Assembly: GCA_903834145.1 (NCBI GenBank)
Contig: CAILHY010000013.1
Coordinates: 1 to 56,060, forward strand
DNA length: 56,060 nt
Direction of reading: 5' to 3'
Source: an uncultured Actinomycetes bacterium
GTDB lineage: Bacteria > Actinomycetota > Actinomycetes > Nanopelagicales > Nanopelagicaceae
A program made the position numbers and the translations under genes. This document shows positions 1-56,060 of this stretch, piece after piece. Every line of letters begins with the position of its first letter. Within the stretch, counting starts at the first letter, position 1. Under the pieces are notes generated by a model, which worked only from the letters and a program-made list of their open reading frames with translations, was not told where the DNA came from and made no database searches.

Positions 1-36
1 GATCCGACATCTGATCCGATATCAGATCCGACATCA
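1..36. repeat. three tandem 12-bp repeats at window edge
   Basis: Three consecutive 12-base units begin GATCCGA (GATCCGACATCT, GATCCGATATCA, GATCCGACATCA) and a fourth partial unit GAT follows. They end about seven bases before the ribosome binding site of the phosphatase gene. One frame (positions 2-43) stays open to a TAA at 41-43, so the units may be the repeated C-terminal tail of an upstream protein cut off by the window edge, or intergenic. The window edge prevents a decision. Confidence 0.7.
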
Positions 37-55
37 GATTTAAGAAGGGGAGAGT

Positions 56-850
56 GTGGCTCAAAAGTCAGAACCATTGTTCACGACTTCCGCTCGGTCG
101 GTTGTTGGTTTGGTGCGTTCAGGAAATGAAGACTCCGCACTTATACATTCACGTCTTATTGCAGTTGCCGACGGAATGGGTGGACATGCAGGTGGTGAAG
201 TTGCTTCAGCCAGTGCGATCACAACGCTTTCTCAATTGTGTGCAATTCTAGATAGTGGCGGTATCGATCCAGATTCGGCAGAGGATTTATTAGTTAATTC
301 GCTTGATGATATTGATGCTGAAATTGGTCGAGTGGCGTCACACGATTCTGATCTCACAGGTATGGGCACAACTTTGAGCGCTCTTATGTTGTACAACAAT
401 GGCGAGAACGTTGCCTTACTTCATATTGGCGACTCAAGATGTTATCGACTTCGCGGCAATGAATTAACTCAATTAACGAGAGACCACACTGTTTTGCAAG
501 AGCTATTAGAACAAGGGGCTCTTACTGCGCAAGAGGTGCGCGAGCATCCGCAACGTTCTCTTCTAACGCAGGCAATTATGGGTGAAGGGTCACTTGCGCC
601 AGCTCTGATGGTTTATGAGATTGAAACCGGTGATCGTTTTCTTTTATGTAGTGACGGACTCTCCTCTGTTGTGGGAGAGAATGAAATTAAAGTCGGCTTA
701 ACAATTAGCGACCGTGAGGAGGCTGTAGCTTTCTTGATTGACGCGACATACGCCTCGGGTGCACCCGATAATGTCACCGTCGTAATTTCAGACATCCAGA
801 AAAGTACCAACGTGCATGATGTTGCCATTTTTCTAGGTGCCGCGGTATGA
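56..850 (+). CDS. pstP: PP2C-family Ser/Thr protein phosphatase (PstP-like)
   Basis: Metal-dependent phosphatase that would reverse phosphorylation by the kinase encoded next. The 264-residue protein has the PP2C motifs in order: RSGNED (21-26), DGMGGHAGG (39-47), a GDSR motif near 122, a CSDG motif near 199 and APDNV near 236, which supply the Asp residues that bind Mn/Mg. The GTG start is supported by AAGGGGAG a few bases upstream. Mycobacterial PstP has a C-terminal membrane anchor and an extracellular part; this protein ends right after the catalytic domain and has no hydrophobic segment, so it should be cytosolic. Its stop overlaps the kinase start (ATGA), so the pair is translationally coupled. 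Confidence 0.93.
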   Translation: MAQKSEPLFTTSARSVVGLVRSGNEDSALIHSRLIAVADGMGGHAGGEVASASAITTLSQLCAILDSGGIDPDSAEDLLVNSLDDIDAEIGRVASHDSDLTGMGTTLSALMLYNNGENVALLHIGDSRCYRLRGNELTQLTRDHTVLQELLEQGALTAQEVREHPQRSLLTQAIMGEGSLAPALMVYEIETGDRFLLCSDGLSSVVGENEIKVGLTISDREEAVAFLIDATYASGAPDNVTVVISDIQKSTNVHDVAIFLGAAV

Positions 851-2391
851 AAAACTTATTAGGAGATCGTTACAAGCTCGGTGAAATGATTGGTACCGGC
901 GGTATGGCAGATGTGTACATCGCCCAAGATCAACGCCTTTCTAGGCAGGTAGCCGTAAAGGTTCTACGAAGTGATCTTGCTCGCGACCCATCCTTTGTAG
1001 CGCGCTTTAGAAAAGAAGCACTCGCTGCTGCCGGGCTCAATCACCCTGGAATCGTTGCTGTGTACGACTCGGGTGAAGTACCTGCTCCCTACATAGTTAT
1101 GGAATTAGTTTCCGGACACACGTTGCGATCACTCATTCACAGTGGCGAACGTTTGCCTTTAGATCGAACCCTGGAAATTGCTGAGGGCGTTTTAGCAGCA
1201 CTTGAATATTCACATGAGCGAGGAATTGTTCATAGGGATATAAAACCTGCAAACGTCATGATCACTGATCAAGGCGATGTTAAGGTGATGGATTTCGGTA
1301 TCGCTCGTGCACTCGATGATATCGGTGCAACACTTACAAGCACGTGGAACATCGTAGGTACTGCTCAATACCTCTCGCCTGAACAAGCTATGGGCGAAAG
1401 CGCTGACTACCGAAGTGATATCTACTCTTTAGGTTGTCTGCTCTTTGAAGTCCTCACTGGGCGCCCGCCATATACGGGAGATACACCCGTTTCTATTGCT
1501 TTTCAGCATGTCTCCGGTGATTTTATAAAACCAAGTTCTCTTAACCCTGAATTACCTGAAGGGATAAACATTCTCCTTGCAGTCGCCTTGGCGAAGAAAC
1601 CTGCAGACCGATATCAAAGTGCCGCTGAAATGCTCTCAGATGTCCGCAAACTTCGCGCCGGCCAAGTAGTGAAAACGAAAATTGCCCGCAAACCTATTGG
1701 TCGAAGTCGAATTGCTCTCATTGCCTCCTTAATCATTGTGCTTGGCGGTGGATTTGCCTTCGCGGTTTCTAAGACCGGTACCACTCAAACAAATACACTC
1801 GCGGCACTTCCTAACGTTGTTGGGCTCACAGAATCAGATGCTCGCTCTTTGCTTGTCGGTTACACCGTAACCATTCAGCACTCACATGATGGGCGAATTC
1901 CAAAAGATCGGGTCGCAAGTCAGGTGCCATTGCCAACTTCCATGGTGAAGAAGAATTCAGGCGTGATTTTGACCCTCTCTGATGGGCCTGGTGATGCGAC
2001 TGTTCCACCTGGGTTGGTGGGAATGTCACTTATTGATGCGCGAACAGCACTTGCTGCGGCAGGTCTTGTTATTGCACAAACAGTTGCTGTTCCTTCAGAT
2101 AAGCCACAGGGAACAGTTCTACAAGTAGATCCTGTAAGTGGTTCCGTGATTTCTGCGGGCAGTGGAGTAACTCTGCAAATCGCCAGCGGTGATATTGCTG
2201 TTCCATCACTTGTAGGTGTTGATGAAATTCAAGCACGTACTGAACTTGTGCAAGCCGGCTTTCTTATTAATGAAATCCAAGCTTATGATCCCAATCAAGC
2301 ATCCGGTGTTATTTTGGCGCAAGCACCTGAAGCGGGAAGCACTCACACAATTGGTTCATCAGTGACAATCACTGTTAATAAAGCACCTTAA
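847..2391 (+). CDS. pknB: membrane Ser/Thr protein kinase with three PASTA domains (PknB-like)
   Basis: Transmembrane receptor kinase that senses peptidoglycan precursors and phosphorylates cell-wall and division proteins. The N-terminal kinase domain has the glycine loop (GTGGMA, 16-21), catalytic lysine K38, HRD motif at 129-131 and DFG at 149-151. A basic juxtamembrane stretch precedes one membrane helix at about 288-307. Three extracellular PASTA repeats follow (about 321-383, 384-449 and 450-514); mycobacterial PknB has four. It overlaps pstP by four bases and ends two bases from the convergent glutamine amidotransferase gene. The rodA, pbpA and pknA genes normally found between pstP and pknB in actinobacteria are absent. 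A plausible substrate encoded in this window is the CwlM-like protein (inference). Confidence 0.95.
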   Translation: MKNLLGDRYKLGEMIGTGGMADVYIAQDQRLSRQVAVKVLRSDLARDPSFVARFRKEALAAAGLNHPGIVAVYDSGEVPAPYIVMELVSGHTLRSLIHSGERLPLDRTLEIAEGVLAALEYSHERGIVHRDIKPANVMITDQGDVKVMDFGIARALDDIGATLTSTWNIVGTAQYLSPEQAMGESADYRSDIYSLGCLLFEVLTGRPPYTGDTPVSIAFQHVSGDFIKPSSLNPELPEGINILLAVALAKKPADRYQSAAEMLSDVRKLRAGQVVKTKIARKPIGRSRIALIASLIIVLGGGFAFAVSKTGTTQTNTLAALPNVVGLTESDARSLLVGYTVTIQHSHDGRIPKDRVASQVPLPTSMVKKNSGVILTLSDGPGDATVPPGLVGMSLIDARTALAAAGLVIAQTVAVPSDKPQGTVLQVDPVSGSVISAGSGVTLQIASGDIAVPSLVGVDEIQARTELVQAGFLINEIQAYDPNQASGVILAQAPEAGSTHTIGSSVTITVNKAP

Positions 2392-2393
2392 AA

Positions 2394-3023
2394 CTATTTT
2401 CCTACAACGGGTGAGAGTCCTACTGCTTTCTCCAATGCGCTTGGATCCCCACATTCATTTAGCCAGTTAGCAAGCATGTGATGACCGTGTTCTGTAAGTA
2501 CGGATTCCGGATGAAATTGCACGCCTTCAATGGGAAGAGTTTTGTGACGCATCGACATCACAACGCCCGAGTCTGTTTCGCTGGTGATTTCAATTTCTTC
2601 TGGAAGTGTTGCACGTTCTACTGCTAGCGAGTGATAACGAGTTGCTTGAAAAGGTGAAGGTAAATCCTTGAGGACCCCTTTTTCGTGATGGTGAACTTGC
2701 GATGTTTTTCCATGGAGTAATTCAGGTGCCTGTGAAACAGTGGCGCCATAGGCAACTCCAATTGCTTGATGGCCGAGGCAGACTCCAAAAAGTGGGATTT
2801 TTTTCTCTGCGCAATATTTGACCATGGCAACACTGACCCCTGCCTTTTCGGGTGTGCCTGGGCCGGGAGAAATCAAGACGCCGTCGTAATTATCTGCATC
2901 CGTCACTTCCACTTCATCGTTTCGAACAACAGTGCATTGCGCCCCGAGCTGGCCGAGGTACTGGACAAGGTTGAAAACAAAAGAGTCGTAGTTATCAATA
3001 ACAAGAATTTTGCGAGCGGGCAT
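2394..3023 (-). CDS. class I glutamine amidotransferase subunit (TrpG/PabA-type)
   Basis: Glutaminase subunit that hands ammonia to anthranilate synthase or aminodeoxychorismate synthase, in tryptophan or folate synthesis. From the start chosen here the protein has 209 residues and opens with the family signature ILVIDNYDSF. The catalytic Cys lies in GVCLGHQ (C82), and His/Glu in FHPES (H171, E173). An ATG 36 bases further upstream is in frame, but AGGGGAG lies nine bases before the chosen start and the family begins here. The partner synthase is not in the window, so TrpG and PabA cannot be separated; the position beside crgA and pknB is that of M. tuberculosis Rv0013 (trpG). Confidence 0.92.
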   Translation of the reverse strand: MPARKILVIDNYDSFVFNLVQYLGQLGAQCTVVRNDEVEVTDADNYDGVLISPGPGTPEKAGVSVAMVKYCAEKKIPLFGVCLGHQAIGVAYGATVSQAPELLHGKTSQVHHHEKGVLKDLPSPFQATRYHSLAVERATLPEEIEITSETDSGVVMSMRHKTLPIEGVQFHPESVLTEHGHHMLANWLNECGDPSALEKAVGLSPVVGK

Positions 3024-3094
3024 GGGTGAAGTCTCCCCTATTGGCTCGCTTTCTCGCATTTTTGCGGTCTTGGCTAAGACCCCTGAGCCCGTGT

Positions 3095-3100
3095 TACCCT
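3095..3100 (+). promoter_or_regulatory. candidate -10 hexamer TACCCT of crgA, leaderless geometry
   Basis: TACCCT fits TANNNT and lies seven bases before the crgA ATG. No Shine-Dalgarno sequence is present, so transcription would start at or next to the start codon. A TTGGCT about 19 bases upstream could serve as the -35. Confidence 0.5.
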
Positions 3101-3107
3101 CTGCTCT

Positions 3108-3365
3108 ATGCCAAAGTCGAAATTACGTAAAAAAGATAAGAACGTCATTCCAGCCGAGATCTTGCATCCTGTTTCGCTACCTGCGGAGAGCCCTCGTTGG
3201 CTTGCCCCTGTCATGGTGAGTGGTTTTCTAATCGGTTTGGCCTGGATCGTCGTTTTTTATGTGACCTCGACCAATTATCCAATCCCAGGCATTGGTGCAT
3301 GGAACATGGTTGTTGGATTTGCCTTCATTGGCGTGGGTTTTTCACTCGCTACGAAATGGCGTTAA
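3108..3365 (+). CDS. crgA: cell division protein CrgA
   Basis: Small membrane protein specific to actinobacteria that helps recruit the division machinery (FtsZ ring, FtsI, PBPs). The 85-residue protein has a basic N-terminus (PKSKLRKKDK), the SPRWLAP motif before the first helix (about 31-53), a short TNYPIPGIGAWN loop, and a second helix near 66-80 ending KWR. This is the classic two-helix CrgA layout. It is divergent from the glutamine amidotransferase gene and near pknB, as in Mycobacterium. There is no Shine-Dalgarno; a leaderless transcript is likely. Confidence 0.95.
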   Translation: MPKSKLRKKDKNVIPAEILHPVSLPAESPRWLAPVMVSGFLIGLAWIVVFYVTSTNYPIPGIGAWNMVVGFAFIGVGFSLATKWR

Positions 3366-3390
3366 TTACACCGTTGTAATTCCTCCACAT

Positions 3391-3412
3391 GGTGGATAAC
3401 TCCTGTGGATAA
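3391..3412 (-). promoter_or_regulatory. pair of DnaA-box-like sites outside the origin
   Basis: TGTGGATAA at 3404-3412 is a perfect DnaA box on the minus strand (TTATCCACA). GGTGGATAA at 3391-3399 differs at one base. They sit in the 48-base gap between the convergent crgA and rhomboid genes, where no promoter is expected. A small inverted repeat (AATTAC, six bases, GTAATT) lies just upstream at about 3364-3381. Confidence 0.6.
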
Positions 3413-3413
3413 A

Positions 3414-3971
3414 TCAGATCTTTTTCTTGCGTAGAACTACCTTCGAAACCAGCGCCCCTCCAATAAGTCCGCCGAGGTGGGCATGCCAATCGATCCCCGA
3501 TAAGACAAAACTCATGGCGAAGTTGATTCCAATAATTACGACGATGCTTTTAACATCCACGCCAATTCTGCGGCCCGCGACGAGTAGCGCTCCAAAAAGA
3601 CCGAAGATTGCACCAGATGCACCGACGGATGGTTGGTTGATCGGGTCTAGGGCCAATGATGCCAGGGAGCCGGTAATCAAGGAAGCAAAAAAGATAATGA
3701 GTAACTTGTTTCGACCGAATGCTTGCTCAATGGGATTGCCCAAAATCAAGAGTGCATACATATTGAACCCTAAGTGCAATAAACCACCGTGCACCAACGC
3801 AACGGTAAGTACGCGATACCACTCACCAGTACCGACGCCGTGAATTGATCCATCACTAAATGCCGCCTTATTAATAAGGAACAACTGTTCTTGAAGTGAG
3901 GGGATCAGTAACTGCAGTAAATAGAAACCGCAGATTACGGTGATTAGTGCTGTGGTGGCTGTGCGTTTCAC
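3414..3971 (-). CDS. rhomboid-family intramembrane serine protease
   Basis: Polytopic membrane protease that cleaves membrane segments of other proteins. The 185-residue protein has about six helices and the rhomboid signatures: HLGFNMYAL (66-74), the catalytic serine in GASG (S119) and the catalytic histidine in HAHLGG (H165). It ends with a basic RKKK tail. Its ATG overlaps the stop of the cyclophilin gene (ATGA), so the two are co-translated; the same neighbours (ppiA, Rv0010c, crgA) occur in Mycobacterium, although the middle gene there is a different membrane protein. The substrate is unknown. Confidence 0.88.
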   Translation of the reverse strand: MKRTATTALITVICGFYLLQLLIPSLQEQLFLINKAAFSDGSIHGVGTGEWYRVLTVALVHGGLLHLGFNMYALLILGNPIEQAFGRNKLLIIFFASLITGSLASLALDPINQPSVGASGAIFGLFGALLVAGRRIGVDVKSIVVIIGINFAMSFVLSGIDWHAHLGGLIGGALVSKVVLRKKKI

Positions 3972-4477
3972 GCGATCGTGACTGAGTTAATCGTTATAGG
4001 GGTTGAGGGGCGATCTTGGGCGTCAGTCTTCGCTTTGCCGATTGCATCCACGACGCCTTGGCTGGCTTTATCTTTTACTTCGCCGAAGATCGTGTGTTTA
4101 CGGTTTAGCCACGTAGTCGGTGCAACTGTAATGAAAAATTGTGAACCATTTGTTCCTGGTCCAGAATTTGCCATCGCTAAAATGTATGGGCGATCAAAAA
4201 CTAATTCGCCATGAAATTCATCTGCGAAACGATATCCCGGTCCGCCGGTTCCGCGACCTAGTGGGTCTCCACCTTGAATCATGAAGCCTTCAATGACGCG
4301 GTGGAAGACAGTGCCATCGAAAAGGTTGGCAGTGCTCTTCTTGCCATCACGAGGATCTGTCCACTCGCGTGCACCTGTTGCTAATTCAACAAAGTTAGCT
4401 ACGGTTTTTGGTGCATGGTTTGGGAACAATTCAATAATGATGTCGCCCATTGAAGTGTGCAGAGTTGCAGTAGACAT
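3968..4477 (-). CDS. ppiA: cyclophilin-type peptidyl-prolyl cis-trans isomerase
   Basis: Catalyses prolyl cis-trans isomerisation during protein folding. The 169-residue protein carries the cyclophilin core: FDGTVFHRVI, GFMIQGGDP, RFADEF, LAMANSGPGTNGSQFFI and HTIFGEV. The start used is the ATG preceded by AAAGGG at six bases; an upstream in-frame ATG adds 19 residues (starting MAIALLVKYQ) that are not family-like. No signal peptide is present with this start, so it should be cytosolic. The next gene (rhomboid) overlaps its stop. Confidence 0.93.
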   Translation of the reverse strand: MSTATLHTSMGDIIIELFPNHAPKTVANFVELATGAREWTDPRDGKKSTANLFDGTVFHRVIEGFMIQGGDPLGRGTGGPGYRFADEFHGELVFDRPYILAMANSGPGTNGSQFFITVAPTTWLNRKHTIFGEVKDKASQGVVDAIGKAKTDAQDRPSTPITINSVTIA

Positions 4478-4546
4478 GGTGGCCCTTTCGGCAGTTTTTT
4501 GACATTGATATTTAACGAGTAAAGCAATAGCCATACTTTACAACAA

Positions 4547-5350
4547 CTATTGGGAGGTCCATCCTCCGTCTACGGGAATTGCAGCCCCTGTGATGTTATG
4601 AGCGGCCTTAGAACAAAGGAAAAGCGCAACTTGTCCGATGTCATCAGGCGTAGACATGCGTTTTGAAGGTTGTTTTTCTGAAAGCAGGTCCGCAATTCCT
4701 GCCGCGCGATCGCCGTTAAATTTATCAACTCGCGCTTGAATTTGTGACTCAATAAGTGCAGTTTCTACCCAACCAGGACAGATTGCATTGACAGTGACAC
4801 CACCGGATTCCCTTGTACCTGCATCAGCGTATTCAAGTGCTGTTACGCGAGTGATGCCGATAACGCCGTGTTTGGCTGCGACATAAGGTGCTTTAGCTAC
4901 TGAGGCAACTAAGCCGTGAACAGAGGCTGTGTTGATAACGCGGCCATATCCTCGCTCTGCCATTTGGGGTAGCAATAAGCGCATGGTGTCAAAAACTGAC
5001 GAAAGATTAATTCCAATGATGTCATCCCATTTACTGCGAGGCATCTGCGCTGTTGGCGCAGTGAATTGAATACCTGCGTTATTGCACAAAATATCAACTG
5101 GCCCAAAATTTAAAATCTGTTGAATAAGATCCTCTGTCGCAGAGCTATCGCGTAGGTCTGTAACAAATGTTTCCACTTTTCCGGCGCCAGCCTTCTTTAC
5201 TGCGGCAACAGCGATATCAATAGTGGGTTGATCGGCAAGACCGTGCAAAACTATATCGGCGCCTTCTTGGGCTAGCGCCAGAGCAATTCCTAATCCGATT
5301 CCTTGATAAGAACCTGTGATGAACGCTCTCTTACCTTGGAGTTGATTCAT
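4547..5350 (-). CDS. bdhA: SDR dehydrogenase, probable 3-hydroxybutyrate dehydrogenase
   Basis: NAD-dependent short-chain dehydrogenase, most likely interconverting D-3-hydroxybutyrate and acetoacetate. The 267-residue protein has the Rossmann motif TGSYQGIG (12-19), NNAG (90-93), and the catalytic set S143, Y156 and K160. The stretches NNAGIQF, VHGLVAS, YVAAKHG, ICPGWV and the ending VDGGWTSQ closely follow the 3-hydroxybutyrate dehydrogenase family. AGGAAG lies just before the ATG. It sits two bases after the alpha/beta hydrolase gene, so both are probably one operon. Substrate assignment rests on motif resemblance only. Confidence 0.85.
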   Translation of the reverse strand: MNQLQGKRAFITGSYQGIGLGIALALAQEGADIVLHGLADQPTIDIAVAAVKKAGAGKVETFVTDLRDSSATEDLIQQILNFGPVDILCNNAGIQFTAPTAQMPRSKWDDIIGINLSSVFDTMRLLLPQMAERGYGRVINTASVHGLVASVAKAPYVAAKHGVIGITRVTALEYADAGTRESGGVTVNAICPGWVETALIESQIQARVDKFNGDRAAGIADLLSEKQPSKRMSTPDDIGQVALFLCSKAAHNITGAAIPVDGGWTSQ

Positions 5351-5352
5351 GA

Positions 5353-6249
5353 CTACTTCCTATCCCCATAAATTATCTGGGCACATTTTTCCGCACCTGT
5401 GGCTTCCAATAAAATATCGTAATGGTTTACATCCTCAACAATTTCGAGTTTGAGCATTGGGTACTGAGGAAGAACGTAGTCGAGAACCATGGGTGGGTAT
5501 AGACCCAGAGGTTCGTTCTGGAGCCCCCTTTCGGCTTTCACGAAAAGAACTTCTTCCTTCAAACCTTTTAGTGAATCAACGATCAAACTTTCACCGAACA
5601 TATCTTGGTTATCGCCGATGACTGCGTCGACATTTGTTGATGAATGAAACTCGGGGGATTGCCCCCGTAAATCGTAATCAGCATATTCATCGAGTGCTGA
5701 TGTCCATCCTTTGTTAAATGCGGGTTGGACTTTCCAATAATTGCGATATTCCTCTTTTGTTGAAAATTTCATTGCTAAACGGCTCAGTGCTGGACCAAGT
5801 ACAAGCGGTAGTACTTCCTCAATAGTCATTCCCGGTGGGAGCGGAAGTGGAATTCCTCCATCGATAAGGGTTGTTCGAGAAACCCGATCGGGGTAGAGGC
5901 CAACAAGTGCTACCGCAACAAATGCACCCATGGAATGTCCTATGACATCTACCTTTTCTAAGCCTAAATAATCAATTACAGCCACAAGATCTCTTGCGTG
6001 GGCGCGCATCCCAAATGGTGCTGAAAGTTGGTTGGAGTCACCACGGCCACGCAAGTCAACCGCGTAAGGCACAAATCCGCGAGCGATGAGAGATTGCGCA
6101 AATAACTGAAAAGCTCGATTTGTTGATGTAACCCCATGAATTAATAGCACTGGGGTACCGTTATTTTTTGGGCCAAATCGAAAGAGGGCTAAATCTCCCC
6201 CGTCCACTTTCACATTGAATTTTTCAGAGGGAATGAATCGTGTATCCAT
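5353..6249 (-). CDS. alpha/beta hydrolase of unknown substrate
   Basis: Serine hydrolase fold: oxyanion motif HGVTSTN, nucleophile elbow GHSMG, and a C-terminal VNHYD that supplies the catalytic histidine. An acidic residue of the triad is probably in the QDMFGESL region. Three starts are possible (6321, 6273, 6249). I chose 6249 (298 residues, start MDTRFIPSEK) because TATTCT lies exactly six bases upstream, matching the leaderless pattern of other first genes here; the 24 upstream residues are not hydrolase-like. It heads an operon with the hydroxybutyrate dehydrogenase-like gene and diverges from the ABC importer. An ester or oligomer hydrolase feeding that dehydrogenase is a guess. Confidence 0.8.
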   Translation of the reverse strand: MDTRFIPSEKFNVKVDGGDLALFRFGPKNNGTPVLLIHGVTSTNRAFQLFAQSLIARGFVPYAVDLRGRGDSNQLSAPFGMRAHARDLVAVIDYLGLEKVDVIGHSMGAFVAVALVGLYPDRVSRTTLIDGGIPLPLPPGMTIEEVLPLVLGPALSRLAMKFSTKEEYRNYWKVQPAFNKGWTSALDEYADYDLRGQSPEFHSSTNVDAVIGDNQDMFGESLIVDSLKGLKEEVLFVKAERGLQNEPLGLYPPMVLDYVLPQYPMLKLEIVEDVNHYDILLEATGAEKCAQIIYGDRK

Positions 6250-6255
6250 ATGGAG

Positions 6256-6261
6256 AGAATA
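6256..6261 (-). promoter_or_regulatory. candidate -10 TATTCT for the hydrolase operon
   Basis: On the minus strand TATTCT is followed by six bases (CTCCAT) and then the ATG at 6249. There is no Shine-Dalgarno in front of this ATG. This geometry decides the start chosen for the hydrolase. Confidence 0.45.
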
Positions 6262-6358
6262 GTCGGTGTACATACAATCTGTAAGAAATGTTGTAGAAAC
6301 GTGACAATCAACTTCTCTCATCCCGAAATTCCTGTGGCTATACTTTTAAATCAACCGT

Positions 6359-6383
6359 AAGCCAATTGGTAGGCGATTGGCTT
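6359..6383. promoter_or_regulatory. 8-bp inverted repeat in the divergent hydrolase/livK region
   Basis: AAGCCAAT (6359-6366) and ATTGGCTT (6376-6383) form a perfect inverted repeat around a nine-base spacer. It lies in the 159-base divergent region and ends 25 bases before the livK start. A TATACT at 6339-6344 is a possible -10 for livK, which would place the repeat in the first part of its leader. It could be a repressor operator or an RNA hairpin. No T-run follows, so it is not a classical terminator. Confidence 0.55.
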
Positions 6384-6408
6384 CACTTTAACTTTTGGAG
6401 ATAACTCA

Positions 6409-7587
6409 ATGGTAAACCGCTCAAAACTCAAAGGCGTCGGGGTTGTACTACTCTCCCTCGCTATTGCTGCACCTGCTGCGCTTTCAGCGCCAGCTGGAGC
6501 TGCAAGTCCAGCAGATATTAAAATTGGTGTAATCACCGCTACTTCAGGTGGATTGAAGTCATATGGCGATGCATACAACGCAGCGCTCGACTGGGGCTTG
6601 AAGTATTACACGGGTGGAAAAATGAGCATTAATGGTGCCAAATTGGTAGTCACCAAAAAAGATGATGGTGGCGATCCTGCCGCTGCAACTGCTGCGTTCA
6701 AGGACATGGTTGGAAACGGCACCAAGATCATTGTGGGAACAGCATCTTCTGCTGTCGCTTTAACTCTTGCGCCCTTGGCACAACAGAACAAGGTTCTCTA
6801 TATTTCCGGTCCAGCTAAATTTGACGGAGTAGTAAGCGCAACGAATAAGTATGTGTTCCGCTCCGGCAATAACTCCACCCAAGATCTTGCACCACTTGCT
6901 GGTATTCGACCAATTAAAGGCAAGACCGTGGTCCTTTTTGTTGAAGACAATGCATTCGGCGCTGGAAACATCGCGGCTGCTAAAGCTCTACTAGGACCTC
7001 AAGGTGCTCTATTTACAGAAATCAAAGTAGCTACAACAGCAACTGATTTCACGCCTTATGCGAAGAAGGCTGCTGATGCTGGTGCCTCCTACACATTCAT
7101 TGCTTGGTCAAACGCACTCACCGCTGGTGGAATGTTTACTGCATTGAAGCAACAGGGAGCTTTTGCTCACAGCAAGCCAATTACCGGCTTAGCTGGGGTC
7201 GCCTCTTACGACATTTATGGAACAATTTTTGATGGCACAAGTGCAATCTTGACCAACAGTTACTTCCCTGGTGTCTACAACGGAGCAGCATCTACTGCAC
7301 TTGCAGCTGACTACGCACAAAACAATCAAACTCAGGATCTTTTCACCCCTACAGGTGCCGATGCTGCTCGTATGATCGTTCAGGCGCTCACCGGTAACAC
7401 TGGAGTTAATGTGGATACCGCAATCACTAAACTTCAAGGATTTTCTTGGTTGGGTGTTAAGGGTCGTATGACGATCAACGCCACAACTCACCAGGTAATC
7501 CAACCAATGTTCTTGGTTTCACTGAACAAGAGCGGGTCTCATTATGTTCCTGCCTTGATTAAGACTATCCATAACGTTGGTCAATAA
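6409..7587 (+). CDS. substrate-binding protein of a branched-chain-amino-acid-type ABC importer
   Basis: Extracellular receptor that delivers substrate to the LivHMGF-type transporter encoded next. The 392-residue protein has a signal peptide (basic start, hydrophobic stretch about 10-28, cleavage likely after APAGA-A near 32) followed by a type I periplasmic-binding fold starting IKIGVITATSGGLKSYG. The ligand may be a branched-chain or other amino acid, a short-chain acid or an amide; sequence does not decide. There is no lipobox cysteine near the signal peptide, which is unusual for a binding protein in a cell without an outer membrane. TTTGGAGAT lies before the ATG. A terminator hairpin separates it from the ATPase genes. 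Confidence 0.9.
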   Translation: MVNRSKLKGVGVVLLSLAIAAPAALSAPAGAASPADIKIGVITATSGGLKSYGDAYNAALDWGLKYYTGGKMSINGAKLVVTKKDDGGDPAAATAAFKDMVGNGTKIIVGTASSAVALTLAPLAQQNKVLYISGPAKFDGVVSATNKYVFRSGNNSTQDLAPLAGIRPIKGKTVVLFVEDNAFGAGNIAAAKALLGPQGALFTEIKVATTATDFTPYAKKAADAGASYTFIAWSNALTAGGMFTALKQQGAFAHSKPITGLAGVASYDIYGTIFDGTSAILTNSYFPGVYNGAASTALAADYAQNNQTQDLFTPTGADAARMIVQALTGNTGVNVDTAITKLQGFSWLGVKGRMTINATTHQVIQPMFLVSLNKSGSHYVPALIKTIHNVGQ

Positions 7588-7611
7588 GTATTTGGGTTAA
7601 ATACTTGAAAT

Positions 7612-7650
7612 AGAGAAGCCTGGCACTTACGAGTGTCAGGCTTCTCTTTT
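7612..7650 (+). terminator. intrinsic terminator between binding protein and ATPase genes
   Basis: AGAGAAGCCTGGCACT (7612-7627) pairs with AGTGTCAGGCTTCTCT (7632-7647) around a TACG tetraloop, with one G-U pair, and a short T-run follows. It probably ends most binding-protein transcripts and lets a fraction continue into the transporter genes. Confidence 0.85.
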
Positions 7651-7710
7651 CATGGCTTATGTTGGTACTTTCCTATTCGACTAGTTAGTAGATATTTGAT
7701 GAGGTGATGA

Positions 7711-8463
7711 GTGGAATCTGCGCTAAGCGTTGTAGACCTAAGTTTGACTATAGGCGGCGCTAAGATTCTTGAGGGAATTACACTTTCTGTGCAACCCAAT
7801 GAAACTCTAGGGATTATTGGTCCTAACGGCGCAGGCAAGACTTCTCTCTTTAATTTACTTTCGGGACTACGCGCACCGACGCGGGGTGAAATTTTTCTTG
7901 GTGGTCGAAACATCACTCGTAAGGCGCCCTACGAGCGAGCAAAACTTGGACTAGCCCGCACATTTCAAACGTCCAGCATCTTTCCAAATTTGACGTGTTT
8001 AGAAAATGTTCGAATTGCAGCCCAAGCCGCCAACAATAAATCTTTCAATATTCTTCGTGGCGCATATACATTTACAGAGGTCGTAGCGAAGGCTCAAGAA
8101 GGTCTCGATCAAGTTGGGTTGAGTCCGCGTTCACTTCAAAAAGCTGGCTCTCTCTCACATGGAGATAAAAGACGTTTAGAAATAGCAATAGTTCTAGTTT
8201 CGAACTCACAAGTGGTTTTGCTTGACGAACCCATGGCTGGCATGAGCGTAGAGAATGTTCCTGAATTGGTGGAGATAATTAGGTCTTTGAAAACAGTCCA
8301 TAATAAAACGGTTTTGATTGTCGAACATCACATGGAAGTGATACTTGGGCTTGCTGATCGCTTGGCGGTTTTGAACTACGGAGAACTGTTGGTGTGTGAT
8401 ACTCCAGAAAATGTTATCGCTAACCCTATTGTTCAAAGTGCCTACATCGGAGAAGCGTTATGA
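7711..8463 (+). CDS. livG: ABC importer ATPase, LivG type
   Basis: One of two ATPases of the branched-chain-type importer. The 250-residue protein has Walker A GPNGAGKT, an LSHGDKRRLEIA signature (family LSxGxxRRLEIA), Walker B VVLLDEP followed by MAGM, and the switch histidine in IVEHHM. A GTG start with GAGGTGATG upstream is used. It overlaps the LivF gene by ATGA, so the pair is coupled. LivG proteins have a long arm after Walker A, seen here around RAPTRGEIFLGGRNIT. Confidence 0.92.
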   Translation: MESALSVVDLSLTIGGAKILEGITLSVQPNETLGIIGPNGAGKTSLFNLLSGLRAPTRGEIFLGGRNITRKAPYERAKLGLARTFQTSSIFPNLTCLENVRIAAQAANNKSFNILRGAYTFTEVVAKAQEGLDQVGLSPRSLQKAGSLSHGDKRRLEIAIVLVSNSQVVLLDEPMAGMSVENVPELVEIIRSLKTVHNKTVLIVEHHMEVILGLADRLAVLNYGELLVCDTPENVIANPIVQSAYIGEAL

Positions 8464-9164
8464 ACACGCTTTCTGTTAAAGACCTTCATGTAAAAATAAA
8501 TGAATCACATATTCTTCAAGGGGTAACTTTTGAAGTGCCCGCGCACTCGGTGACTGCATTACTGGGGCGCAATGGCGTTGGTAAATCAACAACTTTGAAA
8601 GCGATTCTGGGTTTATACCCTTCGGAAGGGTCTATTGAGTTAAATGGCCAATCTCTGTCGGGCAAATTAACCTACAAGATCGCACAAGCGGGTATTGCCT
8701 ATGTTCCTGAAGATCGAGAAATATTCGCCTCTCTAACCGTTCGCGAGAATCTACTTCTGGCTACTCGCAATGAATCGGATCTGCAAAGGCAGCAAATGGT
8801 GAATGAGTTATTCCCGGAGTTGGTTTCGAGATCGGCTCAAAGAGCGGGAACTCTTTCTGGGGGACAACAGCAAATGGTTGCGATTGCAAGAGCATTGGTG
8901 AATAAGAATGAAATTCTATTGATTGACGAACCCACAAAAGGACTAGCTCCTAAACTTGTTACTGAAGTTGCTGATGCACTTGGGCGGGTTGCGGGAGAGA
9001 CCACGATGTTACTTGTCGAGCAAAATCTGCCGCTCGTAAAAAGAATAGCGCAGCACATCATTGTTATGGATCAAGGTCGCATCGTTTTTCAAGGAAGTCC
9101 TGAATTCTTACATGATGGCGAATGGGTGCACACCATGCTTGGTGTTAGTGGAGGTCATAAATAA
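8460..9164 (+). CDS. livF: ABC importer ATPase, LivF type
   Basis: Second ATPase of the importer. It has 234 residues with Walker A GRNGVGKST, signature LSGGQQQMVAIARAL, Walker B ILLIDEP followed by TKGLAP, and VEQN in the switch region, all typical of LivF. The start overlaps livG (ATGA), and the stop shares one base with the livH start (TAATG), so all four transporter genes are translationally linked. Confidence 0.92.
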   Translation: MNTLSVKDLHVKINESHILQGVTFEVPAHSVTALLGRNGVGKSTTLKAILGLYPSEGSIELNGQSLSGKLTYKIAQAGIAYVPEDREIFASLTVRENLLLATRNESDLQRQQMVNELFPELVSRSAQRAGTLSGGQQQMVAIARALVNKNEILLIDEPTKGLAPKLVTEVADALGRVAGETTMLLVEQNLPLVKRIAQHIIVMDQGRIVFQGSPEFLHDGEWVHTMLGVSGGHK

Positions 9165-10045
9165 TGGATACCTTCATGCTTATCGGCATCACTGGAATTG
9201 GTTTAGGCGCCTTGTATTTTCTTGTTGCTTCTGGCCTTTCGCTTATTTATGGGTTAATGGGAGTCCTTAATTTCGCTCATGGTTCATTTTTGACTGTCGG
9301 GGCTTTTGTTGGATTGTGGTTCTCGACTCAAGTGGTTCACGTGAGCAATACGTGGACATTTATTGCCGCGATGATTGTTGGGGGCTTGGCATCAGGTTTA
9401 TTCGCGCTCATTGTTGAAAGAGTTGTTATTACCCGTCTTTATGAGCGTCATATAGACCAAGCACTCGTAACTGTTGGAATATCTCTGGTTGTTGGCGCCG
9501 TTCTTGCTGGTTGGTTCGGAAATGATTTACGACTACTTCCCACTCCTCCTTGGTTTATTAATACTGTATCTATTGGTTCCGCTCATATCCCTGTTGACCG
9601 CTTTCTCTATATTGCAGTCGCACTCATTCTTTTAATTGCCAACACTGCTTTGTTACGTTATTCAAGAATTGGTTTGGTTATTCGAGCTGGAGTAGAAAAT
9701 CGTCAAATGGTTGCGGCTTTGGGTATCAATGTTCGATTAGCTTTCAGCGCCGTCTTCTTCCTTGGAGGTTTCGCAGCGGGAATTGGTGGCGTTTTAGTTT
9801 CGGCTTACTCAAACGGTGTATCTCCTTTAATCGCCGGAACGTATCTCATTTACGGTTTCATTGTTGTCGTGATCGGTGGAATGGGCTCCGTACCTGGAAG
9901 CTTCTTAGCCGCGATGGTTATTGGCGTTATTAAGCAATATGCCAATTATTACAGCCCAGGTTTAGGTGATTTTGTTGTCGTCTTCTTGTTGGCGGGAGTT
10001 TTACTTCTTCGGCCTCAAGGATTGCTTGGAAAGGTGAAACCATAA
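9164..10045 (+). CDS. livH: ABC importer permease, LivH type
   Basis: Inner-membrane permease of the importer. The 293-residue protein has about eight hydrophobic segments and the LivH hallmarks SLIYGLMGVLNFAHG near the N-terminus, GLVIRAGVENRQMVAALGIN in the middle, and the EAA-like VVIGGMGSVPGSF loop that contacts the ATPases. It overlaps livF and livM by one base each. Confidence 0.92.
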   Translation: MDTFMLIGITGIGLGALYFLVASGLSLIYGLMGVLNFAHGSFLTVGAFVGLWFSTQVVHVSNTWTFIAAMIVGGLASGLFALIVERVVITRLYERHIDQALVTVGISLVVGAVLAGWFGNDLRLLPTPPWFINTVSIGSAHIPVDRFLYIAVALILLIANTALLRYSRIGLVIRAGVENRQMVAALGINVRLAFSAVFFLGGFAAGIGGVLVSAYSNGVSPLIAGTYLIYGFIVVVIGGMGSVPGSFLAAMVIGVIKQYANYYSPGLGDFVVVFLLAGVLLLRPQGLLGKVKP

Positions 10046-11061
10046 TGTTGCGTTGGAAGTATTCGCGCCCATTGCTAGGCGTCCTAATTATTCTTCTTTT
10101 CGCCGCTCCCTTCTTGGGTAATAACCCATTGAGCCATCCAGGTTTGCAACAGACAATGGCGGTTGCATTTCTTTATGGTGCGTTAGCTTTGACTTACGAT
10201 CTCCTTTTTGGGTTTACAGGATTGCTTTCATTTGGTCATGCATTGTTCTTTGCTTCAGGGATGTATTTGGCTGTGCTATTTATTAATCATGATGTTTTAG
10301 TGTGGTGGTTGGCTGTTATCGCGGCGGTTGCACTCTCCACTGTTTTGGCGATAATAATTGGAAGTGCTTCTTTACGTACCGGGGGCATTACTTTTGCAAT
10401 GGTTACTTTGGCTTTTGCTGAAGCTGGGCATGTTGTTATTAGTAGGGATTTTGGTGGTTTTACAAACGGCGAAAACGGCGTTGCTTTAAATGCCGACAAG
10501 GTCCCAAGTATTTTTATTGGTGTTTTTAATACAAAGTATTTATTTTGGATTTCTTTAGCCACATTGGTTGTTGTGTACTTTATAACCTGGTGGATCACTG
10601 AAAGTTCAGCTGGGCGAGTTTTTGCTGCTCTTCGTGATAATGAAACCAGGGTTGCAGTCCTTGGTTTAAAGCCCACCAGATTCAAACTTTTATCTTTTGT
10701 TATTGCTGCAGCTATGGCAAGTTTTATTGGTGTTGTCATGTTGATGGTCAGTGGTAGCGCAGCACCTCGGTTTGCTTCGGCGGACGTCACGATTGCTCTT
10801 TTATTGATGGTGATTTTAGGTGGTGCTGTAACCCGTTGGGGCGCAGTGATTGGAGGAATTGTTTACTCTGTGGCGTCAACGAGATTGCAGGACTTAAGCC
10901 AAACAACTGCCCTACATTCGGTTCCAAAGATTATTAGTGGTCCGTTGTCGGAACCTGCGTTCACGCTCGGTTTGCTCTTTATCTTTGTCGTGATGTTTGC
11001 ACCAGGTGGATTTTCCGGTGCTTACTACGCGTTGCGGTTGCGAGTGATTTCCAAGAAATAA
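10045..11061 (+). CDS. livM: ABC importer permease, LivM type
   Basis: Second permease of the importer. The 338-residue protein has about nine to ten membrane segments, the TYDLLFGFTGLLSFGHALF motif near the N-terminus, and the AALRDNETRVAVLG plus VILGGAVTRWGAVIGG loop that docks the ATPase. It is the last gene of the transporter operon and is followed by a bidirectional terminator shared with the tRNA genes. Its mid-section is AT-rich and uses many GTT/TTT codons compared with the adjacent gyrase genes. Confidence 0.92.
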   Translation: MLRWKYSRPLLGVLIILLFAAPFLGNNPLSHPGLQQTMAVAFLYGALALTYDLLFGFTGLLSFGHALFFASGMYLAVLFINHDVLVWWLAVIAAVALSTVLAIIIGSASLRTGGITFAMVTLAFAEAGHVVISRDFGGFTNGENGVALNADKVPSIFIGVFNTKYLFWISLATLVVVYFITWWITESSAGRVFAALRDNETRVAVLGLKPTRFKLLSFVIAAAMASFIGVVMLMVSGSAAPRFASADVTIALLLMVILGGAVTRWGAVIGGIVYSVASTRLQDLSQTTALHSVPKIISGPLSEPAFTLGLLFIFVVMFAPGGFSGAYYALRLRVISKK

Positions 11062-11085
11062 AAAACACCCAGATTTCTCTGGGTG
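11061..11085 (-). terminator. bidirectional terminator between livM and the tRNA genes
   Basis: CACCCAGA (11066-11073), loop TTTC, TCTGGGTG (11078-11085) form a perfect 8-bp stem. Read on the minus strand it is followed by a run of T (TTTTTTATTTC), making a strong terminator for the tRNA transcript. On the plus strand CTCTT follows, giving a weaker one for livM. Confidence 0.85.
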
Positions 11086-11091
11086 CTCTTG

Positions 11092-11164
11092 TGGAGACTA
11101 GGGGAATCGAACCCCTAACCCCCGCCTTGCAAAGGCGGTGCTCTACCAATTGAGCTAAGTCCCC
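11092..11164 (-). tRNA. tRNA-Ala (anticodon TGC)
   Basis: 73 bases fold into a full cloverleaf: acceptor GGGGACT/AGTCTCC, D arm GCTC/GAGC, anticodon loop TTTGCAA, T loop TTCGAAT. Discriminator A73 follows. The 3' CCA is not encoded, so it must be added by the CCA-adding enzyme. The Ile-Ala pair downstream of gyrA is the usual actinobacterial arrangement. Confidence 0.97.
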
Positions 11165-11178
11165 GTGGTTAACGGGAG

Positions 11179-11253
11179 TGGGCCTTGGAGGACTTGAACC
11201 TCCGACCTCTTCCTTATCAGGGAAGCGCTCTAACCAGGCTGAGCTAAAGGCCC
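11179..11253 (-). tRNA. tRNA-Ile (anticodon GAT)
   Basis: 75 bases: acceptor GGGCCTT/AAGGCCC, D arm GCTC/GAGC, anticodon stem CTTCC/GGAAG with loop CTGATAA, T stem GGAGG/CCTCC. Discriminator A. CCA is not encoded. It lies 14 bases from tRNA-Ala and both are probably one transcript after gyrA. Confidence 0.97.
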
Positions 11254-11311
11254 CGAAAACCTGCGTAAGGCTACAGGTAAGTTGAGTTAGACCCAAAACG
11301 AGAATTTATGC

Positions 11312-13792
11312 TCAGCTTTCTACAGCTGAATCCACCTCCGCGCTTTTAGTGACTGAAACAACGACGACCCCATCACTGAGGTTGACTAGCCGTACCCCCA
11401 TTGAATCACGCCCGGTTTGGCGTACTTCAGCGGCTGGAGTGCGCATAACAGTACCAGCAGATGTAATCGCTAAAACCTCATCATCATCACTCAAAACCAA
11501 GGCGCTAACAAGTACCCCTCGAGAATCCTCGTCGATCTTGGCGGCTTTAATCCCGATACCACCGCGACCTTGTAGGCGGTATTCCTCGAGTGGTGTTTTC
11601 TTGCCATAACCACCATCGGTGGCAGTGAAGACTAAAAGATTGGAATCTTGAGAATTGATCCGGGCCATAGTGAGGAGTTCGTCGCCGGCGCGGAATTTCA
11701 TCCCGATAACACCGCTCGTGGATCTACCCATTGGACGCAACGATTCGTCGTCAGCGGTGAAACGCATAGCCATACCTTTTCTAGAAACAAGCAAAAGTTC
11801 GTCTTTGCCATCTACAAGCGTTGCGCTCACTACTTCGTCTTCATTCTTTAAAGTTATTGCTATAAGTCCACCCGCTCTTGGTGAATCGTATTCACTCAAA
11901 GGGGTTTTCTTCACTAAACCATTTTTGGTTGCTAGAACTAAATAAGGAGCAGCTTCATAGTTCTTAATGGATAAGACTTGAGCGATATGTTCCTCTGGTT
12001 TAAACGCTAAAAGATTGGCGACATGTTGGCCTCGCGCATCTCGACCCGCGTCTGGAAGTTCATGAACTTTCGCGCGATAAACACGGCCTTGGTTTGTAAA
12101 GAACAATAACCAGTCATGTGTTGAAGCCACAAAGAAATGATCTACGACATCATCTTGTTTAAGCATTGCGCCTTTAACGCCTTTTCCTCCGCGTTTTTGT
12201 GAACGATAGAGATCAGCCTTTGTCCGTTTTGAATAACCACTGTGTGTAATAGTGACAACAGCTTCTTGGTCTGGGATGAGATCCTCTGCAGAGAAATCAC
12301 CTTCGCTAGCAATAATCTGCGTACGGCGCTCGTCACCGTATTTAGCGACTAGGTCTGAAAGTTCTGTTTTAATTATTTCGCGCTGTTTTTCAGGGCTGGC
12401 AAGAATCGCTGTCAGTTCAACAATGTCAGCCATAAGGCCGTCGTACTCATCATTGATTTTTTGGCGCTCAAGAGCTGCGATGCGACGTAGCTGCATGTCC
12501 AAAATAGCATTGGCTTGAATTTCATCTACATCAAGTAATTTCATCAATCCCGTACGCGCTTCTTCAGGTGTTGTACTTGCTCGAATCAAAGCAATTACGG
12601 CATCGAGTGCATCGAGTGCCTTGAGGTAGCCGCGCAAAATATGAGCTCGGCGCTCTTTCTCTGTCAAACGATATTGTGTGCGCCGAACAATGACCTCTAC
12701 TTGGTGATCGATGTAATAACGAACAAACTCATCTAATCGCAGAGTGCGAGGAACCCCATCAACAAGGGCAAGCATGTTCGCTCCGAAGGTGTCTTGGAGT
12801 TGTGTTTGTTTGTAGAGGTTATTGAGTACAACTTTTGGAATGGCATCATTTCGTAGGACCACAACTAAACGCTGCCCTAAGCGTTCATTTCCTTCATCGC
12901 GAACATCAGCAATGCCTTTGATTTTGCCATCTTTTACAAGCTCGGCAATTTTCAACGCCAAATTATCTGGGTTTACTTGATAAGGCAGTTCAGTCACAAC
13001 TAAACATGTGCGTTTATTGATTTCCTCTACAGAGACCACGGCGCGCATGGTTATCGACCCACGCCCGGTTCGGTAAGCATCTTCTATACCGGTGCGGCCA
13101 ACAATAAGTCCACGAGTAGGGAAATCTGGACCTTTAACAATTTTTAACAGTTGAGATAAAAGTTCATCTGATTTTGCTTCTGGGTTAGCAAGCGCCCAAT
13201 CAACACCTTCAGCAATTTCTCGCAAGTTATGCGGTGGAATATTGGTAGCCATACCGACAGCGATGCCAGCGCTTCCATTGACAAGGAGATTTGGGAAGCG
13301 ACTTGGAAGAACATCAGGTTCTTCAGATCGCCCATCGTAATTGGGGCTGTAGTTAACAGTGTTCTCGTCGATGTCACGCATCATCTCCATAGCCATAGGA
13401 GAGAGTCGTGCTTCGGTGTAACGCATTGCAGCGGCTGGATCATTTCCAGGTGAACCGAAGTTACCGTTTCCGTCTACGAGCGGGTAACGCAAGGACCAAG
13501 TTTGAGCTAATCGAACAACTGTGTCATAAATCGCCGTGTCTCCATGTGGGTGATATTTACCCATAACGTCACCGACGATACGCGATGATTTGTAGTAACC
13601 TTTATCTGGACGATATCCACCATCGTACATCGCAAACAAAACTCTGCGGTGAACAGGTTTTAATCCATCGCGGACATCTGGAAGAGCGCGACCAACAATG
13701 ACACTCATTGCATAATCAAGATAAGAGCGCGCCATCTCCACTTGGAGGTCGACAACTTCGATGCGATCGAAGTCTTTGCGTATCTCGTCCAT
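11312..13792 (-). CDS. gyrA: DNA gyrase subunit A
   Basis: Breakage-reunion subunit of gyrase, which introduces negative supercoils. The 826-residue protein has the quinolone-binding region [10 protein letters not shown] (81-90), where T86 corresponds to E. coli Ser83 and D90 to Asp87. The catalytic tyrosine is Y125 in RYTEARL. The C-terminal beta-pinwheel begins with the GyrA box, here QKRGGKG. AAAGGACGG lies before the ATG. It follows gyrB by 27 bases in the same operon. The final residues are short and not strongly acidic. Confidence 0.98.
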
Positions 13793-13819
13793 TACCGTCC
13801 TTTGGGTTTCTGAATCACA

Positions 13820-15964
<2,145 letters not shown>

Positions 15965-16014
15965 TCACCAGAGGTGAGGGTTCCTATTAAGAAAACACCA
16001 GAAAGGGTCCTTTA

Positions 16015-16467
16015 TTAGGTGTAGGTGTCTCGGGGTCCTTGGGCGCCTTTTATTGACCGGCGGCCATGTTTCCAGCTTGGGCCGTCTGGGCCCAAGATGT
16101 TGAGGGAGTCAACCAAAGCTCCCGGGGCGCTGTGTTGGATGCTTTGTAAGACATCAGGTGCCACGAGTTGAAGTTGTGTGGACCAAGCCGTTGACGAAGT
16201 CCGGATTGTTAGGACTCCATCAAGAAGGGAGATTGGTGTTGTGTGTTGGGAGATTTGTTCCCCAACTATAGAAGCCCATGACGAGAAGAGGGTTCCTTCG
16301 GCGATTCCCGTCTTCCATTGACGGTCATGAATTAATTTTGATAACACATCACTTAAAGGTTGGGGGTCGGTAGCAGTTTGAGTGCTTTCTTTAATCTGTT
16401 TTTTTGGTTTTCTTTTATGTGTTTGGAAAGAGTGAAACAAATCTAGCGCTAAATCTTTTTTTGCCAT
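16015..16467 (-). CDS. dciA: DciA-type DUF721 protein (replicative helicase loader/operator)
   Basis: DUF721/DciA proteins replace DnaC/DnaI as partners of DnaB in most bacteria. The 150-residue protein has a basic linker (HKRKPKKQIKES) and then the DUF721 domain: W near 53, GTLFSSWASIVGEQISQHTTP, and an LTIRTSSTAWSTQLQL stretch with the conserved Trp. The start is ATG at 16467 or GTG at 16470; AAAGGA is best spaced for ATG. The start overlaps the recF stop. The order dnaA-dnaN-recF-dciA-gyrB is standard in actinobacteria. The cognate dnaB is also in this window. Confidence 0.88.
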   Translation of the reverse strand: MAKKDLALDLFHSFQTHKRKPKKQIKESTQTATDPQPLSDVLSKLIHDRQWKTGIAEGTLFSSWASIVGEQISQHTTPISLLDGVLTIRTSSTAWSTQLQLVAPDVLQSIQHSAPGALVDSLNILGPDGPSWKHGRRSIKGAQGPRDTYT

Positions 16468-17561
16468 CACTCAGTCCTTTCTGTCACTCGACCTGGTTCA
16501 ACAAATCTTCTCTCTCCTTGGAGATCTTGAGGGAGATCGCTAGATACAGCCGCAGTAATAATTGTTTGCTCGGCTATTTCTGTTGCGTGGATCAATTGTT
16601 GGCGGCGGGAGTTATCGAGTTCTGCGAAAATATCATCAAGGATAAGTATTGGTTCTGCGCCTTCATTTTTCAAGAGGTTGAATGAGCCTAGCCTTAGAGA
16701 TATTGCCATAGACCAGGATTCGCCGTGACTTGCATACCCTTTTGCAGGAAATGGACCAAGTTGAAGTTGTAAATCATCTCGGTGGGGCCCAAATAATGTC
16801 AAGCCTCTTTCAATCTCTTGGTATTGCATCTCCATCACTTTTGCGGCGTAAACCTCCTCATTAAGTGTTGAATTTTTAGAAAGTCCTTCGGAGGAGGATT
16901 TATAATAGATCTCTGTGGGTTTAACTTCATTAAGGTTTGCGTAGCTTTGTTGAACCCATGGGTTTAATACTTCAACTAAAGAGATTCTCTCGGCGGCTAA
17001 TTTCGCTCCTAGTGATATCAGTTGTTCATTCCATGGTGCTAACGCATTCTGTGAGGTTCTCGTTTTTAGTAGAGCGTTTCTTTGTTTTACTACGCGCTCA
17101 TAATCGGAAATTACTCCTGCTAAACGAGGGCTCCTTGTAATAAGTAACTTGTCTAGAAAGTCTCTTCTAGTTGATGGATCACCACGTACAAGATCTAGGT
17201 CTTCAGGGGAAAAATAGATAACCTGGCAAGCGCCTAGTATTTCTTTTTGGCTTCGTGTTGTGTTTTGGTTAAGTTTGGCACGGTTTGCTTTATTCGCATT
17301 TATCTCTAAATCAACCTGTAGCAAGCGCCCACCTTTTTCTATTTCTGCTCGGACAATTGCTTGATCGCTGCCTAAAGTAATCAAAGGTTGGTTGTTTGAA
17401 ACTCGGTGTGATGAAAGAAATGCTAGGTAAATAATAGCCTCGGCGATATTAGTCTTTCCTGAACCGTTATCTCCTAAAAAGGTTGTTACACCAGGTTTAA
17501 ATGTAAGGTCTAACTGAGGGTAGGACCTAAAATTTGTTAAAGAGAGTTGGTTGATATGCAT
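16467..17561 (-). CDS. recF: DNA repair/replication protein RecF
   Basis: SMC-like ATPase that loads RecA at gaps together with RecO and RecR. The 364-residue protein starts MHINQLSLTNFRSY, has Walker A GDNGSGKTN (about 30-38), a signature near GESWSMAISLRLG, and Walker B ILILDDIFAELD, all typical. It lies four bases after dnaN and overlaps dciA. Mycobacteria have gnd between dnaN and recF; it is absent here. Confidence 0.97.
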   Translation of the reverse strand: MHINQLSLTNFRSYPQLDLTFKPGVTTFLGDNGSGKTNIAEAIIYLAFLSSHRVSNNQPLITLGSDQAIVRAEIEKGGRLLQVDLEINANKANRAKLNQNTTRSQKEILGACQVIYFSPEDLDLVRGDPSTRRDFLDKLLITRSPRLAGVISDYERVVKQRNALLKTRTSQNALAPWNEQLISLGAKLAAERISLVEVLNPWVQQSYANLNEVKPTEIYYKSSSEGLSKNSTLNEEVYAAKVMEMQYQEIERGLTLFGPHRDDLQLQLGPFPAKGYASHGESWSMAISLRLGSFNLLKNEGAEPILILDDIFAELDNSRRQQLIHATEIAEQTIITAAVSSDLPQDLQGERRFVEPGRVTERTE

Positions 17562-17565
17562 TCAT

Positions 17566-18696
17566 TTACGAGGCGTAGCGCATCGGCATAAGTAGGTACT
17601 TATAGTTTTCTATAGCTGCGCCATCCTGTGTGGTTTTACCCATCAAGATCGCTGGTTTATTAGATCCAGTGAATGAAATTTGAACGAACTGCGTCCCGAT
17701 CGCTTGAAGTCCATCAATAAGGAATGTTGGGTTGAAAGCGATTGTTATTGGTTCCCCTGTTAGTAAAATTTCTATTGCTTCGGTTGCTTGAGCTTCTTCG
17801 CCGGCTCCAGCTTCCAGTTCTAATGCTGAACCAGAAAAAGATAAACGTAGAGGTACTGTCTTGTCTGTTACTAAAGCGACACGACGTACTGAATCTAGGA
17901 ATTGCGCTACTTCTACAACCACAGTTGTTGTTACTTCTTGAGGCAACAAGTGTTTAAAGGGAGGGAAGGTTCCATCGAGCATTCTGGATGTCATTGATTT
18001 ATTTTCTTCAGAAAACCCTGCAAGCCTGTCGTGTGAAGCAGTTGGTGCTAACGAGATAGAAACGTTTTTTGCACCTGTTAGTGATTTTGCCGCCTCCGCT
18101 AATGTGCGTGCTCGAAGTAGCGCTGTCGTCTCAACATTAGGTTGTGCCGCTTGCCATTGTAATTCTCTGACCGCTAAACGGTATCGGTCTGTTGCAGCTA
18201 AAGTGATGGTGTCGTGATTGATGTCGATATGTATACCTGTAAGGGTTGGTAGTGAATCATCGCGTCCAGCCGCTACAGCTACTTGTGCTACTGCGGTGGA
18301 AAAAATATCTGTTGCAATCACTCCTGTGGGTTCAGGTAATTCCGGTAAAGATGGGTAATCATTAAGTGACAAAGTGGGGAGTGTGAATTTCGCACTTCCT
18401 GCTGTGACTAGCACCCGTGTTCCATCGAGTTCCACTGTCACAGGTTTTGACGGGAGTGATCGCGATATTTCAGCTAGTAATTTTCCAGGTACTAAAACTT
18501 TCCCTGTGATTGATACATCAGCTGGGAAGTTAGCTTTGCTTGAAGTCTCTAGATCTGATCCCGAGAGGAGAACTTCGTTGTTTTGCACATCGATCACTAT
18601 TCCGAGTAAAGCCGTCATTATTGGGCGGGTTGAAAGGCTTCGTGAAACCCAATGGACTGCATCCGCTAACGCGTGTTGTTCGACGGTAAATTTCAC
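17566..18696 (-). CDS. dnaN: DNA polymerase III beta subunit (sliding clamp)
   Basis: Ring-shaped processivity clamp. The 376-residue protein begins MKFTVEQHALADAVHWVSRSL and has three repeated clamp domains, ending in the family-typical LMPMR followed by YAS. The GTG start is preceded by GAGAGGTG. The DnaA-trio-like origin element lies about 110 bases upstream, between dnaN and dnaA. Confidence 0.97.
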   Translation of the reverse strand: MKFTVEQHALADAVHWVSRSLSTRPIMTALLGIVIDVQNNEVLLSGSDLETSSKANFPADVSITGKVLVPGKLLAEISRSLPSKPVTVELDGTRVLVTAGSAKFTLPTLSLNDYPSLPELPEPTGVIATDIFSTAVAQVAVAAGRDDSLPTLTGIHIDINHDTITLAATDRYRLAVRELQWQAAQPNVETTALLRARTLAEAAKSLTGAKNVSISLAPTASHDRLAGFSEENKSMTSRMLDGTFPPFKHLLPQEVTTTVVVEVAQFLDSVRRVALVTDKTVPLRLSFSGSALELEAGAGEEAQATEAIEILLTGEPITIAFNPTFLIDGLQAIGTQFVQISFTGSNKPAILMGKTTQDGAAIENYKYLLMPMRYAS

Positions 18697-18785
18697 GCCG
18701 CACCTCTCGTAACCATAGATACTTGTGAGCCTGGCAAATGCAGGGCTCCTGTTTGAAAGTCTTTCACAAAGTTCTCCACCCTCAA

Positions 18786-19001
18786 CCTTTTAATAGATAT
18801 AAGTAGTAGTAGTAACCAGGCCGTTAAATGTGGGTAAAAACAGAAAGCCCTGGCCAGGGCCGAGTGTCTCGTTTTCATCGTGTGGATAACTTTGTAATAG
18901 TTGTGGATAAAGAAAGAAGAAGAACATTTGTTTTCAAAGATACATAAATGGTTTCTGTGGAGCCACCACTTTGTGCACCAATTCCCCCATAGTTATCCAC
19001 A
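18786..19001. other. replication origin oriC with DnaA boxes and DnaA-trio-like unwinding element
   Basis: The dnaA-dnaN spacer (18697-19049) has no gene. It holds perfect DnaA boxes at 18881-18889 and 18902-18910 (minus) and 18993-19001 (plus), and a one-mismatch box TGTGGGTAA at 18829-18837. Next to that box, reading on the minus strand, come the GC-rich ACGGCCTGG, then TACTACTACTAC (complement of 18804-18815) and an AT-rich stretch (18786-18803). This order, box to GC-rich to trinucleotides to AT-rich, is the basal unwinding system described in Bacillus subtilis, where DnaA-trios direct strand opening. Confidence 0.85.
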
Positions 19002-19049
19002 CCTTTCCCCCACCTGGGGGTAAAAGAGCCTATAACGGACATTTCCACC

Positions 19050-20456
19050 TTAATTATTCTTCGCTTGTTGTTTTATTCGGTTTGTTAACTCAGTGACCTG
19101 GTTATAAATGGATCGCCGTTCAGCCATTAATTGCCGAATTTTCCGGTCGGCGTGCATAACCGTGGTGTGGTCGCGCCCGCCAAACATTTGCCCGATTTTA
19201 GGAAGAGATAACTCAGTGAGTTCGCGACACAAATACATCGCAATCTGGCGGGCATTGACTAAAACCCGAGATCTCGAGGTGCCACAAAGGTCATCCATCG
19301 TCAAACTGAAATAAGCAGCCGTTTGAGCCATGATTGTTGCGCCAGTGATGTTTGGAGTTGCTTCATTTGGAATTAGATCCTTTAAAACAATCTCAGCAAG
19401 ATTTAAATCGACACCTTGCCGGTTCAAACTAGCAAAAGCAGTAACTCGAATAAGTGCACCTTCAAGCTCACGAATATTTGTGGAGATTTTACTCGCTATA
19501 TATTCCAAAACTTCATCGGAGGCATTGAGTTTATCTTGAGCGGCCTTTTTGCGAAGGATAGCAATACGAGTTTCTAGTTCCGGAGGTTGAATGTCTGTGA
19601 TTAAACCCCATTCAAAACGACTACGCAGACGGTCCTCCAAGGTTGTTAATTGTTTAGGAGGCCTATCACTAGAAATTACTATCTGTTTGTTTGCGTTATA
19701 TAAAGTGTTAAATGTATGAAAAAATTCTTCTTGGGTGCGCTCTTTGTTCTCTAAGAATTGAATATCATCAACCAAAAGAACATCTAAATCGCGATATCTA
19801 CGCTGAAAAGCAGAGGCTTTATCATCGCGGATAGAGTTAATAAAGTCATTTGTGAACTCTTCGCTTGAGACATATCGAACACGTACACCGCTATAAAGTT
19901 CTTTTGCGTAAGCTCCGATAGCGTGCAGTAAATGTGTTTTACCCAATCCTGATTCGCCGTAAATAAATAATGGGTTATACGCTTTAGCAGGCGCTTCAGC
20001 CACAGCCACCGCTGCTGCATGAGCAAATCTATTAGAGGCGCCAATAACAAAAGTTTCAAAAATGTAGCGAGGGTTAAGTTGTGAAACTTCTGAAGTTTTT
20101 ACTGCGGGTTGATCATCTCGACCGGTGCCATGTTTTGGTTGAATAATTTCAATTTCTACTTCGGGGGCGGGAGGGTTTGGTAGATCTAAACCTTCATCGA
20201 CAGTGACGGCGATATTAGTTTTCTCACCTAGTTCGCGAGAAAGAACTTCACCCACGACGGCGCGCAACCGTGTTTCAAGAACATCTTTTGCAAAAACATT
20301 GGGGGCTGCAACCAAAAAGTTAGTAGACCCGCCTGACTGGATAAGACCCAAAGGTTTTGTTAAGGCCAAAAAAGCCCTGTGTTGAGGGGCATCTACCGCC
20401 ACATCGGCAATAACCCGCGCCCAAAGGGCGGCTAAATCAGTCTCGACTACAGCCAT
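19050..20456 (-). CDS. dnaA: chromosomal replication initiator DnaA
   Basis: AAA+ initiator that binds DnaA boxes and opens the origin. The 468-residue protein has domain I (about 1-90), a linker, then the ATPase domain starting [16 protein letters not shown] with Walker A GESGLGKT (167-174), Walker [10 protein letters not shown], and a C-terminal DNA-binding domain with the signature [11 protein letters not shown]. The linker is short and lacks the long extension of Streptomyces DnaA. AAGGGGTC lies six bases before the ATG. DnaA-box-like sites immediately upstream suggest autoregulation. Confidence 0.98.
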
Positions 20457-20471
20457 ATTTGACCCCTTAAA

Positions 20472-20682
20472 CTATCCACAGGTTTTTCCACAGGCTGTGG
20501 TCTAAACCCTTACTTGAGCCTCTAACTACCGCCGGTCTATCGCCGGCCCTGTGGAGAGGTTTGAAAAATAGAGGGAAATGGCGAGAAAAGCAAGTAGTTA
20601 TCCACAAGTAAAGATCACACGAGATGACATTGAGCGTAGATGGCATTTTTTAGGAAAAGTGAGTTTGACCCAGTTATCCCCA
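20472..20682 (+). promoter_or_regulatory. second DnaA-box cluster, dnaA-rpmH spacer
   Basis: This 289-base spacer (20457-20745) has a perfect TTATCCACA at 20598-20606 and near matches CTATCCACA (20472-20480), TTTTCCACA (20484-20492) and TTATCCCCA (20674-20682). The first two lie directly upstream of the dnaA start; the last overlaps the proposed rpmH promoter. Together with the dnaA-dnaN boxes this gives a bipartite origin or autoregulatory region. Confidence 0.75.
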
Positions 20683-20694
20683 GACCTCTACCGT
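20665..20694 (+). promoter_or_regulatory. candidate promoter of the rpmH operon
   Basis: TTGACC (20665-20670), an 18-base spacer and TACCGT (20689-20694) fit a housekeeping promoter with a TANNNT -10. The DnaA-box-like TTATCCCCA lies in the spacer. TATAAC at about 20715 is an alternative -10. Confidence 0.4.
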
Positions 20695-20745
20695 TACCTC
20701 CTTGTTCCCCTCTTATAACTTTTACCGCACCTTCAAGGAGTTCTC

Positions 20746-20883
20746 ATGACAAAGCGCACTTTCCAGCCGAACGTACGCCGTCGCGCAAAGAAGCACGGAT
20801 TTCGCGCCCGCATGGCAACTCGCGCAGGACGAGCTGTTCTATCTGCCCGTCGCGCTAAAGGTCGCGCCCGCATCTCTGCGTAA
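20746..20883 (+). CDS. rpmH: 50S ribosomal protein L34
   Basis: Ribosomal large-subunit protein of 45 residues, [13 protein letters not shown] at the start and [11 protein letters not shown] at the end, with the [12 protein letters not shown] core. AAGGAG sits five bases before the ATG. It opens the rpmH-rnpA-yidD-yidC-jag-rsmG-parA-parB block, the standard order beside the origin. Confidence 0.98.
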
Positions 20884-20892
20884 TCACACCTC

Positions 20893-21237
20893 GTGCTACC
20901 TCGTTCTGCACGTTTAACCACACCTGAAGATTTCGCACGCACAACAAAGTCCGGTTTCCGCGCTACCAGTAAATCCTTAGTCGGTTATTTATATTCAACT
21001 GGAGCTACCCACCCGGCACGCTGTGGATTGGTAATCAGCAAGAATGTGGCCGGCTCGGTTGGCCGCCATAAACTCGCTCGACAAATTAGACACGGGTTGA
21101 TTACTCACCTCAACCAGATTCCCTCAGGAAGCCTGGTTGTTATTCGCGTGCTTCCCAACACCTCCTATAAAACTTTAATCACTGATCTCGATAAGACCAT
21201 CACATCTTTGGTTGAAAAAACAATGGCCTCCACATGA
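20893..21237 (+). CDS. rnpA: ribonuclease P protein component
   Basis: Protein subunit of RNase P, which matures tRNA 5' ends. The 114-residue protein begins LPRSARLTTPEDFARTTKSG and carries the RNR-like SVGRHKLARQIRH motif, RNA-binding and typical of RnpA. GTG start nine bases after rpmH. Its stop overlaps yidD (ATGA). Confidence 0.95.
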   Translation: MLPRSARLTTPEDFARTTKSGFRATSKSLVGYLYSTGATHPARCGLVISKNVAGSVGRHKLARQIRHGLITHLNQIPSGSLVVIRVLPNTSYKTLITDLDKTITSLVEKTMAST

Positions 21238-21497
21238 GAAAATTTGCCATACAAATAGTAGGGCTCTATCAAAAATGGATCTCTCCAATGTTTCCACCTC
21301 GTTGTAAGTACTACCCATCGTGTTCGGCATATGCAATCACCGCTATTTCACGGTATGGGTTAAAAGGGTTACTGATGTCCGCCTGGCGATTATTGCGTTG
21401 CAATCCTTGGTCTCATGGCGGCGTCGATTACGTACCAGAAAAGAAAACTATTTTTAACAACCACGACAACCTAGTAATTAAGGGCGTAAACCCATGA
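21234..21497 (+). CDS. yidD: membrane protein insertion efficiency factor YidD
   Basis: Small membrane-associated protein that assists YidC. The 87-residue protein has the family core: YQKWISPMFPPRCKYYPSCS, YAITAI.RYGLKG, and LLRCNPW..GGVDYVPEK, with the three conserved cysteines. It overlaps rnpA and yidC by four bases each. Confidence 0.96.
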   Translation: MRKFAIQIVGLYQKWISPMFPPRCKYYPSCSAYAITAISRYGLKGLLMSAWRLLRCNPWSHGGVDYVPEKKTIFNNHDNLVIKGVNP

Positions 21498-22414
21498 GTA
21501 CCATCCTAAAACCCTTATATATCGCTGTTTCTTGGGTTATTGTCTCAATCCATAAACTTCTTACCCCGATCTTCTCTTCCAATAGTGGTGTCTCATGGAG
21601 CCTTTCGATCATCGGCCTTGTTATTCTCATCCGCATTCTTCTTATTCCTTTGTTTGTAAAGCAGATTAAAAGCCAACGCGCTCTCACAGCGTTACAACCA
21701 CACCTCAAAGAGATTCAAAAGAAACATAAGGATGACCGCCAAAAACAATCCGAAGAGATGATGAAGTTGTATAAAGAGCATAAAACAAATCCACTCGCAT
21801 CTTGTTTTCCAATCTTGGCGCAAGCACCAATTTTCTTTTCACTCTTTACAGTTCTAAACGGAATTGGAAAAAATCCACCCGTCGCACATGGTGTTCTCAC
21901 CCAAGCGGATGTAGTGAGTGCTCACAACGCAACCTTCTTCGGAGCACCAATTTCAGCAACTTTCCTAGGCTCCTCAAATACAACAGTTAAAATTGTTACC
22001 GTTATTTTGATTGCTTTTATGTCGTTGACAACATTCACAACTCAACGTCAATTGATGGTTAAAGGAATGCCAAAAATGGATTCCAGTAACAATATGATGT
22101 TGCAACAACAAAAAATCATGTTGTATGCGTTCCCTGTTATTTTTGCTCTCTCTGGAGTTAACTTTCCGATCGGTGTTTTGATTTACTGGTCAACAACCAA
22201 CCTTTGGACATGGGGCCAACAGTTCTATGTCATTAAAAGAAACCCCACCCCCGGATCTCCAGCTTTTATAGAGCTGCAAGAAAAACGGGCGAAAAAGAGT
22301 GGCCTGACCCTGCCAAACCCTGAACTTTCCACTGAAGAGAATCCAGCACCCACCACTGACGTTAAAGGCCAACGCCAACAACCACAAAAAAAGAAGAAGA
22401 AAAAGAAATCATAA
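21494..22414 (+). CDS. yidC: membrane protein insertase YidC
   Basis: Insertase for small membrane proteins, working alone or with SecYEG. The 306-residue protein has the Gram-positive-type layout, with an N-terminal helix, the conserved SWSLSIIGLVILIRILLIPL helix, a long cytoplasmic KEIQKKHKDDRQK hairpin and three more helices, but no large extracellular P1 domain. The conserved helix contains the Arg (RILLIP) needed for substrate insertion. The C-terminus ends in a lysine run encoded by a purine-rich tract (22384-22411) that could be slippery. Confidence 0.96.
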   Translation: MSTILKPLYIAVSWVIVSIHKLLTPIFSSNSGVSWSLSIIGLVILIRILLIPLFVKQIKSQRALTALQPHLKEIQKKHKDDRQKQSEEMMKLYKEHKTNPLASCFPILAQAPIFFSLFTVLNGIGKNPPVAHGVLTQADVVSAHNATFFGAPISATFLGSSNTTVKIVTVILIAFMSLTTFTTQRQLMVKGMPKMDSSNNMMLQQQKIMLYAFPVIFALSGVNFPIGVLIYWSTTNLWTWGQQFYVIKRNPTPGSPAFIELQEKRAKKSGLTLPNPELSTEENPAPTTDVKGQRQQPQKKKKKKKS

Positions 22415-22445
22415 ATACACCCAAATAGGTTTATAAACACACAAA

Positions 22446-22458
22446 CCCGACAATCGGG
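22446..22458 (+). promoter_or_regulatory. small hairpin before the jag ribosome binding site
   Basis: CCCGA-CAA-TCGGG forms a 5-bp stem that ends two bases before AAAGGAG of the jag gene. It lies in the 60-base yidC-jag spacer with no T-run after it. It may tune jag translation or stabilise the processed mRNA. Confidence 0.35.
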
Positions 22459-22474
22459 CTAAAGGAGCAGTGCT

Positions 22475-22987
22475 ATGAGTGAAACAGAGACCACAACGGA
22501 AAAAGTTGTTGAAAAAACAGAAGGATCCCTCATCTCTAAACTCGAGGAAGAAGGCGACATCGCCGCGGATTACCTTGAAGGCCTCCTAGATATCACTGAT
22601 CTCGATGGAGATATCGATATTGATGTGGAAAACGACCGTGCATCACTCGCTATTGTCGGCGGGAAATTACGCCACCTTGTGGGCAGTGATGGGGAAGTCC
22701 TTGATGCCATTCAGGAGTTAACGCGCCTCGCTGTCCAAACAGCAACCGGTGACCGTAGCCGCCTCATGTTAGATATTGACGGATACCGTGCTGGCCGTAA
22801 AACTGAACTTCGCCAGTTGGCTAAAGAGAGCGCTGATGAAGCGACCTCGACAAAAACGTCCATCAAATTGGCCCCTATGAATGCCTTCGAGCGCAAGATT
22901 ATTCATGACACAATCCAAACATTAGGCTTGAGTAGTGAATCCGAAGGTGAAGACCCAGATCGCTGCGTCGTCATCTTTCCAGCCTAA
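22475..22987 (+). CDS. jag: Jag/KhpB RNA-binding protein (KH and R3H domains)
   Basis: RNA-binding protein that regulates cell division and elongation mRNAs in Gram-positives. The 170-residue protein has an acidic N-terminus, a KH domain around GSDGEVLDAIQELTRLAV, and an R3H domain with RKIIH in MNAFERKIIHDTIQTLGL. It lacks the N-terminal Jag-N domain of Firmicutes, as is usual in actinobacteria. AAAGGAG precedes the ATG. Confidence 0.93.
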   Translation: MSETETTTEKVVEKTEGSLISKLEEEGDIAADYLEGLLDITDLDGDIDIDVENDRASLAIVGGKLRHLVGSDGEVLDAIQELTRLAVQTATGDRSRLMLDIDGYRAGRKTELRQLAKESADEATSTKTSIKLAPMNAFERKIIHDTIQTLGLSSESEGEDPDRCVVIFPA

Positions 22988-23005
22988 AGAGGCGCGACTA
23001 ACTTA

Positions 23006-23593
23006 ATGGTTTCACGTGAAACCTTAATTTCTCGCTATTTTCCTGGGCGCGAGAGGCAAATCGGCGCTTACGCTGACTTTCTCACATCTGCAGGGATTGA
23101 ACGCGGACTCATTGGCCCCAAAGAGGGTGACATTATATGGGAGCGCCATATTTTCAACTGCCTACCTGTTCTCTCCCTCATTCCCAAGGGAGTGAAAGTA
23201 ATAGATATTGGCTCAGGCGCCGGTTTGCCAGGAATTCCTATAGCGCTAGCCAGACCCGACCTTACGGTTGTTTTAGTGGAGCCCCTACAACGACGAGTAG
23301 ATTTCCTCAACGAGGCGCTCGGGATAATAGAGAGCGATAATGTCACTGTTTTTCGAGGAAGAGCCCAAGACGTTAAAACAAAGTCTGAAGTAGTCACAGC
23401 CCGAGCAGTTGCCCCCATGGAAAAACTCATCATTATTACCCGCCACTTACTTAAACCAGGTGGCGTTTTACTCGCCATTAAAGGAGAAAGTGCCCAAGAA
23501 GAGGCGATGCGCGTACCTGGAACTCAATTCCATGAGATCGATATGGATGACCTCCCTCAAGGCCGTGTTATTTCCCTGCGAAAACCTGGTTAA
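23006..23593 (+). CDS. rsmG: 16S rRNA 7-methylguanosine methyltransferase RsmG (GidB)
   Basis: SAM-dependent enzyme that methylates G527 of 16S rRNA. The 195-residue protein has the SAM-binding VIDIGSGAGLPGIP, VEPLQRRVDFL, and the TARAVAPM motif. The N-terminus MVSRETLI is encoded across a parS site. It lies 18 bases after jag and nine bases before parA. Confidence 0.96.
   Translation: MVSRETLISRYFPGRERQIGAYADFLTSAGIERGLIGPKEGDIIWERHIFNCLPVLSLIPKGVKVIDIGSGAGLPGIPIALARPDLTVVLVEPLQRRVDFLNEALGIIESDNVTVFRGRAQDVKTKSEVVTARAVAPMEKLIIITRHLLKPGGVLLAIKGESAQEEAMRVPGTQFHEIDMDDLPQGRVISLRKPG
23008..23023. promoter_or_regulatory. parS site 1, overlapping the rsmG start
   Basis: GGTTTCACGTGAAACC is a perfect palindrome matching 14 of 16 bases of the ParB site TGTTTCACGTGAAACA; only the outer pair differs. 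Its first base is the G of the rsmG ATG. Confidence 0.93.
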
Positions 23594-23602
23594 CTAGCGC
23601 TC

Positions 23603-24517
23603 ATGGATGATTCACGTGAAACATCACCTAAGGTGGTGATAGGTACTCGGCGCCTCAAAGAACCCATGCCAAAACCTGACCATCTTCGAATTTTCACCGT
23701 CTCTAATCAAAAAGGTGGGGTTGGAAAGACCACCACAACGGTAAATATCGCAGCCGCCCTAGCTATGGGAGGGTTGCATGTTCTTGTTGTAGACCTTGAC
23801 CCACAAGGAAACGCAAGTACCGCTTTAGGAATTGAACATCACAACAATGAGGGCATCTACGAAGTTCTTATGGGTAGTGCAAACATCAATTCAGTCGTGC
23901 AAAAAGTCGCAGGATTCCCTCGTTTGGAATGTATTTCTTCCAACACCGCACTGGCGCAAGCAGAGATTAATTTAGTCTCCATGGTTGCCCGCGAACTCCG
24001 ACTCAAGGAAGCGCTGACCGACCTTATTCAAACTAAATCAGCAATGGACCAACCCTATGATTATATTTTTATTGATTGCCCACCAAGTTTGGGGCTTCTG
24101 ACAGTAAACGCTTTAGCGGCTGCCCAAGAACTGCTTATCCCTATTCAATGCGAGTACTACGCCCTAGAAGGTCTCACGCAATTATTAGAGACCTATGGGG
24201 TTGTTAAAAAACGCCTGAATGCAGATCTCAAGCTCTCAACGATAATTTTAACAATGTTTGACGGGCGAACACGGTTAGCTAATGATGTTGCGGCAAGTGT
24301 TCGCTCCCATTTTCCGCAAGAGTTAATTGATATTCCAATTCCCCGCGCTGTGAGAGTTTCAGAAGCCCCTTCATATGGTCAAACGGTAATGACTTACGAT
24401 CCAGGTTCTCCCGGGGCTATCGCATATTTGCAAGTGGCTAGAGAAATTGCAGAACGTGGAAAACCATTTGATTCCAATGTTGTGAGCATCAACTACAAGA
24501 AAGGGGAGAGCGCATGA
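23603..24517 (+). CDS. parA: chromosome partitioning ATPase ParA (Soj)
   Basis: Nucleoid-bound ATPase that segregates origin DNA with ParB. The 304-residue protein has an N-terminal extension of about 28 residues, the deviant Walker A KGGVGKTT (37-44), the Walker A' DLDPQGNAS motif and the [16 protein letters not shown] stretch. The N-terminus MDDSRETS includes a parS site in its codons. It overlaps parB by ATGA. Confidence 0.97.
23608..23623. promoter_or_regulatory. parS site 2, inside the parA start
   Basis: TGATTCACGTGAAACA matches 15 of 16 bases of the consensus TGTTTCACGTGAAACA. It begins at the third codon region of parA. It lies 600 bases from the first site. Confidence 0.94.
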
Positions 24518-25374
24518 GTGTAAGAAAAGGTGGACTCGGCACTAATCTCGATGCTCTAATTCCAACATCACTTTCTGTTTCCGGAGTTGAAGTTGCTCAA
24601 CAAAATGAAGTCCCGATTGGTTCTATTTCACCAAACCCAAAACAACCTCGTACGGTTTTTGACGAAGATGCACTCAATGAATTAACTCAATCCATTAAGG
24701 AAGTTGGTCTTCTTCAACCACCTGTTGTACGTGAAATCGCTCCCGGCAAGTATGAACTAATTATGGGAGAGCGCAGACTCCGTGCATCAAAAGCTGCAGG
24801 TCTTACGAGTATTCCCGTCATCATTCGCCAGACCTCGGACAATGAATTATTACGAGAAGCTCTGATTGAAAATATTCACCGTAGTCAACTTAACCCGCTT
24901 GAAGAAGGCGCCGCATACACACAAATTTTAAACGACTTTAATTACACACATGATGAACTTGCCACGAAACTAGGAAAGTCTCGCCCCCACATCACTAACA
25001 CAATGCGTTTATTAAATTTACCTGCAACGGTTCAAAGGAAAGTTGCAGCAGGAGTTCTTTCGGCGGGCCACGCCCGGGCTTTATTGGGGCTTGCAGATGA
25101 TGCCGAAATTGAGCGTCTAGCTTCAAGAATTGTTGCCGAAGGGTTGAGTGTTCGCGCAACCGAAGAAATAGTTTCCCTTGGAACTAAATCTAGAAACGCG
25201 TCAACAAAAAAGGCGTCAATTATTGAACCCCACTTGTTAGAAGTGGCTGATCGCTTATCTGGGTTGTTCGACACACGAGTGAGTGTTCAGTCAGGAAAAG
25301 CAAAAGGGAAAATAACTATTGAATTTTCCGGCAACGAAGATCTAGAAAGAATTATTGACTTACTTGAAGATTAA
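24514..25374 (+). CDS. parB: chromosome partitioning protein ParB
   Basis: CTP-dependent DNA clamp that loads at parS. The 286-residue protein begins with the ParA-interacting [13 protein letters not shown] region, then has the CTPase motifs GERRLRA and [13 protein letters not shown], a central HTH ([20 protein letters not shown]), and a C-terminal dimerisation segment ending IDLLED. It overlaps the convergent aminotransferase gene by four bases. Confidence 0.97.
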
Positions 25375-26639
25375 TCTTTAAGTTCAAAACCGCTACTACG
25401 CCTAGCGATCTCTTGCTTAACAACTCCACCAAGCGCTTTAATTCCATCGCGAATACGTTCTGGAGTTGGATGACAAAAAGATAAACGCATAGCCCACGTG
25501 CCATAACCGTCGGCGTAAAATGCGGTTCCTGGAACGTAAGCAACTTTGGCAACAATTGCTTTAGGAACCATCAATTTTGTATCAATCTCCGGAGGTAAAT
25601 TTACCCAGACATAAAATCCACCACCAGGTTTAGTCCAAGTTGCAGATGCTGGGAAATATTTATCTAAAGATTCTAACATTGCATCGCGGCGAACTTTATA
25701 TAAATCGCAAAATGAAGCTATCTGGTCACGCCACGGCTGATCGGCTAAATAACGGGAAATAGTTAACTGTGTGAAATTTGAAGGACAAAGAATTGAAGAC
25801 TCACTTGCAATAACAAGCTTCTCTTTTAATGAGGGCGGAACCAATGCCCAACCCACGCGTAGTCCCGGCGCAATGGTTTTAGAGAATGTACCTAAGTAAA
25901 TAACATTTTCACTATCTTGAGCCCGCATGGCGTTGGGTGATGGCCGATCGAAACCGAGAAGACCATACGGATTATCTTCAACAACAAAAATTCCAGCATC
26001 GCGACAAATTTCGAGAATTTCTGTGCGGCGGTCCGCGGGCAAAAGAGCACCCGTTGGGTTTTGGTAATTCGGAATCAAATACAAAAACTTAATTTTCTTT
26101 CCGGCGCCACGAACAGTGGTAATCGCATCTCTAAGTGCCTGTGGCACCAAACCTTGCTCATCGAGTTCAACATGGATGACTTGAGCCTCATACTGATGGA
26201 AAGTTCCGAGGGCTCCAACATAAGAAGGAGCCTCAACCAACACAACATCACCCGGATCAATAAAAATACGAGAAATTAAATCCAAAGCTTGTTGAGAACC
26301 TGTTGTCACAATAATGTCGTCAGGGTTCGCCCGAATACCTTCAAGTGCCATAACGTCGCAGATTTGTTCACGTAATAAAGGATGGCCTTGACCGCTTCCA
26401 TACTGCAAGGCTTCAGCTCCGTTGGTCAAAATCAAATCACTAACAACAGAGGCCATCATGTCCATAGGTAGGGCAGAAAGATTAGGCATGCCGCCTGCCA
26501 AAGAGACAATTTCTGGGCGAGAAGCCACAGCGAAAAGTGAACGAATTTCGCTGGGTTGCATCCCGGCCGCACGCAGGGCGAAACGCTCCTCAAGATTTTG
26601 AGGAGCTCCTGTTTGATGGCGGCTTATAAGTTCAGACAT
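25371..26639 (-). CDS. PLP-dependent aminotransferase (class I/II, 2-aminoadipate/valine type)
   Basis: Cytosolic pyridoxal-phosphate enzyme that transfers amino groups. The 422-residue protein has the fold-type I landmarks: substrate loop [32 protein letters not shown], the [10 protein letters not shown] turn, PLP-binding D222 in VEDNPYGLL, and the Schiff-base lysine K254 in [12 protein letters not shown]. Its closest-looking families are LysN/2-aminoadipate and MocR-type aminotransferases; there is no GntR domain. The substrate is not predictable. It lies 38 bases after cwlM and its stop overlaps parB. Confidence 0.88.
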
Positions 26640-26677
26640 TGGGGAAGTGTGCCATAAAGGGGCGTACTTCCGAGAAC

Positions 26678-27811
26678 CTATTTACGAATTCCGGCTTTAC
26701 GAAGGTCAGAAAGCCGTAACGTGCCTGTCTTTGCATCATCCTCTGAAGCTAAATACAAGCGCTGAATCGCGATGACTACGGACTCTGCAATGACATCTCG
26801 GAAATCAGGACGGCTTAAACGCTCAGCATCTCCAGAATTTGAGGCATAACCTAAATCAATTCTGACGGTAGGAGCTTTTGTAAGTCTCAATAAATCCCAT
26901 GTCTTTTCATGTGTTCGGCAATTGAGTAGATCAGTCCGCGCACAAATTTCGCGTTGGACGATGGAGGCAAAACGCTCACCCACCACGGAGTGGATTCCGT
27001 GTGCATGGCTCCCGTAAAAATAAGTGGCAACTCCATGCGCCTTCTCGTTGGTATAACTATCTAAATGCAATGAAATTATTAAATCGGCACTGGTTTCATT
27101 GGCGAACACCAAACGTTGCCCTTCCGAAGGGGAGTTGTTCCCACCGCGTGTCAGGAAAACGCTCACACCTAAGGCTAAAAGCCTGCCTTCTAAGCGTTGT
27201 GCAACATCGTAGACAACCTCTGCCTCATTAATCCCATGACCGACGTAACCCTGATCACTACCGCCACAACTAGGATCTAAAACAATCACCTTATTGGCCA
27301 GCGCTGGTCCGCGATTCTTTTGCATTGCACTTTCTCTCAGAATGGCAGGGGCACCTCCAGAAACAGTTCGTGATAAGCGCATAAGAGCAGTAATTGTGGC
27401 GGGACCACATTTTCCATCAACGGAAACACCTGCCGATTTTTGGAATTCCCTAACAGCGCTTTCGGATCGTTCTCCGAAAACACCATCGACTCTTCCGCAA
27501 TCGAATCCCATTTCAGTCAGTCGTGCCTGAAGTGTGGCGACATCATCGCCGCGCATAAGTGGAGAAGGTTGAAGATATAAGGAGCGATCACCCAATTTCC
27601 AACGGGCTTCCTCGAGTGAGCGAAGAGTTACTGCATCAACAAAACCAGTAACAACCAATCCTCGAGATTGTTGAAATGCTCTGACGGAATCGGCGACTGC
27701 AGAATCAAAAGAATCATGAACGAAAGACAACAAACCTAAACGATGCAAAATATTGATGACATGAGTCACCACATCGTTTCGATCTGTTAATTTAAGCGGT
27801 AATTCGTCCAT
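26678..27811 (-). CDS. cwlM: CwlM-like amidase-fold protein with two peptidoglycan-binding domains
   Basis: Related to actinobacterial CwlM, an essential cytoplasmic activator of MurA that is phosphorylated by PknB in mycobacteria. The 377-residue protein has no signal peptide; two PG_binding_1 domains (about 15-70 and 85-147); and an amidase_3 domain (about 174-355). Zinc ligands appear partly lost: the first His, normally in DPGHGG, is Cys182 (DPSCGG), while E196 and H249 are present, and the catalytic Glu is Asp319 (IDLGYASN). It is the third gene of the trxB-trxA-cwlM run, in the standard parAB neighbourhood. A regulatory pseudoenzyme is the favoured reading. Confidence 0.85.
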   Translation of the reverse strand: MDELPLKLTDRNDVVTHVINILHRLGLLSFVHDSFDSAVADSVRAFQQSRGLVVTGFVDAVTLRSLEEARWKLGDRSLYLQPSPLMRGDDVATLQARLTEMGFDCGRVDGVFGERSESAVREFQKSAGVSVDGKCGPATITALMRLSRTVSGGAPAILRESAMQKNRGPALANKVIVLDPSCGGSDQGYVGHGINEAEVVYDVAQRLEGRLLALGVSVFLTRGGNNSPSEGQRLVFANETSADLIISLHLDSYTNEKAHGVATYFYGSHAHGIHSVVGERFASIVQREICARTDLLNCRTHEKTWDLLRLTKAPTVRIDLGYASNSGDAERLSRPDFRDVIAESVVIAIQRLYLASEDDAKTGTLRLSDLRKAGIRK

Positions 27812-27821
27812 CAGCTTCTAT

Positions 27822-28145
27822 TTAAAGAAATGATTCGAGTTCTTTCAAGAGCGCAGGCTTTGGTTTTGCGCCGATGATTGATTTAACTACCTCGCCATTA
27901 ACGAAAACGTTAAGGGTTGGAATTGAAGTAATTCCATATTTAATCGCGATCGCAGATTCTTCATCGGTATTGAGTTTTACAATCTTGATCTTTCCACCAT
28001 GCTCTTTAGATATTTCCTCAAGAATGGGTGCCACTGCACGACAAGGTCCACACCATTCAGCCCAAAAATCCACCAAAACCGGTGTAGTGCTCTTCAAAAC
28101 CGACTCATCAAAAGTGGAAGTGGTTACATGCTCTAGTGCGCTCAT
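27822..28145 (-). CDS. trxA: thioredoxin
   Basis: Small disulfide reductase, 107 residues, with active site WCGPC (31-35) in VDFWAEWCGPCRAVAP, cis-Pro loop SIPTLNVF and the final FL helix. AAAGGAG precedes the ATG. It lies between trxB and cwlM. Confidence 0.97.
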   Translation of the reverse strand: MSALEHVTTSTFDESVLKSTTPVLVDFWAEWCGPCRAVAPILEEISKEHGGKIKIVKLNTDEESAIAIKYGITSIPTLNVFVNGEVVKSIIGAKPKPALLKELESFL

Positions 28146-28180
28146 CGACTGCTCCTTTTTGGGTTTTCTAACGGCTTACT

Positions 28181-29119
28181 TTACAGGTGGGATAAAAATC
28201 TTTCGGCATCTAAGGCTGCTTGGCATCCTGAGCCTGCCGCTGTTATTGCTTGGCGGTAAGTGTGGTCCACTAAATCCCCACATGCGAAGACGCCGTTGAT
28301 ATTAGTTTGGGAGGTTCGCCCCACAACCTTTACATAGCCTTCAGAGTCGCAATCGATATGACCAGTGACGAGCTCACTTCTTGGAGTATGGCCAATTGCA
28401 ACAAAGAGCCCAGTAAATGCCCGGGTAGATTCTTCGCCAGTCAAAGTATCTCGCAACTGCAAAGCTTCTGTCTTTTGTTCCCCTAAAACATCTACAACTT
28501 CATGGTTCCATAAAAATTCAATCTTCGGATTTGCGAAGGCGCGATCCACCATAATTTTAGATGCTCGCAAAGTGTCGCGACGATGAATGAGAACAACTTT
28601 GCTAGCAAACCTAGTAAGGAAAGTTGCCTCCTCAATTGCTGAATCACCGCCACCTACTACGGCAATTTCTTGATCTCTAAAGAAGAATCCGTCGCACGTG
28701 GCGCACCATGAGACACCTCTTCCAGAGAGGCGTTTTTCGTTGGGAAGTCCTATCTCTTTAAAAGCCGACCCCATTGCAAGAATGACAGACTTAGCGCGAA
28801 TTACATTTCCCGATCCATCCTTTAGGGTCTTAACGGGACCCTCGAGATCCATTTCTACAATGTCATCAGTGATCAAATTTGTTCCAAAACGTGCTGCCTG
28901 TTTTCTCATTGATTCCATAAGGTCAGGCCCCATAACACCATCTGTAAACCCGGGGAAATTTTCTACCTCCGTGGTATTCATGAGAGCGCCACCGGCGGTT
29001 ACTGAACCTTCATAAAGAACAGGGGAAAGCTGAGCCCTCGCCGCATAAATCGCGGCCGTGTAGCCAGCTGGACCGGACCCGACAATAACTACTTGATGGA
29101 TATCAGTTTCTGTTGTCAT
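28181..29119 (-). CDS. trxB: thioredoxin reductase
   Basis: FAD/NADPH enzyme that reduces thioredoxin. The 312-residue protein has the FAD motif [18 protein letters not shown], the redox pair C139/C142 (CATCDG), the NADPH motif [10 protein letters not shown], and the C-terminal [10 protein letters not shown]. No Shine-Dalgarno is seen; TATGGT lies six bases before the ATG, so it may be leaderless, and it may head the operon trxB-trxA-cwlM. Confidence 0.96.
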
Positions 29120-29125
29120 AGCATC

Positions 29126-29131
29126 ACCATA
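29126..29131 (-). promoter_or_regulatory. candidate -10 TATGGT of trxB, leaderless geometry
   Basis: On the minus strand TATGGT is followed by GATGCT and the trxB ATG, six bases in between. It lies in the short murJ-trxB spacer. Confidence 0.35.
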
Positions 29132-29149
29132 ACCGCATCTTAGGGTTAC

Positions 29150-30814
29150 TTATTCCCCAACTTTAGGAGTGGACTTGCGAATCTTAGCCGTGGCGCGCGC
29201 AAATTGAATCTTAATCAATTCACTTGTTATCGATATCTCCTCAACAGCTAAGGCCTTTGCAACAAAGAAATACACCACCGTGCTCACAGACATTACAAGC
29301 ATCAATTGACCAATGTGATCCATTTTACTTGAATTACCATTTACCCAATGTTGGGTCGTTGAAAGAAGAAAGAAAGGAGCCATAGCAATAAAGGAAGCTA
29401 GGTAGAGGCGAAAATGTTGACCAGCAAAATGACTAAATCGAATAGAACCCGTATGGCGTTTGAGCAAGGCCAAAGTAACAAAGAGACCCGCTATATAACT
29501 CACTGAAAACGCTCCACCTAGACCAACGGTAATCCATCGGGTGTGTAAGGTGTTTAGGAAAAGGTAAGACAAACTTACGGCAATGATATTAATAAGTAAG
29601 ATCGATAAAACCTGAGTTCGAGTATCTTCGAAAGCATTGAATCCGCGAATTAAAATCAAGTTAATACTAAAGAAAACAAGCCCTATTCCAAGGGCTGACA
29701 AAACGTAACCGATGTATGTCGAATCATCTTTCCCAATTCCAAAGTAGAGAACCTTTGTGATCATAGGGCCAAAAAATACAAAGGCGACACTACTCGGAAT
29801 AGTGATTACGCCAACCATCTTGATGGCCTTAATTAACTGAATCCGAACTTCCTCTCGCTTTCCATCGATCGCAAGTTTGGACATATGTGGCAAGAGCGCT
29901 GTAATGATTGAAATAGTCACAATTGAATAAGGCAACATCATTATTAAATAAGCGTTACTAAAGGGTGTATAGCCAACACCGGTCTTGATTCCTTCATTGG
30001 CGCTACGCACAGCCGCACTGGTTGAAATATTGACGGTAACGAGATAGCCCAACTGTGAAATTAAAACATAAACAAGAGTCCAGCCAGCTAAGGAAAACGA
30101 TTTTCCTAAACCCTGCCAACCCAATTTTGGACGAATGTGAATCCCTGATCGCTTCACCACTGGAATCAAAATAAGGGCCTGCACAACCACACCGAGAGTT
30201 GTTCCCCACCCAAGTATCTGCGTCTGGGTTGAGGTAATAGTCGAGCTTGCCAAATGCGGTGCCTGTGTTAGGACACCAATAAAGACAGCGATCACTACTA
30301 AATTGTTCGCAATTGGTGCCCACATGAGTGGAGCGAAGGACCCACGAGCATTTGCCACTTGACCGAACATTGTAAATATTCCAAGAAAGAATATTTGAGG
30401 AAGACAGTAACGAGTAAATGCCACTGCTAAACGGAATTCATTTTCAAAACCTGGGTTAGTAAATTCCGGCGCATAGATTCGAACAAGTAGTGGCGCTAAT
30501 ACAGTTCCGACAATAACCAAACCCAACAAGATAGCGCTAATAGATGTAACTAACCGAGAAGCAAAAGCGTGACCCCCATCTTCGTCTTCAAAAGAACGAA
30601 CAAGTTGGGGCACAAAAATTGCAGTAAGGGCGCCACCTACTAGCAAGTTGTATAAGATAAATGGAAGCGTATTGGCGACGTTGTAAGTATCAGCCAATAA
30701 AGCAGTTCCCAACACTGCAACAGCAAGGATTCCTCGAATGAAACCAGTAATGCGAGAAAGAATTGTCCCAAGAGCCATCACGCTGGATGCATGAAAGAGT
30801 TCTGTAGGTTTCAT
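29150..30814 (-). CDS. murJ: lipid II flippase MurJ (MviN)
   Basis: Polytopic membrane flippase that moves lipid II outward for cell-wall synthesis. The 554-residue protein has about 14 helices, the MVF signatures ITGFIRGILAVAVLG near the N-terminus and NLLVGGALTAIFVPQL, and charged residues in helix 1/8 as in the family. The mycobacterial homologue carries a large C-terminal pseudokinase and an extracellular domain; this one stops soon after the last helices. It overlaps the upstream gene by ATGA. Confidence 0.94.
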   Translation of the reverse strand: MKPTELFHASSVMALGTILSRITGFIRGILAVAVLGTALLADTYNVANTLPFILYNLLVGGALTAIFVPQLVRSFEDEDGGHAFASRLVTSISAILLGLVIVGTVLAPLLVRIYAPEFTNPGFENEFRLAVAFTRYCLPQIFFLGIFTMFGQVANARGSFAPLMWAPIANNLVVIAVFIGVLTQAPHLASSTITSTQTQILGWGTTLGVVVQALILIPVVKRSGIHIRPKLGWQGLGKSFSLAGWTLVYVLISQLGYLVTVNISTSAAVRSANEGIKTGVGYTPFSNAYLIMMLPYSIVTISIITALLPHMSKLAIDGKREEVRIQLIKAIKMVGVITIPSSVAFVFFGPMITKVLYFGIGKDDSTYIGYVLSALGIGLVFFSINLILIRGFNAFEDTRTQVLSILLINIIAVSLSYLFLNTLHTRWITVGLGGAFSVSYIAGLFVTLALLKRHTGSIRFSHFAGQHFRLYLASFIAMAPFFLLSTTQHWVNGNSSKMDHIGQLMLVMSVSTVVYFFVAKALAVEEISITSELIKIQFARATAKIRKSTPKVGE

Positions 30815-31896
30815 TTACGAGACCTCCTCACCCTTCGAACACTTTGAGTGATCGCAGCCAAGAAAAGAATAATGGCGGCCCCGGTTGTAAACCAAGCAAC
30901 TGCAGGGCTAATAACAGAACTGTTAATCGTTAATATTGAAACATCGTTGATGGTTTTCCCTGAATTATTTCGGTACTCGGCTAAAACAGTGGTTGTTCCT
31001 GAGGCGATAACTGTGATTTGCAAGAAAACTTGAGTTTTGGATTTCGCGGGCAAAGTAACCTGCCCTATTTTCGCGACCTTTATACGAGAATTTTGAACCC
31101 CAAGGTGCACATTTACTATTACTGGCGCATCAAATTCATTGACCAATGTAACTGGAACTTTTTCATGCAATGAAGTCAAACGATAGTTACCACCAACGAT
31201 TCGCAACCGATGTCGTTCCTCAGTAAGTGCTTGGTCTGCACTGGAGGCGAGAGAACTTTGCCTGGAGGGACTAATTCCAGCGGAAAGCAGTACTGCCAAT
31301 TTTGATCGTATGGGATCTAGCTGTTCAACAGGAATTACAGTACTCATCAAAACCAATGCTCGACGGTTGTATGTATATGACAGAGCAGCCTCAGAAGTTA
31401 CTTTGGCATACCCAGAACTCCACAGGGCTGATTTATCTATCGCAACATCCACTCCCAAAAACTTTTGTAATTGCTTTTTGCTGTAGTCAAAATAGTAATT
31501 CAACTCATTAGGAGCTAAACGCTTCATCATCGAAAGATCTGGATGTGCGTAAGGAACAGCAAGTACTGGATCCAGGCTTGAGGCGGTCTTAAGTTGTACC
31601 AACCAATTTTGCGCATCTACATTTTTAAGGGCTAACGTCTGAACGTCATCTATAAGAGCAGGGTCAATTAGCCATGTGCGGGGTCGCGCCACGGGAGTAA
31701 ACACTTTCACTCCGAGGGCACCCGTAGGAAGCAATGAACTCGCAAAATCGTCAGCAAAGAAATTTCCTTGAAAATCTCTATGAGGTAGATCGACAAGGAC
31801 AATGTTTTGATTAGGTTCCGCTACCGCGTTAGGAGCATTTGTAATTATCGGCGCAATAATTAAGAAGAGTGCGAGAAGCCAACGGGAAGTTTTCAT
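30811..31896 (-). CDS. exported single-pass membrane protein in the murJ operon (DUF6049-like)
   Basis: I do not recognise a function. The 361-residue protein has a signal peptide (KTSRWLLALFLIIAPIITNAP), an extracellular body, a C-terminal helix (about 331-350) and a basic tail RRVRRSRK. The late region (about 220-320) has a beta-rich look (VPVTLVNEFDAPVIVNVHL). Position between Nudix and murJ matches the DUF6049 protein of other actinobacteria (M. tuberculosis Rv3909), which is about twice as long, so this may be a shortened version. It overlaps both neighbours by four bases. Confidence 0.75.
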   Translation of the reverse strand: MKTSRWLLALFLIIAPIITNAPNAVAEPNQNIVLVDLPHRDFQGNFFADDFASSLLPTGALGVKVFTPVARPRTWLIDPALIDDVQTLALKNVDAQNWLVQLKTASSLDPVLAVPYAHPDLSMMKRLAPNELNYYFDYSKKQLQKFLGVDVAIDKSALWSSGYAKVTSEAALSYTYNRRALVLMSTVIPVEQLDPIRSKLAVLLSAGISPSRQSSLASSADQALTEERHRLRIVGGNYRLTSLHEKVPVTLVNEFDAPVIVNVHLGVQNSRIKVAKIGQVTLPAKSKTQVFLQITVIASGTTTVLAEYRNNSGKTINDVSILTINSSVISPAVAWFTTGAAIILFLAAITQSVRRVRRSRK

Positions 31897-32471
31897 ATAG
31901 CTAATTCACCGCTTCGCCCGATGAGTTTCTTTTCATCGGGGTAGGCGAGCCGCTCGATAATTTCAGTCAGCGGGAACCAGGCGACTTCATCCACTTCACT
32001 TACTTGAGGAGCTAAGAGGCCACCGGTTTCGCGAAAGAGATAGTGATGAACGGTCTTATGGATTCGCTTTCCACCCGCCATAAACCAAAAATCTATAACT
32101 CCCAATTCACGTTCTATGGCACTTTCAATCCCAGTCTCTTCCATAACTTCTCGAATTGCAGCTTGTTCAGGAGTTTCCCCGGGTTCAATGTGGCCTTTTG
32201 GTAGCGACCATAACAATCTTGTTTTATTGGCGTCCTTTTGATCGATCCGACCAATGAGCAAACCATGGCTCCCTGAGGTGCTAATCACGAGCCCGCCGGC
32301 GCTGACTTCATCCACGCGTTTTGTGTAGGGGCGATTGGGCTTATTTTCGGTTTTAGGCGCGACTTTTTGAGCGGGAGGTGAAGTCGGATCTTGTGGGGCG
32401 CGATTGGCGGGCCGTCTGCGCCGCCGCTTCTTCTTGGTACCTTCGCTGCCCGCACCGGGTGCAGGGGTCAT
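31893..32471 (-). CDS. Nudix hydrolase (MutT4-like)
   Basis: Hydrolyses nucleoside diphosphates linked to another group. The 192-residue protein has a basic, probably disordered N-terminal extension (KKKRRRRRPANRAP) of about 50 residues, as in mycobacterial MutT4, then the Nudix domain with the box GHIEPGETPEQA..REVMEETGI complete (G-x5-E-x7-REUxEExGU). It lies next to pcnA in the usual order. There is no Shine-Dalgarno; TACCCT lies six bases before the ATG. Confidence 0.88.
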   Translation of the reverse strand: MTPAPGAGSEGTKKKRRRRRPANRAPQDPTSPPAQKVAPKTENKPNRPYTKRVDEVSAGGLVISTSGSHGLLIGRIDQKDANKTRLLWSLPKGHIEPGETPEQAAIREVMEETGIESAIERELGVIDFWFMAGGKRIHKTVHHYLFRETGGLLAPQVSEVDEVAWFPLTEIIERLAYPDEKKLIGRSGELAI

Positions 32472-32477
32472 GAAGCA

Positions 32478-32495
32478 AGGGTACTGCTCTAGCCT
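32478..32495. promoter_or_regulatory. back-to-back leaderless -10 elements of Nudix and pcnA
   Basis: The start codons of the divergent pair are separated by 32 bases. On the minus strand TACCCT (32483-32478) sits six bases before the Nudix ATG; on the plus strand TAGCCT (32490-32495) sits eight bases before the pcnA GTG. Six bases separate the two hexamers, so each -35 must lie in the other's start region. Confidence 0.55.
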
Positions 32496-32503
32496 TACTC
32501 ATT

Positions 32504-33943
32504 GTGACGAGTGCATTAGGAGCCGCGGGAGAACTTGCGATTCGCTCCCTCATTGAACGGGCGCCTTTGGCGAGCTCACTTGCTGAGGCCTTTAAAAAGG
32601 CTGGATACCGTCTGGCGCTCGTTGGCGGACCAGTGCGGGATGCAATTCTGGGGCGCCTTGGAAATGATTTAGATTTCACAACGGATGCACGCCCAGAGGC
32701 AACAAAAAAAATCTTGAAAAATTGGGCTGAAAATGTCTGGGATACCGGAATCGCATTTGGAACAGTTGCGGCAAAACGTGGAGACACAACGGTTGAAGTA
32801 ACAACATATCGGACAGAAGTATATGAAATTGATAGCCGGAAACCAGAAGTTGAATTCGGTGATCACATCGAAGGAGATTTATCGCGAAGAGACTTCACCG
32901 TCAATGCAATGGCTTTAGAACTTACACAAGGCACACCAATCTTTATCGATCCTTTTAATGGTTTACATGATTTAGCAAATAAAATATTGCGGACACCCAC
33001 TAGCGCAACAAATTCCTTTTCAGATGACCCATTAAGAATGATGAGAGCTGCTCGGTTTGCCAGTCAATTGAATTTCGAAGTCGCACCAGATGTTGTTGAA
33101 GCCATGAAGAGTATGGCTAGCAGGATTTCCATTATTTCTGCTGAGAGAGTGCGAGATGAATTAGTTAAATTGCTCATGTCACAAAATCCTCGCGTGGGTA
33201 TAACAATGTTGGTCGATGTAGGTCTAGCGGAGATCGTGCTGCCAGAAATTCCAAAGTTACAACTTGAGATCGACGAGCATCACCACCATAAAGATGTTTA
33301 TGAGCATTCACTCACGGTTTTAGAACAAGCGATTGCGCTGGAAGGCCGACTAGGTGGGCCAAACCTCATTATACGTTTGGCTGCACTGCTACATGACATT
33401 GGCAAACCTAAGACACGTAGCCTGATTGCGGGCGGTGGCGTTTCTTTTCACCACCACGAAGTTGTTGGTGGAAGATTAACTAAAGAACGACTGAAGGCTT
33501 TGCGCTTTAGTTCAGAGACAATAGAAGAAGTCTCAACATTAGTTTCACTTCACCTGAGATTTCACGGTTACGGCGAGGGTGAGTGGACAGATTCTGCGGT
33601 ACGCAGATACGTTCGCGACGCAGGTAGCTTGCTAGAACATTTACATGTCTTAACGCGGGCAGATTGCACCACACGCAATAAAAGAAAAGCTGATGCCCTT
33701 GCCGCAACTTACCAAAGCTTGGAAGATCGCATTAAAGTATTGATGGAGCAAGAAGAGTTATCTAAGATTCGTCCGGATTTAGATGGCGGACAGGTAATGC
33801 GCTTGCTTAACGTCAAACCATCTAGCGCAGTGGGCGATGCTCTGGATTTTCTTCTTGAATTACGGCTCGAGAACGGTCCATTGGGAGCCGAAAGAGCAGA
33901 AGAGGAATTGATGAAATGGTGGGCAACTAGAGCGAAAAACTAA
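32504..33943 (+). CDS. pcnA: CCA tRNA nucleotidyltransferase
   Basis: Adds CCA to tRNA 3' ends (family also includes poly(A) polymerases). The 479-residue protein has GGPVRD (41-46), the DLDFTT metal motif (D55, D57), RRDFTVNAM, the RMMRAARFA motif, and a C-terminal HD domain with HDIGKPKTR and HHHE. Two of the three tRNA genes in the window lack an encoded CCA, so this activity is required. GTG start without Shine-Dalgarno. It overlaps the convergent MFS gene by 17 bases. Confidence 0.93.
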   Translation: MTSALGAAGELAIRSLIERAPLASSLAEAFKKAGYRLALVGGPVRDAILGRLGNDLDFTTDARPEATKKILKNWAENVWDTGIAFGTVAAKRGDTTVEVTTYRTEVYEIDSRKPEVEFGDHIEGDLSRRDFTVNAMALELTQGTPIFIDPFNGLHDLANKILRTPTSATNSFSDDPLRMMRAARFASQLNFEVAPDVVEAMKSMASRISIISAERVRDELVKLLMSQNPRVGITMLVDVGLAEIVLPEIPKLQLEIDEHHHHKDVYEHSLTVLEQAIALEGRLGGPNLIIRLAALLHDIGKPKTRSLIAGGGVSFHHHEVVGGRLTKERLKALRFSSETIEEVSTLVSLHLRFHGYGEGEWTDSAVRRYVRDAGSLLEHLHVLTRADCTTRNKRKADALAATYQSLEDRIKVLMEQEELSKIRPDLDGGQVMRLLNVKPSSAVGDALDFLLELRLENGPLGAERAEEELMKWWATRAKN

Positions 33944-35207
33944 AACGCTCTGGGCGCAACAGCCGCGCCGCAGTTAGAAAATATACAAAGGAAATCAGAA
34001 TTGGAACAAGTACAGATTTACCTGATGCTGGCAACAACAGTGCGGCAATAACCGCTCCGGAAACAATGGCGCCATTGACTAACACATCGTAAACGGCAAA
34101 AACCCTGCCTCGGAAATAGTCATCAATTTTGGATTGAACAAGGGCATCATTGGTGACTTTCACACTTTGTCCGCAAAGGCTCGTGACGAATGCAGCAATA
34201 AAGAGTGGAATCGGAGTCTCTGAAAGAGCCACGAGTAAAGGTGAAAGCGCGCTACCGATCATCATGATTCGAATCCATCTGTGACGCCCGTATTTCTCAA
34301 CACCATAAGGCGCAATAAGCGCTCCAAGTGCGAGTCCGAAACCTGCAAGCGTTAGTGCCACAGCCAACCCGGAGAGCCCAGCCTGAGGTTGTGAGGAAGA
34401 ATGAAAAGTATTTCGTTCTAGCAAGATTGCGATAATTAAGAGAGCGTTCAAGCCACCGCGTTGAATGGCGGTCGCGCAGATCCCACGAGCAACATCAGAA
34501 TGTTGTGCCAGAAACGCAAATCCTTCACGCATTTCGTTAATGCCGTGAGTGAAACTGGCACTGGCTTTCTCGTGATCCAGTGGACCTATTTCCTTCTTTC
34601 CTATACGAAGAATTAATAATGAAGTAAGAAAATACCCAATCGTCGCAATCAAAATCATCGAGGCATCGGAATGATTTGCGTTGTGGAAAGAGTCAAAAAT
34701 CTTTCGAAGTCCGAGTCCTAAACCGCCACCAATAACAACAAAGATGGAACCGCCTGTCACTGCCATCGCATTTGCAGAGATCAATGAATGATTTTCCACG
34801 ATAAGCGGAAGCCCTGCAGAAAGTGCTGCCAAGATCAGTCTGTTTAACCCAAAAGCAAGAAGAACAACAAAGGTGAGTTCAACGCCGGTGTGACCTTGCG
34901 AAATCAAGAGAGCGATGACGAGCAAACTTCCAGCTCGAGCAAGGTTTGCGATTAGCACAGCGCGCTGCCTGGAAACTCGATCGAGAATTGTTCCAACAAA
35001 AGGGCCAATTAAGGAGTACGGCAGCAACACGACAGCGAAGGCCAAAGCCGCTCCAAGGGCGTTGGCTTTTCTTTCAGGACTAAAGAGAACGAATGAGGCG
35101 AGAGCGCTTTGAAAGATTCCATCCGTTGCCTGCCCCAACCAGCGAGCCGCGAAAAGCCTGGAGAGTCTGGGATGTTTTAGTAACTCAAGAAATCCCAAAC
35201 TAGGCAT
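33927..35207 (-). CDS. MFS transporter
   Basis: Major-facilitator membrane transporter, 426 residues with about 12 hydrophobic segments and the motif GTILDRVSRQRAVL after helix 2. RPERFSF ends the protein. No substrate can be assigned. It is convergent with pcnA (3' ends overlap by 17 bases) and divergent from the DUF5318 gene across 51 bases. TACTCT lies seven bases before its ATG. MFS genes at this locus are common in actinobacteria. Confidence 0.85.
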   Translation of the reverse strand: MPSLGFLELLKHPRLSRLFAARWLGQATDGIFQSALASFVLFSPERKANALGAALAFAVVLLPYSLIGPFVGTILDRVSRQRAVLIANLARAGSLLVIALLISQGHTGVELTFVVLLAFGLNRLILAALSAGLPLIVENHSLISANAMAVTGGSIFVVIGGGLGLGLRKIFDSFHNANHSDASMILIATIGYFLTSLLILRIGKKEIGPLDHEKASASFTHGINEMREGFAFLAQHSDVARGICATAIQRGGLNALLIIAILLERNTFHSSSQPQAGLSGLAVALTLAGFGLALGALIAPYGVEKYGRHRWIRIMMIGSALSPLLVALSETPIPLFIAAFVTSLCGQSVKVTNDALVQSKIDDYFRGRVFAVYDVLVNGAIVSGAVIAALLLPASGKSVLVPILISFVYFLTAARLLRPERFSFSL

Positions 35208-35214
35208 AAGGCAC

Positions 35215-35220
35215 AGAGTA
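35215..35220 (-). promoter_or_regulatory. candidate -10 TACTCT of the MFS gene
   Basis: On the minus strand TACTCT is followed by GTGCCTT and then the ATG at 35207, seven bases, with no Shine-Dalgarno. Confidence 0.45.
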
Positions 35221-35245
35221 GTTTCTTTACGCGCTCTCGTCTTGT

Positions 35246-35251
35246 TATTCT
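35246..35251 (+). promoter_or_regulatory. candidate -10 TATTCT of the DUF5318 gene
   Basis: TATTCT is followed by TGCGCCC and then ATG, seven bases, with no Shine-Dalgarno. Confidence 0.45.
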
Positions 35252-35258
35252 TGCGCCC

Positions 35259-35669
35259 ATGAATTCTTTACGGGGTTATATCGACTACACCCTGGATAAA
35301 CGCGCAACACTTAAGGCGCTATTCAAAGGACGAGTTGATGCATGCGATGCCGACCCTTATTTGTTGCTCGCTGCAAAATTTCACGGAGTCAAAGTGGAAC
35401 GGCCGTGCCCGGTATGCAAAAAAGCGCTGGTTGAATTGCGATACACATTTGGTGATCAACTTGGACAATTTTCCGGAAGAATAAAATCGATTAAAGAACT
35501 CACTGAAATGGAGAAGGAATACGGAGAATTTCGTGTCTATGTTGTCGAGATTTGCCGAGATTGTTCTTGGAACCACCTGAGCGCCTCGTTCATTCTGGGT
35601 GATGGCACCGAGCGCAAAGCGCCACGACGCCAGCGGACCTTGGAAGATGACGATTGGGTAAAGCGGTAA
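35259..35669 (+). CDS. DUF5318 zinc-ribbon-like protein
   Basis: Conserved actinobacterial protein of unknown function found next to ponA. The 136-residue protein has two CxxC pairs, CPVC (48-51) and CRDC near 98-101, that would bind one zinc, plus a basic C-terminal tail (RKAPRRQRTLEDDDW). The order DUF5318-ponA-GT87-rpsF matches M. tuberculosis Rv0049-Rv0053. It ends nine bases before ponA, suggesting a link to cell-wall synthesis, but no function is established. Confidence 0.85.
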   Translation: MNSLRGYIDYTLDKRATLKALFKGRVDACDADPYLLLAAKFHGVKVERPCPVCKKALVELRYTFGDQLGQFSGRIKSIKELTEMEKEYGEFRVYVVEICRDCSWNHLSASFILGDGTERKAPRRQRTLEDDDWVKR

Positions 35670-35672
35670 CCT
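35667..35672 (+). promoter_or_regulatory. possible -10 TAACCT of ponA inside the DUF5318 stop
   Basis: TAACCT overlaps the TAA stop of DUF5318 and is followed by six bases and the ponA GTG. It could give ponA its own leaderless transcript, or be chance. Confidence 0.3.
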
Positions 35673-35678
35673 TCACAC

Positions 35679-37610
35679 GTGATCCGCAAAATACTCTTTC
35701 GCTCCGCCATATTCATTGGCGGCACTGGCTTTATCATCGGATCTGCACTTTTTGCTTACGCTTATTTCACGGTCAATATCCCTACGGTTAATGCCTTCGT
35801 CAACAGCCAAGCAACAATTATTGAATACTCCAACGGGACTGAGATCGGCAGAATGGGTTCAGAGAACCGAACCATTGTCCCATTGGCCAGAATCCCACTT
35901 AATGTTCGCCGAGCTGTTCTTGCCGCAGAGGATCGCAATTTCTATTCCGAGCGCGCATTTAGCCCCACAGGAATCTTGCGAGCTATTGTAAATAATTTAC
36001 GCGGTGGAGCGCTCCAAGGTGGTTCAACTATCACCCAGCAATATGCGAAAACTGCTTTCTTAACTCCAGAGCGAAATATTCAACGCAAAATTAAAGAACT
36101 CGTTATCGCCATCAAATTAGAGAACCAGTTGTCAAAGGATCAAATTTTAGAAAATTATCTCAACACCATCTACTTTGGTCGAGGTTCTTACGGCGTTCAA
36201 ACTGCCGCCCAACAATATTTTAATCGAAGCGTCAATCAATTGAATCTTTCCCAAGCAGCTGTCCTGGCAAGTATCTTGCGATCACCCGGTTATTACGATC
36301 CTTCTTACTCTGATGCAAATGCGAAAAGATTATCTGCTCGTTTTGACTATGTGATCAAAGGAATGCTCGGAGCAAAATGGATCACTCCAGCAGAGGCCGC
36401 GAAAGCAAAGATGCCAACCGTTCGCGCTCGGGTAACTTCCGGCTCTCTCTCTGGTCCTAAAGGCCACATTTTGGCGTTGGCACAGAAAGAATTAAATGCT
36501 CTGGGATTTACGGATGAACAATTATTAGTCGGTGGCCTCGTTGTAAAAACAACATTGGATCAAGTCTCACAACAAGCCGCAGTAGACGCTGTAGAAAAAG
36601 GTTGGCCAAAGAAGTCACCACCTAATCTTCACATTGGTTTAGTTGCAGTTCGGCCAGGTACTGGCGAAATCGTCGCCCTTTATGGCGGCAAAGATTTCTT
36701 AGTCCGACAACTCAGTGATGCAACTCAGTCGATTGCCCTAGCGGGATCAACATTTAAACCTTTCGCCCTAATAGCAGCGCTGGAACAAGGAATTCCTTTA
36801 ACTTCTGTATGGAATGGTAATTCCCCACAACTATTCGATGATGCAGGAAAGCCCTATGTAGTTTCCAACTACGGAAATGAACAGTGGGGACAAATTGATC
36901 TTCTCAAAGCAACAGCAGATTCTGTCAACACGATCTATGTGCCACTCGGAATAAAAGTCGGGCCAGATAAAGTTGTAGACGTTGCTCGGCGTGCTGGTAT
37001 TCCAACAAGCGTTGCCCTTATGCCAACTCCATCAGTTGTTCTCGGAGTTGCAAGTCCTCACGTAGTTGATGTAGCCGGTGCCTATGCCACTTTCGCAGCA
37101 CAAGGTATATATGCCAAACCATTTTTAGTGAGTGAGGTACAAGGCTCTAATAAAGGCCTTTTATACCAAGCAAAACCTCAAGGGCAAGAAGTTTTCACTA
37201 AAGATGTGATGGCTGATTTGACGTACGCACTCTCTGAAGTTGTGCGAAGTGGCACCGCTAGTTATGGAACTGCGGGATTAGGTCGACCTGCAGCAGGTAA
37301 AACCGGCACGAGTGAGCAGAATGCTTCAGCATGGTTTAGTGGGTACACACCACAGCTTGCTGCATCAGTTGCTTTCTTTAGGGATAGCGCCTCAGAAACA
37401 CTCAACGGCATTGGTGGGTTAACTTCAGTAACCGGTGGAACGTTCCCCGCGAAAGTGTGGACAGCATTTATGAAGGCTGCACTCAAAGGGCAACCAAAAC
37501 TTGATTTCCCAGCACCCGTGCACATTGGTGGTGAATTACCTACAGTGATGAGCTCTCCTTCTCCGACTCCAGGCGGCCCTGCTGACTCGGCAGCAACAAA
37601 CGGTAAGTAA
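35679..37610 (+). CDS. ponA: class A penicillin-binding protein (PonA, PBP1a type)
   Basis: Bifunctional murein synthase. The 643-residue protein has one N-terminal membrane helix (about 8-30), a GT51 glycosyltransferase with catalytic E84 in AAEDRNFYSE and GGSTITQQYAK (114-124), and a transpeptidase with S357-T-F-K360, SVN (415-417) and KTG (541-543). It ends in a Pro/Ser tail (PSPSPTPGG). GTG start. It is nine bases from DUF5318, and followed by the GT87 gene. Confidence 0.95.
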   Translation: MIRKILFRSAIFIGGTGFIIGSALFAYAYFTVNIPTVNAFVNSQATIIEYSNGTEIGRMGSENRTIVPLARIPLNVRRAVLAAEDRNFYSERAFSPTGILRAIVNNLRGGALQGGSTITQQYAKTAFLTPERNIQRKIKELVIAIKLENQLSKDQILENYLNTIYFGRGSYGVQTAAQQYFNRSVNQLNLSQAAVLASILRSPGYYDPSYSDANAKRLSARFDYVIKGMLGAKWITPAEAAKAKMPTVRARVTSGSLSGPKGHILALAQKELNALGFTDEQLLVGGLVVKTTLDQVSQQAAVDAVEKGWPKKSPPNLHIGLVAVRPGTGEIVALYGGKDFLVRQLSDATQSIALAGSTFKPFALIAALEQGIPLTSVWNGNSPQLFDDAGKPYVVSNYGNEQWGQIDLLKATADSVNTIYVPLGIKVGPDKVVDVARRAGIPTSVALMPTPSVVLGVASPHVVDVAGAYATFAAQGIYAKPFLVSEVQGSNKGLLYQAKPQGQEVFTKDVMADLTYALSEVVRSGTASYGTAGLGRPAAGKTGTSEQNASAWFSGYTPQLAASVAFFRDSASETLNGIGGLTSVTGGTFPAKVWTAFMKAALKGQPKLDFPAPVHIGGELPTVMSSPSPTPGGPADSAATNGK

Positions 37611-37622
37611 TCCTCCAACGAT

Positions 37623-38870
37623 ATGCGCACCTCCATTATGTGGAGTTCGGCCACCAAATTACTTCTTTTACTTTCACTGCTCGCCGGTGTTTTATCTTTT
37701 GTAAAATTTGATCACTGCATAAATTCAAACTGGGCTACACCAGATGTTGATATCCACGCATGTTATTCAGATATTCCATCTCTCTTTACAGACCGTGGAC
37801 TTAACACGCACCAATGGGCCTATAGCAATGGCGATAAGGCGATCGAATACCCCGTTGTCATGGGCGCGATTATGTGGGCAACAACATGGTTAACACCGGC
37901 GGCCGGAAATGAAATCCGAAACTATTTCTATATCAATGCGTTACTACTCTTGTTGCTTTTTGTAGGAGTCGTTCTACTCATCGGCAAGATGCGACCGAAA
38001 TTTGCTTACCTACTTCCAGTAGCTCCTGCAGTTATTGGCTCTCTCTTTATTAATTGGGATATGTGGGGAATCATCACAATGATTCTTGCTATTTACTATT
38101 TTGATAGACACCACTATTCGGCGAGCGCTATTGCACTGGCAGTTTCCATCGCGACGAAATTCTTTCCCGTTTTATTGCTCCTTCCGATTCTCTTTATCTT
38201 CTGGAAAGGCCGGCGAGTGCGCGAGGCAAGCCACTACCTCTTGATGACAGTTTTTGTATGGTTTGCAATTAACGCTCCAGTATTTCTTACAACACCCAAA
38301 GGATGGTGGCGTTTCTACGATCTTAATTTGAACCGCGATGCCGATTGGGGATCTATTTGGTATGCACTCTCTTTGCTCGGAATCAATATGAACCACCTGA
38401 ATTACTTCAGCATTCTTTCTGTTGTTGTGATCCTTCTTCTCTTCCTTCTCTTCCTTCTCTTCCTTGCCGACTTCGACATCCCTCTCCCGTTAGCTCAAGT
38501 CAGTTTTATTCTGATGGCTTCTGTGCTGTGTGTTGGCAAGGTGTACTCCCCGCAATATGTTTTATGGCTGGCCCCATTGGCCATTTTGGCGCTACGAGAT
38601 CGGCGCGACCTTCCGGCATTTTGGATCTGGCAGGGCGGAGAGGCCGTTTATCACGTGGCAATTTGGCAACATCTTGCTCTGGTCAGTGGCGCTCACTTCG
38701 GCCTTCCCGATGGCGCCTATGCGATCGCCACGCTCATCCGGATCGCCGCAACAGTCTATTTCCTCCTCGTTCTTGTTCGCCGGGCCCTTAAAAACCCTTC
38801 CCAGCCCAGAAAAGAAGCCCGTGGTCGCCTCGCCGATTTTCTATTCGGTACCGCCGAGAGTTACCCTTAG
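37623..38870 (+). CDS. GT87/DUF2029 polytopic membrane glycosyltransferase-like protein
   Basis: Membrane protein of about 10-11 helices, 415 residues, of the GT87/DUF2029 family; several members are polyprenyl-phosphomannose-dependent mannosyltransferases. The match rests on its position after ponA (M. tuberculosis Rv0051) and its layout: a first periplasmic loop with acidic residues (PDVDIHACYSD), the SIATKFFPVLLLLP helix and the VGKVYSPQYVLWL segment. A 9-base tandem repeat lies in one helix. The tail is basic. Substrate unknown. Confidence 0.8.
   Translation: MRTSIMWSSATKLLLLLSLLAGVLSFVKFDHCINSNWATPDVDIHACYSDIPSLFTDRGLNTHQWAYSNGDKAIEYPVVMGAIMWATTWLTPAAGNEIRNYFYINALLLLLLFVGVVLLIGKMRPKFAYLLPVAPAVIGSLFINWDMWGIITMILAIYYFDRHHYSASAIALAVSIATKFFPVLLLLPILFIFWKGRRVREASHYLLMTVFVWFAINAPVFLTTPKGWWRFYDLNLNRDADWGSIWYALSLLGINMNHLNYFSILSVVVILLLFLLFLLFLADFDIPLPLAQVSFILMASVLCVGKVYSPQYVLWLAPLAILALRDRRDLPAFWIWQGGEAVYHVAIWQHLALVSGAHFGLPDGAYAIATLIRIAATVYFLLVLVRRALKNPSQPRKEARGRLADFLFGTAESYP
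38436..38462 (+). repeat. three in-frame 9-bp tandem repeats
   Basis: CTTCTCTTC occurs three times in a row (38436-38444, 38445-38453, 38454-38462) inside the GT87-like gene, encoding a repeated Leu-Phe-Leu pattern in a membrane helix. As nine is a multiple of three, copy change would alter helix length by three residues without frameshift. Confidence 0.85.
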
Positions 38871-38932
38871 CCCCCTTCGCAAACCTCCGCCCACCTGGGC
38901 AGATGTAGGCAAGGGAGCACTAACCCTCCTGT

Positions 38933-38947
38933 CACGGAAATGCCGTG
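38933..38947 (+). promoter_or_regulatory. hairpin in the rpsF leader
   Basis: CACGG-AAATG-CCGTG forms a 5-bp stem in the 110-base leader before rpsF. The ribosome binding site AGAGGAGG (38961-38968) follows, with an unusually long 12-base gap to the ATG. The leader may carry the S6:S18-binding motif found before this operon in many bacteria, but I could not confirm its conserved bases. Confidence 0.35.
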
Positions 38948-38980
38948 GCCGCTTTAGTCCAGAGGAGGTCGGGTTAACGC

Positions 38981-39265
38981 ATGCGTCACTATGAACTAAT
39001 GGTCATCCTTGATCCAGAATTAGAAGAACGAACAGTCGCACCGAGCCTTGAGACCTATCTCAAGATCATCAAAGAGAGCGGCGGTCGCGTAGACAAGCTC
39101 GATGTTTGGGGCAAGCGCCGTATGTCTTTCGAGATTCTTAAGAAGGCTGAAGGAATCTACGCAGTGGTTGATATGCACTGCGAGCCAGCCGCAATCAAAG
39201 AGTTGGATCGTCAACTTAATTTGAACGAAGCGGTATTGCGCACAAAAGTTATGCGGCCTGAGTAG
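38981..39265 (+). CDS. rpsF: 30S ribosomal protein S6
   Basis: Small-subunit protein that binds S18. It has 94 residues: [18 protein letters not shown] at the start, then the [19 protein letters not shown] core and [17 protein letters not shown]. It opens the rpsF-ssb-rpsR-rplI operon. Confidence 0.98.
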
Positions 39266-39327
39266 TTCATTCTATTTATCCAGTAACTTTCTAGGTTCCG
39301 AATACACATTCAAGAGAAGAGACAACA

Positions 39328-39834
39328 ATGGCAGCAGGAGATACAAACATCACCATGATCGGCAACCTTGTCGATGATCCAGAGCTACGTTTCACACCAT
39401 CAGGTGCGGCCGTTGCAAAATTCCGTGTTGCCTCCACTCCTCGTTACTTAGATAAGAACACGAATGAGTGGAAAGACGGAGATAGTCTTTTTTTGCAGTG
39501 CAACATTTGGCGTCAAGCAGCAGAAAATGTTGCTGAGTCACTCACCAAAGGTATGCGCGTGATTGTGTCCGGACGCCTAAAACAGCGTTCATATGAAACC
39601 AAAGAGGGCGAAAAGCGCACTGTCTTTGAGGTAGAAGTTGATGAAGTAGGGCCATCTTTACGTAACGCAACCGCGAAGGTCACAAAGGCCACTCGTAGCG
39701 GCGGAGCATCAGGCGGATTTTCTGCACCATCATCAACCGAAACTTTCAACGATGATCCATGGGCTGCTGCTTCAACCTCTCCCGCCGGCGGCGGATGGGC
39801 AACCACCACCAACGACGACCAACCACCCTTTTAA
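39328..39834 (+). CDS. ssb: single-stranded DNA-binding protein
   Basis: Tetrameric ssDNA-binding protein for replication and repair. The 168-residue protein has the OB fold (about 1-110: [37 protein letters not shown]), a Gly/Ser/Ala-rich linker, and the acidic partner-binding tip DDQPPF at the end. It lies 62 bases after rpsF. AAGAGA precedes the ATG. Confidence 0.97.
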
Positions 39835-39904
39835 ATCCACCAATCCATCCATTCCTGCAAGTGATCGAAAGATCATGGCAGGGCACCCGTAAAGGAGCAC
39901 CACA

Positions 39905-40192
39905 ATGGGAGCACGTAATAACAGAGCGCTCAAGGAGCCTAAGAATAAATCAGCAAAGGCTGCTGCGCTCAATAAGAAATTCAAGAAGAAGCCATGCAGC
40001 TTCTGCCGCGACAAGGTGACCTATATCGACTACAAAGATATTGCCACTCTTCGCAAGTACATCTCCGATCGCGGCAAGATCCGCGCTCGCCGTGTTACAG
40101 GCGCCTGCACACAACACCAACGCTCAGTGGCAACTGCGGTCAAGAACTCCCGCGAAGTTGCATTGCTGCCTTACACCTCAACGGCTCGATAA
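39905..40192 (+). CDS. rpsR: 30S ribosomal protein S18 (zinc-binding form)
   Basis: Small-subunit protein, 95 residues, with [26 protein letters not shown] and [12 protein letters not shown]. The cysteines CxxC plus CxxH form a complete zinc ribbon, so this is the Zn-containing C+ form. The N-terminal stretch [16 protein letters not shown] is longer than in E. coli. AAAGGAG lies upstream. Confidence 0.96.
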
Positions 40193-40206
40193 GGAGAGAT
40201 GACGAT

Positions 40207-40656
40207 ATGAAACTCATCCTTACTCGCGAAGTATCAGGACTTGGCCGCGCTGGCGATGTTGTCACCGTTAAAGACGGTTTCGCACGTAACTTTCTTCTTC
40301 CACGTGGAAATGCAATTGCATGGTCACTTGGCGGAGAGAAGCAGATCGAAGGAATTCGCCGCGCTCGCGCATCCCGCGAAATCCGCGATCTAGACCATGC
40401 AAAGGAAGTTAAAGCGACCCTAGAAGGCGCAACAGTCACCGTCACGGTGAAAGTTGGCGCTGCTGGACGTCTCTTTGGTTCAGTCACAGACAAGGATGTT
40501 GCTAGCGCCATCAAGGCAGCAACTGGCTTGGATGTTGATCGCCATTCCATCAAGACCGCAGGTCACATTAAGACAACCGGAACTCATGCTGTGAAGGTTT
40601 CACTTCCTCACCACGTCGTAGCAAGCGTCACTGTAACGGTGGTTGCTGCTGCATAA
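40207..40656 (+). CDS. rplI: 50S ribosomal protein L9
   Basis: Large-subunit protein of 149 residues. The start is the ATG at 40207, preceded by AAGGAGA; a longer open frame reaches back into rpsR without similarity. N-domain MKLILTREVSGLGRAGDVV, VKDGFARNFLLPRG; the connecting helix and the C-domain GRLFGSVTDKDVASAIKAATG follow. It is the last gene before a terminator. Confidence 0.98.
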   Translation: MKLILTREVSGLGRAGDVVTVKDGFARNFLLPRGNAIAWSLGGEKQIEGIRRARASREIRDLDHAKEVKATLEGATVTVTVKVGAAGRLFGSVTDKDVASAIKAATGLDVDRHSIKTAGHIKTTGTHAVKVSLPHHVVASVTVTVVAAA

Positions 40657-40675
40657 GTTCGATCAACATAATTAG

Positions 40676-40713
40676 AACGGGTCCCCTGATAACAGTGGGC
40701 CCGTTTTATTTTT
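40676..40713 (+). terminator. intrinsic terminator after rplI
   Basis: AACGGG-T-CCC (40676-40685) pairs with GGGCCCGTT (40697-40705) with one bulged T and an 11-base loop, and TTATTTTT follows. It lies against the stop of the convergent choline-kinase-like gene and could serve both strands. Confidence 0.85.
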
Positions 40714-41623
40714 GCGTTACCTGATGAAGCATTTTCTGGAAACGATCACTTGTAAATTCTGATTGCGCTAAATCGTATTTAGCCATTCCCCATTCCCAGA
40801 AATCGAATTCTAGATCTGACACTGAACTTTGAATGGATGCCCACATTGTCCATCCGTATTTACCCAGAAGAGCTTGTAGCCATGCCCGAGCGAACTTCTC
40901 TGGGCGGTTCCCACCGTAATAAGCGGTGACGAGTTCTTCAAGTTTATCTAACTCCAGGAAGGATTCAGCCCAAATGTTACCGAGTTCAAAGCACGCATCA
41001 TTGTTTCCTGAATATTCATAATCAATAAGCCAAATTTTTTCACCATCATCAATAAAATTCCCTGGTAAAAGATCGTTGTTACATGGCACGGTCCCCTCAT
41101 CGAGAACTTTCATAGCCTTTCGCATCTGAAGAACCTGGTCTGCGTAGTGCAAATAATTCTTAGGGATCCGGTATCCGCGTTCTTGAACAATGGAAAGATA
41201 CGTCTTTTGAATCTCAAACATATTGAAGTCCCGCACGAATGGCTTTGCCCCATGCAGTGTTCGGCATGCTTGGGCAACTCGAGGTAAATTTGCAGAAACA
41301 TCATTTGCAGCAAAAGTTCGGCCCGTCAAAAATCCAATCACTAACAATCCTTGACCTGACAAATAATCAAATACCGGAGCGCCAATACCTGCCTCTGCAG
41401 CAATCATTGAATTGCGATACTCAGACTCGCGGTCTATTGAAAGCAATTCTGATTTATTGCTGGAAATTCTTGCGACAAATTTCCCCTCAGCCGTTTCAAT
41501 TAATAAATTACGATTTGTTAAACCTCCCGAGAGTTCAATAACCGAAGTTCTCCCGATGAGGCGTGGCACTTTATTTAATAACGAACCAAAAGAATCTTCG
41601 ACAGAATCGTTGGTAGAGGGCAC
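40706..41623 (-). CDS. choline/ethanolamine kinase-like phosphotransferase
   Basis: ATP-dependent kinase of the APH/choline kinase fold. It has GGLTNRN (nucleotide loop), the lysine/VARI region, the Brenner motif NNDLLPGN (usual HNDL, with the first His replaced by Asn) and IDYEYSGNN carrying the DxG-equivalent Asp. I chose GTG at 41623 because TATCCT lies exactly six bases upstream; ATG at 41647 or 41638 would add eight or five residues and overlap the divergent gene. The length is 305 residues. Its neighbour, an FAD/GcvT-type demethylase, suggests a choline or methylamine pathway (inference). Confidence 0.82.
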   Translation of the reverse strand: MPSTNDSVEDSFGSLLNKVPRLIGRTSVIELSGGLTNRNLLIETAEGKFVARISSNKSELLSIDRESEYRNSMIAAEAGIGAPVFDYLSGQGLLVIGFLTGRTFAANDVSANLPRVAQACRTLHGAKPFVRDFNMFEIQKTYLSIVQERGYRIPKNYLHYADQVLQMRKAMKVLDEGTVPCNNDLLPGNFIDDGEKIWLIDYEYSGNNDACFELGNIWAESFLELDKLEELVTAYYGGNRPEKFARAWLQALLGKYGWTMWASIQSSVSDLEFDFWEWGMAKYDLAQSEFTSDRFQKMLHQVTQK

Positions 41624-41629
41624 TGCTAC

Positions 41630-41639
41630 AGGATACATT
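41630..41639. promoter_or_regulatory. overlapping divergent -10 elements between the kinase and FAD/GcvT genes
   Basis: On the minus strand TATCCT (41635-41630) lies six bases before GTG 41623. On the plus strand TACATT (41634-41639) lies six bases before ATG 41646. The two hexamers share two bases. Start codons are separated by 22 bases. Confidence 0.55.
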
Positions 41640-41645
41640 TCACTC

Positions 41646-44114
41646 ATGTCTACGTCATCACTTCCTGGCCGTGCAAAAATAATAGTAATTGGCGGAGGTG
41701 TTGGCGGAACCTCAGTTGCTTATCATTTAGCCGAACTCGGCGAGAAAGATGTCATCTTGCTCGATCGCAGCGATTTAACGAGTGGTTCCACTTTCCATTC
41801 CGCAGGTCTAGTAGGGCAATTGCGTGCCGACCCAACGCTCACCAAAATGAATATGCACTCTGTAGATCTTTATCGTCGATTAGAGAAAACAGATACGCCG
41901 CCCAGCTGGAAAGAGTGTGGAAGCATCAAACTGGCCTCAACGCCAGAGCGAATGGAAGAAATTCGCAGACAAATCGGATGGGCCCGCACCTTTGGGCTAG
42001 ACCTTCAAGAAATTTCGCCAAAACAAGCGCAAGAACTCTTTCCGTTGATGGATTTAGATGGAGTTGTTGGCGCGTGTTACATGGCATCTGATGGACAAGT
42101 AGATCCTTCGCAATTAGCACAAGCTCTAGCATCTGGTGCTCGTGCAGGCGGAGTAAAGATCTTCACTCACACCAGGGTCACCGCAATTCGCACGCTCAAT
42201 GGACGAGTCACAGGCGTAGATACCGATAAGGGATTCATTGAATGCGAAAAAGTTGTGAACTGCGGAGGAATGTTTGCCCCAGAAATTGGACGCTTGGTTG
42301 ACGTGCGCATTCCCATCGTTCCTATGAGTCATCAGTATTTGATTACCGAAAACTTTATGCCAGTGGGCGAGAAATACCTCCCATCCTTACGAGATCCAGA
42401 TAATTTGATCTACTTCCGCCAAGAAGTGGGCGGACTACTTATGGGTGGATACGAACGTAATTCGCGCGCGTGGGTTACTGATTACGAACATGTAGATAAG
42501 ATTCCTGCCGATTTTAATGGCAAACTGTTACCCGAGGAATGGGATCGCTTTGAAGAGATCGCTGAGAATTCACAGAAGCGCGTTCCCAAGATGGGCGAAG
42601 TGGGAATTAAGAACTTCATCAATGGCCCAGAAGGATTCACCCCTGATAATGAATTTTGCCTTGGCGAAACATCCGTTGGTGGGTTTTATGTAGCTGCAGG
42701 TTTTTGTGCTCACGGTATTGCTGGTGCTGGCGGTATTGGCAAAGTTGTTGCCGAATGGGTTGTGGCAGGGGAACCAACAATGGATCTCTGGCACATGGAT
42801 ATTCGCCGATTCGGTGCCTCATATAAATCTCCGGAGTACACACTCAAACGCATCACGGAAAATTATGAGGAGTACTACGACATTCACTATCCAGGTGAAG
42901 AGCGCCAAAGTGCACGCCCGCTAAAGAAATCACCTGTTTACGACTGGCATAAAGATGCAGGCGCAGTCTTTGGAGAAAAATCCGGATGGGAGCGCGTGAA
43001 TTACTACTCATCGAATATAACCGACGATGAATTCAAACCCTATGGATGGGCTGGAAAACATTGGTCATCGGCGGTACGTGCAGAGCATTTAGCTACACGT
43101 GAATCCGCTGGACTCTTTGACGAATCCAGTTTTTCGAAATTCACAGTTTCTGGCCCGCGTGCAGCAGAATTTCTCAATTTTGTCTGTGCCAACGATGTTG
43201 TCAAAGGCGTTGGACGCACTGTGTACACACAAGCGCTCAATACAAAAGGCGGAATCGAATCCGATTACACAGTGACACAAACGGGTGACCAAGAGTTCAT
43301 GATTGTTACGGGAACAGCATTTGGAACACATGATCGCCAATGGCTAGAAAAACTCGCACGAGAAAATAATTTTGCGGGTATTGCAATCACGGATATCACC
43401 AGCGACTTGGCATGTTTTGGACTTTGGGGTCCCAAAGCTCGCACGATTATTCAAAGTATCACGGCCTACGACATGAGCCATGAGAATTTTCCATTCATGC
43501 ATTCGCGCGAGATAGAAATAGCAGGCGTGAAGTTGCGTGCAACACGAATTACTTACGTCGGCGAATTAGGGTGGGAGTTGTACGTTTCCTACAAAGATGA
43601 CTCTAACGATGCGGCGAAAGTATGGAGCGCGCTCATTGAAGCAGGAAAAGATCACGGAATGAAAACCTGCGGATATCAGGCTATCGAATCTCTACGTCTT
43701 GAAAAAGGCTATCGCGCATGGGGTGTTGAAATTTCTACCGAAACAAACCCATGGGATGCAGGTCTAGCTTTTGCTGTATCCATGAAGAAAGAATCGTTTA
43801 TGGGCAAAGCAGCACTGGCGCTTTCCAAAGAAAAACTAAACCGCAAACTTGTAGCCATTCTCTTTGATGACATCCGACAAGTTCCACTGGGCAACGAACC
43901 TGTACGCGCGGGAACAGAAATTATTGGTCGCGTTAAGAGTGGTGGTCAGGGATACACGTTGAATAAGGCAATCGGGTACGCCTATTTACCGATTGAGTAC
44001 TCCGAACCTGGATGTGTTTTAGATGTGGAATTTTTTGGCCAATGGAGACAAGGCGTTGTTGCTACCGAACCACTTTTTGATCCAACAAATATGAAGATTA
44101 GGGCGCAAGACTGA
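41646..44114 (+). CDS. FAD-dependent oxidoreductase with C-terminal GcvT domain (dimethylglycine/sarcosine dehydrogenase family)
   Basis: Oxidative N-demethylase of the DMGDH/SARDH family that moves a methyl group to folate. The 822-residue protein has an FAD domain (IVIGGGVGGTSVAYHLAELG, near 14-33; SGSTFHSAGL, probable flavin-linking His region) to about 370, an FAO_M linker (about 380-435), then a GCV_T aminomethyltransferase domain (about 440-820) with ESLRLEKGYRAWG. The long open frame upstream of 41646 has no similarity. Substrate may be dimethylglycine, sarcosine or a related N-methyl compound; sequence alone cannot choose. Neighbour choline-kinase-like gene is divergent. Confidence 0.88.
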   Translation: MSTSSLPGRAKIIVIGGGVGGTSVAYHLAELGEKDVILLDRSDLTSGSTFHSAGLVGQLRADPTLTKMNMHSVDLYRRLEKTDTPPSWKECGSIKLASTPERMEEIRRQIGWARTFGLDLQEISPKQAQELFPLMDLDGVVGACYMASDGQVDPSQLAQALASGARAGGVKIFTHTRVTAIRTLNGRVTGVDTDKGFIECEKVVNCGGMFAPEIGRLVDVRIPIVPMSHQYLITENFMPVGEKYLPSLRDPDNLIYFRQEVGGLLMGGYERNSRAWVTDYEHVDKIPADFNGKLLPEEWDRFEEIAENSQKRVPKMGEVGIKNFINGPEGFTPDNEFCLGETSVGGFYVAAGFCAHGIAGAGGIGKVVAEWVVAGEPTMDLWHMDIRRFGASYKSPEYTLKRITENYEEYYDIHYPGEERQSARPLKKSPVYDWHKDAGAVFGEKSGWERVNYYSSNITDDEFKPYGWAGKHWSSAVRAEHLATRESAGLFDESSFSKFTVSGPRAAEFLNFVCANDVVKGVGRTVYTQALNTKGGIESDYTVTQTGDQEFMIVTGTAFGTHDRQWLEKLARENNFAGIAITDITSDLACFGLWGPKARTIIQSITAYDMSHENFPFMHSREIEIAGVKLRATRITYVGELGWELYVSYKDDSNDAAKVWSALIEAGKDHGMKTCGYQAIESLRLEKGYRAWGVEISTETNPWDAGLAFAVSMKKESFMGKAALALSKEKLNRKLVAILFDDIRQVPLGNEPVRAGTEIIGRVKSGGQGYTLNKAIGYAYLPIEYSEPGCVLDVEFFGQWRQGVVATEPLFDPTNMKIRAQD

Positions 44115-44224
44115 TCAATCCCAACTGTTGAGACGCTGAAATTTATCTTTCTCCACACCTTGGAAAAGGGCTAACCCCTCATCTGACCTGCACTTTTGGT
44201 CTCTCAAGAGAGCGAGCTCAATAG

Positions 44225-44300
44225 TTACCCACACCTCGTGAACAGCTATTTACACAGGAAATAGCCCTTATGCACATGGTTCTCCACAACCTTACCCACA
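44225..44300 (+). promoter_or_regulatory. DnaA-box-like cluster before dnaB
   Basis: The 284-base spacer 44115-44398 has no confident gene. TTACCCACA occurs at 44225-44233 and 44292-44300 (one mismatch each to TTATCCACA) and TTATGCACA at 44268-44276 fits the TTATNCACA consensus. TTACCCACA is also the variant at the trio-adjacent oriC box (18829-18837, minus strand). Confidence 0.55.
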
Positions 44301-44398
44301 GGGATCGCGATGCTTCTCGCTTCTTCACTCACGCCTACGTAAGTTTCACCCACAAGCATCCGCATGGAATGTCAGTGGCTTTTGGGAGAGTGATAAGC

Positions 44399-45796
44399 GT
44401 GAGCATCGCAGAACTCCCTAACCGCACAGGTCGATCCGAGACCGAATTCGAACGCACTCCACCTCAAGATCTCATCGCTGAGCAGAGTGTTCTTGGTGGA
44501 ATGTTGCTGAGCAAAGATGCCATCGCGGACGTTGTTGAAGTTTTGCGAGAGCGCGATTTTTATCGTCCAGCACACGAAATCATTTACGACACCATTCTTG
44601 ATCTTTATGGCCGCGGCGAACCCGTTGATGCAGTAACCGTTTCTGCTGAACTTACAAAGAGCGGCAACATTGCACGTGCCGGTGGCGCACCATATCTGCA
44701 CACGCTCATTTCATCAGTACCAACTGCAGCAAATGCTGGCTACTACGCAAAGATTGTTCGAGAGCGCGCCATCATGCGACGTTTGGTTGAAGCCGGAACC
44801 AAGATTGTTCAACTGGGATACACACCCGAAGGCGATGTCGATGATTCCGTCGATCAAGCACAAGCCGAGGTCTACGCAGTTACCGAACGGCGCGCCAATG
44901 AAGATTATGTTCAACTAAGCACGCTCCTGCCACAAGCACTCGATGAGATCGAAGCAATATCCAAAGGTGTGGGCGCTGAAGGTGTTAAGACAGGCTTTAA
45001 GGATCTCGACACACTCACCAATGGTTTGCATCCTGGAAATATGATTGTTCTTGCTGCGCGTCCTGCTGTTGGTAAATCAACCCTTGGGCTTGATATAGCG
45101 CGGTATGCATCTATTCATGGCGGCAACACTTCTGTCATCTTCTCCCTTGAAATGAGTCGCTCTGAAATCACAATGCGTATGTTGTCGGCAGAAGCGCGCG
45201 TAGGCCTTAACAATATTCGAGCAGGAAATCTCAATGATGAAGAATGGTCTCGCCTTGCACGGCGCATGGGAGAAATTTCTGCGGCACCGCTCTTCATTGA
45301 TGATTCACCAAATTTATCGCTGATGGAAATTCGTGCAAAAGCCCGTCGTCTTAAACAACGACACGATCTCAAACTCATTGTTATTGACTACCTTCAGTTG
45401 ATGAGCAGTGGAAAGAAAGTCGAAAGCCGCCAGCAAGAAGTTTCTGAATTCTCACGACAACTGAAATTGCTAGCCAAGGAACTCGATGTTCCTGTTATCG
45501 CCATCTCACAGCTCAACCGTTCGCCAGAACAACGTTCGGATAAGAAGCCAATGCTTTCAGACCTTCGTGAATCGGGTTCTATCGAGCAGGATGCCGACCT
45601 TGTCATCTTGCTCCATCGCGATGATATGTACGACCAACAAAACCGTTCAGGCGAGGCTGATTTGATTATCGCTAAGCACCGTAACGGACCTACCCGCACC
45701 ATTACCGTTTCAGCCCAACTTCACTTTGCTCGCTTTGTTGATATGCCTCAAAGCTCAGCGCCTAAGGATTACACCCAGCAGCGCGATGACAACTAG
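44399..45796 (+). CDS. dnaB: replicative DNA helicase DnaB
   Basis: Hexameric helicase that unwinds the fork. From the GTG at 44399 (GGGAGAG eight bases upstream) the protein has 465 residues and begins SIAELPNRTGR before PPQDLIAEQSVLGGML; in-frame ATGs further upstream (44369, 44270) lack a ribosome binding site. N-terminal domain, then the RecA-like domain with Walker A ARPAVGKST, the DnaB motif LIVIDYLQLM, and SQLNRSPEQR. No intein interrupts it, unlike some actinobacterial DnaB proteins. Its stop overlaps the convergent EamA gene by four bases. Confidence 0.97.
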   Translation: MSIAELPNRTGRSETEFERTPPQDLIAEQSVLGGMLLSKDAIADVVEVLRERDFYRPAHEIIYDTILDLYGRGEPVDAVTVSAELTKSGNIARAGGAPYLHTLISSVPTAANAGYYAKIVRERAIMRRLVEAGTKIVQLGYTPEGDVDDSVDQAQAEVYAVTERRANEDYVQLSTLLPQALDEIEAISKGVGAEGVKTGFKDLDTLTNGLHPGNMIVLAARPAVGKSTLGLDIARYASIHGGNTSVIFSLEMSRSEITMRMLSAEARVGLNNIRAGNLNDEEWSRLARRMGEISAAPLFIDDSPNLSLMEIRAKARRLKQRHDLKLIVIDYLQLMSSGKKVESRQQEVSEFSRQLKLLAKELDVPVIAISQLNRSPEQRSDKKPMLSDLRESGSIEQDADLVILLHRDDMYDQQNRSGEADLIIAKHRNGPTRTITVSAQLHFARFVDMPQSSAPKDYTQQRDDN

Positions 45797-46713
45797 TGAA
45801 CGGCTAAGCGCGCACGATCTGCGGTAATAATTCCTGCAATAACAATAACGCCACCAAACAATTGGATAAGGCTAAATTTTTCACCCAGCCACCACCATGC
45901 AAATGCACCGGCAACAACAGGCTCGAGCATTCCGATCACACTGCTGGTGGAAGCGGAAAGGTCGCGTAACCCGCGAAGAATTAATAAATAGGGCACGATT
46001 GTTCCGCCAACGATAATCCACAAAATCAATACCCAGCCAGGAACGTTATACGCCTTAAACGTTCCCATCAAATTCATTTCTTGTGAGAATACCGAAAAGG
46101 GAAAACTCCAGATTGGGCAGACCAACGCCCAGGCAAGGGAGGCAAAACCTAACCCATACACCGTCAGGGTGTCGGTTGAACGTTGAGCAATAAGTTTCTC
46201 ACCCATCAAGAAGTATGCGGCAAGTGCAAATGCATCTAGAAAGGCGGCAATGACTCCGAATCCATTAAGAGTCATTCCTTTCCACACCTGTGCAACTAAG
46301 AGCAAACCTGTAAATCCCATGGTGATGGAGATCCACATAAGTTTGGGGACAAATTTCTTGCGAATAAATCGAATATAAAACAAGATCCAGATAGGGGCTG
46401 TAAATTCAATAATGAGCGCAACACTCACGTGCAACCGAGTGATGGCTACGAAATAGCCACATTGCACCAAAGCAAAACCAACCACTCCGTAGGCGATCAA
46501 CCACGGAAGCTCTTTCTTATTGGTGCGAAGTGAAGATCCTTTTCGCATTAAGACATACATCAAGAGAATAAGGAATGCTCCAGTGCAACGCACTTGGGTG
46601 AGGCGCCAGGCAGATATTCCGCTCATCAATACAAGCTTGGAGATAATCCCGTTAAAAGCAAAAGTGATTGCGCCTAAAACGACAAATGCTTCAGCGCGAA
46701 CAGATTTGAGCAT
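45793..46713 (-). CDS. EamA-family (DMT) transporter
   Basis: Drug/metabolite-type exporter with about 10 helices in two EamA repeats, 306 residues. Repeat 1 ends near FTAPIWILFYIRFIRKKF, and repeat 2 has the LEPVVAGAFAWWWLGEK motif. Substrate unknown. It lies 15 bases after the acyl-CoA dehydrogenase gene. TACTCT lies six bases before its ATG. Confidence 0.87.
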   Translation of the reverse strand: MLKSVRAEAFVVLGAITFAFNGIISKLVLMSGISAWRLTQVRCTGAFLILLMYVLMRKGSSLRTNKKELPWLIAYGVVGFALVQCGYFVAITRLHVSVALIIEFTAPIWILFYIRFIRKKFVPKLMWISITMGFTGLLLVAQVWKGMTLNGFGVIAAFLDAFALAAYFLMGEKLIAQRSTDTLTVYGLGFASLAWALVCPIWSFPFSVFSQEMNLMGTFKAYNVPGWVLILWIIVGGTIVPYLLILRGLRDLSASTSSVIGMLEPVVAGAFAWWWLGEKFSLIQLFGGVIVIAGIITADRARLAVH

Positions 46714-46719
46714 GCGGTA

Positions 46720-46725
46720 AGAGTA
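46720..46725 (-). promoter_or_regulatory. candidate -10 TACTCT of the EamA gene
   Basis: On the minus strand TACTCT lies just after the acyl-CoA dehydrogenase stop and is followed by TACCGC and the ATG, six bases. It may give the EamA gene its own leaderless transcript. Confidence 0.4.
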
Positions 46726-46727
46726 CT

Positions 46728-48554
46728 TTAGAAAGCGCTCTCCGCAATCTCCATGATGGAATTATCGGTCGCCTCAACGATCGCTCGATCGGTGCTGATG
46801 TGCGGAAGCATATTAGCCACGAAGAATTTAGCAGAAGCGACTTTCCCGTTATAGAAATCAGCATCTTTGCCTGCAGTTGGTAATTTTTCCGCAGCGATAT
46901 CTGCTTGGCGAATCAAGAGCCACGCGGTGATGATTTCTCCAACAGCCATGAGGCAGCGAGAAGTATTTAGACCAACTTTATAGATCTCTTCGGGCTTTTC
47001 TTGGGACTCCATTGCATGGCCAACAAGGACGGCAATAATGGCATTGAGATCACCAAGAGCCTTTAGTAACACTGCTTTCTCAGTGGCATGTTGGCCCCCC
47101 GATTGAGCAAATGTGGCAATTTCCTTGCCTAGTAGGCCAATTGCACGACCACCATCTTTCACAATCTTTCGGAAGAAGAAATCAAGACCTTGAATGGCGG
47201 TGGTGCCTTCATACAAGGTATCGATCTTTGCATCGCGTACATATTGTTCTAACGGCCAGTCTTGTGTGAATCCGGAGCCGCCAAATGTTTGTAATGATTC
47301 AGTTCCAAGTAATGTCCAGGACTTTTCACTGCCATATCCCTTTACGACAGGAAGCATTAAGTCATTGAGCGCTTCAAGATCATCAATTGTTGCTTTATCA
47401 GTTCCCTCGGCACGGGCAATTGCCAACGAATCTTGGATAGATGCAGTGTACAAAACTAGTGCGCGCATACCTTCGGAGTATGACTTTTGCACCATCAAAG
47501 ACCTGCGAACATCGGGATGATGAATAATCGTGACACGTGGACTTGCCTTGTCATTCATGATCTTCATATCCCCGCCTTGTACGCGAGTTTTAGCGTATGC
47601 GAGCGCTTGTTGGTAGCCAGCCGAAAGAGTGGCGATAGCTTTTGTGCCAACCATCATGCGAGCAAATTCGATGACTTTAAACATTTGAGCGATGCCTTCA
47701 TGGACATCGCCTAATAAGTAACCAACGGCAGGCTCTTTCTCACCTAGATTCATTTCGCAGGTAGATGAAACATTAAGGCCCATTTTGTGTTCCACTTTGG
47801 TGACATACACACCGTTGCGTTTTCCGAGTTCTCCTGTTTCAAAATCAAACATAAATTTAGGAATAATGAAAAGGCTCAAACCTTTCGTACCCGGTCCGCC
47901 ACCTTCGCGACGAGCAAGAACATAGTGAATTATATTTTCGTTGAGGTCGCTATCTCCCGATGTAATAAATCTTTTCGTTCCGGTGATGTGCCATGTCCCA
48001 TCAGGTTGTTCTACTGCCTTGCTACGTCCAGCACCAACATCACTTCCAGCTTCCGGCTCAGTCAACATCATTGTTGCGCCCCAGTCGTTATCGACCATGA
48101 GCTTTGCCAATTTCTTTTGCTGAGCATTGCCCAGGTAGTAGGCAACATTTGCAAAGGAAGTTCCCGATGCATAAATATGAATCGATGGATTAGAACCCAA
48201 AACCATTTCAGCAATAGCCCATCGCAGTGATGCAGGAATAACCGTTCCACCGATTTCTACCGGTGCATCAATGCGCCACCATTCGTTATCCATATATGCG
48301 CGATAAGACTTAATAAAGGAGGGAGGTAATTTTGCATCGCCTGTTGTTGGATTGAAATCAACACCGATTCGATCGCCATCAACAAAAGATGCAGCAAGAT
48401 CGTTTTCAGAGAGTCGCTTCATCTCCTCGAGCATTCCCATCACAGTGTCGCGATCAAGCTCGCTGTAGATGGATTTACCCAGAACATCCTCACGTTTGAG
48501 TAGGTCAAAGAGGCAGAATTCGATATCGCGCAGATTGGCTGTGTAGTGGCTCAT
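46728..48554 (-). CDS. acyl-CoA dehydrogenase (large FadE5-like type)
   Basis: FAD enzyme of fatty-acid beta-oxidation. The 608-residue protein is longer than classical ACADs (about 380), like the FadE5 type with a C-terminal extension. It has MMLTEPEAGSDVGA, WHITGTKRFITSGD, GLSLFIIPK, and the catalytic Glu in TLYEGTTAIQ. Its specific acyl chain is not predictable. It is divergent from tRNA-Gly/dcd. TAGCAT lies nine bases before the ATG. Confidence 0.92.
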   Translation of the reverse strand: MSHYTANLRDIEFCLFDLLKREDVLGKSIYSELDRDTVMGMLEEMKRLSENDLAASFVDGDRIGVDFNPTTGDAKLPPSFIKSYRAYMDNEWWRIDAPVEIGGTVIPASLRWAIAEMVLGSNPSIHIYASGTSFANVAYYLGNAQQKKLAKLMVDNDWGATMMLTEPEAGSDVGAGRSKAVEQPDGTWHITGTKRFITSGDSDLNENIIHYVLARREGGGPGTKGLSLFIIPKFMFDFETGELGKRNGVYVTKVEHKMGLNVSSTCEMNLGEKEPAVGYLLGDVHEGIAQMFKVIEFARMMVGTKAIATLSAGYQQALAYAKTRVQGGDMKIMNDKASPRVTIIHHPDVRRSLMVQKSYSEGMRALVLYTASIQDSLAIARAEGTDKATIDDLEALNDLMLPVVKGYGSEKSWTLLGTESLQTFGGSGFTQDWPLEQYVRDAKIDTLYEGTTAIQGLDFFFRKIVKDGGRAIGLLGKEIATFAQSGGQHATEKAVLLKALGDLNAIIAVLVGHAMESQEKPEEIYKVGLNTSRCLMAVGEIITAWLLIRQADIAAEKLPTAGKDADFYNGKVASAKFFVANMLPHISTDRAIVEATDNSIMEIAESAF

Positions 48555-48625
48555 GCACGTAGGATGCTACTCGCCAGTAACTTATGCAAGTCAATCAGCG
48601 TAGAAAACGGCAGATTTTTAGGAAT

Positions 48626-48699
48626 TGGAGCGGGCGACGGGAATCGAACCCGCGCTGTCAGCTTGGGAAGCTGACGTGATACCACTTCACTACGCCCGC
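48626..48699 (-). tRNA. tRNA-Gly (anticodon CCC), CCA encoded
   Basis: 71-base cloverleaf (48629-48699) plus encoded CCA (48626-48628): acceptor GCGGGCG/CGCCCGC, D arm GTGA/TCAC, anticodon stem TCAGC/GCTGA with loop TTCCCAA, T stem GCGGG/CCCGT with TTCGATT, discriminator T. The other two tRNAs here do not encode CCA. It lies between the acyl-CoA dehydrogenase and dcd genes. Confidence 0.97.
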
Positions 48700-48767
48700 A
48701 GATCTAGGCCCTAGGCCCTTGCACAAGAAAAAAAGCGCCCGACTAGGTCAAGCATAGGCAAGGCAGG

Positions 48768-48773
48768 TAAAGT
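48768..48773 (+). promoter_or_regulatory. candidate -10 TAAAGT of dcd
   Basis: TAAAGT lies eight bases before the dcd ATG, and no Shine-Dalgarno is present. Confidence 0.35.
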
Positions 48774-48781
48774 CGCCAACT

Positions 48782-49360
48782 ATGTTGCTCAGTGATCGCG
48801 ATCTTCGCGTTGAAATCAAGGCAGGCCGAGTCCGGGTTGAACCCTTCGATGAGGGGATGATCCAACCATCGAGTATTGATGTGCGCCTGGATCGTTTCTT
48901 CCGCGTCTTTGAAAATCACAAGTACTCAGTCATTGATCCATCGGTAGAGCAAGGTGAACTCACACGAGAAGTAGAAGTCGGTGCATCGGAATTTTTCATT
49001 TTGCACCCCGGTGAATTTGTATTGGCAAGTACTTATGAAGTTATTACTTTGCCTGATGACATTGCAGGGCGCCTTGAAGGTAAGTCATCGTTGGGTCGCC
49101 TTGGTTTACTGACCCATTCCACAGCAGGTTTTATTGATCCAGGATTTTCCGGGCACATCACGCTAGAGCTTTCCAACGTAGCCAACTTGCCAGTGAAACT
49201 TTTCCCAGGAATGAAAATTGGTCAGCTCTGCCTTATCAAACTTACCTCTGCGGCAGAACACCCGTATGGTTCGGCGCTGTATGGGTCTCGCTACCAAGGA
49301 CAGCGCGGGCCAACCCCCAGCCGTTCATGGATGAACTTCCATCAGAGCGATATTCAGTAA
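48782..49360 (+). CDS. dcd: dCTP deaminase
   Basis: Trimeric enzyme that converts dCTP to dUTP, or in actinobacteria often directly to dUMP. The 192-residue protein has [23 protein letters not shown], the catalytic [20 protein letters not shown] block and the KIGQLC..LTS end, with the C-terminal [11 protein letters not shown] tail. The mono/bifunctional distinction needs structural residues I cannot verify. Confidence 0.94.
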
Positions 49361-49390
49361 ATCTTCATACTCTCGTTAAGTAAAGAGCGG

Positions 49391-49396
49391 TAGATT
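49391..49396 (+). promoter_or_regulatory. candidate -10 TAGATT of lemA
   Basis: TAGATT is followed by ACTTCC and the lemA ATG, six bases. No Shine-Dalgarno is present. Confidence 0.45.
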
Positions 49397-49402
49397 ACTT
49401 CC

Positions 49403-49957
49403 ATGTCTACTATTGAAATTGTCCTATTAATCATCGCAGCAATCGGCTTTTTCGTTGTCACTCTATACAACCGCCTTGTCCGACTTAATGTTTCAGTTGA
49501 TGAGGCTTTTGCTCAAATTGAAGTGCAACTCAAGCGACGTTCTGACTTAATTCCGAATCTTGTAGAAACCGTGAAAGGTTATGCATCACACGAGAGCGCA
49601 ACTTTTGAAAAAGTTGTGAGCGCTCGCGCTAAAGCAACGACCGCAACGACGGTTGCCGATGTCGCAGCAGCTGATGGAATGGTCACTCAAGCACTTCGCG
49701 GTTTGCTTGCTGTTGCTGAGGCTTATCCAGATCTGAAAGCATCAACTAACTTTTTAGCCTTGCAAGAAGAACTTTCCACAACGGAAAACAAAGTTGCTTT
49801 TGCCCGCCAGTTCTATAACGACAATGTTCGGTCATTGAATACAGCAGTGAAAACCATCCCCACATCACTCTTCGCAGGTATTGCAAAAGTCAGCGCACGT
49901 GTCTTCTATGAAGTTGAAGATCCACAATCTCGCCAAGCACCAACAGTTAAGTTCTAA
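49403..49957 (+). CDS. LemA family protein
   Basis: Membrane-anchored helical protein, 184 residues. One N-terminal helix (about 5-22) precedes the LemA domain: YNRLVRLNVSVDEAFAQIEV, LKRRSDLIPNLVETVKGYA, NFLALQEELSTTENKVAFARQFYND, VPTSLFAG-like end. LemA genes often sit beside htpX; here the gap is six bases. It probably works with HtpX in membrane-protein quality control. Confidence 0.9.
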   Translation: MSTIEIVLLIIAAIGFFVVTLYNRLVRLNVSVDEAFAQIEVQLKRRSDLIPNLVETVKGYASHESATFEKVVSARAKATTATTVADVAAADGMVTQALRGLLAVAEAYPDLKASTNFLALQEELSTTENKVAFARQFYNDNVRSLNTAVKTIPTSLFAGIAKVSARVFYEVEDPQSRQAPTVKF

Positions 49958-49963
49958 GTCTCT

Positions 49964-50881
49964 ATGGCCGAGGTTTCCTTTAGGGGTCTGCAAAGCGCTA
50001 ACCGCCGTAAAACCTACTTACTTCTTGGTGGCATGGGCGCTCTTGTCTGGGTTGTTGTCTATGCCGCTCTTACATATTTTGGCACCAGCACTGTCGGAAT
50101 TGTTCCTATCGCAGTGGGCATTGCGCTGATCTCAGTGTGGGGCTCCTATTACACATCAGACTCAATAGTTCTGCGCATGACTGGCGCGAAACTATTGCAA
50201 GAGAGTGATAACCCCAATCTTTTTAACGTGATTCACGAAGTAGTGATCGCAAGTGGATTGCCTATGCCGAAAGTGGCGATTGTTGATGATCCAGCACCTA
50301 ATGCTTTTGCAACAGGGCGCGATCCAGAGCATGCGGTGATTGCTTTCACCACCGGAATATTGGATGCCATGGATCGTGATCAATTGCAAGGTGTTGTTGC
50401 ACACGAGATGTCACATGTGGCAAATAGAGACACTTTGGTTTCTGCTGTTGCTGCAACAACTGCGGGAGCAATTGCACTTCTGAGTGACATGTTGACTCGT
50501 ATGATGTGGTTTAGCGGCGGCCGACGCGATGATCGTGATAACGGCGGCAATCCAGTTGCACTTGTTATTTCACTAATTGTTCTAATTCTGGCTCCGATCG
50601 CAGCGATGATGTTGAAATCTGCTGTTTCTCGCAGGCGTGAAGCTTTAGCGGACGCAACTGCGGTAGCTTTTACAAGAAACCCTGCAGGACTGCGATCTGC
50701 CCTTGAAGTTCTCGCTGCAGATTCGACGGTTGTGCATCAGCGATCTACCGCAGTTGCGCATATTTGGATCGAATCACCACTAGATGGAAAGTCGGTTTCG
50801 AAACTTTTTGCTACTCACCCACCCATTGAGGAGAGAATTGCTGCACTTCGGGCAATGGAAAGTTTGGGACCTAATAAATAG
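49964..50881 (+). CDS. htpX: HtpX-like M48 zinc metalloprotease
   Basis: Membrane protease that degrades misfolded membrane proteins. The 305-residue protein has two N-terminal helices (about 18-62), the zinc motif HEMSH (147-151), a second hydrophobic pair, and the third ligand Glu in RREALADATAVAFTRNP. The family tail SKLFATHPPIEERIAAL is present. It follows lemA by six bases and ends against the convergent sensor kinase stop. Confidence 0.92.
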   Translation: MAEVSFRGLQSANRRKTYLLLGGMGALVWVVVYAALTYFGTSTVGIVPIAVGIALISVWGSYYTSDSIVLRMTGAKLLQESDNPNLFNVIHEVVIASGLPMPKVAIVDDPAPNAFATGRDPEHAVIAFTTGILDAMDRDQLQGVVAHEMSHVANRDTLVSAVAATTAGAIALLSDMLTRMMWFSGGRRDDRDNGGNPVALVISLIVLILAPIAAMMLKSAVSRRREALADATAVAFTRNPAGLRSALEVLAADSTVVHQRSTAVAHIWIESPLDGKSVSKLFATHPPIEERIAALRAMESLGPNK

Positions 50882-52393
50882 TTAAGCGGTGATCGGGAAG
50901 AAGAGCGTGAACGTTGCGCCCTCACCAAGTTTTGATGTCACGCTAACGCGTCCACCATGAGCACGCATCACAGCATCAACAATAGAGAGACCTAACCCAC
51001 TGCCTTCATCGCTTGTACGAGAACGAGATATATCCGCGCGGAAGAAGCGTTCAAAAATCTTTTCTTGATCATGTTCACTCAATCCTGGTCCTTGATCTTG
51101 AACAGCAACAGTGACGCCTTCATCGGATTGTTGAACGTTTACCGAAATACTGGTGCCCTCGGGAGTGTGTGTACGCGCATTCGCCAATAAGTTTGCAACC
51201 ACTTGATGAATTCGATTGTTATCACCCAATACATAAATATCTTCATCGGGTACATCCACACTCACGGGATGGTTTGGTCCAGCAGCACGCGCAGATTCGA
51301 CCGCTTCTTTCACAATGGAAGACAAATTAACAGGAACATTTTCAACTTCGCGCGCTTGATCGAGTCGAGCAAGAAGCAATAAATCCTCGACCAAAGAACC
51401 CATGCGCAATGATTCTTTTTCAATGCGTCCCAGCAATTCTGATGTTTGGACCTCACCTTTAACGGCGCCTTGGCGATGCAATTCTGCAAAGCCTCGGATC
51501 GCGGTTAACGGCGTGCGAAGTTCATGGCTTGCATCGGCTACGAAACGACGCAAGCGATTTTCACTTGCAGTACGTGCTTCGAATGATTCTTCAATACGTG
51601 CCAACATCTGGTTGAGGGATGCGACTAATCGACCGACTTCGGTATCAGGTCGAGCATCGGGAAGCCGAGCAGAAAGATTTCCCGCAGCAATAGATTCCGC
51701 GGTGGTTTCGACCTCTTCTAGTGGTTTCAGGCCAATATTAATGACTCGTCCAGAGGCTAATGCAATGAGCAAAAGTGCAATCAGGCCGATAAAGATAAAG
51801 AGGAGTTGAAGCTGGTGCACCGTTTGATCAATATTTTCCAGTGATTGAGCAACTACAACACTTCCGATTGCAGAAGGCAGTACGCGCGCAAGGACTCTGA
51901 AATCAGAGCCGGGCGCAGAAATTGTGAATGGAACATTCTTGTGGAGCAAGACTTGGGCGGGAGTCATTCCGTCAACAAATTTACCAATGGTTTGTGTATT
52001 GAGATCTCCACCAATTATTCCCAGGATGTTTCCCTTTGCTCCAAGGAGCGTGACAGACATTGTTGTTGGTACTGATCGAAGTGGACGCATTGTTGGAGCT
52101 GGGTTGGCAGCAACAGGGGAGTTCTCGCCCGTTTCAGTATGTGTTGTGCCCATCATCGTGGTGTTGTCATCTTGAGCAATACCTGCACGGTCAAGACGCA
52201 GGGCACTTCCTCCGGCAACACTAGATAACTGCGTATCCATTTGAGTTACGAGAAAAGAACGGAGAGCACTTCCTGCTGCAACGTCTGAAGCGGCAAAACC
52301 TAAACCGGAAAGTACAACCACCCCCACAATTAATCGATTACGCAGGCTCCATAAACTTAATGGGCGCGAGACGTTGCGAAGTGGGGATGGCAT
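50882..52393 (-). CDS. HAMP-domain sensor histidine kinase
   Basis: Membrane sensor of a two-component system. The 503-residue protein has helix 1 (about 20-38), an extracellular domain (about 39-192) with a low-complexity Thr/Pro/Met-rich section, helix 2 (about 196-215), HAMP, HisKA with phospho-His H290 in DASHELRTP, and an HATPase domain with NRIHQVVANLLANA, DQGPGL and GSGLGLSIV. The signal is unknown. It lies 26 bases after the response regulator gene. Confidence 0.93.
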   Translation of the reverse strand: MPSPLRNVSRPLSLWSLRNRLIVGVVVLSGLGFAASDVAAGSALRSFLVTQMDTQLSSVAGGSALRLDRAGIAQDDNTTMMGTTHTETGENSPVAANPAPTMRPLRSVPTTMSVTLLGAKGNILGIIGGDLNTQTIGKFVDGMTPAQVLLHKNVPFTISAPGSDFRVLARVLPSAIGSVVVAQSLENIDQTVHQLQLLFIFIGLIALLLIALASGRVINIGLKPLEEVETTAESIAAGNLSARLPDARPDTEVGRLVASLNQMLARIEESFEARTASENRLRRFVADASHELRTPLTAIRGFAELHRQGAVKGEVQTSELLGRIEKESLRMGSLVEDLLLLARLDQAREVENVPVNLSSIVKEAVESARAAGPNHPVSVDVPDEDIYVLGDNNRIHQVVANLLANARTHTPEGTSISVNVQQSDEGVTVAVQDQGPGLSEHDQEKIFERFFRADISRSRTSDEGSGLGLSIVDAVMRAHGGRVSVTSKLGEGATFTLFFPITA

Positions 52394-52419
52394 AGTGAGT
52401 AAAGGTTAGCGCGAAAGCA

Positions 52420-53163
52420 CTATTTCTTAGGTGGCATCCGAAGGCGATATCCAACGCCGCGCACTGTGTGAATCAGTGGTGGGTCAAAGGAGTCGATCTT
52501 CTTGCGCAAATAGGAAATGTAGGTTTCGACAATTCCAGCATCTCCGCGGAAGTCGTATTGCCATACATGATCCAAAATCTGCGCCTTAGAAACAACGCGA
52601 TCGGCGTTAATCAAGAGATAACGCAGTAATAAGAATTCAGTCGGGGAGAGATCAATGAGTTGACCTGCGCGATAGACCTCGTGAGTTGCTTCATCGAGTT
52701 CGAGATCAGCAAAACGGATCTTCTCATCATCAGGCAACATTTCAATGGCGCCAGTACGACGAAGGAGTGCACGAAGTCGCGCGACGAGTTCTTCCAAACT
52801 AAATGGCTTAGTCATGTAGTCATCGCCACCGATTGTTAAACCAGCAACTTTATCTTCCATGCCATCTTTAGCTGTAAGGAAAAGAACGCCAACGTTGTGC
52901 CCTTCAGTGCGAAGTTGTCTGCACACTTCAAAACCATCTAGGTCAGGCAACATGACATCCAGAACCATTGCATGCGGTTGAAATTCCTCCGCTACTTGCA
53001 ACGCTTGCGCGCCATTGGCTGCAGTTCGAACATCAAAGCCAACAAAGCGAAGGCTCGTAGCGATTAAATCGCTAATGCTCGACTCATCATCCACCACCAA
53101 GATTCTGTGGGTCGTAACTTCTTTAACTTCAGTCACTGCTTCACGCTCTCTGAGAGTCGTCAT
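52420..53163 (-). CDS. OmpR/PhoB-family response regulator
   Basis: Partner of the adjacent kinase. The receiver domain has ILVVDDESS and phospho-acceptor Asp in VLDVMLPDLDG; the C-terminal winged-helix DNA-binding domain has LSPTEFLLLRYLL, VDTYISYLRKK-like and TVRGVGYRL. I chose the ATG at 53163, 247 residues, because AGAGGTG is eight bases upstream; GTG 53172 and ATG 53169 are alternatives. It lies 61 bases after the Fe-S reductase gene. Confidence 0.93.
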   Translation of the reverse strand: MTTLREREAVTEVKEVTTHRILVVDDESSISDLIATSLRFVGFDVRTAANGAQALQVAEEFQPHAMVLDVMLPDLDGFEVCRQLRTEGHNVGVLFLTAKDGMEDKVAGLTIGGDDYMTKPFSLEELVARLRALLRRTGAIEMLPDDEKIRFADLELDEATHEVYRAGQLIDLSPTEFLLLRYLLINADRVVSKAQILDHVWQYDFRGDAGIVETYISYLRKKIDSFDPPLIHTVRGVGYRLRMPPKK

Positions 53164-53232
53164 AGTCATCACCTCTTGTATGCAGAGAACACCTGCAACC
53201 TGGGCGTTGTCTGAGAATAGCCCCTAAAGCGA

Positions 53233-55305
53233 CTAGGGATTTAGAGGTTTAACCGAGCGAAGTAGCGCTTGGGCGACATCGAGAACCTCAACTTCAGACT
53301 CCCGAGCGCTGACACCATCGGAAACCATCACCCGACAGAAGGGACAGGCCACGGCAATCTCTTGGGCACCGGTAGCCAGGGCTTCGTCCACCCGGTTGAG
53401 GTTAATGCGGGTACCGATGGTCTCCTCCATCCACATACGTCCGCCACCAGCCCCGCAACAGAAGGAGCGTTCCTGGTTGCGTGGCATCTCGGTGATCTCA
53501 ACGCCGGTTGCACCGAGAAGTTCGCGTGGTGGTTCATACACTTTATTGTGACGACCTAAATAGCAAGGGTCATGATAAGTCAGAGTTTTCTCGCTCTTGT
53601 TTACAGGAACAAGTTTTCCTTCGCGTACAAGTTGATTAAGAAGTTGCGTGTGATGAACAACCTGGAGTTCGTATCCGCTCTGTGCGTAATCGCGACCAAT
53701 AGTTGTGAAGCAATGAGGACAGGTGACAACGATCTTTTTTGTTCCCTTATCTGTACGTGATGCAAAAACTTCCTGGAAAGTTTCGATATTTTCTTTAGCA
53801 AGAATTTGATACAAGAATTCATTACCAGCACGTCGAGCAGGATCGCCTGTGCAATTCTCTTTCTTTCCAAGGACAGCGAAAGTTACGCCAGACATGTACA
53901 ACAACTCAGCAACAGCTTTTGTTGTTTTCTTAGCACGATCTTCGTATGCCCCGGCGCATCCAACCCAGAAAAGATATTCGACATCTTCAGGAAGTTCGCC
54001 CTCAACTTTACGAATCGGGAAATCACATTCAGCGATCCATGCGTCGCGGTCTGCGCGATTAGCACCCCATGGGTTTCCGGCATTTTCTAAGTTTCGAAAA
54101 GTACCCCCCAATTCGGAAGGAAATTCTGATTCAACAAGAACTTGAAAACGGCGCATATTGACGATGTGATCAATATGTTCGATATCGACGGGACATTCAT
54201 TGACGCATGCACCGCAGGTAGTACACGACCAGAGAACATCAAGTGAGATGGGTGCGTTATCGCCAACCATCGCTTCGCTTTCGACAACTTTGGCCATCGC
54301 GTGGTCGCGCATTGCCATGATCAGAAGTTTGGGAGATAAGGGTTTTTCGGTATGCCAGGCAGGACATTGGGACTGGCAACGGCCGCACTCTGTACAGCTG
54401 GTCATGTCCAGCAAGCCCTTCCAAGAAATATCTGCGCGCGTTCCAAGACCGAAGACTTCATCATCGGCAGGATCTTCGAAATCAATTACCTTGCCGTGCG
54501 ACAACATTTCTGGAAGTTCACCTAGTGATGGAGTTCCATCGCTATGGCGTTTGTAATAGACATTGAAGAAGGCAAGGAAGCGATGCCATGCGACACCCAT
54601 GTTGAGGTTGAGCGCAATCACGATGAACCATGTCATTGAGACGACAATTTTTATTGCCGCAACAATTTGAATCCACTGTGTGATGGTGCCAAGAGTGAGT
54701 TGCTTAAAGAGAACAACGATGCGCCATGAGAATGTGTAATGCCAGCTCCAGAAAGTATCTGATGAGAGTGCGCCTTCAAGACCACGAAGTGCCATAACGC
54801 AAAAGACGATCGCCAATATTGTTGCTTCAACGTAGTAGGCCTTGAGTGATCCTGAACCATAGAAACGAGAAGCCTCACCTTTGCGGAAGATCCGTGTGAA
54901 TTGACGGATACCAATCAAGGTCACGATTCCAAGCCCGGTAAAGACCGCAATGAGTTCAGTGATGTACTCATAGGGAATGAAATGTCCGATGAGAGGCAAA
55001 GAGAAATACGGATTAATTACTTGACCGTAAGCCGTGAGCAAAGTTCCAAAGAGGGTGACGAAACCAACCATGACAACCCAGTGCGCAATTCCTGTGCCGG
55101 TGAAGTTGAGCATTTTGGTGTGCCCAAGAATTTCGCCCAACATGTGCGCCAAGCGCGAACGACGGTTGCCACTACGAGTTGGGTCAGGTTGCCCCGCTTT
55201 GTAGATAGCGATCAACTTCCGGGCTGCAATGGTCACCAAGGCCAGAGCCAGAATCGTGATGCCATAAGAAAGGACGGGGAGCGCGATATTTAACCAATAA
55301 GCCAT
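53233..55305 (-). CDS. membrane Fe-S oxidoreductase with CCG domains (HdrD/GlpC-like)
   Basis: Probable electron-transfer complex subunit, 690 residues. The N-terminus has about five helices with histidines of nitrate-reductase-gamma type, likely for haem b. Two [4Fe-4S] motifs follow (C304-C307-C310-C314 and C361-C364-C367-C371), then two CCG domains (GCAGAYEDRAK with ENCTGD, and DPCYLGRHN with SFCCGAGGGRMW). It resembles the M. tuberculosis iron-sulfur reductase Rv0338c, also near dnaK. Electron donor and acceptor are unknown. TAACCT lies six bases before the ATG. Confidence 0.9.
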   Translation of the reverse strand: MAYWLNIALPVLSYGITILALALVTIAARKLIAIYKAGQPDPTRSGNRRSRLAHMLGEILGHTKMLNFTGTGIAHWVVMVGFVTLFGTLLTAYGQVINPYFSLPLIGHFIPYEYITELIAVFTGLGIVTLIGIRQFTRIFRKGEASRFYGSGSLKAYYVEATILAIVFCVMALRGLEGALSSDTFWSWHYTFSWRIVVLFKQLTLGTITQWIQIVAAIKIVVSMTWFIVIALNLNMGVAWHRFLAFFNVYYKRHSDGTPSLGELPEMLSHGKVIDFEDPADDEVFGLGTRADISWKGLLDMTSCTECGRCQSQCPAWHTEKPLSPKLLIMAMRDHAMAKVVESEAMVGDNAPISLDVLWSCTTCGACVNECPVDIEHIDHIVNMRRFQVLVESEFPSELGGTFRNLENAGNPWGANRADRDAWIAECDFPIRKVEGELPEDVEYLFWVGCAGAYEDRAKKTTKAVAELLYMSGVTFAVLGKKENCTGDPARRAGNEFLYQILAKENIETFQEVFASRTDKGTKKIVVTCPHCFTTIGRDYAQSGYELQVVHHTQLLNQLVREGKLVPVNKSEKTLTYHDPCYLGRHNKVYEPPRELLGATGVEITEMPRNQERSFCCGAGGGRMWMEETIGTRINLNRVDEALATGAQEIAVACPFCRVMVSDGVSARESEVEVLDVAQALLRSVKPLNP

Positions 55306-55311
55306 GAGCAG

Positions 55312-55317
55312 AGGTTA
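55312..55317 (-). promoter_or_regulatory. candidate -10 TAACCT of the Fe-S oxidoreductase
   Basis: On the minus strand TAACCT is followed by CTGCTC and the ATG at 55305, six bases. No Shine-Dalgarno is present. Confidence 0.45.
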
Positions 55318-55380
55318 GTAGCGGAATCGCAAAGAAGGCGGGAATAAACCTGCCCCAAGTCCTGTTCCCTTGATAACAAC

Positions 55381-56060
<680 letters not shown>

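Follow-up and report, generated by a model that had tools for sequence, protein, structure and literature searches.

Alternation of adenine and cytosine in the DnaA-trios of a probable basal unwinding system from freshwater actinobacteria and their relatives

DnaA finds the place at which to open the chromosome from a sequence called the DnaA-trio, for which both the literature and searches for origins take a middle adenine as the defining feature. The current work makes it likely that the DnaA-trios of Actinomycetota follow an amino-base rule, 3'-N(A/C)T-5', and not the NAN rule: adenine and cytosine appear to have been exchanged many times with the DnaA pocket unchanged, and cytosine-centred trios appear to be regular in natural origins. 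The anatomy of the site, its conservation, the restriction to A or C and the invariance of the main DnaA residues were all observed here. The site lies in a stretch of 56,060 nucleotides (contig CAILHY010000013.1), referred to as the window, from an uncultured bacterium of the Nanopelagicaceae. The window's own element is, by its sequence, an ordinary, well-formed basal unwinding system (BUS); the new variant appears in its lineage. The alternation of A and C at the third trio of relatives, absent from the original prediction, is the most interesting part of the results.

The genome (1.75 Mb, 33 contigs, 98.6% complete) belongs to the freshwater actinobacteria of the acI / Planktophila kind, and the dnaN product of the window shares 77% identity with the Candidatus Planktophila lacus protein and 93-94% with those of two uncultured actinobacterial metagenome-assembled genomes (MAGs). 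The prediction of an oriC adjacent to dnaN was confirmed. The dnaA gene (19050-20456), an open reading frame that aligns lengthwise with Bacillus subtilis DnaA, and the dnaN gene (17566-18696), an open reading frame with a GTG start that encodes the sliding clamp, both lie on the minus strand, in an order shared by about 100 relatives. The gap of about 350 nt between them holds three perfect TTATCCACA boxes, two on the minus strand in the orientation of the BUS box (18881-18889 and 18902-18910) and one on the plus strand in the opposite orientation (18993-19001); the BUS box is the nearest to dnaN. A conserved 14-nt block with the consensus TGANCWGSNNTTTY (18843-18856, minus strand) precedes the BUS box at a constant distance of 5 nt. 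The block is not a DnaA box, overlaps a terminator-like hairpin (18861-18846) in this genome, and shows few changes at positions pre-17, -15, -13 and -9 to -7 across the family (for example in L002 and L112-L178). Further DnaA boxes without trios are found upstream of dnaA, TTTTCCACA at 20484-20492 and TTATCCACA at 20598-20606, possibly for autoregulation or as a second box cluster.

A change of GC skew near 18.8 kb had also been anticipated. The cumulative skew of the window does turn at about 19-20 kb, but it peaks at oriC, where the usual sign is a dip, and a complete family genome (G035, L212-L231) has almost no skew between its replichores. Because skew is nearly lacking in chromosomes of the family, it was dropped as an independent locator despite the local turn, and oriC is identified by synteny and the box cluster.

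The BUS DnaA box, TTACCCACA (18829-18837, minus strand), which is the box variant originally proposed, has 1 mismatch to TTATCCACA and is kept in 159 origins. The spacer that follows, TTTAACGGCCTGG (18816-18828, minus strand), is 13 nt long and GC-rich near the trios; its length is conserved (13-15 nt) and its sequence is not. Next comes the DnaA-trio array, 3'-AAT GAT GAT GAT GAA TAT-5' on the plus strand (18798-18815), read as TTA CTA CTA CTA CTT ATA on the box strand (minus). Trio 3 occupies 18807-18809 on the plus strand, and its middle base, 18808, is A in this genome and A or C across relatives. Four trios are clear, as had been predicted, and six are obtained by counting any middle-A motif, all of them A-centred; the register needed correction, since one T sits between the spacer and the TACTACTACTAC originally noted on the minus strand. 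The minus-strand sequence after the spacer, TTACTACTACTACTTATATCTATTAAAAGG, was found as an exact copy once in the genome by pattern search. The AT-rich tract TCTATTAAAAGG and onwards (18780-18797, minus strand), presumably the continuation of the unwinding region, is AT-rich in relatives too.

Published BUS criteria comprise a box with at most 2 mismatches, a spacer of at most 16 nt (typically 10-13, mode 13) and at least three trios (PMC8287927). Here, a box with 1 mismatch, a 13-nt spacer and six consecutive NAN trios lie inside a dnaA-dnaN gap with a box cluster. The predicted order of box, GC-containing spacer, trios and AT-rich tract matches the published definition, including the 13-nt spacing (PMC8287927). 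A search of both strands of the window for a box with at most 2 mismatches, 12-15 nt and at least four trios returned only this site, with a chance expectation of 0.025 in Markov-1 random windows of the same dinucleotide make-up. A tandem second DnaA box as in B. subtilis is absent, the spacer sequence TTTAACGGC having 6 mismatches to the box; such a box is found in 57% of predicted BUS and is not obligatory, single-box BUS being an accepted form. No Rfam families were found near the site. The sequence thus supports assignment of 18837-18798 as a putative Bacillus-type BUS, a known widespread kind, whose broad distribution has been described (PMC6669920, PMC8287927).

Box, spacing and trios are maintained throughout the family. 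The pattern CCACAN{13,14}YTAYTACNAMTA is present in 158 of 296 family genomes, and the reversed-pattern control in 1. Loci anchored on dnaN or on the motif yielded 161 distinct origins that carry the element, and seven more loci were weak, off-contig or divergent; many of the sequences compared are from MAGs. Nanopelagicales-type dnaA-dnaN loci also occur in public MAG records whose titles, Bifidobacterium breve, Streptomyces griseus or Flavobacteriaceae, look wrong (L014, L016, L018, L023, L027, L035, L047, L051 and L058, DnaN 75-78% identical to that of the window). Loci L112-L168 were fetched by a pattern that fixed trios 1 and 2 and left the middle of trio 3 free, so the result for trio 3 is unbiased by it; the 94 loci retrieved through dnaN alone likewise show no variation in the middles of trios 1 and 2.

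Conservation of the trios in close relatives was one of the points on which the original prediction had been staked, and it stood: trios 1, 2 and 4 hardly ever vary in their middle bases and the spacer turns over. When changes were counted by parsimony on a DnaA+DnaN tree of 159 tips, most spacer columns showed 30-60 changes each, with the exception of the last few bases before the trios, and trios 1 and 2 showed 0 at their middle and last positions. All 161 origins have T on the box strand in the middle of these two trios, and the spacer is 14 nt in 147, 13 nt in 12 and 15 nt in 2. At their first position, trios 1 and 2 underwent almost only C<->T changes, so that one purine replaces another on the trio strand. 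Trio 4 begins with C or A only on the box strand (position 18806 in the window), with 10 changes and none other, and therefore with G or T on the trio strand, versus A or G in trios 1 and 2. Origins of genus g2 (L101, L169-L175) combine a degenerate box with no more than three trios (TTA TTA/CTA CTA, then ACC), followed by the AT-rich tract.

The middle of trio 3 behaves in another way. Among the 161 origins, 95 have G at this position of the box strand, 64 have T, and A and C occur once each, so that on the strand captured by DnaA about 60% of family origins have C and about 40% have A, and many relatives have only two consecutive NAN trios ahead of a C-centred one. Of 19 changes on the tree, 17 are A<->C on the trio strand (G<->T on the box strand), and at least 13 such switches are left after collapsing branches with less than 95% support. 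Against a background share of 0.263 at most, the excess has a binomial P of 1.3e-8, a value that rests on the tree used and on neighbouring columns as the source of the background rate. Both forms occur within the window's genus, and close pairs such as L141/L135 (97% identical dnaN products) and L163/L148 (96%) differ at this base. The state of trio 3 has no significant association with box quality or with trios 1, 2 or 5; a GC-pair compensation within the array, by trio 4 C->A with trio 3 T->G, was considered and set aside as a tendency only (p ~0.2). This middle base, swapping freely between A and C and almost never to G or T, indicates what DnaA may read. Trios 1 and 2 may need adenine, because opening may nucleate there and a G-C pair would be costlier at that place.

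The BUS might be real and trio 3 degenerate and dispensable, the C variants being drift. Trio 3 is indeed the sole trio with an often varying middle base, and in B. subtilis an altered trio 3 sequence was harmless (PMC10721633). Drift does not readily give 17 A<->C changes out of 19, however, nor does it leave the first C and third A of the same trio with only 2 and 1 changes. Moreover, the same restriction to A or C is seen again at trios 2-5 in 18 families, and drift at trio 3 is thus considered unlikely.

That recurrence comes from a scan of 297 Actinomycetes genomes with a pattern of two tandem boxes, then CTA, plus one loose end letter, which found 74 origins in 36 genera and 18 families; seeing only tandem-box, first-CTA origins (74/297 genomes), the scan gives no class-wide rate. 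On a genus-weighted basis, about 90% or more of the middles of trios 2 to 5 are T or G on the box strand, hence A or C on the trio strand. For trios 2-4 with A as third base, the genus-weighted middles on the box strand are G 50.5, T 35.8, C 1.8 and A 1.5. C-centred trios are as common as A-centred trios in these origins, and G or T is rare. The NKA motif accounts for 80% of in-register triplets versus 3% and 0% in the other two registers, and a C-centred trio occurs at least once in 17 of the 18 families. Runs of three trios are found in 17 of 53 distinct strings under NAN and in 37 of 53 under 3'-N(A/C)T-5'. In many cases, similar triplets are seen in dnaN-only origins from other families of the class; outside it, one family has C-centred trios (G573, G632) and another (f55) has 3'-AAT-5' runs.

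It is more doubtful still that the alternation reflects some other constraint on the duplex, such as the site of a second protein, a methylation site or GC-content pressure, instead of base capture by DnaA. A change of T to G on the box strand raises GC, and the weak tendency of trio 4 to lose C as trio 3 gains G (about 5 to 1 pairs, p ~0.2) also counts for this reading, yet T to C, which would have the same effect on GC, hardly ever occurs. No common palindrome or longer motif is present, and CGA, TGA and AGA all occur in the class. The strict period-3 register also argues against this explanation.

The DnaA proteins point in the same direction as base capture. With the B. subtilis DnaA seen in the BUS structure 8BTG as the reference, residues E199, N203, I206, I209, K238, E239, E244 and R280 of the window's DnaA are equivalent to E183, N187, I190, I193, K222, E223, E228 and R264, and D212 and Q218 stand for N196 and R202. 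Of the residues used to recognise a BUS (E183, N187, I190, I193, R202, K222, E228 and the arginine finger R264), all are present except R202, replaced by Q. Equivalents of Glu183, Asn187, Ile190, Ile193, Lys222, Glu223, Glu228 and Arg264 are invariant in 149-151 family proteins, that of Asn187 being found in 149/149 family members and 19/19 readable DnaAs from other families. Family DnaAs have Asp for Asn196 and Gln or Lys for Arg202, and the contacts to the first and third bases of the trio would therefore have to differ. The main capture residues are identical in A-type and C-type origins, which suggests that one pocket serves both bases; as the pocket is invariant, no capture residue covaries with the state of trio 3 among the family proteins.

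Very probably, then, the site is the DNA-opening module of oriC, of BUS type, with an amino-group reading that admits A and C. The protein-DNA mechanism, the strand used, the opening direction and the pocket chemistry are carried over from B. subtilis work. DnaA domain IV would bind the box at 18837-18829, aided by the upstream box cluster, and DnaA-ATP protomers would add towards dnaN, each capturing one plus-strand trio by its first two bases in a two-base pocket. The strands would separate from about 18815 towards 18780; opening towards dnaN, also suggested originally, follows from the orientation of the box. The middle adenine of a B. subtilis trio is held through its amino group by Asn187; cytosine, which also carries an amino group, performs as adenine does in vitro, and in vivo it sustains growth and initiation better than G or T do (PMC10721633). 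The equivalent of Asn187 in the window, Asn203, would read the middle base of the trio by the amino group, and adenine and cytosine would therefore both be accepted. That the repeat is instead part of the dnaN promoter or leader, with the true opening site elsewhere, for example upstream of dnaA, is highly improbable: the repeat lies about 100-120 nt ahead of the dnaN start and boxes occur near 20484 and 20598, but no promoter-like match was found on the trio repeat, the distance to dnaN varies widely among relatives with the box-trio spacing fixed at 13-15, and the window holds no second box-trio site.

If the amino-base rule is true, searches by NAN leave C-centred trios uncounted, and the published rule would need to become 3'-N(A/C)T-5', in Actinomycetota at least. 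The survey that took trios as NAN found none in 15% of origins, and its authors suspected deviant trios without the middle adenine (PMC8287927); the extended motif may account for some of these origins. The 2023 structure paper raised the possible use of other sequences, such as C-centred ones (PMC10721633), and a 2026 review keeps NAN as the definition. No report of natural C-centred trios was found in the open-access literature searched, which took in the trio papers since 2024. The natural exchange of A and C is what the amino-group model of B. subtilis Asn187 predicts; it is a natural counterpart of the C-for-central-A result and fits one structure and laboratory mutants. Sister pairs of natural origins that differ at this key position provide material for direct tests.

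Among known systems, the B. subtilis oriC BUS (Richardson 2016/2019; Pelliciari 2021, 2023) is alike in the order of box, spacer, trios and AT-rich tract in the dnaA-dnaN gap, in the trio consensus 3'-GAT-5', in the 13-nt spacing and in the conserved base-capture residues of DnaA. It has two boxes, whereas one is recognisable at the window site, which further differs in its trios, in the replacement of R202 by Q and of N196 by D, and in the C-centred trio 3 of its family. The cytosine trio mutants of B. subtilis (Pelliciari 2023, PMC10721633) were made in the laboratory; the C variants of the family are natural and appear to have been exchanged with A many times. In Clostridioides difficile, oriC2 (PMC7561715) likewise has CTACTACTATTACTACTA on the reading strand after the DnaA boxes, between dnaA and dnaN, and the orientation of box and trios in the window agrees with it. 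That origin belongs to a Firmicute, has A-centred trios only and has its opening mapped experimentally.

Follow-up and report, generated by a model that had tools for sequence, protein, structure and literature searches.

Bidirectional promoters are a recent addition to the picture of bacterial transcription, known mainly from work on Escherichia coli and Salmonella. In those described by Warman and Grainger, the -10 elements of opposite strands overlap and the flanking divergent genes are often functionally linked (PMC12825309; PMC10268837), with separations of 18, 10, and 23 bp recurring between the two transcription start sites (TSSs) (PMC12825309). In tests of five E. coli bidirectional promoters, the basal activity of every one was too low for transcription one way to influence transcription the other way, and repression was seen only under strong activation of one direction (PMC12825309); leaderless mRNAs are unmentioned in that 2026 paper. 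Leaderless genes are well described in Actinobacteria, where they are marked by a TANNNT element ~12 bp upstream of the start (PMC3160421; PMC3898074) that ends 6-7 bases before ATG or GTG (PMC3898074; PMC3160421; PMC3890552). For example, Mycobacterium tuberculosis prpD and the divergent gene for its regulator both give rise to leaderless mRNAs (PMC3898074; PMC3160421; PMC3890552). Divergent promoters with overlapping polymerase sites also occur in the EcoRV restriction-modification system, which has the C protein as its dedicated regulator (PMC5333194), and at lysG/lysE, which has LysG, a spacer of 108 bp, and just one leaderless lysE promoter (PMC5648196).

The locus considered here lies in a window of 56,060 nucleotides (the whole stretch of DNA that was analysed) from an uncultured member of the Nanopelagicaceae with a genome of 1.75 Mb in 33 contigs. 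The GTG of a kinase gene on the minus strand (41623; CAC at 41621-41623) and the ATG of a demethylase gene on the plus strand (41646) flank only 22 bases, 41624-41645. Within this spacer, the -10 hexamer of the kinase promoter, TATCCT (41630-41635, minus strand), and that of the demethylase promoter, TACATT (41634-41639, plus strand), have the TA step at 41634-41635 in common, and each stands six bases from its own start codon (TATCCT-N6-GTG and TACATT-N6-ATG). The union of the two hexamers is the promoter core, AGGATACATT, at 41630-41639. The sequence confirms the start codons, the spacer, the two shared bases, and the six-base gaps given in a preliminary description of this DNA. We consider it very probable that the 22 bp form one bidirectional promoter of the housekeeping type and the 23-bp class, from which both mRNAs would be leaderless and both genes would be expressed over time.

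Judged by the spacing, the predicted TSS of the demethylase gene is the first base of its start codon (41646, plus strand), and the spacing together with an interchange of GTG and ATG among relatives places that of the kinase gene at the first base of its GTG (41623, minus strand). The predicted separation is 23 bp here and 23 or 24 bp in all 79 relatives, a value that recurs at the bidirectional promoters of Warman and Grainger, which this site also resembles in its overlapping opposite-strand -10 elements and in the functional link between its divergent genes. It is unlike them in that the mRNAs are predicted to be leaderless, with the 22-23 bp between the start codons being the promoter itself, and in that the very same site is retained throughout a family. 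Similarly, the position of TANNNT, 6-7 bases before ATG or GTG, is that of known actinobacterial leaderless genes, but published cases concern either a single direction or a divergent pair of genes, whereas here a single -10 region would serve two genes, an arrangement of which no description was found in the literature searched. Overlapping polymerase sites are likewise a feature that the locus has in common with EcoRV and lysG/lysE. The best-supported reading is a bidirectional promoter, which is of a known kind, from which both predicted mRNAs would be leaderless.

In the proposed mechanism, RNA polymerase would bind at the spacer in either orientation. Bound in the TACATT orientation it would make a demethylase mRNA whose first base is the A of ATG, and bound in the TATCCT orientation it would make a kinase mRNA whose first base is the G of GTG; both transcripts would lack a leader, and the entire intergenic region would be core promoter. 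Each binding event would serve one gene and the two would be expressed jointly from the site over time, with a possible coupling of the kinase/demethylase ratio and its noise. We infer the use of both directions, the start sites, and co-expression from the geometry, its conservation, the start-codon signature, and the enrichment of leaderless signals in the genome.

The gene read to the right (41646-44114, plus strand) encodes a dimethylglycine dehydrogenase/oxidase-like protein, an FAD oxidoreductase joined to a GcvT part, with the domain order DAO, FAO_M, GCV_T, GCV_T_C in one chain. It matches the structures 4pab (E=9e-157, residues 8-818) and 1pj5 at full length and resembles mammalian dimethylglycine dehydrogenase and Arthrobacter-type dimethylglycine oxidase along its whole length; its match to trimethylamine N-oxide demethylase (NF053776) is confined to the GcvT part and reaches 182.7 bits against a cut-off of 1100. 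The gene read to the left (40706-41623, minus strand) encodes a choline/ethanolamine-kinase-like protein of the APH fold, with matches to PF01633 (74.6 bits, above the Pfam gathering cut-off of 29), PF01636 (53.1 bits), and, by profile, the solved structure 3dxq. It falls below the NCBIfam equivalog cut-offs for GntI (153.8 vs 357) and thiamine kinase (66 vs 299). The kinase gene is patchily distributed, being present in 83 of 296 family genomes and 11 of 17 genera and missing from several genomes of the same genus that are at least 95% complete (G008, G010, G011, G016), a pattern that suggests repeated loss or transfer.

The 83 kinase-bearing genomes of the family yielded 79 distinct sequences around the gene starts, and the pattern CAY-N6-ANNNTANNNT-N6/7-RTG was matched in every one, although these relatives are of common descent and do not amount to 79 independent tests. 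Of the cores, 68 read AGGATACATT, ten AGGATACAGT, and one ATGGTACCTT; the TA step is invariant. The kinase hexamer stands exactly six bases from the minus start in 79/79, and TANNNT precedes the plus RTG in 79/79, at six bases in 70 and at seven in nine. GTG and ATG are the sole codons seen at both starts (minus, 55 GTG and 24 ATG; plus, 41 GTG and 38 ATG). On a tree of the N-terminal part of the demethylase, the ten core columns account for four parsimony changes in total (~0.4 per column), compared with 5-26 changes each in the six-base gaps and 23 on average at demethylase third codon positions. As read from this alignment, the conserved object is a start codon, a free gap, the union of two hexamers, a second free gap, and a start codon. 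The comparison lends strong support to the proposal, made from the single sequence, of two divergent leaderless promoters with overlapping -10 elements; a long spacer between the two starts was sought among relatives and was not found within the family.

The preliminary description had also raised the possibility that upstream ATGs of the kinase gene are its true starts, with the two genes overlapping head-to-head. In-frame minus-strand ATGs do occur at 41638 and 41647, and the latter would share two bases (CATG) with the plus ATG, so the arithmetic is right. The ATG at 41647 has a TAA after it in L007-L009 and gives way to ATA or ACC in L016-L020, L022, and L023, and the one at 41638 is missing from all 11 sequences with the core AGGATACAGT or ATGGTACCTT. 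Because of that stop codon and these losses in relatives, both upstream starts are rejected.

Several measurements address how often such an arrangement would arise by chance. In 455 kb sampled from the genome, TANNNT stands exactly six bases before 0.6% of RTG triplets, and among 491 CAY-N22-RTG arrangements in the sample this is the only one with both hexamers. Across the 1.75-Mb genome there are three matches to the fixed-spacing pattern, compared with one for the reversed pattern. Among 406 sampled open reading frames (ORFs), a set whose list of 51 divergent pairs does not include the kinase/demethylase pair, TANNNT is found 66 times at offset 6 against a background of ~9.5, a 7-fold excess, and the excess at offset 7 is 3-fold. 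Leaderless genes are, by this signal, predicted to be common in this genome.

The -35 elements are weak, and this counts against the bidirectional-promoter reading. On the plus strand, a -35-like TTGGTA within the kinase gene (41610-41615) lies 18 bp before TACATT, and its columns change less often than their neighbours in the alignment of relatives; at a spacer of 17, plus-strand -35-like matches average 2.6 of 6, and other offsets scored equally high. On the minus strand, ATGACG within the demethylase gene (41653-41658) lies 17 bp before TATCCT, and CTGACA or ATGACG is found at this spacing upstream of the kinase -10 in 32/79 relatives. Both elements are suggestive only. An Rfam search of the window returned tRNAs only.

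A further way to read the block is that it is not a promoter at all but a Shine-Dalgarno sequence, AGGA, for the plus gene and an overlapping ATG start for the minus gene, with each gene's promoter located within its neighbour. AGGA is found in 78/79 relatives and an in-frame minus ATG falls within the block in 68/79, but AGGA lies 12-13 bases ahead of the plus start, the minus ATG is missing in 11/79 while GTG or ATG stands five codons later in 79/79, and the CCT codon never varies at its fourfold-degenerate third base. In L022, the core is ATGGTACCTT instead of AGGATACATT: this sequence has lost both AGGA and the upstream minus ATG, yet it retains both TANNNT hexamers with their spacings (TACCTT-N6-GTG on the plus strand, TACCAT-N6-ATG on the minus). 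This sequence removes the translational explanation as a rival, and we regard it as highly improbable. AGGA could still be a weak Shine-Dalgarno sequence of the plus gene, though its distance from the start is long; by inspection, no purine-rich motif precedes the kinase GTG. Conservation at all ten core positions, beyond what TANNNT requires, would be explained if the block were also the operator of a transcription factor overlying the promoter, and in Nonomuraea relatives a palindrome, GGTCTAGACC, lies between the two genes and has a GntR/UTRA regulator gene close by. The block is, however, not palindromic, and its limits are exactly those of the two hexamers combined. Moreover, TCAGGATACATTT occurs in 30 relatives at this locus only, except for one extra copy in G018, which rules out a regulon, and neither GGTCTAGACC nor a GntR homologue is present in the family loci fetched. 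An operator is therefore unlikely, but conservation at all ten positions does mean that a further constraint, such as a bound factor or promoter strength, may act on the core of the bidirectional promoter.

What such a promoter would do for the two genes is a separate matter. From the overlap of the -10 elements, the preliminary description had argued that only one polymerase could open the DNA at a time and that the locus is a built-in switch with mutually exclusive expression of the two genes. On such a reading, polymerase bound in one orientation would shut off the other gene and a cell would make either kinase or demethylase. The first part holds for single initiation events, the common TA step making simultaneous open complexes impossible, but it does not extend to the expression of both genes. 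Overlapping divergent promoters do exist in the EcoRV system (PMC5333194), and at E. coli bidirectional promoters a strongly activated direction can repress the opposite one; set against this are the lack of competition at basal activity in all five of those promoters (PMC12825309) and the fact that the searches run found no bistable element or regulator gene. In addition, the kinase gene precedes the demethylase gene on one strand, in an operon-like order, in L024, L025, and L204-L206 from other actinobacteria, which suggests joint expression. Mutually exclusive expression is accordingly improbable, and we favor a bidirectional promoter from which both genes would be expressed over time.

Other actinobacteria keep the same two genes under a different layout. 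They are divergent in 15 Nonomuraea loci, all of which carry the palindrome GGTCTAGACC close to the gene starts; 14 of the 15 also have a gene for a GntR/UTRA regulator in the vicinity. In those loci that allowed both start codons to be located, the genes are separated mostly by 67-69 bp and in one case by 92 bp, and have separate TANNNT elements. The palindrome with a nearby GntR/UTRA gene is seen between the kinase and demethylase genes at L187-L202, L207, and L210, the Nonomuraea loci being among these. We take GGTCTAGACC to resemble DasR-type operators, and the GntR/UTRA gene near it is a candidate regulator of dimethylglycine metabolism. The present genome encodes two UTRA-domain regulators, both elsewhere.

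The kinase/demethylase spacer may not be the only one of its kind in the genome. With the spacing relaxed to six or seven bases, pattern counts showed no excess over a reversed-pattern control (10 vs 11 and 8 vs 14). A filter was then applied that kept a match only if it was flanked by divergent ORFs, each 81 aa or longer and each beginning at the predicted codon; 3/10 matches of the 23-bp class and 4/8 of the 18-bp class (TANNNTA) passed, seven sites in total. Since the counts are not above control, the number of sites rests on gene context and on conservation at two sites other than the target. One of these, L212 (C14:15657-15684), is among the three fixed-spacing matches and is again a shared -10 of the 23-bp class; the two genes it would serve, both predicted to be leaderless, encode a Cys/Met-metabolism PLP enzyme and an ABC ATPase. 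Its geometry is kept in 21/21 sequences of the genus and is not conserved in four other genera, and its core differs from that of the target, being AGTGTAAGGT in most. The other, L251 (C5:100630-100653), has a symmetrical core of the 18-bp class, TACCGTA, with both starts at leaderless spacing; its flanking genes encode a biotin protein ligase and a carboxyltransferase, and it is likewise kept 21/21 in the genus. Further shared -10 sites between divergent ORFs are L247 (C22:82697), L253 (C10:56685), L257 (C22:70595), and L258 (C28:48749), the last with a plus ORF of 81 aa that has no Pfam match. On this evidence, at least six further gene pairs besides the target would share a promoter in this genome.

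If the reading offered here is correct, the promoter would be the whole intergenic region and both start codons would be predicted TSSs, which makes this close to the minimum size for a divergent control region. That the site is conserved across the family argues that lasting selection can act on a shared promoter, and it may offer a compact system for testing how the ratio of two linked enzymes, and its noise, are set by the polymerase's choice of orientation. It would also help to correct start-codon annotation in this group. We speculate, with somewhat less than even confidence, that in this acI/Nanopelagicaceae-like lineage a shared -10 with two leaderless mRNAs is a regular device, with at least seven gene pairs having a two-way core promoter of 17-23 bp as their whole intergenic region. 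At the kinase and demethylase genes, the site occupies the place that a palindrome-bearing spacer, with a GntR/UTRA regulator gene nearby, has in some relatives, and it may set the balance or noise of the two enzymes without a regulator.
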